Assembly: GCA_009760855.2 (NCBI GenBank)
Contig: WPIO01000165.1
Span: 197,501 to 261,500 of the forward strand
Direction: 5' to 3'
Source: Cristatella mucedo
Taxonomy: Eukaryota > Bryozoa > Phylactolaemata > Cristatellidae
DNA length: 64,000 nt
Of the stretch, positions 1-64,000 are shown piece by piece. The first letter of the stretch is position 1. Every line of letters begins with the position of its first letter. The position numbers and the translations under genes are program-made. The notes beneath the pieces are model-generated. The model was not told the origin of the DNA. It saw nothing but the letters and a program-made list of their open reading frames with translations, and made no database searches.

Positions 1-273
1 GGCTGAGGTAGAGGTCGAGGTATAGAGGCCTCCACGCCCTACAGCTTTTCGCATACACGCGTACTCGTATAAAGCCTGTATATATAAACTTGTGTATGCG
101 TTTATACTATGTGTATATACAGAGCATGGACTCTCTTCGCTGAGTCATAGTAGAATTGTGAGTCTATTGCACGTCACATCAGGAAGTATTGGTCACCATC
201 TTATCGTATAGCGGAAGTGCCGCCTGACGGAAGAACGGACTTACTTTATCGCTTTAATTAGTAGGGATGCGGT

Positions 274-551
274 CAGCCCCGACTTACGAAATAGATATGA
301 ACCGGTAAACCTGTCGTAAGTCCAATTTGCGTAAGCTGAGAATGGTATACCTAGGGAGACCTCGGTACCCTGGTAATGAATATGAGTGCCAGGCATCCCG
401 CTCCTTCCCTAGCGTTGTCAAATCTACTGACCTCTCCCGAATTTTGAAAGTTTCCTTGGATACATTCTTCTTTTCGATTTTGTTTCGCATGACCGTGGCC
501 GAGTGCGTATCTCCGAATTTTCGTAAGTCGAACCGCAGTAAGTCGGGGCTG
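274..551. mobile_element. MITE-like DNA element with 14-bp terminal inverted repeats
   Basis: The sequence at 274-287 (CAGCCCCGACTTAC) is the exact reverse complement of 538-551, and both ends carry further cgtaagtc motifs just inside. The 278-bp interval has no convincing coding potential, which is what a non-autonomous cut-and-paste element looks like. The CAG...CTG termini and the gacttacg motif recall pogo/Tigger-type ends. No clean TA target duplication is visible, so the superfamily is a guess. Confidence 0.55.
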
Positions 552-556
552 AATGT

Positions 557-616
<60 letters not shown>

Positions 617-735
617 ATATATGTGTGTGTGTGTGTGTATGTGTATGTATATTTATTAATTTATTTATTTATTTATAATCTGTGGGGTATATTATATACT
701 TATACTTATATATATATATATGGTATATATACTTT
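552..735. repeat. AT-rich microsatellite, (TA)n with a (TG)n segment
   Basis: Nearly pure TA dinucleotides are followed by a short TG run and more TATA-rich sequence. It directly abuts the right end of the MITE-like element. Open frames here are products of the repeat. Confidence 0.9.
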
Positions 736-1060
736 GATTTATTTACATGTAGTATATATATACCTGTACGCGCGCATACATTTGCATACGAATAGCTGCG
801 CCTATACCTATATGCATTTTTTCTCTCACCGCTCCGCTTCTTTTCCATGACGGAAGAGACCGTCAGTACTAGAAATCTAGAAATACTTGAGTGCTGAGCA
901 GTGGCCTGATTCAAAAAGTCTTTTTGTAGCGTTTCACGAATCGGCGCCATGAGCAGAGACACACCTGGAAGGAGCGCGGCGCCTAATTTCTACGTCTGCT
1001 ATTGCGTTAGCTTTCAGCGCCGCTGTCTGCTGCAGCTGACCGTATTAGCACCGTCGTGAT

Positions 1061-1941
1061 TTGCGTCCGCCCTTTTCGCCAAAGCAATTGAACTGGCTCA
1101 CGAAATCTGTGCACCATCAAAATCTCACTTCCTCGTTAAACAGCAGTACGCGAGAAATTCTCCTGCTCGGCTGCTGTAGTGCTAGGAGCACTCTAAGCAA
1201 GCGTCGCTTGCACAGTGCGGCGGCGCCTGCATCGGTGCGGAAGGGGGTACAACGCGGCAGCCAAATAGGTCTTGACCTTGACCTTGTTCATTAGTAGACG
1301 GGCTCTGCGACAGATGCAGCGACCCCCGTCGCCGCATCCGTCCTTGGCTGCTGCCATTACAGTTAGTTGCAGCAGCCGCCGAGCGCGCGACGTTCCGTTG
1401 CAGTTCCGCTGCTGCGGGGCGGCTCGCGGCGCCGCGGACTATCCGCTCAGCGTGCGTCGCTCGCTGTACGCCTGCTGCCGGCTAGACCGACCTCCGTCGA
1501 CGCCCGCCGACTACCTCGTCATCTACAGGGGCCGGGCGGAGGCCGTGGGCCAGTTCCGCCCGTCCGACGGCTGCCCCGACAAAATGGTGGCGAGTAACTC
1601 GTGGCTGGAAGAGGTGCGCCAGCGCAGCCGCCGCTCGCCGCCGCGAAGCGCCTCGCCCCGGCTGCTGGCGGCGGCGGCTACGGCCAGCGCCCGCCGCCCA
1701 GTGCCGCGAAGCGCCGACCAAGACGCTTTCCTTCGCTGCAGAGCTGCTACACGAAGTCGGAAGTTCTCTTGTATTTCCGCTTCCTGCCGCGCCTTTTACT
1801 CGGAGCTATCGTCGTACTTTTTGTGGACCTGGTTAAGTGCAAATGCCGAGCGCCGCCGCTGACCGCACGCGCTCTGTCGGCGCCGGGCGGCCCGACTTCC
1901 GTCGGAAATAGCTCGCGGCGGCGGCGGCGGGAGCTGCGTCG
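1061..1941 (+). other. GC-rich candidate promoter and first exon with a splice donor
   Basis: The sequence changes from AT-rich to strongly GC- and CpG-rich at about 1.05 kb and changes back after 1.94 kb. A perfect donor, GTGAGT, lies at 1942-1947 at the GC edge, as expected for a first exon of a + strand gene. Overlapping + frames are open (1272-1862; 1601-1945, the latter with a hydrophobic stretch encoded around 1769-1825), but none shows a recognisable domain. Open frames are expected by chance at this GC content. It could be the 5' exon of the gene ending at 7.9 kb, but a direct join to that exon does not preserve an obvious frame. Confidence 0.35.
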
Positions 1942-1965
1942 GTGAGTGGGCAGGGGGAGTCAAAA

Positions 1966-2130
1966 AGGCTTAGAGTTTAGGGCTTAGGCTTAGGATTTGG
2001 GCTTTAGGTTTTTAGGAGTTGGGCTTTAGGTTTTAGTGGTCATTGTTCGTATGCTCTTTCGGTTTATGGTTTATTGTTTACGATTAACGGTTTGGAGTTT
2101 ACGATTCGAGGCTTTGGGTTTAGGGCTTAC
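1966..2130 (+). repeat. Degenerate telomere-like T/G-rich tract
   Basis: The + strand carries many variants of tttaggg, cttaggc, ctttagg and tttgggt with marked strand asymmetry (T+G far above A+C). The units are too degenerate to be an active telomere. It starts 20 bases after the GTGAGT donor at 1942. Confidence 0.4.
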
Positions 2131-2734
2131 AAACGCCGGCTACCGCTCTGTACTAGCCGCTCTGGGCACAGTGCACCTTGCAGTTAGTTTGTCATCAAAA
2201 TGCAAATCAATGCCGCGCCGACTGGCTAACCGAGGTCGCAGAAATGACGTGGGCTGTTCCGGCGTGGAAAGCCACCACATGGTAGCTCCTGCCCTAAGCT
2301 GCCGGGCGTCACGGGAGCGATGAGAGGTTGCGAGAGCGGCTCTCACAGGGGCGGAGCGCCTTTGACGCGCACCTTCCTGTTAGCCTCTAAAAAGGTCAAG
2401 CAAGAACTGAGCGAGTAGTTTAAGGGACTATTTCCTCAGAGGTCGCCGGTGCACACTTTTTACGGGGAGCCATTTTGTAAACATGGTCTGCTATATAGTG
2501 GCGTGGAGGCGGCGCGCCTCGCTTTCGCATCTTCAGGGGCTTCGTAGCTGACAGGAGCTCTCTGTTTTAGAAGGTGAAAAAAGGCAAACGACCGGAAAAG
2601 CTGCGCCCCTATAGCATGTCACTTCCGAGCATGACTGTTCTGGTGAATTACAGCTTTTCTGGGTCTCTACTGCTAAGCCGAAGATTCTTCTTTTTAAAGC
2701 GGCTTCAAAGGTACTCGAACTTCACTGCCCAGCT

Positions 2735-2850
2735 CACGTGAGTTTGAGTCCTGTGGTAGGCAACCTTTTTTTGCCCGCCGCAAGTCGGTGACAGCTGCGT
2801 GTGTAACCGCTCTGTAACCGCTATTCAAAGCTGTTGAGTAAGCCGTGGAA
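2735..2850 (+). mobile_element. SINE-D fragment (tRNA-derived)
   Basis: A tRNA B-box-like gtttgagtcct is followed by a body resembling SINE-D: ggtaggcaacc, gcaagtcggtga, gctattcaaagctgttgagtaag. It is strongly diverged from the better copies at 37745 and 50390. Confidence 0.4.
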
Positions 2851-3465
2851 GCTGTCGAAGGTTAAGCCTTCTCTTTTTGCCATTATGCCCGTAATATTGC
2901 GAGAGCTCAATGAACAATCCGGCTGTGTCGGTTTCGGTAGAGCATCGAATGGCACAATGGAACAGACGCATTTGCATTCTCGTGGTATTTTCGCTCGACC
3001 TGGACTTTGGAGTCACCCTGGACCTGGGACTTGCCGACCGCCACTCGCCAGTACTGCCTGGTAGTGGCCGGGAGTTTGCCGACGAGCGCTTTTCGCGCCA
3101 AACGGCGCCAAACTTCACGCTTTCTTTTTTCCTCTTTTCTTTCCTGTTTCGTCCTGTTTCGCGAGGCGAGAGAGAGAGAGAGAGAGACGGATTCGCCTGC
3201 TCAGGTTCTCAGTGCGCTCAGCCCCGAGCAGCAGCACAGCACAGCGAACGATCTAGCTGGAGAGCCTACTGTCCCAGAGTGCAATCGCTGAGCACCTGAG
3301 CACTCCTCGAGCAAACTTTCCGGAGGAAGCTGTGAGAATGTGTCGGAGCGACTACCAGCAGCAGACGACTTCTCTGTGCATTACGCCGTACCTTCTTGTT
3401 CTCGGCTTTTGGTGACGTATGTGCGTCAGCTACAACCGGCGGCCATTAGGGGTGGCTCGATAATA

Positions 3466-4015
3466 ATAAAAATAATAATAACAATGCACTTGATAAAGCG
3501 CCCTCAGAGAACTTAATCTCTCTCTAGGCGCTTTGCATTTGCTGTAAAGTGAAATGCAATTTAATGGTAAGTAAAATCATGCTTGAAAAAACAAACGAAA
3601 TGAATAATATGGTTAGGGGTGACATGCACAGGGTCAGCATGCAAATGTGGTTAGTGGCAGCATGCACAGTGTCAGCGCGCATAAGCACATCAAGGACGAA
3701 TCACAGGGACCCACTAAATTCTGTCCTAAATAGGTGTGTTTTTAGGTTCCTTTTAAATGTGGTCAGGTCAGGGGATGTTCTGACGCAGGTCGGGAGGGAG
3801 TTCCAGGCTTTGGGAGCATATGAACTAAATGCACGGTCTCCAAAGGATTTAAGGTTTGTATGAGGTATTTCTAGACTGTTGGATTCCGAAAAGCGGGTGG
3901 TACGATGCTTGGCCTGATGGGGTAATATATCTGACAGATAGGCTGGAGCCATAGAATGAAGGGACCTAAAAGTGAGAGACAAAACCTTGAAGTCAATCCG
4001 TTGCTTGACTGGTAC
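3466..4015 (-). mobile_element. LINE family A, 3' part (decayed)
   Basis: On the minus strand this reads the end of a non-LTR retrotransposon ORF2, with motifs [37 protein letters not shown] and TFKRNLKTHLFRTEFSGSL then a stop. The 3' UTR follows, ending in the conserved hairpin tail (gcgcctag...gggcgctttatcaagtgcatt) and an (ATT)n tract. At least a dozen copies of this family are in the window. The tail is typical of the CR1/L2 group; the clade is inferred, not tested. Confidence 0.85.
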
Positions 4016-4474
4016 GAACCTCTCGCGCTTTCCTTTCGGGCGCACTGAAGTTAAGGGACCTCGGTCCTACACAGCCGTACCGGCTTTTTGTGGCGACCTG
4101 CCTTCTTCGACCGCATCAGAAGCTGAGAGGGTGCGTATTGGGTCGGGACGCGAACGGGGTGCGGGGGGGGGGGCTAACGGGGTGGGTTGATAACGCTTGA
4201 TCGAATGCCACAGCATCCGGTCCACGTGGCATGAGTTAAAGCTCGGCGATACTCATGCGTTCTTCATTTGCTCTCAGGTGTTCATGCTGTTTGTCGGGGT
4301 GAAATGTCGGCAAGAGATCGTTAAGCCGAACGCAGAAGTTTTGCCGGATCAGGTGAGTTGTCGATCGCTCCCAAGGCAGCGTGATGGCTGCAGCAGCTGC
4401 CCAAGCAGAGGTGCAGAGTCAGCGACGGCGAGACGCTGCGTTTAGTATCGTCCGAACGGCGTCGGTTCATAAAA

Positions 4475-4665
4475 AAGGGTTAGCTGATTAAACAGCCTGT
4501 TGTACATCGGCCGAAGAGCCTTAACGGCTTTCAGCACCGCTTGCAGTAGGCAATAATAATAGGATCGCCCAGTGCCGGACTCGAGAGCCGGCGATCCGGG
4601 TCGCGAAAAGGGAGCACCTTACTTCCTGGGCAAAGACCCGGGCCATGCGTATCTGCTTGAGCTAG
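4475..4665 (-). mobile_element. SINE-D copy, minus orientation, diverged
   Basis: The plus strand shows the reversed SINE-D tail (agctgattaaacagcctgtt...) followed by gaagagccttaacggct and the body caccgcttgcagtaggcaa, then a degraded tRNA-like head. It matches the copies at 24155 and 42990. Confidence 0.6.
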
Positions 4666-5154
4666 CCCGTGGAGTCTCGTACCCTCATTCCCTCTTTCGC
4701 GTGCGCCGGGTGAGGTTATAAAGTTCACAGAAGTGGGCGAGTGAGCGGCGAGTAAGTGGGCGAGTGAGCGGCCAGCGATGCCTCCGGCTAGCGATGCCTC
4801 CCACCCTCAAGCTCCGACCTAGTCTGCTGCTAGCTGTCTGGCTTGGCTCGTGTGTGGTGCTCTCCGATTTCGTTGTGCGCAATATGCATATTGCCAATTG
4901 CAATCTGCTTACTCGTAAGCCAGGATCTTTGTTGCCTTAACCTTTTCAAGTTCCTGATGTCCTGAGCAATTTTACACTTTTTCTTCTTTATTTAATTTTT
5001 TTACAGTAAGCAATTTCTGATCTGACCTCTTTAAAGACGATCGAGAAGTGTGCTGTGCGACCAGAGCCCTGAAAGGGAACTACCCACGCTCAGATCGAAC
5101 AAGAAGTATGTTCGTGTGCTTGTGCGTGTGCTCGTGTGTGTGTTTTCACGTGCT

Positions 5155-5174
5155 GTGTGTGTGTGTGTGTGTGC

Positions 5175-5205
<31 letters not shown>

Positions 5206-5221
5206 TGTGTGTGTGTGTGTG
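5155..5221. repeat. (GT)n microsatellite with GC interruptions
   Basis: A GT repeat interrupted by gcgtgcgtgcgt. No gene overlaps it. Confidence 0.9.
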
Positions 5222-5394
5222 GCAGAACTGTGACTGGAGCCCCTCTGAGAATCCTTCTCAGATCCGCCATTTTCAAAATGAAAAGTAAAGCGCTCTAGTC
5301 CATCACGTGATGGCTGAGTCCGGCGAACCGGTGCTTCGCACGAGGAGAGAGAGATAGCCTGCACGATAACGAGACTTGAGTTCATGCTGCACGG

Positions 5395-5530
5395 AGCTGC
5401 TGGTGAGTCCCACGTGCACGTCCCTCGGTCGACCCGCGCGGTGGGCGATCCCTTATTTTTATTGCAATCGGCAGTGATAGCCGTAAAGGCTCTTCTGTCG
5501 CTATTCAAAAGGGGCTGTTAAATCAGCTAG
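5395..5530 (+). mobile_element. SINE-D copy, 3' body
   Basis: Contains gatagccgtaaaggctctt followed by ctgtcgctattcaaaagggg and ctgttaaatcagctagc, the diagnostic body and tail of SINE-D. A diverged tRNA-like head lies upstream. Confidence 0.65.
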
Positions 5531-6164
5531 CATTACTTGCTGGGCATTCGTTATTGGCATTTTCATTATTCGGCACTCGCACTCTCGCTGCTTTGCACCG
5601 AGCACCGAGTCGTAGGTTTTTGCTCTCTCGTTAGCTTCTCGTTAGCAGGCGCCGGCAACCGTGCCGTTGAAATAAGGAAACAAGCGAATAAGTCCAACGA
5701 GTACGGTAGGATAGGCGTGTCGTTATCGAAATCGACGGAAAGCATTTCACTACACGGCGAACAGTAGCGCCGGCCGAAGCGCCTACTTCACCGATAAAGC
5801 TACTAATAGCGATCCAAGTTTTCTGCTGGTTAATGCGGCTCCCGCTTAACTTTTTTCATTCTCCATCAGGAGACTGAAAAGCCTGTTTGGCTGGCTTCTT
5901 GAACCTTGACCTTTGCAGTGCTTTGATCCTTGACCCGGGCTCTTTCTTTCATGCATCTCGCGAGCGATTAGGCTGGTGAAACTGCTGCGAAGTTAAGCCA
6001 GCGACAGAATGTGACATTTCGAGCCCGCTTTTTTCCAGGTCGCGAATCATCCGAATTATTCCGGTAAGCAGATTCGCGAGTCTCCGCGAGAGACGTACGG
6101 TGTATGCACTCGTTATTACCGGCCCGTGTGAAAGTCGCAGAATTTGCCGACGCTCCTAGGAGAA

Positions 6165-6260
6165 TTTAATCTCCATTCACGGGGCTCGAGCCCACGACCT
6201 CGGCTCAGGCCTTGGTTGGGGCGAGCAGCTTAACCACAGGGGCAAACCAGCCAGCTGTCT
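6165..6260 (-). mobile_element. SINE-T copy, minus orientation
   Basis: On the minus strand a tRNA-like head (A-box-like region around tggtttgcccctgtggtta; B-box-like gggctcgagcccc) is followed by gaatggagattaaattctcc, a diverged version of the family-A LINE 3' tail. Confidence 0.6.
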
Positions 6261-7296
6261 CAAGAGCCTAGCAGCAGCTTTATGAGAGCGACAGCCGCTG
6301 CTTGCCGCTTCGAGTACTTGAAGTGCGAACTAGTTAGAGCGTGTAGCGTGGACTGGGCCTGAGGAGAGAGGATGCGTTGATGGGGGAGCGCATGGGCACG
6401 AAGTTGCAAGTGCGTAGAGCTATAGGTGCGTAGAGAGACGCGTTCGAATACTTTAGCAATAGTTTGGGCGGGCACTTATGGCCGGAGATGCGTAGCTTTG
6501 TTGTCGTGTAGACTCTTTCTTCAAGGCAATCTTGTGTGATTGGCTTGAAGACGGAATCAGACAGGCCTTCGATTCATCCGCTCTCCAAAGACCTAATTTA
6601 ACATTATAATTTAATTTAACAATCATTTTTAATATAACAATTTATTATTGTTATTATTTATTCTATTTTATATTTATAATATTTATATATATATATTATG
6701 CATTATATGTTATTAATTTGATATAATAAATTAATAGACAAGATTGTGTACCGTCACGTGCTTATTATTTAGTTACTCGCTTACTGCCCATGCAATGCAA
6801 GGAAGAAAGGACGAGTGGGTGTCATTGTTGTCCACGAATAAATTATTGTAAGTTCATCTTCTGTTGAAGCTTTCCTACTGTTTCCTTGTACACACTTTTT
6901 TTTTATTGTCTATCGTGTAGTCGTTTTCCATTGGTGCCACAGTGCCACCTGCTCTAGATTGTAATAATTCATCGATTTTTTCACGCAATTGCCACCCGTT
7001 AGTGGAAAATATTTGGCAGCCACATTTTAGCCCTTCGAGCAGTCGACTCCTGGGCGGACCGTTTCCGGTCCGTACGAGAAAGCGGTGTGCCGCCGGCTCG
7101 CTGTGCCGCTCGCTGCGGTGAAATTTTCCTCGGTTCGATTGCAGGCCCACGGCTCCTGCGCACTTCGGCTCGGCCCACCGAGCCGCCCTTTCCTCGCTGC
7201 TGCGCCATCTGATAATTAAGCTCGGCCCGTCGTCTACCGGTAGAGCTGGGAGCGTCCTCTGCCTGGTAGCGCTGGGTTTCCTCTTCAAAGCAGTAG

Positions 7297-7905
7297 GCGA
7301 GCGACAGGCGCGGCGCCGACGTTGTGCAGCGAGCTCACGCTTCGCGGCTTCGCTCTAACCCAAGATGTCTCCCGGCAAGCCCGGTCACCGGAAACGAGGC
7401 GACGCTCGGGAGACAGACACTCTTCGATCGCATCGTCGCAGGTTTTTCGAACGACTTTGGCCGCACAGCGGCGGCGTTCGGCCTGGCGCCACAGCAGCAG
7501 CCGTACCGTCCGTTCGCGGTGCCGACCGCGACGTCACTGCTGCTGCCGCCGCATCTGGCCTTGCCGGCGTCACCGTGCGATCCGGAGGCGGTGGCGGCAG
7601 CCGCTGCCGCCGTGCAGTCGCAGCTGGCCATGGCGCTATCTCAGTCGTCCGCCTCCGCCACGAACTTCGCCAACAGGTCCTACGCCGCCACGTCGTCGGC
7701 GTTGCCGCCGAAGGGGTCGCAGTCCGACACAGCGCTGACCTGGACGGGCCCAGGCCAGTCGCTGGCTGACACACAGGCCCTTGCCCGCTACCACACGGCC
7801 GCCGCAGCAGCCGCCACGCAGTTCGACCCGCGACGGTCGGCGTCGGCGGTGAGCTCGGCGACGGGATCGGAAGCGTGGCATTCGCCCTCGGCAGTTTACT
7901 ATTAG
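7297..7905 (+). CDS. Terminal coding exon of an unidentified Ala/Ser-rich protein (partial)
   Basis: A frame stays open from just after a TAG at 7294 to a TAG stop at 7903-7905. There is no convincing ATG at its start, and several AG acceptors lie between 7293 and 7441, so I read it as a last exon. The product is about 190-200 residues of low complexity: FSNDFGRTAAAFGLAP, QQQPYRPFAVP, long Ala runs, and the terminus SEAWHSPSAVYY. Such tails are common in transcription factors and RNA-binding proteins, but no domain identifies it. A polyadenylation signal follows at 8304. I do not assign a function. The main doubt is that GC-rich DNA yields long frames by chance; the stop-plus-AATAAA arrangement supports a real 3' end. 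Confidence 0.45.
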   Translation, partial: ASDRRGADVVQRAHASRLRSNPRCLPASPVTGNEATLGRQTLFDRIVAGFSNDFGRTAAAFGLAPQQQPYRPFAVPTATSLLLPPHLALPASPCDPEAVAAAAAAVQSQLAMALSQSSASATNFANRSYAATSSALPPKGSQSDTALTWTGPGQSLADTQALARYHTAAAAAATQFDPRRSASAVSSATGSEAWHSPSAVYY

Positions 7906-7970
7906 AGGACGCGAGCTCCTAGCCGGAAGCTAACCGGCAGGGCGACGATGACCGGAAGCGAGCTGTAGCC

Positions 7971-7972
<2 letters not shown>

Positions 7973-8061
<89 letters not shown>
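7973..8061. repeat. (CT)44 microsatellite
   Basis: Uninterrupted CT dinucleotides about 70 bases after the stop codon of the 7.9-kb exon, therefore probably within its 3' UTR. Opposite-strand Arg/Glu frames through it are artefacts. Confidence 0.95.
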
Positions 8062-8062
<1 letters not shown>

Positions 8063-8303
8063 AGACGACTCGCGAGCCGCTTGTGTAATGCTGCCGCGAA
8101 TGAGCCAGCCGTTGTCTACCGAGCGAGCGAGCGAGCGAAGAGGAGGACGAGCGTGCAACGGAGAGATCCGGACGGCGATAGCGGCGAAGCAGTCCGAAGA
8201 CGACGCTCGTCCTGACCATCTCGAGAGGCTGGCGTTTTTGGAGCTGGAGGGATGCAGAATGGACGGCGGAATTTCTAGCCGAGCCGCTGCTAATGCCGAT
8301 GCA

Positions 8304-8309
8304 AATAAA
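8304..8309 (+). terminator. Candidate polyadenylation signal AATAAA
   Basis: A canonical AATAAA about 400 nt downstream of the stop at 7905 on the same strand. The position suits the end of the 3' UTR of the unidentified gene. Confidence 0.4.
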
Positions 8310-8454
8310 TGTCTCGAAGGGCGACGTCTGTTCGGCCGAGCTCGAACGATGTTCGTGTGTGCAACCAACTCCTTCTGCAACTCCGTCTGACAGCTCAATG
8401 GTCAACGATCACTCGCACTAGTAACTACGATCCGCCAGTCTTGCTAGACCGCGA

Positions 8455-8940
8455 GGTAATGTAATGTATCTCCGTCAGTAACTCCACAAAGTCATAAAGA
8501 CCATGTGGGTGTTACGCAGGAGAGTTTTGTATAGCGCACTCACAGCCTAAGCGGCTTTCGGTACGCATTCGGTAGCCAACAGACTTCGTCTCACGCAACA
8601 AAGAGAAAGTGGGAAGCATAGCAGAGTTAGGAGAGCAGTTGAGGTAGTGAGTAGCATAGAAGTATCAGTTCAGGACCGCTGAAAAAGATGTGCCATAGTC
8701 GGCAGTTGGAGAGTAGATGTCGTTGCATAAGAATTGTGGAAGCGAGTTCCACAGTCTAGGACCTGCAGAGCTAAAACTTCTGTCGCCAACTGTTTTTAAG
8801 CGGAGGAATGGGACAGCTAATTTATTGTCCACACAGGACCTGAGGGCGCGAACAGGCTGAAACTGATGCAGTAGTTCAGCTAGGTACGAAGGAGCCCAGC
8901 CGTGGCGGGCCTTGTGGGTCTCACAAGTTGACGTTAGCGA
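8455..8940 (-). mobile_element. LINE family B, 3' part of ORF2 plus 3' UTR
   Basis: The minus strand encodes a second type of LINE ORF2 C-terminus: motifs HGWAPSYLAELLHQFQPVR, LKTVGDRSFSSAGPRLWNSL, and a terminus near FSAVLN followed by a stop. The 3' UTR contains agccgcttaggct, then cgctatacaaaa, and ends near gtaatg repeats. Family B is clearly distinct from family A in both protein and tail. Other copies are at 13630, 33277, 54010 and 63325. Confidence 0.8.
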
Positions 8941-8944
8941 ATCT

Positions 8945-9115
8945 AAAAATATGATTGCTTTCTTTAAAAAGTGGGTCGGCCCCTCTGGAGCCGAAATACA
9001 CATTGCCATGGGACTCGACCTCACGACCTCGGTCATGAAATCCTTTCATTAACCTTTACATCGGTCGTAAAAGGCGAGCGCCTTGACCACTCGGTCAAAC
9101 CAGCTCGGCGATGCT
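8945..9115 (-). mobile_element. tRNA-derived SINE with an insertion between A and B boxes
   Basis: On the minus strand the head reads tgaccgagtggtcaaggcg (very like the class II tRNA A-box region) and later ggtcgagtccca (B box), separated by about 60 extra bases. A short hairpin with arms tcggctcc and ggggccga follows. It directly abuts the 5' end of the LINE-B fragment. It lacks a pairable acceptor stem, so it is a SINE or tRNA pseudogene. Confidence 0.55.
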
Positions 9116-10836
9116 GAGCACATGCCGAATCAGTTCACTGCTTTGACAGCCTTTTTTAGACCAATCTATAATATCGCCAGCAGTCGCACCCAACCCCCGA
9201 GAGCGTCGTCTTGGAAACCTCGACATCTTCGCCTGCCTCTCTGCCGTCCTCGACGACTGCCGCTCCGAACGAGTACCTCTCTACAAGTCTGCCGCCCTCT
9301 TAAGTTCTCCTTCTCTCCTCCCCCCCCCCGTCTCGTCCCCCTTTCTCTGCCTTCTCCGCATCCCCTACTGCCCGGGCAACCTGATCTTTTGCCTTTTTCT
9401 CATTTGAACCTATTGGCGGGGACCCTGGTCACCGCAAAGGCCCGACGCTCAAAGTGAATTATTTGTTTTCTAGGAAAGTCAAAATCGTAGAAAAACCTCG
9501 TTTAGTTATACCTGTCGTGTTAGAAACGGAGGACGCCAACGCAGTTTCCGCATTCGCTCACGGCGAAGTACACTGAGCAAAGAAAAAGCTGGCGTCGTTG
9601 CTGTCGATACGAAGTCGAAGCCCGGGCGCCCGAAGAAACTCTCCTCCCAGCTATACAGCCGGCCAGACCGCACTCGTATCTTTGCTTCGCCAACAAGTAT
9701 AGAATAAAACTCAACACTGATCGCGGCATAAAGATTGAGCCTATAACGAACGAGGTCATCTTGACTATTATTCGAGGCGTTCTAGTTTTACGATACCAGG
9801 GTCCCCGACAATAGGTTCATTCGCTCGGCTGTGGCGGCACGGGCTGCCTGGCATAGTCGTTACTGCACCTACCACGTCGTATTTCCCAATACCCTCTGCC
9901 CACTGCATCAGCCCGGTGGACGATTTAACCAGATGGCCAATTACGACTGACGCAGCAAGCCTACTAGCCAGCTTGGCTCCAGCAGCCCCTACCGGTTTCG
10001 GCAGTAACCTTCGCCCCCCCCCCCAAAGTGACATCGCTGTAGCAAAAGCCAGCGTTGGGCCACCAGTAACTCAAGTCGTTTTAGCTCTCGCGGCGACAAT
10101 GTTGACGCTTGATGCCGACACAGTTGAGCTCGCACAAGCTGGTCAGGCCCACCACAGCAGACGGCATCGGTGGCTGCATGGGTTCCAGACGTTGGGCTGG
10201 ACAGGAGACTTGGGCGGTGCTGTGACCGCCTCTGAATGCCAGAGCGTGGACGAAAACGATCTCGTGACTGCCAACTGCAGTGCATTCAAAGTGCTGCAGC
10301 ACCCCCTCCCCCAGCCGGCCCCCTAATGCTGGCACACCAGCTTGTGCAAGCAGGAGACTGGGCATCTGGATGCAGATGTTGAAACTACTTGCCAGCCTGC
10401 CCTGCCTGGCTGCGAGGCGAGCTGGTACCTGCCGCTAGGGCTACTACCGGCTATGCACATACTGCCCTGCTGCAGCTGAGTAAGTACAGGAAAAGTACTC
10501 AAATACTCAGAGCTCAACGCTCCGATCAAAGTTGACTGCACATACGTCCACGGGCCCACTCTGTGGGAATAATTAAATCGCCTGAAGCCAAGTAAATAAT
10601 GGCACAGCTGTTTTGCCCATGCTCCGAGGGTAAACTTCCCTTTAGTCGTCAGGCGTTAGGCCCAGACGCAACCAGCGGTCTGGGCAAGCAACAGGTCTGA
10701 CATCTGTCAACCATTACCACTGGCTGCTCCCACGTCTGCTCCTGCTGCCCCTTTGACCTTGATCACCATTAGCATGCCATTGCCGTCCAAAGGTGGTGGG
10801 TTAAAGGTGTGTAAAAAACCTAAAGGCAAAGACAGC

Positions 10837-10839
<3 letters not shown>
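9116..10839. other. No gene recognised
   Basis: Contains a C-rich patch at 9320-9350, short ORFs on both strands (9083-9457 +, 9916-10326 +, 10081-10365 -) and a poly-C run near 10015. None shows a recognisable domain or paired splice sites that join to anything I identify. Confidence 0.5.
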
Positions 10840-10919
<80 letters not shown>

Positions 10920-10931
10920 AGAGAGAGAGGG

Positions 10932-10977
<46 letters not shown>

Positions 10978-11237
10978 AGAGAGAGAGACAGGGAAAGAGA
11001 GAGAGACACAGGGAAAGAGAGACAGGGAGAGAGAGAGAGACAGGGAAAGAGAGAGAGAGACAGGGAAGGAGAGAGACAGGGAAGGAGAGAGACAGGGAAA
11101 GAGAGAGAGACAGGGAAGGAGAGAGACAGGGAAGGAGAGAGACAGGGAAAGAGAGAGACAGGGAAAGAGAGAGACACAGGGAAGGAGAGAGACAGGGAAG
11201 GAGAGAGACAGGGAGAGAGAGACAGGGAGAGAGAGAC

Positions 11238-11275
<38 letters not shown>

Positions 11276-11430
11276 AGAGAGAGAGAGAGACAGGGAGAGA
11301 GAGAGAGAGACAGGGAGAGAGAGAGAGAGAGAGAGACAGGGAAAGAGAGACAGGGAGAGAGAGACAGGGAGAGAGAGAGAGAGACAGGGAAAGAGAGAGA
11401 GAGACAGGGAAGGAGAGAGACAGAGAAAGC
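10840..11430. repeat. Complex GA-rich satellite with GAGACAGGGA units
   Basis: (GA)n passes into a higher-order array of variants such as agagagacagggaaggag. It lies just beyond the 3' end of the TBL1 gene. The 200-residue Ser/Leu frames on the opposite strand are translations of the repeat. Confidence 0.95.
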
Positions 11431-11621
11431 AGCAGCAAGCAAGCACGGCTTGCAGCCCTTGGCAAAAAGCCAAAAGCGGCTGCTGCTGCCACCTTGCGGC
11501 TGCTGCCAAGGTTTGAGGCGACCAACAATCAGCTTCCTGCAGCCAGCAGCTCAGCTGGACGAGCAGAGAAGCTCGGACGCACGGCTTGCTACGATGACGT
11601 CACGGCTGGCTCGATGAGAAG

Positions 11622-11627
11622 TTTATT
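11622..11627 (-). terminator. Candidate polyadenylation signal for TBL1
   Basis: The plus strand TTTATT reads AATAAA on the minus strand, about 350 nt beyond the TBL1 stop codon. Confidence 0.5.
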
Positions 11628-11977
11628 TGCTACCTAGCTACTGGCTGACTATAGAGAGCTGTGGCCAAGCCACACCTGCCTGCCAAGCACATGCCGGCGA
11701 GGCGACACCGACGGTCATGGTCACGTGGGCGGCACGATTGCGGTCAGAGTCAAGCGACTGGGTCAGGGTAATGCGGCAGGGTCGAGGTCACGTGACAGGA
11801 TCCCGTTCGTGCGGTGGCAGCGCCGAGTCAGCTGTCAGAGAGGCCGCGAGCCACAGCATTCCGTGGCACGTCGGCTGCTGCTGCATCCGCAAACGCAGAG
11901 CAACGTCGGAGCAACGCGACCTCTCGAAGCAGCGGACAAAAGTCTGCCGCCAATGAGTTGCTCCCCGGCTGTCTGCT

Positions 11978-21004
<9,027 letters not shown>

Positions 21005-21059
21005 GCCAATCCCATTACTTGACCTGGAGTAAGTAGGAAGCTTTAGCCTTTACCGCTCG

Positions 21060-21145
21060 CTCGCAGCGGCGTGCTCGCAGGACGGACGGACATGACGCAG
21101 GACGGACAATACGGACGGACAGGACGCAGGACGGACAGGACGGAC
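21060..21145. repeat. GGACGGACA/GGACGCA tandem repeat upstream of TBL1
   Basis: Short units of the type caggacggacaggacgcagg lie 55-140 bases upstream of the TBL1 start codon. They fall in the probable 5' UTR or promoter on the minus strand. Confidence 0.7.
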
Positions 21146-22508
21146 GCAGAGCAGCGGCCAACAATGAAGCTTCCGGATGTATATATCCGCGATGATATCC
21201 ACGGGATGTATATCCGCGCCAAAGGCAGCGCAGTCGGAGCTAAAAAATCGTCGGGCAGGAGCGACGCGTTCGCGTTCAATCATACACGAAGCGTCGAGGA
21301 GCGGATTTGCCGGCGATGTACCGACGACCAACGGGTCCCGCTGGTACCGCGGGTCCGGCGGAACACAAAAGGTCTGTGCGGCGACTCTGGGCAGCAGTTC
21401 AACGAGCACGCCCTCGAATGACTGACGAAAATGTACGATCTAGTATTATCGGCAACGCCTGCGACGCCGGCGCCTCGCATGCACCGCCTAGCTATTTGCG
21501 CTCACCTCGACGGCGAATCAAAACCGGATCTCCCACCTAAGCCGCTTCGTGGAGGAGGCGCAAAAGCGTAGAAAAGAGGTGACTAGCTCTGCCGCCACCT
21601 TAAACATCACATTTTCTCTTATGATAAACGATATATAATTTTTAATTGAAAAAATTGTCTGCGGATTGCAGTAGACTTCGCAATTTCATCAGCTATACCA
21701 ACGCTCAGCGATTCCCCTTCATTGCCATGTACCGGAAGTCGTCCATCTGGCTTGGCTCGCCGTCGCTCCCGCGGATATGGTAGGGTGACTTCTGGTTCTC
21801 GTGGCGCGACTGTTACGAAGTAATTTTCTTGATATTGGCCACTTAGATTTATAAGAACAGTGGAATTCTTTGGAGGTGCCACCAGGTGAAGTAACTCCCT
21901 ATAAACGTGGTGTAGCGACGACTTACGACAGGCGTCTTTTAACGGACTCGTTTACATCTTACAGCAGCAGCTCGCTCGCTCTAAGCTGTAGGACTCGCCG
22001 ACCAGGAGACCGTTACTCCAAGAGGGCGACTGTGATCAGGACCATTTCTTATATAATTACACGGTCATAACTCATGCAATTATCTCGATTGTTTACTTGC
22101 CCGTTATAATTCAGTAATCGTGAATAATGGATATTTTGGCGGAAATCATCTGGTTGAGCCCGCACTCCGACGTTTCATACGCCTCCGAAGTCGCCTCTCA
22201 ATGGCTAGCCGCTGCGAGCATCTTTGCGTATGCCTCTACTTTGTTTACGCATGCGACAGGCCACACAGGAAGTGCTCGTCAGGGCCGGCGGCGGCTGCTG
22301 TGGGTACGTTGGGCCGACCGTTTCCATCGACGCTATGCCACGGGCTAGCCGAAATAAGCCGTCCTATCTACGGCGGCGTGGGGGGGGGGGCGTTCGCGGA
22401 GCGTCCGATTAGTTAGGCACAGCGTCACCATCCACGTGGCGCCCTATAGCAAGCCTCTCTCTGTCGGCCGCTCTCTCTGCTTTGCACTGTAGCACTGGCT
22501 CCTCTCTG

Positions 22509-22514
<6 letters not shown>

Positions 22515-22580
<66 letters not shown>
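22515..22580. repeat. (CT)n microsatellite
   Basis: About 33 CT units, preceded by imperfect ctctgtctctctttct. Confidence 0.95.
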
Positions 22581-22582
<2 letters not shown>

Positions 22583-22744
22583 TCGCTTCCTCCCTCGCTC
22601 ACTCTGCACTCTGCTCTGCTCTGAGGACTAGCTCTTGAGGCGAGAAGTTATCGCATCTAGCAACGCCTGTCTCGCCCACGGGTCTCAGCCCGGAGATGGT
22701 CGTTAAAGTTCGAGCACTTTACGAGGTTAAAGTTTGAGCTCTGC

Positions 22745-22835
22745 AGCAGACAAGTCTGTATTGCCTAGTGCAAGCGATAGCGGCAAAAGCTCTTCTGCCG
22801 CTATGTAAATGAAGCTGTGAAGTTATCTGACATTT
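22745..22835 (+). mobile_element. SINE-D body fragment
   Basis: Reads attgcctagtgcaagcgata, then gcggcaaaagctcttctgcc, gctatgtaaatgaagctgtg, a diverged SINE-D body and tail. Confidence 0.5.
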
Positions 22836-22897
22836 TTACCAAGACTCCGACCCTCACCGGTTCGGGCTTGTGGAAGTAAGCAGGAGCCGTTTGGAAG

Positions 22898-22902
<5 letters not shown>

Positions 22903-22978
<76 letters not shown>
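22903..22978. repeat. (CT)38 microsatellite
   Basis: Uninterrupted CT units with ctgtctttctgtctct decay at the 3' side. Confidence 0.95.
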
Positions 22979-22982
<4 letters not shown>

Positions 22983-23892
22983 CTCTGTCTTTCTGTCTCT
23001 GTCTCTCTCGTATTCTCTCACAGCTCTTCAGAAGTACGCTTCGCGCGGTTGGTGAAAGCGGGCTAGCTAGGAAGGCGTCCTCCTGCCTAGCTAGCCTAGC
23101 GTCAACAGTAACGAGCCAGAAACAAAGACCCGCCTTCTCCGACGCGCTAATAGTGCGACCGGTAGAGAAAGGAATTCGAGCGGCGTTTGCGGTCGGTCGT
23201 ACGCTCGGGGCTGGACCGGCTCTTGCCCGTCGCTCTCGCAGCTTCCTCTCTAAGCTGGGCTGCGGCATGCGCAGCCTTTGCAATCGATCTATCGAGCGGT
23301 CGACCACTGCAATATAACGCCAGAATGCTGCTTTGCAATTCCTCGACTGCTCGGTCGCTTGCTCGGCCCGCAACGGCGGCGCTTTGGCGCACGCGCCGCG
23401 GGCGGCGCTTAGGTGCACTCGCTCGCCCTTCACACGGCGATGCGAACTCCGTCTGGAACGACTCAAGAAGCGAAACTATAGAATTACCGCGGAGCATTGC
23501 TGCATACGGGGCGTGGCGACTTCCGCGTTCGGACAGAGGCCGCAAACGCTCGTGACGGCGTCAGATTCAGCTGACGCACGCAACGAACACCGACGAAGCT
23601 CTTGGAATCGTGGTATTCGCATTATTAATTATGTTTATTTATAAATGCAAACAATATCAAACGCGAAGCTCTTTGAATCGCTGCAGGGATCTGCTGACGT
23701 AGGCAACCTGTTTCCAACTGGTGCTCTGCAATCCGGTGCTACCTGTGTGCTTGGAGTGCATGCTCTTGTTGTAGTCTGGCGAAGGCTCTAATATTTCAGC
23801 AAATTTGGCTGCTGCCACTTCTATGCCTGGGGCGCACACTGTTGTCGTCGTAACGGCTTGGAGTCTTGAAACGTAACTCGTTTTGTTTGTTT

Positions 23893-24021
23893 TTCAGGCA
23901 TGATTTTACTTACTATTCTGTTGCGTATCACTTTGCAGCAAATGTAAAGCGCCTAGAAAGAGATTAAGTTCTCTGAGGGCGCTTTATCAAGTGCAATATT
24001 ATTATTATTATTATTATTATT
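23893..24021 (+). mobile_element. LINE family A 3' tail
   Basis: Reads ggcatgattttacttactat, then ttgcagcaaatgtaaagcgc, the hairpin tail and (ATT)n. It is 5' truncated, as is usual for LINEs. Confidence 0.85.
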
Positions 24022-24154
24022 GTCCAAAAGCATCGTCATAATTGCGCAGCGTCCAGTCGATGTACCGGCGAGATGCAGCCTGCACTTTAACCCCTGGGTC
24101 AGACCAGTAGTTTAAAATCATTAGCATAGGTAAGTCTAAAACAAAATAAAAACA

Positions 24155-24285
24155 AATACTAGCTGATTAAACAGCCTCTTTTGTATAGCGACAGAAGAGC
24201 CTTTATGGCTATCACCACCGCTTGCGGCGATCAAGGTCGTGAAAGCAACCACCTTACCTAGTGTGCCATCCCGGCGCATCGCGTC
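24155..24285 (-). mobile_element. SINE-D copy, minus orientation
   Basis: Plus strand shows gctgattaaacagcctct, ttgtatagcgacagaagagc, ctttatggctatcaccaccg and cttgcggcgatcaaggtcgt. This is the reverse complement of the copy at 37745. Confidence 0.7.
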
Positions 24286-24419
24286 TATTTGACAGCGGCA
24301 AAGGATTACCAGCGTTCACTACCGAATAATGTCGCATGAAAACTCTCGTGCGGCGCAAAGAATAGAGCACACCTCGGTTCGACTGCTTGCAAAAATAAAA
24401 TTTAGAAAAAACGATTTGT

Positions 24420-24535
24420 TCTTACGGCACCTTAAGAAAGCTTAATCCCCATCCAGTCACTTTACGTGGGCGGCCGGACCCTGGTCGTTGAAGACGAGCG
24501 CCGTACCCCTGGGCCAAACCAGGACTGCTCGGGCG
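24420..24535 (-). mobile_element. SINE-T copy, minus orientation
   Basis: On the minus strand the head is tggtttggcccaggggtacg with a B-box-like gggtccggccgcc. The tail is aaagtgactggatggggatt followed by aagctttcttaaggtgcc, a diverged LINE-A-like 3' end. Confidence 0.6.
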
Positions 24536-24963
24536 CAACCGATTGCTTATTGCACGCCCTCGGCTTTTAAAACCAGGCCTAGCCACGGATCGTCGCGTAA
24601 TAATCGACTCTTGGCCATTTCGATACAGAAAATGGTAGAAAAAATAAAGACTTGGGCAGTTAAAATCTTGCTGATTTATTCCCTGCCGCCTTTTAAATGC
24701 TGCGAAGAATAATACAGAGCACCAAATGGAGCGTGTCTGTATTGCACTGATTGTGTGCGAGTAGTTACATCTTTGCCGCGAAGCCCGATTTTTGAGCGCA
24801 CCCGACCTGAAAATATCTTCCGAGGGCGTATGCAAATTTTGGCACAATTTCACTGCTTCGTAACTATTTGCCTGTGGTTATCCCAGCCGATGACATTTCA
24901 TGAACTACGAAAATGCCTTCACTGCAAGTATGTTGCCACAATTAATATCAGATGAATGTCATC

Positions 24964-24964
<1 letters not shown>

Positions 24965-25017
<53 letters not shown>

Positions 25018-25062
25018 GTATATATCTATATATATGTATATGTATATGTATATGTGCATTCT
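24965..25062. repeat. (TATATG)n hexanucleotide repeat
   Basis: Regular tatatg units interrupted by taagless variants such as tatgtatatatc. The Tyr-Val frame is an artefact. Confidence 0.9.
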
Positions 25063-25153
25063 TGAACGCAAAAGTATTTTAGATGTGAATTAGACAACGT
25101 TTGCTTTTCGTTGGTGATTCGCCATCAGAGACTACCCAGCTGTTTGGGCAGGC

Positions 25154-25156
<3 letters not shown>

Positions 25157-25206
<50 letters not shown>
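25157..25206. repeat. (TA)25 microsatellite
   Basis: Uninterrupted TA dinucleotides. Confidence 0.95.
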
Positions 25207-25210
<4 letters not shown>

Positions 25211-25825
25211 CCAATTATTAATGTAAAAATGGATACCGCTGTCCAAGACCATCTTGACGATAACTGTTGAGAAACGAAAACACTCCTGCGGCCTAGAAGG
25301 ATATTTGAATGAACAGTCGGAAAACGGCAAAGTCGCTTCATGGATTCACGTCTCAATTGGCAACTATAATAATAGTACGTTTGTATTGCGCTACCAAAGC
25401 ACCGACTGCCTTTCTAGCCACTTCGCAGTTACTGTATAGAAAGCACTCCCAAGTGATTAGTGGTAGCATCCGTAACGTATTTTATGCGTGCCCGCCACCG
25501 CTCAGCTCGCGCGCATGTAATTGCTTTAAGCAGGCAGAAACGGTCAGGCAACATTTAAATCGTGCTCAAATTTGCATACGCTCTCGGTCGATAGCGGCGA
25601 TTCCCGTATGAAAAAATAACATGCAAAGCGCGGCTGCGGAGGTGGCGGCGGTGGCCTAAAGACTTGCGCGCGCGGCTCAGAACGCGCTCGACCCCGCATT
25701 CGCAGCAAGGCTGCAACGCTTCCGGCGTCGGTGCGCCACCGCCGCCGGAAGCAGGTCTTTGCTGGGCTAGCGGCACCGCCGCCGTCACCGCCGCCGCCGC
25801 CGAAGGGAAAGAAATTCGATCGCGA

Positions 25826-25942
<117 letters not shown>

Positions 25943-26096
25943 TCGCGGTCTCAGCACGTTCTCCGCTCGATCGATGACAGCTAGCCTCAAGTCTGCAGGC
26001 TCGAGTTTCGCGCGCCGCCGCGCGGCGGCGGTAATGAGCTTTCGGCGGACGCGCGGCGGCGGCCCTTCGAGTGGCTCGAGCGCTGGCGACGGACGC

Positions 26097-26141
26097 TTTC
26101 TTCGGGATTCGGGCCGAAGGACGGCCCGAATCCCGAAGAAA
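26097..26141. repeat. Perfect 19-bp hairpin
   Basis: Arm 26097-26115 (tttcttcgggattcgggcc) is the exact reverse complement of 26123-26141, with a 7-nt loop. No flanking element explains it. Confidence 0.8.
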
Positions 26142-26314
26142 CGCGAACGCGCGACGCAAGTTCAACGTCAAGCAACGCCCTGCAGCAGGCGCCGCAGAGC
26201 GACTTCGCTCAACTCCTCCGTTTGGCTCGTCTGACTAGGCGCCCGGGGAAGGGAGAAGGAGGAGGGGGAGGGAGAGGGGTAGGTGAGGAGGGAAAAGGCG
26301 TTGCGTCCGTACGG

Positions 26315-26442
26315 AAGAGAGAGAGACAGAGAGAGAGAGAATGTGCAAGAGAGAGAGAGAGAGGAGAAGAGAGAGGAAGAGAGAGAGACAGAGAGAGAGA
26401 GAATGTGCATGAGAGAGAGAGAGAGAGAGAGGAGAAGAGAGA

Positions 26443-26485
<43 letters not shown>

Positions 26486-26487
26486 GA

Positions 26488-26521
<34 letters not shown>

Positions 26522-26640
26522 GGAGAGAGATGAGAGAGAGAGGGGGATCAAAAAAGCGAGAGAGTGGTAGAGAGAGGTAGGGAGCATGAGAGATCACGAG
26601 AGAGTGAGGGAAAGCAAGAGAGAGCGAGGGAGAGAGAGAG
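26315..26640. repeat. GA-rich block, left arm of an inverted duplication
   Basis: Purine-rich (GA)n with GAATGTGCA interruptions. Its last part (about 26525-26640) is, read on the minus strand, almost identical to 27279-27376, including non-repetitive markers such as tctcgtgatctctcatgctc and cgcttttttg. Confidence 0.9.
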
Positions 26641-27178
26641 AGACCGACAGGTGGGCGGCAACGGCCCCGGCGCGACCAGCAGTTCAGGAATGTTCGCGCT
26701 CTTACGCTGCCACGATCGATGACGCCGCGGAGGATGAGGAGGGTGCGCAGCGGGCGGCTTAGTCCGCGGCGGCGGCTTGTATCAATAGCGGCGCTCAACT
26801 CGGATACGATTATGACGCACCGCGCGCTCACGAGAGAGGTCCGCGACGCGCCAGCGGCAGCCACCGCCGCTGCAGCCACGACGGCGGCGGCGGCAGCTTT
26901 GAAGCGTTACCGATTCGCGGGCCGAGAGTGCCCTCTGGTGGCCTGCGGCTGCGGCGGCGACGGAATTCAGAATTCAGCTGCAGCGGAAGTAAAGTGCACG
27001 CGCAGCAAAAGCACTATATTCTTGACTTAGTCCGTATCTCATTCCAACATGCTGCATACGTACGTTTTAAAACCTCCCCACCTCTGGGCCCTTGATGTTT
27101 TCTGCGTTTATTCCCTTGGATGCTTGCCTCCTCACGCCACCTTACCTTTTCACTGGCTCAAAAATTCCTACTAGCCTC
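26641..27178. other. GC-rich spacer between inverted repeat arms
   Basis: Contains short frames with Ala runs (26719-27030 +). No recognisable gene. Confidence 0.4.
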
Positions 27179-27590
27179 GATCTCGGTCTCCCTCTGTCGT
27201 TCTCTCTCTCTCCCTCTGTCTCACCCCTCCCTCCTTCCTCGCTCGCGCGCTCTCTCTCTCTCTCTCTCTCGCTCTCGCTCTCCCTCGCTCTCTCTTGCTT
27301 TCCCTCACTCTCTCGTGATCTCTCATGCTCCCTACCTCTCTCTACCCCTCTCTCGCTTTTTTGCCCCCTCTCTCTCTCTCTCTCTTCCTCTCTCTTCTTC
27401 TCTCTCTCCCCTCTCTCTCTCTCCTTTCTCTCTCCTCTCTTTCTCTCTTCTCTCTCTCATCTCTCCTCTCTCTTTCTCCTTCCTCTCTCTCCTTCCCATC
27501 TCTTTCTCTCTCTCTCTTCTCCTCTCTTCGCTCCCTCTCTCTCTCATCCCTCTCACTCCCTCTCTCTCTCATCTCTCTCACTCCCTTCCA
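27179..27590. repeat. CT-rich block, right arm of an inverted duplication
   Basis: Imperfect pyrimidine tract. Positions 27279-27376 correspond to the reverse complement of about 26525-26640 with one substitution and a 2-base indel visible. The 220-300 residue Ser/Leu/Pro frames are repeat translations. Confidence 0.9.
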
Positions 27591-28068
27591 GCTCTGCTGC
27601 TTTTTCCTCACAGTGTCCGCCGTTTCGGTTTCTTAGTCCATTTGTCCCACGCCATCACGACTTTCACCTCTCTCGTCGCCATCACGACCTTCACCTCTCT
27701 CGCCATCGCACTCTACCTCCCGCCAACAGATTCAGCAACGCCCGCAACGATAAAAATCGGCGGGCGAGGGCGCCTGCGAAGCGCCCTCTGATGAGCGACG
27801 GACCACCTGCGCGCGATAGGAATGCGAAGTGCGTGCGCCCAGTAGACTTCGTACCACCTTCGAAACCGCCGCGGTCACCGCCCCCGCGCCGGGCCGGCTG
27901 CATCGTGCGCCTCGCCGTCGCCGCAGCCGACGCCCGCTGCGGCGGCGGTCGCGGCGGCGGCGGCGACGGCAGCCTGGGCTCGCTCGAGTAAGACAGGCGC
28001 GATTGAAAAAAATTTCGCTCAGGCAATTTTCCGCGTGCAAGCGCCCGACGGCGGCGGCGGCGGCGGCG

Positions 28069-28105
<37 letters not shown>

Positions 28106-28824
28106 TAATTATCGCGAGGGCACCTCGCGGCCGTATAGATTGGAGGAACGTCGGAGCGAGCGCCCCCATCCCCGAGGTACGGCCAATCAATCCGATTAAG
28201 CGCGCGAATCGCCGGAAGCCGCTATATTGAAGCCCCTTCCTCGTCGCCGCCGCAGTCGAAGGGCCGAGAGACGACGCGCGAGAGCGCGGCCCGCGCGCAC
28301 GCGGAGGAGGAGGAGGAGGAGGGGAGCCCGCGCGCCGAAGCGGGCGCTCGCGAGCGCGTGCGTCCTCAGCTGTTCCGCCGAGTGACCTCGGCCGCCTCGC
28401 TCTTCGCCGCCGACGTGCGGTGGCAGCGGCTTGACCTCGCGGCGATCGAAAGTCGACTCGGCGGCGGCGGCGGCGGCGGCCGACCAACCGGTAAAGAGCA
28501 CGCACCGACGACCCCGGATAGCATTACGCAGAGTCGGAAATCGGAGGCTGCCGGCGCGTATCGCGCGCGTCTGCGCGATACGCGGGCTGCCCCTGCTTCC
28601 GGGAGCGGTCGGTTGCTCGGCTTCGGCCGGCGGCGGGTCGGCGCCTACCAGCCGTCGCATCGCCCTCTCGTTCGGTGGCGCATTACGTAAGCGGCGGCGG
28701 GCCGTGTCATCGCGTTAGACGCGGCGACGCGTGCGAGCGGAGAAGCAGCGGCGGCTGCGTCGAGCGGCGCACGTCGAGCGGCGGCGCAGCCTCGCCTTCG
28801 CTGCTGTGCGGCGCGATCGCTAAC
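27591..28824 (+). other. GC-rich, CpG-rich region, probable promoter and 5' UTR of the channel-subunit gene
   Basis: Very high CpG density continues to the ATG at 28825. It includes a (GGC)n tract. Long frames on both strands (for example 27732-28505 minus) are rich in Arg/Ala and are what CpG islands give by chance. Confidence 0.5.
28040..28105. repeat. (GGC)n trinucleotide repeat
   Basis: gcggcggcggcgg units with two GAC interruptions, about 720 bases upstream of the ATG at 28825, hence likely promoter or 5' UTR. Confidence 0.9.
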
Positions 28825-36404
<7,580 letters not shown>

Positions 36405-37744
36405 CGCCCTCCGCCGCCGCCGCACTCGAGCGCGCGGCGGGCGTAAACGCACGGCAGCCGCCGCAGCCAGCGGCTGAGACTCCATTCGCGGCTCACGAGC
36501 TCTCCGGACTGGTGCCGGAAGTTGGCGAAGGGCCGACTCGATCGAAGCAGCTTCCGGCTTGACTCCGCTTCCGACCCGACCCGACCGACCTCGCGCTGGA
36601 GCGGCAGCGGCTTCGCTGCCGGAAACAGTCGAGCCGCTTGTGGCGAGGCCGCCACGAGCGGCTGCTCGTGGCGGCCGCCAAGTGGCGGCTCGACTGCTCG
36701 GACCGAGCGACTCTCGGACCGGCTTCGCCTGCAGCATCCGAGCGTGCGTGCGCGCCCGCTCGCTGCGAGCAGCGCGACGCAGAGCCCCGTGGTGGCACAG
36801 CACCCCACGACTCGCGCGACGAGTGCTGCGACACCGCGGGGCGCAGTCGCGCTCGTCGGGCGCCGCGGCGTCGATGGCTACGATGTATGTTATTGCCATC
36901 CCGCTGCAGCCGTCGCCGCTGATGGACCTGCCGCAAGATGGCCGACCTTCAGCGGCCATCGCCGGCTGCGGCAAATCGGCGGCTGAAGGGAATAACGCCG
37001 CTGCCGAGTACGGCATCGCCGCAGAGATCGAACGCGCCGGCGCACGGGCCGACCCGCAGAACGCTAAGAACTGGGAGGATTGTAAGCTTCGAGGGCACGT
37101 GACAGACACGTGAATGCAGCTAGCTAGCAGAGCGGCGCACGGGCCGACCCGCAGCGTCGCTTCGCGAAGCGCCACCGCAGGAAGCGGAAACGCAGCGTCG
37201 TCAAGTGGCGTAACCAGAGGCCCTGTTTTTTCTTTATTAAACAGTAAGCCGCCGGCGTTCTTTTTCTCTAAGGAATCGGGGCGGCGACGCGAAGCGGTTC
37301 AGCGTGCAGCTCAGACCAGCGTCTCTAGCCGACGATGCGTAGTCTCTAGCCGACGATGCGGTCGCGTTACGGGAGCTCCCTACTACAAGCACGGTGCCTT
37401 AAGAGGTAGCTACGCCGTAAATTGGAGGTCGCAAGTGAATCTATTCAAACGTCGTGAACGAACGAGCTACGAGATGAAAAAAGTCTTGAAGACTCACTTC
37501 ACTTTCTGCAACGACCGTTTCCGTTTCCGCCCTCGCCATAATGAGCCGACCACTCTCGCTCGGTCTCGCACGGACTCGGGCGTAAATAAAGGTCAAGGCC
37601 GACACAGCAGCTTCATTTATACGGCGATAAAAGTGTACTCAAGCAAGGTTAAGAAGCTTAGTACGGCCGTTACGCAATACGGCAAGGTAAGGGTCACGGG
37701 ATTGGCCAGCGCCTGACCTTTGACTGGAGGCCGGTTGGGAAGGG
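36405..37744 (+). other. Probable 3' UTR and downstream flank of the channel-subunit gene
   Basis: GC-rich to about 37.1 kb and then more balanced. The 334-residue minus frame (36171-37175) and shorter + frames have no domain. A small duplication of tctctagccgacgatgcg occurs at 37320-37360. Confidence 0.4.
37585..37590 (+). terminator. Candidate polyadenylation signal AATAAA
   Basis: First canonical AATAAA on the + strand that I see after the channel-subunit stop at 36404, implying a 3' UTR of about 1.2 kb. Confidence 0.35.
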
Positions 37745-37925
37745 GGTGAGCCGCAATGGCACACTAGGTAAGGCGGTTGCTTTCACGACCTCGGTCCCGA
37801 GGTCGTGGGTTCGATTCCTGTGGTGGGCGATCCTTTATCGCCACTGCAAGCGGTGGTGATAGCCAGCCGTAAAGGCTCTTCTGTCGCTATACAAAAAGAG
37901 GCTGTTTAAGCAGCTAGGTTTAATG
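37745..37925 (+). mobile_element. SINE-D, best-preserved copy
   Basis: The tRNA-like head (gcacactaggtaaggcggtt; B box gggttcgattcct) contains an 11-bp palindrome stem (cacgacctcgg/ccgaggtcgtg). The body is tttatcgccactgcaagcgg, and the tail has agccgtaaaggct, then cgctatacaaaa and gaggctgtttaagcagct. The head cannot form an acceptor stem, so it is not a working tRNA gene. Confidence 0.8.
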
Positions 37926-38461
37926 ACGCCTCTCATTCGTCACATTCGGATCTGGCGAAGAGTTGGTCGCAGTCGATCAGCATCCGCATCCCGAAGGATG
38001 AGTAGCTGAGGTGTGTCTCGACCACGCCGTCAACCGCGGAAGGCCCGCACGAGGACCCGCGAGTCCCGAGCGTGGCTGGAGGTAAGCACGCTCGCTGTTA
38101 TGGCTTGTACATTCCGCGCTTCACTGTAGCACGTCGTTCGCAGCTTCGCCCGCCCTGAGCAGAAGCGCTCGGCGAGCTGCGACGTGTCACGTGGCTAGTG
38201 CGTCACCGCAACGCAGCCACTGTCGTACCGACGCGACGTCGCGGTGTTTGTACGGATAGAGCGGCTTTCGACGTCGACTGGTATTTTATGCGGTTAGCCG
38301 CCCCGCCTTCAAGATGGCTCTAATCCGAGAGTGTCCTCCTGCTTTGGGCACCCAAAAATGCTTGTGTCGACAATCAACTCTCGTTAGCTTCTCCCAGGTT
38401 AGCTCCTTACCTAATATCTTCCCAGTAATGATAATCTAGCTGATCGCTTCTCTTATTATTC

Positions 38462-38722
38462 TATTCATATTTAGTGGTTCCCTGTGATTTGTCCTTTTGT
38501 GCTTGCGTGTGCTGACACTGTGCATGCTGACACTAACCACACTTGCATGCTGACCCTGTGCATGTCACTTCTAACTATGTTATTCTTGTCGCTCTTTGAG
38601 CATGCAACCACTAATCATTCGATCGTGTTTCCTTTGCAGCAAATGCAAAGCGCCTAGAAAGAGATTGAGTTCTCTGAGGGTGCTTTATCAAGTGTATATT
38701 TATTATTACTATTCTTATCAAC
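38462..38722 (+). mobile_element. LINE family A 3' UTR and tail
   Basis: tttagtggttccctgtgatt (end of ORF2), tgctgacactgtgcatgctg, then the hairpin tail and ATT-rich end. It is immediately followed by a second, longer copy. Confidence 0.85.
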
Positions 38723-38809
38723 AAGATAAAAAAACATAGGGAGTCCATCTCTAAGATGGCAGCATCCCCCCCTGGAATCCCGTCCCTCAATTTCATGCGG
38801 CACCTCAAT

Positions 38810-40524
38810 GTTTACATTCAAGGAGGTCACTAGTGACCTAGTTCTGAAGTTCATATCCCAATCAAAGATGATAACTAGTCTTCTGGACCCTATTCACACT
38901 GTCCTGCCTCTAAGATGCCTTAATCTGCTGCTGCCATGCATAACTAACATAATAAATATTTGATTAGTCTCTGGTCGTGACCCAGCACTTTTCAAAAAGG
39001 CCCCAATCTTCCTTCTATCGTTTCAATCAAAGACACTGGAACGAGTCACGATAGACCAACTGAACTCATAAATTGAAACTTCAAACCTAGCTAGTAAGTT
39101 CCAGTCTGGCTTTAGCGCTAATAATTTCACAGAGTAAGCATTGCTTCGCGTGTAAAGCAATCTACTTGGGAATGCAGACATGGGTAGAGCATTTCTGCTT
39201 CTTTTGCTCAATCTTTCGGCAGCTTTTGATACTATCTATCACCAAGTCTTTCTTGAGCGCCTCTCATCTCGCCTGGGCATTACTGGCAATGCATTGCAAT
39301 GGTTCAGGTTCTGTCTCAGTGGGGGACATCATAGTATTGATGTGAATGGACAAAGATCATCCGAGGAGCCTCTGAAATATGGGGTACCTCTGAGATATGT
39401 GCCTGGCCCCACACTGTTCACGATTTATACTCTCCCTCCTGCCGATGTAATTGCCAAGCACAATCTAAGCTATCACTCCTATGCGGATGACACTCAGTTG
39501 TACCTTTGCTTTGATCCCTCCCAGCCCTCCAGCCCTCCAGCACGTCGAATTCTCTCCACAGCCTTGCTGAATGTAGTGATGACCTCCGCACATGGATGGC
39601 AGCAAACTTTCTTAAATTAAAACCATCTTACCAGTTATGGTAAAACTAAGTGTAATTCAGCAATTGGAAAGGCTGAAGCTCGACATCAGCTCTGCCAGAA
39701 GATCTCCTGTTGAATCTGCACGAAACATATGTGTCATGTTCCAAAGTGACCTTTCATTAGACGACCACACTAGCTCCCAGTCAAGTCTGCCTACTTTCAG
39801 CTACATACAATTGCTAAAATTCGGGCTTGCTTAGATAAGGATACCACGTCCAAGTTGGTCCATGCATTTGTGACATCCCGTCTTGACTTTTGTAACTCAC
39901 TGCTTGCTGGCCTACCGGCATGTGCAATCAGGCGATTTTAACTGGTTCAAAACTTTGCAGCTAGGCTTGTCTGTCGTGAGCGTCTGTCGCAGTTGCCACA
40001 CCACCCCACTTCTCGCCGACCTGCACTGGCTCCCAGTCAAGCAACGCATCGACTTTAAGCTTTTGTAAATCACATTTAGGTCCCTTTATTATTTGGCTCC
40101 AGCTTTTACCCACTTTAGTTTATTTACCCATGCTTCGTACAAATCTCAAATCCTTTGGATACCGTGTGTTTAGCTTGTATGCTCCCAAAGCCTGGAACTC
40201 AGTCCCGACTTGCGTCACGACATTTCCTGACTCGTTCACGTTTAAAAAGAAACTAAAAAAGCATATTTATTTATGGCAGCATTTAGTGGGTCTCAGTTAT
40301 TCGTCCTTTATGTACTTATGCATACCGACACTGTGCATGCTGGCCCTAACCAAATTTGTATTCTGACCCTGAGCATGTTACTCCAAATCATGTTATTATT
40401 GCTGTTTATTCAGCATAATACTGCTAACTATTCGATCGCGATTCCTATGCACCAAATGTAAAGTCCCTAGGAAGAGATTGAGTTCTCTGAGGGTGCTATA
40501 TCATGAGTATTATCATTATTATTA
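38810..40524 (+). pseudogene. LINE family A, long decayed copy with reverse transcriptase
   Basis: Reads, with frameshifts and stops, PIHTVLPLRCLNLLLPCI, SGRDPALFKKAPIFLLSFQ and SKFQSGFSANNFTE. A long frame at 39180-39620 carries LLLNLSAAFDTIYHQVFLE (motif A, first Asp changed to Asn), GVPLRYVPGPTLFTIYTLP (motif B, QGS lost) and SYHSYADDTQLYLC (catalytic YADD intact). Downstream are [55 protein letters not shown], the 3' UTR and the hairpin tail. It is the most complete family-A copy here and defines the order of the ORF2 pieces, but it is inactive. Confidence 0.88.
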
Positions 40525-40680
40525 AGAAAAATGTGTTAGGAAGAATGTTGCTTCATTGTTTTATATGCGGCATTTTTTCATAATGTACCTAGGGTCCCCA
40601 GTAGTACTGTTAAGTTGCCCTGCAATTGTTGGCTTATGCGATATCACTTGAAAGAGGTTTAAGAGGGGTTTTAATGCACA

Positions 40681-40683
40681 CAG

Positions 40684-40762
<79 letters not shown>
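40681..40762. repeat. (CA)n followed by (TA)n
   Basis: About 29 CA units change directly to 11 TA units. Confidence 0.95.
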
Positions 40763-41181
40763 CAGGAAAAATACGCTGGGGCAGGAGCCGAAGACAAGCC
40801 GAGATCATTTTCCGATTCGATCCCACCAAAATGAAGCCACCCCACTTCCTATGCCGCTATTCCCATGCCACTATTCATATTTATATCCAGGTTCCGCTCA
40901 AGAATCAATCAAAAAATATATTGTATCATATCAAGAATCATAGTAAGGAGTTGTCTCTGAAGCGAAAGCTGCGCAGTTTTTTTTGCTGCTGGAACATTAC
41001 AAAATCACGAGGCTTTTGGAGGCTTTACAGAATACGTGTACATTGACCAACGAATGACGTAGCTGTGAAAAAGGGAAATTTCCTCTCGCTTACCCACAAT
41101 AGGATATGTGCAGCCGGTCACGCGAAAGCACATCGCCGTTGCTTCGCTGTAACTCTACCGTCAAATGTTAACAGTGCGTTC

Positions 41182-41182
<1 letters not shown>
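40763..41182. other. No gene recognised
   Basis: Short frames only; no splice-site pairs or repeats that I can name. Confidence 0.4.
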
Positions 41183-41218
<36 letters not shown>

Positions 41219-41535
41219 CACTTGATAAAGCGCCCTCAGAGAACTCAATCTCTTTCTAGGCGCTTCACATTTGCTGCAAAGGGAAATGCAATTGAATGAT
41301 GAGTAATATCATGCTTGAAAAACAAACAAAATGAATAATATGGTTAGGGGTGACATGCACAGGGTCAGCATGCAAATGTGGTTAGTGGCAGCATGCACAG
41401 TATCAGCAAGCACAATCACATGAAGGACGAATCACAGGGACCCACCAAATGCTGTCCTGAATAGGTGTTTTTAAGTTCTTTATTAATGTGGTCAAGCCAG
41501 GGGATGTTCTGACGCAAGTTGGGAAGGAGTTCCGA
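41183..41535 (-). mobile_element. LINE family A 3' fragment
   Basis: (AAT)11, gcacttgataaagcgccctc, the hairpin, gttaggggtgacatgcacag, and a reversed piece of ORF2 ending at about 41535. Confidence 0.85.
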
Positions 41536-41839
41536 TCGTTCTACCAGGGCGTTATAGGGTAAGTGTGGGAAGGTTACGAGTCTCTTAATAAATATCTTAT
41601 ACGTTCATCATGCTCATACTTCAATATGGACAGATCGCAGGGCACATGCCCCCCCCCCCGGCATGGTTCTAGCTAGCAGAGCGGCCTCTTCGCGGTCAAT
41701 ACAATAAAGCGTTGCTTTCCATGCGACCGGCTCCATGAAGTTCTTTGCACCTATCTGCTCGTGGTCCCGATGATACTCAAGTCTAATAGTCAATTTGACA
41801 ATGCGAATCCTAGCGTTCGACCCGGCTAAGGTGGAGGTA

Positions 41840-42742
41840 ATTTTAATTCACAGTCTACCAGCATATCTCCAGTTGAATCAGCTCGAAATCTAGGTGTCAT
41901 ATTCCAAAGCGACCTCTCGTTAGACGACCATATCAGCTCCACAGTCAAATCTGCCTATTTTCAGCTTTATAACATTGCTAAAATTCGGGCTTGTTTAGAT
42001 AAGGATACCACGTCCAAGTTGGTCCAAGGATTCGTGACATCCAGTCTCGACTTCTGCAACTCACTGCTCGCTGGCCTATCGGCATGTGCGATCAGGCGAT
42101 TGCAGCTGGTGCGAAACTCTGCAGCTAGGCTTGTCTGTCGTGAGCGTCGCAGTTGCCACATCACTCCACTTCTCGCCGATCTGCACTGGCTACCAGTCAA
42201 GCAACGGATTGACTTCAAGGTTTTGTCGCTCACTTTTAGGTCCCTTCATTCTTTGGCTCCAGCCTATCTGTCAGATATACTCCTCCATCAGGCCAAGCAT
42301 AGTACCACCTGCTTTTCGGAATCCAACAGTCTACAAATACCCTGTACTAACCTCAAATCCTTTGGAGACCGTGCATTTAGTTCGTATGCTCCCAAAGCCT
42401 GGAACTCCCTTCCGACCTGCGTCAGAACATCCCCTGACCTGACCACATTTAAAAAGAATTTAAAAACACACCTATTTAGGACAGCCTTCAGTGGGTCCCT
42501 GTGATTCGTCCTTGATGTGCTTATGAGTGCTGACACTGTGCATGCTGCCACTAACCACATTTGCATGCTGACCCTGTGCATGTCACCCCTAACTATGATA
42601 TTCATTTTGTTTGTTTGTCAAGCATGATTTTACTCACCATTCAACTGCATTTCCCTTTGCAGCAAATGTAAAGCACCTAGAGAGAGATTGAGAGTTCTCT
42701 GATGGCGCTTTATCGAGTGTATTATTATTATTATTATTAACA
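41840..42742 (+). mobile_element. LINE family A, intact C-terminal ORF2 frame plus 3' UTR
   Basis: An uninterrupted frame to the stop at 42502-42504 encodes [92 protein letters not shown] and [14 protein letters not shown]. The 3' UTR and an (ATT)n tail follow. It has few lesions, so it is among the youngest family-A insertions in the window. It is 5' truncated and lacks the RT core. Confidence 0.88.
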
Positions 42743-42989
42743 GTTCTGAATGTTGGCTAACCGCGGCAACGTTCTCCAGCGTCGGCTTACTCGGGTGGTA
42801 GTTCCGCCAGACTTTGAAAGCGAGTTCATTTCGTCACTTTCGGTAGTCGGACGCTGCTTGCGAGTTCAGTCCACCGAGTCGATCACGTTAGCCTCCGGGC
42901 GCCAGGCAGGCATTTCGACGTGGCTCGTTTGACGTGACCTCGTGACCTTTGTCGCCTTGGCGACCACCAGTAGAATCTATAAGCTCTCA

Positions 42990-43165
42990 ATACTGGCTGA
43001 TTTATCAGCCTCTTTTGCATAGCAGCAGACGAGCCTCGACGGCTATCACCAACGCTTGCAGTGGCAACAAAGGTTCACCTAGCGCAGGTTTCGAACCCGT
43101 GACATCGGAACCGGGGTCGTGATGAGCAAATACTTTACCTAGTGGGCCATCGCGGCCCACCAATC
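42990..43165 (-). mobile_element. SINE-D copy, minus orientation
   Basis: Plus strand: ctgatttatcagcctctttt, gcatagcagcagacgagcct, gctatcaccaacgcttgcag, then the B box reversed (ggtttcgaacccgtgac) and the head cctagtgggccatcgc. Confidence 0.75.
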
Positions 43166-43526
43166 AGCTGCCTTTAGTCAGAGTGCCAAAGGATTTCGAA
43201 AAACCGAGCCATCTGAGGCTGCTGCTCGAGACCAAGATCTGACAAAATGTCGCCTCTCGCTGGGAACGGTCGATGCTTCTGGTGTACCTGCCCACTGCTC
43301 TCAAACGATAAGCTATCGAGTCTACTTTAAGTTGATGCTATACAGAGATTTAAAGCTTTGGCTTTAGGTAACCACTTATGCGAGAGGGCACACGAGCAGA
43401 ATATACACGTACTTCGCCAATGATGTGCACATGCTTTGCATGTTCGGCGAATGAGTTGCACTTATTCGGTGAAATACCCAGATGCTGCGGTGTTGAGTGC
43501 TACAATCTAATAGAATAAAGCCAACA

Positions 43527-43532
43527 TTTATT
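43527..43532 (-). terminator. Candidate polyadenylation signal for JADE
   Basis: Plus TTTATT reads AATAAA on the minus strand, about 220 nt beyond the JADE stop codon. Confidence 0.5.
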
Positions 43533-43749
43533 TAAAATAGTGAGAGAGAGAACAGCACTGGTATAGCAACCTGCTGACAGCCGCTCTCAATCGAACAAAA
43601 AGATGGTCAAATAGATGCTTGGGCGTATGAATCACTTTTGATGGACACACGCGCACACACATACACTATAAGCTTCGACGGCTGGCAGCACTACCTTTGC
43701 TGGCTGCATCGCCAAAGCCGACGGCCAATAAATGCTATGCGTGGAGCGG

Positions 43750-46700
43750 CTAATTCCTATACACTGCTCCGGTGACGGCGTTCCACACTTTGGCCAGGCT
43801 CTCACTGATGCGCGATCGTGTCACGCGTTTGGGGAACGTGTCACTGACGACCGGATACATCACGTCGTCTGCAACCACGTCGGCGTCCGAATCGTCGCGC
43901 CCGTTCTCCAGAGCCTCGTCGTCGCAGGCTCCGTCGGATAAGCTGCCGTTGCTACCGTTGTTCTCCTTGTCCAGCTCGACGGCATCGGCACACGACCTTC
44001 CACCGCCACCTCCACCACCGGAAGCATTTAGCGTCAGGCCTGCTCCGCGGGAGGAGCGGTGATGTGTCGCACCCGGCGACGGCAGGCTGACGCTCACTTC
44101 GCTGTCGATGCTTTCGAACAATTTGTCCGATTTGCAGACGGCCGCCGCCACCAGGCTGCCGCCCGTTTCGGCGATGCGGCGACGCGCGCTCCGCGTCTCC
44201 GGGCTGCTCATGCCGCCGCGGAGCTGCCCGGCGGCAGCGTTGCACGGCGACTCGAGCATCGAGCCACTGCTGCCGCTGGCGGACTTGCGAGCTGGCGGCT
44301 TGGGAAAATAGCTGTCTAATCGGCGCTGCGTCCGGTCGAACACGCCGTTCACGTAGGGCTTCGGACGACGTGTGTGAAAAATGCGGCCGTGCACCACGTT
44401 CCGCAGTGCCTCGTCGATTTTGTACTTGCTCAGCCTCCCAGCCCCGGGCAAGGCTTCGCCACCGCCGCCTTTGCTAGCCATCGGCGACGGCAGAGGCGGC
44501 GACACGGCGTTGCCGGTGGCCTGCTGCTGCGACTGGGCAGGGCCTCGGGCGGCCGTCGAGGCGTGCCTGCCCTTGTCCTTGCCGACAGCGCGACCGGCGA
44601 CGCTGGCCGAGGCTTCGACAGAGTCGGCGCCTGGACGAGGGCCGCGCGGCGGCCGAGCAGCCGGCGTCGCTGCTGCAGACCTGTCTGCTGCGCCATCGCC
44701 GGCAGAAGCCGCAGGTTTGCCACCTGCCTGCAGTGCCACCGGCCTGCTGGCCGCTTTGTCGGCTGCATGCGAGCGCTGAGCTTTGCTGGCAGCCGCGGCC
44801 TTGTCCGGCGTCGACGGAGGTGGTGCCACGGCAGCGGCAAGCTGCTGCTGCTGAGCAGTCTCGCGAGGCTCCCAGCGGGCAGGATCGTCGTAGATGCTAT
44901 CGCTGCGATTGGCCGCGACCAAGTCCTCGACACGCTCGGCAGCTGTGTCCTCGCCGAGCAGCAGCAGGCACTCGAGCTGCTTGTGAAAGAGCTCCTCGCG
45001 CACCTTGTAGAACGCCTTGCGCGTCTTCTCGCGTTTGCTGATCATGTAGCAGAGGTTTCGAACCTGCGGCAATGAATGGACGGATGAATGCGATCGTCGG
45101 GCTAGAGGCGAGAGCACAACGCGAGAGCAGCTCGTGGGGGGGGGGAAGCTAGGTGTCTCAGCAAGGCCGGGCCAGATCCTCCCTCCTCTCCCCCCCCCGC
45201 AAGGAGGGCACGGGTGGTGCTCAGCAAACCCAGCGGGTAAGCAGTCAATCGAGCAGGCCAAGCGAACGCACAATCGCATCGGTGATAGATAATAGGGAGA
45301 ATCGTACGCGAAAGAGCAGAAAGAGGATGAAAGCATGAAATGAGAGAGAGGGTGAGAGAGGGTGAGAGAGAGAGAGTGCGAGAAATAATAATAATGCACT
45401 TGATAAAGTTCCCCCAGAGAACTCAATCTCTTCCTAGGCGCTTCACGTTTGCTGCAAAGGGAAACGCGATTGAATCGTGAGTAATATCGTGCTTGATAAA
45501 CAACATGGACAACGTGGTTAGGGGTGACATGCACAGAGTAAGCACGCACAATGTCAGCACTCATGAGCACACAAAGGTCGAATCGCAGGGACGCACTAAA
45601 GGCTGTCCTAAATAGGTGTTTTGAGTTATTTTTAAATGTGGTCAAGTCAGGGGATGTTCTGACACGAGTCGGGAGGGAGTTCCAGGCTTTGGGAGCATAC
45701 GAACTAAATGCACAGTCTCCAAAGGATTTGAGGTTTGTACGAGGTGTTTCTAGACTGTTGGATTCCGAAAAGCAGGTGGTACGATGCTTGGCCTGATGGG
45801 GGAGTAGATCTGAGAGATACGCTGGAGCCAAATAATGAAGTGGCCTAAAAGTGAGCGACAAAACCTTGAAACCGATCCGTTGCTTGACTAGTAGCCAGTG
45901 CAGGTCGGCAAGAAGTGGTGTGATGTGGCAACTTCGACGTTCACGACAGATAAGCCTCGCTGCAAAGTTTTGCACAAGCTGTAATCGCCTGATTGCACAT
46001 GCCGGTAGGCCAGTAAGCAGCGAGTTACAGAAGTCAAGACGGGATGTCACAAATGCATGGACCAACTTGGACGGGATATCCTTAGCCCGAATTTTTTGCA
46101 AAGTTATGAAGCTGAGAGTAGGCAGATTTGACTGTGGAGCTGATATGGTCGTCTAACGAGAGGTCACTCTGGAACATGACACCTAGATTTCGAACTGATT
46201 CAACTGGAGATATGCTGGCAGAGCCAATTTTGAGTGGCGTCAGCCTTTCCAAGCGCGAGAGAGAGACAGAGAAAGAAAGAGAGACAAACAGACAGACGTC
46301 AGCAGCTAGAGTTCAGCAGCAGCCTCTACACCGTCCACTGCACATGTACTGCTGCCGGCCTGATCGCCCGCCCCAATCGACATGACTCGCTGTAGCGAGA
46401 GAGTCGTGTAGCCTCGAGGCGCAGGCCTCAGTCTCTGCGCATGCAGCACTGCAGCTGCCCCCAAGTCGATGCCACCCATTAAGACCCGACGCAACTCGAA
46501 GCAGGTGGACGATGGCAACGAGAGGCTGCTACGAAGTGCCGGCAGCCTTGCTCGAACACCAGATTTGCAAGGGGGGGGGGGTGGGCAGCCAGTAGATGGG
46601 GGTGGAGGAGCCAGTGGAGGGGGCGCTATGGCAAGTAAGGCACCTTCTCGAGGTCCTGGCGGAGATGCACGAACATCTTCATTCGCGCGATGAGGCTGTC

Positions 46701-49700
46701 CTCTTGCTGGCGCGTGAGGAAGTCGGCCTCCTCCGTCTTGGGCGTGAGAAGGGCAGCGTTGTACCACGAGCGACGCTTGAGCTTCCAGTACTGGTAGACA
46801 AAGTCGACCAGTTCCTCGACGGTGCCTCCGCAGCAGATGCCGCCGCCGTCCAGATCGAGGCCGCCGCTGTCCGGGTCGCGGCGCAGCTTCGAGGCCACGT
46901 CGGCCGGCTTGACGTACGTGTAGAAGCTGTTGCTAAGCTCGGCAATCCTGCAAAACCGGCCGCCGCTGAGCGAGCGAGCGACCGCACCATCAGATCAGGG
47001 GCGTGCCGTGGCGGCTGTGCGCGGACTCGGCGCACCACGCTTCAGCAGAGCAGGCCGTAGCCCCAACCCCCATGGGGCACACCTCTGCTTCTCCACACCC
47101 TATCCCCTACCCCACCTGGTGAAGGCACTCTGATCCGGCCTCGCCTCGGCGAGAGGGCTTTCCACGCTTCTCTGCTCAGCAATCGGCTGCATTCAGCGAG
47201 GCCGGAAGTAGGTCGAGAGGGGAAGCGTTCGTGACTGAAGCAATGCCACGACCCGAAAGGTAACACGCACAACATGAGTGCAGGCGTAAATACAAAGTGC
47301 TTTCTATGAGAGCCCTGCCACCCCAAGGATATATGTAATGCCTCCTGATCTTGACCCTGTGCATGTCACCCCTAACCATGTTATTCATTTTGTTTGTTCA
47401 TCAAGCATGATATTACTCACCATTCAATTGCATTTCCCTTTGCAGCAAATGTAAAGCGCCTAGAAAGAGATTGAGTTCTCTGAGGGCGCTTTATCAAGTG
47501 CATTATTATGATTATTATCCTTACCCATGAACATCCGTAAGGATATCCGTAATGCAGCCGCCACGCGTCGAGGGTTTCTGTTGAAGAGGACATCGTACCC
47601 GATGCATCGTTTGCCAAACGGCGTGCTCGCTTGTATAGCAAGGAAGGGCCGAGGCGTATTTACATGCCACTGGCAAGAGAGAGACTGCTGACATGTGGTC
47701 ACGCTGAAGTCGCTGGGCGACACCGAGTCAATAGGCTAATGCCTGTACACACATAACTATCTGATCGATACGACTGGAGCCATTGTTGTACTGCACGAGC
47801 AGGTTATGGCACCGTGCGTAGGGGGGGGGGGAACCGAGAGGAACACCGAGGTAAGCGAGCGAGAGCGCATGACACTTCGCTGGGCGCCGACTGAAGGGCT
47901 GCACACCCTCTCTGCCATTTAGCATTTTAAAAGGAGTACCCACATACTCTCACACAGACCAGAAGTATGCTCGCAGACTTGAGGTTGCAGTCTCGCTAGA
48001 TGTGAGTTAATTCATGCTGGAAAGCTAGCATGCACGCATTCCTATTTGCTTTTCCGAATGGACACCAATTCGCATGATCACAGAGCTGATCGCTTACCAC
48101 CCAATAGCAGCGCCAACAACTGAGCTCTTGCTGCCAAACATGCCGATGCTGCTCACGCTGCGCCGGAATTTCTTCGGAACTGCACGCTGCATGTCTACTC
48201 CTGACCACGGGTGTAGGCACTCGTGGCACAGCGGAGGCATGCAACAGCAGCAGCACACACTTCCGGCCACGCATGTCACCTCGAACCACGTTATGCTTGC
48301 TGTCATTGAGCATGCTAGCACTAACCATTCGACAATGCTTCCTTTGCAGCATATGTAAAGTGTCTAGAAAGAGATTAACTTCTCTGGGGCACTATATAAA
48401 TGTGTTGTTAGTATTATTATCTACCGAGCTTTGCCTCGGTCGGGTGACTCCAGCCCCATCGCCTCTGCTCCTTCACAGCCTCGGACACGGTCGGCTCAGC
48501 CCAGCATATGGGCCGAGGCCAAGCTGCATGCTGGCAACGCCATCCTGGTGATGCAGTTACATCACTTGGCACTTAGATCGGCTGGCTGCAACCAAGTCGA
48601 ACTCGCACCTACCGATGCATCATCTGGGCGTGGGACAGGGTGGGAGTGTATGGGCAGGCAAGAGGCGGGGTAGGGGCGGGCAAGGATATGGATAGAGGGG
48701 GTGGGGTGGGGGTGGGCAAGCATTCATTTCACCATCGCCGGTTCCGTCTCCTCCTCCCGAAGCCACTGCCCAGCTGCCCGCCCGGCCAAGGCGGATCAGG
48801 CATCGAGTGTCGTCGAGCGGCTGCCGACCGCTTCGCTGCCGAAGCCGCGCTCGGTAGCCATCTTCGTCTTACTTTTGCGAGCGGGCACCGGCTCTCTCGG
48901 CATCCGTCATGTCCTTCTTGTTCGGTGAAGACGTCGGATCTCGAGTGGACCTCGTCGAAGTCATCTTGATAGGCGTGGCGACCTCGCCATCTGCGGCGCC
49001 GCTGGCTCTGTGCTCCTCCGTGTGCTTCTGACAGTATGCCTGCAGCAGCAGCAGTGAGTGCGCTGCAGTGCTGCTCTCTGCCTCTCTGTCACCAACGCGC
49101 ACGAGCGATGGCAGAAGCAGGAAGTCTGGCCCGCAGCAAAGAGCAGCAGCAGCAGAGGGCGAGGCAGTGCAGGAAGTCGAACTCTGGTGGTGGGGTGGAG
49201 GAGGAATGAGCAAGCAAGCACCTAGAGGTCGGCAGGCAACAGAGCACGACGCAGGGAGCGGGGCTGAGCTCACCTTGAGCTTCACGTCGCCTCCGACGCT
49301 CGACTCGTCGACGACCGTCTTCATCTCCAGCTTGTGCTCGAACGCGCAGGTCACGTGGAAGGCGGTCTTGCACGCGCGCAGGTCGCACTGGATGCAGGCG
49401 CCCGTCTTCTCGCGGCAGAGCGAGCAGACGAGACTCCAGCGGCTGGGCTGCAGCACACGGCGAGTGCGGTGAGGCAGCGCGCGGGCGCGACTGCTGGGAA
49501 AAGAGGTGGAGATGTCGGAGCCTCGGCAGCGGGCGCATCGAGGAAGGCCGCTCCGCGCCGAGCCACACTAGGAAAGGGTAGCACGGCCCAAGCCGCCAGA
49601 GACACATCGGCCAAAAAAAAATAGTAAAATAAATTTAAAAAAAATATCGGCCAAAGATATCCAAAGTATCAGCAACAGAGCAACGCCAAGAGGGGGGCCG

Positions 49701-51368
49701 CTTCGCTGCTAACAGTGCAACCACGAAGCGGCACGAAGTCGAAAAGGCCAAAGGTCACGAAGGCCAAAGCCTCAAATGCCTCCGAGTGGTCTCAGTCCTC
49801 ACCGGTCGCCAGTTGCCGCTCTGCTTGCTGCGGCAGCAGCACGCCTCGGAGGCGGAGGAGGCTTGCTGTGGACGAACTCGAGGCTTGCACGCGCAGCGGC
49901 GGCGCCTGGGGGCAGGGCAGCCCGAGGGGGGGGGGGGGGGGCAAAATCCACGGCCGCAGCCGAAGGCGCTGCCCTGCCGTGCCAGCTGAGACCAGCGCTC
50001 GTGGCAACGGCGGCAGCACGTGCTCACCGGAATGTGCGAGATCTTGGTGACCGGCTCCATCTTCTCGGCGTCGCCGATGCTCACTTCCGGAATCCACAGC
50101 GCGCAGCTGACGTGCGCCCACGTTCTGCCACTCCTGTGAGCGAAGTGCACGGCCGCGCACGTCAGGCGCCGAGTTGGAGAGCTGCTTCTATTCCGGCTAG
50201 TAGCCAGTGAGCCGCAGTGGGACAGAAAGGCCAGACCTTTGATGACGATGCTTCGGGACTTTCAATCCTATCGATCGTACCCACCCATCGCCAGGCACCC
50301 GATAGGTGGTGGAGAGTGGGAGTGGCACACCACAGCACGCTAGGCAAGCGGCAAAGGTGGAGGAGTTGGGAAGGAAGGGGCGAAGGGAGAAGCCGTGATA
50401 AGATGCTCGCTCTTTGCGGCCGAGGGTTCGAATCCTGCAGCGGGCCGATCCTTTATTGCCAACGGCAAGCGGTGGCGATAGCCGTTAAGGCTCTTCTGCT
50501 GCTATACAAATGACGCTTTTGAATCAGCTAATACCTCATTGGTCATAGGGAGGTCACGGGGTGGCACACGGTCTTACTTGGTCGCCTTCATGGCTCCGCC
50601 CATCTTGGGACAGAGGACGCACTGTGGCTTGATGCCGAGGGCACACGTGCGGCACAGCCAGGCGCCGTCCGGGATCTTGTGCACGCCGTAGCAGGCTTGG
50701 TGCACGCACACGTCGCAGCCGTCGCAGAACACCATCTCGTTGTTCTCCTCGCTGTCGGGCTGAAAGTGGTGGCAAGAACTGACGCGGTCAAAGGCGGCTG
50801 CGCGAGAAAAAAAACTCGATTCGCACGAAAAGCAGTGCGAAAATTACAAGCAAAAAAATATCGCGATCGCTGCAAAATATCATGATCGCCGACCCTGGGA
50901 GCTTGCCGGGGGGGGGGTGGAGGCAGAGAGAGCGCCGGGCCTCCTTCTATGGCGTCGGAGCCGCTCACTCACCGAGCGGCAGACGTCGCAGACAACGTTC
51001 TCATCGTACTCGATGCCGAGGCCGTCCGAGTTGCGTATTGTCTCCTCCATGTTGTCGTGGCACAGCGACTCCAGCTCCTCCATCACTTTCTCCATGATGT
51101 ATTCGGGCACCGGCTCCTGGCCTACAAGGAGGCCATCCATCATTCGTCATCTAGGCGCTTGAGTCGCTAGTGAGCAGCTCGCGTACGCAGTGTCTCCCGA
51201 GGCGACGCGGGCGCAGGAGGGCGGTCGAATTCGCCTCTGCCCCCATGCACAAGCTTTACAGCAGCAGCCCCTCCCCCCCCGGCTAACAGCTAGTAGCAGC
51301 CAGGGGCTGCGGCAAAGACGCCGATGCAGCACCTGCAGGCAAAGAGTCGTAGGAGAAGAGCGCAGCCA

Positions 51369-51411
<43 letters not shown>

Positions 51412-54400
51412 ACCAATCGAGAAAATGTTCAAACATGAAGACAGTCCGCTTGCTGCCTGCACTGCCAAGTAAAACGTGGCTTTAAAAGCATGCCAGGCAC
51501 GGAGCCCCACCGACCAGCTGCACGGAGGGGAGAGAGGGAGGCACGCTCACACGGAAACGAGGCAAGAACAGACCGCTCTAAATATATGATGCACGGCTGC
51601 ACGGGAACTTCAACGCAGTTGCCCCTCGGCATCGAGTTGCTTGGGCGCCACAACATGCCGAAGCACCGAAGCCAACCCACTGCTTGCTAGCAGGCTCCTT
51701 ATTAATACCAATATATTAGTGCAATAATTAATACAAATATATATCCAGAAGGAATCAAATCTCTTCTGGGCACTTCGTGTAGTCTGGTAATGAAGGTTGG
51801 CAACTGAGTGATAACTGCACATACACCGACATGCACACACAATTGCAGCACGCATAAGAATAACAGTGATGACTGAAAAAAGGAGGCTAATCGCTTCGAG
51901 GATCTGGTAAGTTTGTAGCTTCGCTTGAGGCATCGTTGAGTCAATGGCTGATATTCAGCCAGTCAGTCAGTCAGTGGTAATAATAATAATAATAATGCAC
52001 TTGATAAAGCGCCCTCAGAGAACACAATCTCTTTCTAGGTGCTTTACATCTGCTGCAAAGGGAAACGCAATTGAATGGTGAGTAATATCATGCATGCTTG
52101 ATAAACAAACGGAATGAATAACATGGTTAGGGGTGAGTGCACAGGGTCAGCATGCAAATGTGGTTAGTGGCAGCATGCACAGTGTCAGCACGAATAAGCA
52201 CATCGAGGACGAATCCCAGGGACCCACTAAATGCTGTCTAAATAGGTGTTTTTAAGTTCTTTTTAAATGTGGTCAAGTCAGGGGATGTTGTGACGCAAGT
52301 CGGGAGGGAGTTCCAGGCTTTGGGAGCATACAAACTAAATGCACGGTCTCCACAAAGGATTTGGATGGTGAGTTCGACGTATCGATTGTGCAAGGAATAA
52401 AGGCCGAATATAGCCGACTGATTTGAGATCGATTCGAGTCAAAGCTCAACGACAAAAGCAAGAGGAGCAGGCAGCAAGAGGTCACGAGGATCAGGCCAGG
52501 GTATTTCATAAATTTCATTTCAGAATAGGTGGACAGGGAGTAACAGGACCTACAAGTTGATACGTTGCTTAATCGGAAGGAGAGACAGTGCAGATTGCCG
52601 AGAATTGCTGTGCAATGTGGCCACTGCTGCATTCGCGACCGACCAGCCTGCCGCATTCGCGAGAGACCAGCCTGCCGCATTCGCGCGACCGACCAGCCAT
52701 CGCTGCCGAGTTTTGCACCATCTGTAAGCACCTTATTTATGGCACCAACGGGATGATGAACTCTCTGGAAAGAAGGTGCAGATGAGCAGCGTGGACCACC
52801 CACCAGCAGTCCACCCTCGTATCTAGAAATGCACTAACGTCAGTCAGTAATCTGTAGTGGAAATGAACCCTGCTAATTACTTTTACTGGATCAAACATTT
52901 TTACACGCCAGCTCCCCCATCCTCCATCACACAGGTGAGAGGGCACATGCACGGCCACCTGCGACTCCTCTCGGTCTCTCCACCCCACGCGAGATGGCCG
53001 CCGAAGGATCGGTGCAGCCAGCTCTGGCCAGGTCTCGCCCGGCGCCTCCAGCAGCTGCATCCAAACGTGCAGCAGCGCGCAGGGCAGAGCCCACGCGACG
53101 ATGCCACGCCCCGCCGCGCACATTCCAGCTGCCAAACAACCACCAGGCGACCAATAATAATAGCAGTAATGCATTCGTACGGCGCCCTCAGAGAGCTTAA
53201 TCTTTTTGCAGGCCCAATAGCACCTCGGCCGTTCGCGTGTGTGCGTGCGGTCACAAGCTCTCTCGAGCCTATCGACTCGCCGAAGAGGCTGAGGCATAGG
53301 CAGCGTCGTCGTCGCGTCGGCGCTGAGCGCTCTCACTCACCCATCTGGTGCCTCTCGTAGTTGTAGCACTCGAGCCAGGCCACGTCGAGATCGTCGAGAT
53401 CGTAGCGGCACGCCTTCTCGGCGAGGCCGGCCACCTCGCTCAGCTCGTGCACCGTCGGGCTGTACGCCTGGTCATCGGCCACGTGCACCAGCTTTCGCGG
53501 CCTGCCACACGGACGATCGGACGAGAGCGAGTCACGTGGCGCGCGCGAGTCACACAGCAGACTTACGACGACGAAAAAGGCCTCACCGAGCTCCAAACAA
53601 TCGACGGGCCTTGCGCGCCTCTGGCCTGCCCCCTCCCCGGGCCGGAGGCAGCAGCAGTTTGGAGCGGTGTGATTTTACTCACAGCTTAAACGTGCCCGTC
53701 TTCTCCGGCTCAGCAGTGACACTGCAAGACAAAGAGGACGGGCGTCGTCACGTGTGCACTTCACGCCAGGGCTCCGGCAACGAAATTTGCACACCTTCGG
53801 CTAGTGCATCTCCAGCTAAGTAGCAGACGGCAGGGGCGCATCGATGATGGGCGCGGGTGAAAGTGAGAAGCTCGGCCGAGTCAGGACGGCACTGACAGAA
53901 AGGGGTGCAGCAAGTATGTAATGTATGTATGTAGCAAGTGATGTAACAGCAAGACAGCTGGAAAAAATGAGGCCACCGAGTCGCCAGCAGGAGAGAAAAT
54001 GTTGACGTCTCGTCATAATTTCGGAAGCGACTTCCACAGCCTAGCATCTGCAGAGCAAAAGCTTCTATCGCCAACAGCATCTAGGTGAAAAAGAATAGAA
54101 CAGCTAACACTGGTCTGCACGATACCAATTGTCTGGCATTTGTTATGACTTTCCAAATATACATCACGAATGATGGTATATGATGTATTTTTTTGCTTTG
54201 GCATGTTAGCATAGACTTCGTTGATCAAAGACCGGGTGCACCTTTAACATTACCCGTTATGTAGAATGATATTGGCTTTCATAACGTTTACCAGCTACAA
54301 TCACTTGATAACACGAATGTTATTTTTTGCATAAAAATCAGCCATTTTGTTGGTTGGTGTGGTTGTTTAAATCAACGAATATTCGTGATTTACAATGCCG

Positions 54401-56512
54401 AGTGAGTAAGAAATCTCCTCATATATTCTGCTACATCGGCGGGAGATTCTCGACAAAAGAGCAGTGCCTACCGATTGCTATTTTCATCAGACAGTGCTCA
54501 ACACAAGGTTGGGGTGGGCATGAAGACACGATGAGAGCAGATGGTGCGCATCCGCCGTGGACGACTGGCAAGGGCCGAGAGTCGGTCGGGAGCAGGATGA
54601 CGGGGAAGAGGGGGGCAGGGTTGGCCACCTTGCTACTCACCAGATTTTTGGTTCCAGAATGAACTCCGAGTTGACAGGCACCTGCACGCCCTTCTCCCAC
54701 TCCTGACGCCACGGGTCGCTGATCACTATGTACTCCTCGGGCAGCAGCGGCTCCGAGTCAGGCATCTTCATGGCGCTGATGAGATCCTTTCGGAAAAGCT
54801 ACAGACGCAGCGAAAGGGAGCACGGGACTCGCTGCTGCTCCTGCCCTCACTCATCCGGCCGCTGCCTCATCATCATCTCGAAGCGAGGAGGAGAGAGTGA
54901 GAAGCGAAGCCAGGAGGGCGGGCAGTCGAGGATGTGCCGAGGAAGCAGCTGCTGACGGCGGCTGGAAAAAAGGAGGCTTCGCCACGGTCGGCGGCCCTAA
55001 CGTTTGCAAAACGAGCTTGCTAAGATTTTGAGGCCACGAGCATTAGACGGTTCGACACTTGAAAGAGCAGCCATTGACATTCGGCCGAATTTCCACAGGA
55101 TTTAGCTCATTGCTGCTGTTTCCCCTACCCCCTCTGAAGGAAGTGCATGGGTCGAAACACCCCAGAAACTTGCGACCGAGAGACCAATGAGAGGAGGTAA
55201 GAAGCCTCAACGCTGCCATCTTTCGATCTTGCCAAAACCGAATTGTGGATTATGAAAATAGTAACTCTTAAGTGGTATTCTAAATGGTCCCTGAGAACAC
55301 CAGCTTGCTTTCTTGGCACTTCACGTCGGGTGGAAAAAAGTAGCTCATCGACTGAGACGCAATAAACTGCTCACAAAAACGTGATCACTACTGTGACCAC
55401 GATCACGTCATCACCTTCCGCAAGTACAGTCGCCTAAAGCAGTACTCGCACAAGGATGACAATCGCATCTGCAGAACGGAGAATCTGAGGAACGGTCAAG
55501 TCTTCAGTTTCTCGTCCGACGTCGTCAACTCGTAAGATGCTTTTGACGAAAGTCGTCCGAGAGTTCCCAGCCTGGGAGCCTGACTGAAGGATTCGGGGCT
55601 GGTTTGAGGCAAACGATACCGAGTCAAGAGGTGATGCCTTCGGCTGACAACTGCGGCCGCACAGCTGCAGCTCCGGGCGCAGCCCAACGGGCGAGACGCA
55701 CCGGCTGCACAGCTGGAGCGGCAGCAAAGCTAAATCACGAGACCCTCTTGAACTTCCTCTTGAACTTCCTCTTGAACTCCCTCTTGAACTTCCCCTGCCC
55801 CGCCCCAAGCACTGTGTGGCACCCGCCTGGCTCTTCGGGCTGTTCCAAGATGGCCAATGCCACAGCAGCCGCCCATGCAGCCCAGGACGTTTCGGGGAGA
55901 TGTGCAGAGGAGGAGACATAGAGGAGAGCCGATGCACAGGCAGGCAGAGGCACACGAGAGATCATGGAAGAAGCCAAGCTGCCCTCCTCCCAGTGGACCT
56001 GCAGCATTTAGTAACCCATCCAACCTCACCTATCATTAATTTCCAAACAGGCTGACACGGCCCACGACGGTCTGCCTGTGGGTGGGGCTAACGGTCAGGG
56101 TCAGGCTGGCAGGCAGCCCGACCCGAAGCAATACAAGGCTACTCGACCCGACAGCAAGGCTACTCGACCCGACACGAGGACAGCTTGCTTGCACCTCCAC
56201 GCGCTGGCATAGCAGCGGCAGCGGCAAAGCCGCGCAGGCAGGCGCGGATGCAGTGCTGCTGCGTCGCTCCTCGTACCTCGGCCGGCTTGTGCTTCTCCGA
56301 CGATGCTGCCGTCGCCGAGCTGAGCCCGCCACCTCCGCCACTCTGTTGCCGCAGGCTGCCTGCTGCCAGGGCGCCGCCACCGTACGAGTCGCCGCCGTAC
56401 TTGCTTGAGCCGACGGGCGTGGACGGAGGCGGCGCGGCGCTGCCTCCGCGCTTCTCCCTGTCATCGTCGTCCTCGCTGTCGCTCAGCACCCGACGACGCT
56501 TCTTGGCGTCAC
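43750..56512 (-). CDS. JADE: JADE family PHD-finger scaffold of the HBO1 complex (5' end missing), 11 exons
   Basis: Exons in transcript order: 56277-56512, 54641-54798, 53683-53721, 53341-53501, 50973-51121, 50578-50759, 50028-50133, 49274-49447, 48873-49039, 46644-46947, 43750-45063. Every junction has AG/GT signals and matching phase, giving 995 codons before the stop. The first exon here starts in phase 1 ([15 protein letters not shown]), so a small upstream exon with the ATG is missing. Domains: EPL1-like region ([35 protein letters not shown]; about 79-200); PHD1 (CDVC...[17 protein letters not shown]); zinc knuckle ([17 protein letters not shown]); extended PHD2 ([33 protein letters not shown]; to about 400); a conserved helical region ([32 protein letters not shown]); and a long low-complexity C-terminus. 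JADE proteins assemble HBO1/KAT7, ING4/5 and MEAF6, read the H3 tail and direct H4 acetylation. The 437-codon last exon makes it longer than vertebrate JADE1-3 (about 790-840). Confidence 0.96.
45385..46245 (-). mobile_element. LINE family A copy in JADE intron 10, sense orientation, stop codon lost
   Basis: From the minus strand: [65 protein letters not shown]. The usual TGA after this motif is CGA here (45583-45585), so the frame continues through the 3' UTR and on into JADE exon 11. The hairpin tail and (ATT)n are at 45385-45450. Confidence 0.88.
46556..46640. repeat. G-rich tract next to a JADE donor
   Basis: A run of about ten G followed by G-rich units (gtgggcagcc, gggggtggaggagccagtgg), ending a few bases from the donor at 46643. 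On the transcribed strand it is C-rich. Confidence 0.6.
47348..47520 (+). mobile_element. LINE family A tail in JADE intron 9
   Basis: ccctgtgcatgtcaccccta, caagcatgatattactcacc, aaatgtaaagcgcctagaaa and (ATT)n. Antisense to the gene. Confidence 0.85.
47521..48264. other. JADE intron 9, no other feature recognised
   Basis: A poly-G run near 47820 and scattered short frames only. Confidence 0.4.
48265..48419 (+). mobile_element. LINE family A tail in JADE intron 9, diverged
   Basis: gcatgtcacctcgaaccacg, tgctagcactaaccattcga, agtgtctagaaagagattaa, ctctggggcactatataaat. Confidence 0.75.
49926..49941 (+). repeat. Poly-G run of 16 in a JADE intron
   Basis: The longest uninterrupted G run in the window, about 90 bases past the donor of exon 50028-50133. 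It reads as poly-C in the JADE transcript. Confidence 0.9.
50390..50535 (+). mobile_element. SINE-D copy in a JADE intron
   Basis: agccgtgataagatgctcgc, B box gggttcgaatcct, then cctttattgccaacggcaag, cgatagccgttaaggctctt, ctgctgctatacaaatgacg. Antisense to JADE; ends about 40 bases before the end of exon 50578-50759. A diverged duplicate of the head may begin at about 50325. Confidence 0.75.
51368..51410. repeat. (CT)20 microsatellite in JADE intron 4
   Basis: Uninterrupted CT units. Confidence 0.95.
51411..51974. other. JADE intron 4, no further feature recognised
   Basis: Short frames only. Confidence 0.4.
51975..52375 (-). mobile_element. LINE family A 3' fragment in JADE intron 4
   Basis: (AAT)n, gcacttgataaagcgccctc, the hairpin, ggttaggggtgagtgcacag, then reversed ORF2 end (ggagttccaggctttgggag). 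Sense with respect to the gene. Confidence 0.85.
52629..52702. repeat. Three-copy tandem repeat of about 26 bp
   Basis: gcattcgcgaccgaccagcc, gcattcgcgagagaccagcc and gcattcgcgcgaccgaccag are separated by tgcc. Confidence 0.85.
53150..53215 (-). mobile_element. Short LINE family A tail in JADE intron 4
   Basis: ataataatagcagtaatgca, cggcgccctcagagagctta, atctttttgcagg; only the last 60 bases of the element remain. Confidence 0.65.
54010..54125 (-). mobile_element. LINE family B fragment in JADE intron 2
   Basis: ttcggaagcgacttccacag, cctagcatctgcagagcaaa and agcttctatcgccaacagca parallel the 8740-8840 part of the family-B copy. Confidence 0.65.
54126..54640. other. JADE intron 2, no further feature recognised
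   Basis: Short frames only. Confidence 0.4.
54799..56276. other. JADE intron 1, mostly unannotated
   Basis: Apart from a 15-bp tandem repeat at 55743-55790, I see no repeat family or exon. Frames at 55434-55955 minus and 55604-55921 plus overlap each other and have no domain. Confidence 0.5.
55743..55790. repeat. 15-bp tandem repeat
   Basis: Four copies of the unit cctcttgaacttcct in slightly varied form. In one minus frame it reads EVQEEVQEG-type repeats. Confidence 0.8.
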
Positions 56513-57744
56513 CTGCGCGGGAAGATGCGTGCGCTATCCTTACATCTGAGCTGCTCTTCTGGTGGGGGTCTGGCGGGTGGGTGGGTTGGGGGCTACACAA
56601 ATTCGGCCGACGGGCGAGATGCATGCTTTTCTGTCTGTGGTTAATAACACTCACTCAATGCCAGCTTAGCATTATTATTCTTCGACTAGTCCAGAGCGAA
56701 GCTCCATTCAGAAGCAATCACAACTGCAGCTGGCCCCATGGCTTTACGACATCCCATGGCTTTATGACATCCACCAGCTATGAGCTAGCTCAAATGCCCC
56801 AGTCTCGATGGTGGTGCTGACCATCAGCACCACCATCAGGAGGAATCACTTCCTTGCATCAGTGGTGCACTCTCCTCCCCTTCCATCACCCCACCCCCAG
56901 CCGGGGTAGCAGAAGAAGTAGGGGCGTGGCACATCACATGGCATTCACTGCTACTACTCAAACACTCTTTCACGTGACTGCAACAGCAAGCAGCAGAACG
57001 GCAGAGTTTAGATAAGTTACCTGGATGCCGAAAGGGCAGGAGCCGACAGCAGGATCTGGCAGAGAAAGTAAAAGTAGGCAGGCGGAATAGCCTCGAAGGC
57101 GACAGACGTGCCCACATGCAGCAAGAGCGTGCAAAATTCCAACGGGCTCCAATAACCATAACCTCTACCATCGATAACCTCTAACTCATAAACTCACAAC
57201 TCTCCAATAACTAACAGGAAAAATATCGGCTGAGTCGTCAGCAGGATTAACGAAGCGCTAAGGAACCGCGATAGAAAACTGCATCCCTTAACTGCTCTTT
57301 TAGCCGTGAGGGATTATGGGTGAGGAAGAGGAGGCAGAGGAGGAGGAGGAGGAGGAGGAGGAGGAGGAGGAGGAGCCAAGATATGTGAGCCTACAACGAA
57401 TCTTGCAAGCAGGCAGCAGGCAGAGTTTACAGCAGTGTACCAAAGGCAGCCTCGGTAAAAACAGGCCTAGAGGCTTGCTGGCATTGTACCCCTCACAATC
57501 GGCACCGACAGGCCAGACCGGCTGCTCCCCGGAAAATCAATGGCCTAAGAACAATCAATCAATCAGTAGGGTAAGCACAAAAGCCAGCACCAAGCAGCCA
57601 GTCTCACCACTGCCAGGCAGGCCGAATAAGGCCCCTCCTCCTGACCTGGTTCATTTAAGGTCACCCACAAGACTTGCTCGACTTCAAGAGCTGCACAGTG
57701 GCCAAGGATTCAGTCGGATATAGTTCCCACCCAACCACAGTCCA
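56513..57744. other. Upstream of the first recognised JADE exon
   Basis: The missing JADE initiation exon could lie here or further upstream; I cannot identify it. Present are an 11-bp palindrome (tggtggtgctg...cagcaccacca near 56809-56835) and a (GAG)n repeat. Confidence 0.4.
57311..57376. repeat. (GAG)n trinucleotide repeat
   Basis: gaggaagaggaggcagagga followed by (GAG)n. The + frame reads poly-Glu (57316-57723), with no recognisable downstream domain. Confidence 0.9.
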
Positions 57745-58320
57745 AATAATAACACACTTGATGAAGTGCCCTCAGAGAACCCAATCTCTCTTTAGGCGCT
57801 TTACATTAGCTGCTAAGGAAATGCGATCGAATGGTGAGTGGTATCATGTTCGATAAACAGCATGAACATGGTTAAGGGTGACCAGTAAATAACACGGTAA
57901 AGATGTGCACAGGGTCAGCATGCAAGTGTGGTTGGTGGCAGCATGCAGTGTCAGCACGCATAAGCACATAAAGGACGAATCACAAGGACCCACTTAATGC
58001 TGTGATAAATATGTGCATCTTAAATTTCTTTTTAAATGTGGTCAAGTCAGGGGATGTCATGACGCAAGTCGGGACTGGGTTCCAGGCTATGGGAGCATAC
58101 GAACTAAAGACACGGTCTCCAAAGGATTTGAGGTTTGTACGAGGTATAGGTAAACGATTAGATTCCGAAAAGCGGGTGGTACTATGCTTGGCCTGGTGGG
58201 GGAGTAGATCTGATAGGTAGGCTGGAGCCAAAGAATGAAGGGATCTAAAATTGAGTGAGCGGTTGAACCTTGAAGTCAATGCATTGCTTGACTGGTAGCC
58301 AGTGCAGTCCAAAGGCAGAG
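57745..58320 (-). mobile_element. LINE family A 3' fragment
   Basis: acacttgatgaagtgccctc, the hairpin, then on the minus strand [38 protein letters not shown] and ALSGSL followed by a stop. Confidence 0.85.
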
Positions 58321-59930
<1,610 letters not shown>

Positions 59931-60093
59931 AATGTGCACGTGTATGCATACACATGGATTAATACACAGCACGTCGCCGGCAGGTAATACAGTGATTTCC
60001 GACGGTAACCAGTATTCCCAGAACCGTACATCCTTAATGGACAAACAGCGTTTTAGGCCTCAATGACACGCACGGATCCTCACATGCACGGAT

Positions 60094-60525
60094 AGTATAA
60101 TAACAATAACACATTTGACAAAGCGCCCACAGAGAACTCAATCTCTTCCTAGGCACTTTACAATTGCTGCAAAGGAAGCACGAACGAATAGTTAATGGTA
60201 GCATGCTCAATAAACAACAAGAATAACATGATTAGGGGTGACATGCATAGGGTCAGCAAGCAAGTGTGGTTAGTGGTAGCATGCAAGAGTGTCAGCATGC
60301 ATTAGCACATAATGGACGAATCATAGTGACCCACTTAAAGCTGTCATAAATAGATGCGTTTTTAATTTCCTTTTAAACGTGGACAAGTCAGGAGATGTCG
60401 TGACGCAGGTCGGGAGTGAGTTCCAGGCTTTGGGAGCATACGAACTAAAGGCACGGTCTCCAAAGGATTTGAGATTTATGCAAGGTATAGTTGGATTCCG
60501 AAAAGCGGTTAGAACGATGCTTAGG
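60094..60525 (-). mobile_element. LINE family A 3' fragment
   Basis: acatttgacaaagcgcccac, the hairpin, ttaggggtgacatgcatagg; on the minus strand [19 protein letters not shown] and LKTHLFMTALSGSL then a stop. Confidence 0.85.
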
Positions 60526-61409
60526 ACAAACATGTGTTTACAAACACACAGACTCGGACTCACACACGGACACACACAACCCACCCATTCGAGCAGCGAT
60601 GGTCACGACCCGATGCTCTCTACAGAAGGGTAGGCACAGCGCAGCTGAAGCCTCTGGATGATGCTGCGCCCCCATTCCGATGGCTCAGCCGACCACAGGA
60701 GCTCCGACACGGCTCATAATGCAATACAGCTAACTAGTTATGAATGCCACCACGATCAGCGGGCAAGACTGCTATGTCTAGGCAGCCTTTTTTCTACCGT
60801 CGCCCCCTTCCTTATTTTCTTACTGCATAGCTGTTAATCCTTTGGAGCCGTGTGGGGGCGTCCAGGCAGCTGCCCGGGAAAGCAGCACCAGCAGCAGCAG
60901 ACACATTGGCACGTGCATTGGCACGTGCATTGGCACGTGCATTGGCACCAACACTCGTGATCCCGGGGCAGCAGTGACATCTCGTGACCTTGAATAGAAG
61001 CTTGCTTTAGGCCGAAGCTCCGGCTGGTGGGACCCGGGTAGGCTGGTAGGCGCTACAGCTGCAGGCTTAGAAAGGGATAATCAAGCGGAATGGGGCTGGA
61101 GGAGGACGGAACAGCGGGACGGTAAGTTCTGAGCACTCCGACTCACACGTCGAACTAGCCGTGTCACTAGCAGCTGCACGAGGCCACATCTGAATGAGCC
61201 GGCAGTCGAGCTTACTGCACGAGCTGCCAAATCAGCCCATCGGGTCACCTCAGAGCATTCCCTTAACACTTGTCATGCCAGCGGATGGACGGAGCTGGAC
61301 GTCCGGCTGGTGCGACAGAGCGCCTGAGGCTGCACTCCGGGCGCAGGCAGACACTGCGCCCCCTGAGGCTGCACCATGCGGTTCGCGAGCGTTCGCCTTC
61401 TATCGTGGG
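60526..61409. other. No gene recognised apart from a short tandem repeat
   Basis: Short frames only; includes the 12-bp CACGTG-containing repeat at 60902-60953. Confidence 0.4.
60902..60953. repeat. 12-bp tandem repeat containing CACGTG
   Basis: Unit cattggcacgtg, three full copies and a partial fourth. Each full copy carries the E-box palindrome CACGTG. Confidence 0.85.
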
Positions 61410-61515
61410 TCTTAGCCCGGCGGTAAGCAGCTCAGCTCGGATCGCACGAAGCAGGTCGTGTGTTCGAGTCCTGCAGCAACACCAGCAGCAGCAGCAGCAG
61501 CAGCAGCAGGAGGAG
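61410..61515 (+). mobile_element. SINE-D-like tRNA head followed by (CAG)n
   Basis: cccggcggtaagcagctcag, gtcgtgtgttcgagtcctgc (B box ttcgagtcc), then agcagcagcagcag. The diagnostic SINE-D body is missing or replaced. Confidence 0.5.
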
Positions 61516-61744
61516 GCAATTCTTTAGTGCCAGCTGCTTCACAGAAGAAAGCCTCGGCATTGACGAGGCATTGCTGCATTATCTGTTCTGCTGCCACTAG
61601 TAACGGCCACTACTACTACTACTGCTACTCATCTCGTCAAGAATTCACGACAGACACATTGGCTAAGCTGCTAGACCGCCTCAGTGCCCAAGTCGAGTAA
61701 AGAGAGGCGATGGTCAACTGGTCAAAGGTCAATCGATTCAACAG

Positions 61745-61870
61745 CATAGTCACTTGCATAGCTGCAGAAGAGCCTTATTGGCAATCGCTGCAAGTTGCAA
61801 GGGGGTGGGCAACTTGCAGCGATTGCCACAGCAGCACGACTCGAACCGGCGACCTCGAACAAGCAAGCTC
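61745..61870 (-). mobile_element. SINE-D-like fragment containing a perfect 19-bp hairpin
   Basis: agaagagccttattggcaat resembles the reversed SINE-D tail, and cgactcgaaccggcgacct is a reversed B box. Between them, arm 61780-61798 is the exact reverse complement of 61809-61827 with a 10-nt loop. Confidence 0.55.
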
Positions 61871-62099
61871 CTGGCTGGCCAGCTGGACGGCAGGTACACA
61901 CGAACACCGAGTCTGGCCGGTGCATCAGTCGCAAAGCAAAGCGCTCGTAACAAGCCGCGCTTGCGAAGAAGCGAACGCCAGTGCCTGCCGCCCCCAGCAG
62001 AGGCGATTGACGACGACGACGATGAATCACGTGGCAGCTAGCGTCTCACGCCTGGAGGCCACCAGGGCGAACGTTCGCCCGAGGGCGCTAGGCAACTTG

Positions 62100-62960
62100 A
62101 ATGTGCCACCGGCGACCGACCGAGCGCGGTCGTTATAAACTATCCATCGTCCGTCGCGACGCCTTCCCCCACCACCACCCGCACCAGCCCCCGGGGGGGG
62201 GCAGCCTAGCGAGCGAACGACGAACTCCCCTCTCTCCCCCTCCCTCCTCCCCCGGGTGCACAGCAGCAGCTCGCACGTGCCGCCATTTACCGGGTCCGTC
62301 GTCGCTCTTCCCCGCCGCCGCCGCTTTGCGTCGAACGTGCGCCATGTGCCGCCCGGCGCTCTCTCGCTCGGGCGTCCCGCGACACGACCGGTCGCTAGGC
62401 GTCGGTACGGTCCGACCTGTAACGGCGGCGGCGCCAGCCAGCCAGCCGCGGCCGCGCGTCAGAACGCATCGTCGACGCCGGGGCGAAGTCGGCCGTCGAC
62501 CGGCGCCCCTCCTCTTGCCGAACCGCACGTCCGCCGCCGCCACGCTCTTCGCGCGGCCACAACGGCGCCGGCGGCGTTCGAGCGCGCGGGCCGCGCGACG
62601 GCTCGGGAAAACAACGAACGTCACTGAACCCGGCCGCCCGCGTAGGTCCGGGGGTGCGCGGGCCACGTGCTCTGTCTACGGCGCCGATGCTTACCTGCGG
62701 CAGAGAGCACCCTGTAGCCTCGAGACGATAGCGCGTCGATGTACAGCGAGCGTGGCGCGAGGCCTGGAGCTGCGCACTAAAGCTGGCAAGAAATTTGCCG
62801 CCATAGGATGCACCGCCATGTAAGCCCCTGACGTCATCCGACCCGGACGGCGGAAGTCCAGACGGAGCCGGCGGTTTTCCGGCCGCCATTGCAGCGCCGC
62901 CGGCTCGCTGTATGAGAAGCAATAACCGAGAGTCATGATACCGCCCATAGGTGAGCATGC
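62100..62960 (-). promoter_or_regulatory. CpG-rich island with a minus-strand donor; possible promoter/5' exon
   Basis: CpG density and GC rise sharply here. On the minus strand an ATG at 62889 (caATGg) opens a 65-codon frame (MAAGKPPAPSGLPPSG...) that reaches a strong donor, GTAAGC, after 62695. The nearest downstream minus-strand gene is JADE, so this may be its first exon or 5' UTR. Direct joining to the JADE exon at 56512 does not work in this frame (phase 0 against phase 1), so either another exon intervenes or the region is non-coding. It could also belong to a neighbouring gene. Confidence 0.4.
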
Positions 62961-63324
62961 AAAAGTACCCCTGTGTTACGCTACGATTAAGACGCAAAAG
63001 CACACGAGGGAAAAGTCCGGTTCAGGCCGCTAATTCGTAGGACCCCTGGTTATTCACTTGCACAGGATCGTGCGCATGTAAGTAGCAAAGAACGATTAAC
63101 ACTGACGGAGCAAAGGCCTCCCGATGAACTGGTAGGTGTTTCTAGCTTCTTTTTGAATGTCGCCAAATCAGGATATGACGTGGTTCGTCATTCGGTTGTG
63201 AGCTCTTGGCTTTGGGAGCACAGGCTCGGTCTCAGCGAGCGAGATCTAGAGATAATCAGGGTGCACAACTAACAGACTTGAGTCCGACGAGCGGGTCGTA
63301 CGTCTTGACGGGCTGGTAATTCAG
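62961..63324. other. No gene recognised
   Basis: Carries gtaggtgtttctagcttctt followed by ttgaatgtcgccaaatcagg and ttggctttgggagcaca, faint echoes of the LINE-A 3' region, too diverged to call with confidence. Confidence 0.35.
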
Positions 63325-64000
63325 TCTGATGTATTTCCGTCTGTAAGTCTACAAAGCTACAGATACTAGGTGGTCGTTACGAGTTTTCTATAGCGTATCC
63401 GAAGCAAAAGCCACCAAAAGGTTTTCGATCGCCGTACGATATCCAACAGAATACATCTCACTCAACGAAGAGATAAAGTGAGAAGCAGTCTAATTACTAT
63501 AATTATTAACTTAATCATTACTAATTAATATGAATAACAATTGTTAATAAGTATTACTGGTAGTTAATAATTATTTTTTTATTATTTATAATATAATAAT
63601 TAATTATTTGCATAACATAGAAGCATAGTTGATAATAATAATAATAATAATAAGACTAATTGCTCTTTTTCACAAGTACCATCAGCTTAAGGCATCATTG
63701 ATGTATCTCCGTCAGTAACTCCGAAAAGTCATAAAGACTATGTGGGTGTTATGCAGGAGAGTTTTGTATAGCGCACTCACAGCCTAGGCGGCTTTCGGTA
63801 CGCATTCGGCAGCCAACACACTTCGTCTTACCCAACAAAGAGAAGGTGGGCAGCATTTCTGAGTCTGGAAGACAGTCGAGGGGGCGAGCAGCATGGAAGA
63901 AGCAACTCAGTGTGGCTGGAGAAGTCGTGCCACAGTCGGTAGCACAAGAGAGTAGACGTCGTTGTGCAAGAATTATGGAAGTGAGCTCCACAGTCTAGGA
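63325..64000 (-). mobile_element. LINE family B copies, running off the window
   Basis: An older copy at about 63325-63490 (gtatttccgtctgtaagtct, tatagcgtatccgaag) is followed by AT-rich DNA (63485-63660). A clearer copy starts at about 63700 (gtatctccgtcagtaactcc, tatgtgggtgttatgcagga, tatagcgcactcacagccta) and is still open at 64000. Confidence 0.75.

Follow-up and report, generated by a model that had tools for sequence, protein, structure and literature searches.

A spaced motif common to a tRNA-headed SINE and a LINE of Cristatella mucedo is internal to both tails and only partly supports a partnership between them

The window, a stretch of 64,000 nucleotides from the bryozoan Cristatella mucedo (contig WPIO01000165.1, positions 197,501 to 261,500), carries copies of two LINE families, LINE-A and LINE-B, and of two tRNA-headed SINE families, SINE-D and SINE-E. 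The SINE-D copy at 37745..37925 (plus strand) was delimited from the sequence, by BLAST of a hand-made consensus (37750-37924) and with 65 family rows, and it consists of a tRNA-like head, a structured body, the motif described below and a terminal hairpin, with little terminal repeat in this copy. Within the tRNA-derived head, we read TAGGTAAGGCGG at 37765..37776 and GGTTCGATTCC at 37808..37818 (both plus strand), which we take to be an A-box-like sequence and a B-box. The body hairpin HPA (ATCGCCACT/GGTGGTGAT, 37837..37860, plus strand) appeared in the consensus fold, and each of its pairs is retained in 56-61 of 63-65 copies. The terminal hairpin HPC (GGCTG/CAGCT, 37900..37915, plus strand), read from the sequence, was not seen in LINE-B, and 3/64 SINE-D copies carry a double change from G-C to T-A at one of its pairs. 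Just 5' of the motif, at 37861-37868, the copy at 37745 carries one AGCC more than other copies and reads GATAGCCAGCCG where they read GATAGCCG.

The SINE-D family has a layout of about 180 nt, with A- and B-box-like sequences, the body hairpin, the motif, the terminal hairpin GGCTG/CAGCT and ATTT-like repeats, and its end pattern is CGCTATACAAA, GAGGCTGTT.AATC. Being short, present in many dispersed copies and equipped with sequences that read as A and B boxes, SINE-D is a tRNA-derived SINE. ARAGORN found no tRNA in the window and, on the consensuses, returned only low-threshold folds that were mutually inconsistent. A comparison of flanks for target-site duplications in 31 copies gave a mean longest shared word of 5.5, versus 5.0 for swapped flanks, among which the largest mean was 5.7. 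Another SINE-D copy of the window (50418..50530, plus strand; located by motif match, BLAST and profile search) has TGCTATACAAATG replacing CGCTATACAAAA. The copy at G000:C44:184600-184790 (L089) has the head and the terminal hairpin but neither body nor motif, and it either underwent a deletion after insertion or was mobilised without the motif. Copies were also seen directly 3' of a LINE-B end (L011, about 7879-8092, and L016, about 7949-8086) and directly 3' of a LINE-A-like end (L025, about 1464-1620), those of L016 and L025 being 5'-shortened; template jumps and insertions into tail repeats are both possible origins of this adjoining arrangement. Two SINE-D pairs, L042/L043 and L054/L055, each on one contig and with identical flanks, are apparently local duplications.

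LINE-B is an RT-bearing non-LTR LINE with 5'-truncated copies. An ORF fragment (of L012) matches RVT_1 with an E value of 2.1e-29, and 35 copies have one common 3' end, from which their homology extends over 155 to 1,976 nt. The better-preserved copies end in ACATT units, as does the copy at 8455-8940, whose 3' end was placed at 8463..8599 (minus strand) from the sequence and by BLAST. Three more LINE-B 3' ends were located on the minus strand by BLAST and motif scoring, at 13644..13780 (motif 20/22), 33272..33406 (22/22) and 63701..63836 (22/22), and the same methods placed a further, degenerate end at 63329-63466 (16/22). From their RT motifs and tail form, LINE-A and LINE-B are putative members of the L2 clade. 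Over 112 kb, made up of the window and 20 further stretches taken at set positions, there were 34 matches to LINE-A, 10 to LINE-B, 11 to SINE-D and 7 to SINE-E, fragments included.

The motif AGCCG-N3-AGGCT-N7-CGCTATACAAAA has exact matches at 37865..37896 (plus strand) in SINE-D, where it reads AGCC-GTAAA-GGCT followed by CGCTATACAAAA, and at 8525..8556 (minus strand) in LINE-B. Thus, the earlier note was exactly right that the SINE-D copy at 37745 and the LINE-B copy at 8455-8940 carry an identical motif with identical spacing, and that all 22 fixed positions (22/22) agree while the intervening bases differ; between the stem letters, SINE-D has GTAAA and LINE-B has GCTTA. In LINE-B, the motif was placed by match and frame reading, and the family consensus frame is open through it, reading ...ESRLGCECAIQNSPA*; its stop codon comes 10 bases downstream of CAAAA. 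Variants common to at least 4 of 39 LINE-B copies showed no third-position excess (11, 5 and 8 of 76 sites at positions 1, 2 and 3), so no coding constraint is shown for the motif region, and the overlap of motif and frame may be an accident.

The motif is genuine and exceeds what chance would give. With up to three mismatches allowed, the window holds 10 matches, 6 of SINE-D and 4 of LINE-B by their letters, versus a mean of 0.00 in dinucleotide shuffles. A search of the genome (572 Mb, 688 contigs) returned 11,797 exact matches (5,913 + 5,884), and the control read backwards returned 0. Between hand-made consensuses of SINE-D and LINE-B, the best ungapped 32-nt window matched at 23/32 positions, which is beyond chance because 0/400 shuffles reached it (shuffle maximum, 21). 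Gapped alignment of the tails likewise exceeded shuffled 3' ends, the comparison that had been proposed as a check, with 2 and 8 of 3000 shuffles scoring as high. A SINE-D profile search of 303 kb gave 49 matches at E values up to 0.05, and 43 were retained after 6 that were LINE-B, antisense, overlapping or repeated had been left out. The exact 22/22 motif was present in 7/43 of these, and at least 20 positions matched in 16/43 overall and in 15/17 of the best-scoring matches; these stretches had for the most part been picked for LINE-B or by fixed position, and the 22/22 share may be over-counted because a few of them also held a listed exact SINE-D match. Among LINE-B copies of the window and 20 fixed stretches, 4/10 had the exact motif.

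Where the match stops does not agree with the proposal that the motif forms the 3' tail end. In the consensuses used, about 34 nt (SINE-D) and about 72 nt (LINE-B) still follow the block, which makes it internal and not the 3' terminus, and the two families diverge after CAAAA. Downstream of that point, SINE-D continues with (A)GAGGCTGTTWAATCAGCTAGKATTT and LINE-B with CTCTCCTGCGTAACACCCACATGG... as far as (ACATT)n, and the terminal repeats are (ATTT)n-like in SINE-D versus (ACATT)n in LINE-B. When the part downstream of CAAAA was compared alone, 4,321/5,000 shuffles scored as high as SINE-D versus LINE-B, and upstream of AGCCG alone the figure was 4,969/5,000. Under strict gap costs, the two tails align only over the 12 contiguous bases CGCTATACAAAA; under looser gap costs, the whole-tail alignment extends about 30 nt upstream of the motif. 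Thus, SINE-D and LINE-B do not have a common 3' end that runs through the terminal repeat, nor do they have a common stem-loop with the same loop (GTAAA versus GCTTA), and the best folds of their isolated motifs differ.

An ordinary pair is present in the same window. SINE-E, its second tRNA-headed SINE (copy at 19412..19547, minus strand, with a tRNA-like head and a LINE-A tail), and LINE-A (3' end at 47396..47513, plus strand), both located by sequence comparison and BLAST, are a LINE/SINE pair with a common 3'-end sequence. By hand-made consensuses, LINE-A ends in ...AAAGCGCCTAGAAAGAGATTGAGTTCTCTGAGGGCGCTTTATCAAGTGCATTATTATT and its subgroup A2 in GGGCGCTATACAAATGTATTATT. The SINE-E tail matches LINE-A2 at 52/60 positions (z 20) and LINE-A1 at 44/60 (z 16.4), likewise with consensuses typed by hand, and the common stretch of about 60 nt runs almost to the terminal repeats. 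The tail plan of the mammalian MIR/L2 elements, AAAGCGC..AGCGCT plus (ATT)n, may resemble that of LINE-A and SINE-E. The longest contiguous part of the motif, CGCTATACAAA, also occurs in LINE-A2 and SINE-E copies, and this core is therefore found in copies of four families, SINE-D, LINE-B, LINE-A and SINE-E. The stem block AGCCG-N3-AGGCT is absent from the A2 and SINE-E consensuses, which match 13/22 fixed positions.

The comparison of SINE-D with each of the other tails depended on how they were aligned. In ungapped windows, LINE-B gave the best match (23/32 and 35/60, the latter also reached by 0/400 shuffles), followed by SINE-E (21/32 and 31/60) and LINE-A2 (20/32 and 30/60). Gapped tail alignments were scored as z values versus 3000 shuffles. 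LINE-A2 with LINE-B gave z 6.1 (0/3000 shuffles as high), and SINE-E with LINE-B gave z 3.5. Older SINE-D copies scored z 4.6 with SINE-E (3/3000 as high) and z 3.7 with LINE-B (8/3000), and younger copies scored z 4.4 with LINE-B (2/3000) and z 3.3 with SINE-E (31/3000). Direct comparison with LINE-A2 gave z 2.1 for old and 0.9 for young SINE-D, and there was no signal with LINE-A1 (z -0.8 and -1.2, respectively); because these direct scores are weak, the link of SINE-D to the LINE-A group rests on SINE-E. The gapped z values of SINE-D with LINE-B and with SINE-E are alike, and most of the compared tails look like members of one group, judging by these alignments, in which SINE-D does not single out LINE-B. 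The idea that the motif marks one particular LINE was thus not borne out, since CGCTATACAAA is also present in LINE-A2 and SINE-E and SINE-D scores alike with SINE-E and LINE-B.

Old and young SINE-D copies differ slightly in their motif. The majority consensus of 15 old copies is AGCCGTTAAGGCTCTTCTGCCGCTATATAAATGAGGCTG, which matches 20/22 fixed positions; this consensus is partly circular because the group comprises 15 of the 23 matches in its score range, 8 having been removed by name (five with the young motif and three odd ones). At the last motif position, this hand-picked older group has T in 11/15 and A in 2/15 copies, so that AAATG is mostly found, not AAAAG. The second differing position is a near tie in old copies (T in 8 versus C in 7 of 15) and C in young ones. 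The fit of the motif to LINE-B is therefore 20 or 21 of 22 in the old consensus and 22 in the young, which is suggestive only of a trend over time toward the LINE-B motif. Convergence of SINE-D on LINE-B was also considered as a candidate and rejected as not significant, with one firm gain, one uncertain gain and one interior match lost (GTTAA to GTAAA).

The suggestion that AGCC/GGCT can pair as a small stem held for both families, but the LINE-B motif, when folded in isolation, does best without that stem. The predicted fold of the isolated SINE-D motif has AGCC/GGCT within a longer stem. For the isolated LINE-B motif, AGCCGCTTA pairs with TGAGTG-c-GCT in the best predicted fold (-9.2), where a single C stays unpaired, and the fold with AGCC/GGCT scores worse (-6.8); the AGCC/GGCT pairing returns when a longer stretch of the LINE-B tail is folded. 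The stem is nearly invariant: it shows a single double change across 65 SINE-D rows and none across 41 rows of LINE-B. Because many of these rows were seeded by the exact motif, covariation hardly tests it. A search of the window with Rfam gave nothing at the gathering threshold and 38 sub-threshold matches, none on the two motif places. Sub-threshold miRNA-like matches at 33121-33292, 549-638 and elsewhere are probably simple repeats and were not taken as real.

A search for a LINE with the SINE-D end covered the same 303 kb. Among 27 SINE-D-type ends, 25 follow a SINE body, 1 a degenerate-looking SINE and 1 an unclear sequence, and at none of the 27 was a LINE recognised upstream. The exact end pattern without the preceding A-run had one match in the genome, a SINE-D copy whose middle, motif included, is missing, and not a LINE. 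When the SINE-D and LINE-B letters were excluded at four upstream places, the motif had 385 genome matches; among the matches listed (100 of 385), 98 read as LINE-B variants by 35 letters and 2 as SINE-D, which is weak evidence because the filter passes only about 1/3 of unknown families. A literature search for the tail strings found no SINE or LINE paper with them.

The reading of the motif that we prefer is a shared L2-type tail core plus an extra stem block that SINE-D and LINE-B alone have among the four families compared. SINE-D RNA would be made by RNA polymerase III, and its 3' part would hold an L2-type recognition module including CGCTATA(C/T)AAA. The presence of the same core in LINE-B, LINE-A and SINE-E would be explained most simply if all these L2-type tails had a common origin. 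SINE-D RNA may be bound through this module by the ORF2 protein of an L2-type LINE, and its copying into the genome would then start at the short repeats of its end. From the tail sequences, mobilisation of SINE-D by an L2-type LINE seems most likely. We consider it a little better than an even bet that SINE-D is a tRNA-headed SINE with an L2-type tail whose enzyme comes from LINE-B, from a relative of LINE-A or from a rare or extinct LINE.

LINE-B itself as the partner is only partly supported. What stood of the proposed partnership is an RT-bearing LINE, a match above shuffles and the best ungapped fit; what did not is that LINE-B is singled out, and neither the end nor the terminal repeat is common. 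If LINE-B were the true partner, its enzyme would read an internal module ending in CGCTATACAAAA and tolerate a different terminal hairpin and repeat. The ungapped windows that no shuffle reached, above those of SINE-E and LINE-A2, argue for this, as do the 22 fixed positions held in common versus 13 for LINE-A2 or SINE-E, the rise in fit from 20 or 21 in the old consensus to 22 in the young and the occurrence of 10 LINE-B and 11 SINE-D matches in the same 112 kb. However, the ends and terminal repeats differ, and the downstream part is no better than shuffles. In ZfL2, the loop sets specificity (PMC4176376), yet here the interior bases differ, and UnaL2 and UnaSINE1 have a common tail of which UnaL2 requires both stem-loop and terminal repeat (PMC5135761). 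Two features of ordinary pairs, the same end and the same loop, are thus missing, and we consider it unlikely that LINE-B is the true partner. A fuller version, in which LINE-B reads the internal module in the last codons of its own frame and SINE-D exploits it with another hairpin and repeat, having evolved toward LINE-B, strikes us as improbable.

One branch of the preferred reading, that SINE-D has or had a dedicated LINE partner carrying the complete SINE-D end, now very rare, extinct or absent from the assembly, is rather doubtful, if slightly less so than LINE-B as partner. It agrees with the common end of ordinary SINE/LINE pairs in PMC3747384 and PMC2653535 and with the presence of such a pair, LINE-A/SINE-E, in this genome, but against it are the 27 tails of the 303 kb without a recognised LINE, the single genome match of the exact tail pattern without the A-run, which is not a LINE, and the 98 LINE-B and 2 SINE-D assignments among the matches listed (100 of 385). 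A short, low-information motif picked after the fact could also agree by coincidence or by convergence. In favour of this, only CGCTATACAAAA aligns under strict gap costs, a LINE-A-type tail scores as well (24 and 25; 10 and 19 of 5000 shuffles as high), the consensus of old SINE-D copies agrees at fewer of the fixed positions and the predicted folds of the two motifs disagree. With 0/400 ungapped and 2 and 8 of 3000 gapped shuffles as high for SINE-D/LINE-B, and with a core that recurs in four families, we give this explanation little credence. An L2-type tail core, whichever LINE donates the enzyme, remains our preferred reading.

The preferred reading can be set beside known systems. The ordinary LINE/SINE pairs described in PMC3747384, PMC2653535 and PMC5135761 have their 3' end in common, and in several of them the terminal repeat is the same too. 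In zebrafish ZfL2, exchanging the stem-loop abolishes mobility, and specificity is determined by the loop (PMC4176376). UnaL2 and UnaSINE1 of the eel, an L2-type LINE and its SINE, have a similar 3' tail, a stem-loop followed by (TGTAA)n, and UnaL2 needs both parts (PMC5135761). As in the eel, a SINE with a tRNA-like head and a LINE with RT, having structure in the 3' region, occur here in one genome, and the unpaired C in the best-fold stem of the isolated LINE-B motif is reminiscent of the unpaired cytidine in UnaL2 (PMC5135761); unlike the eel elements, SINE-D and LINE-B share neither the interior stem bases nor the end. The carp HAmo SINE and HAmoL2 have an almost identical 3' tail, and most copies of the SINE carry TAAATG repeats (PMC2653535). 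They too combine a LINE2-type LINE (putatively so for LINE-B) with a tRNA SINE, whereas SINE-D and LINE-B have only a spaced internal motif in common. Like LINE-A and SINE-E, SINE-D and LINE-B lie in the same window, with the core CGCTATACAAA (in A2 and SINE-E) and a tRNA-like SINE head, but the tails of LINE-A and SINE-E agree over about 60 nt and nearly as far as the end (52/60, z 20). These comparisons caution that a spaced motif found in a SINE and a LINE can largely represent a core common to the whole group instead of marking the two as partners, and a complete pair from the same genome provides a yardstick for judging partial tail matches. If LINE-B does mobilise SINE-D through the internal core alone, an L2-type enzyme would tolerate a different 3' end, a tolerance not predicted from the UnaL2 and ZfL2 results.
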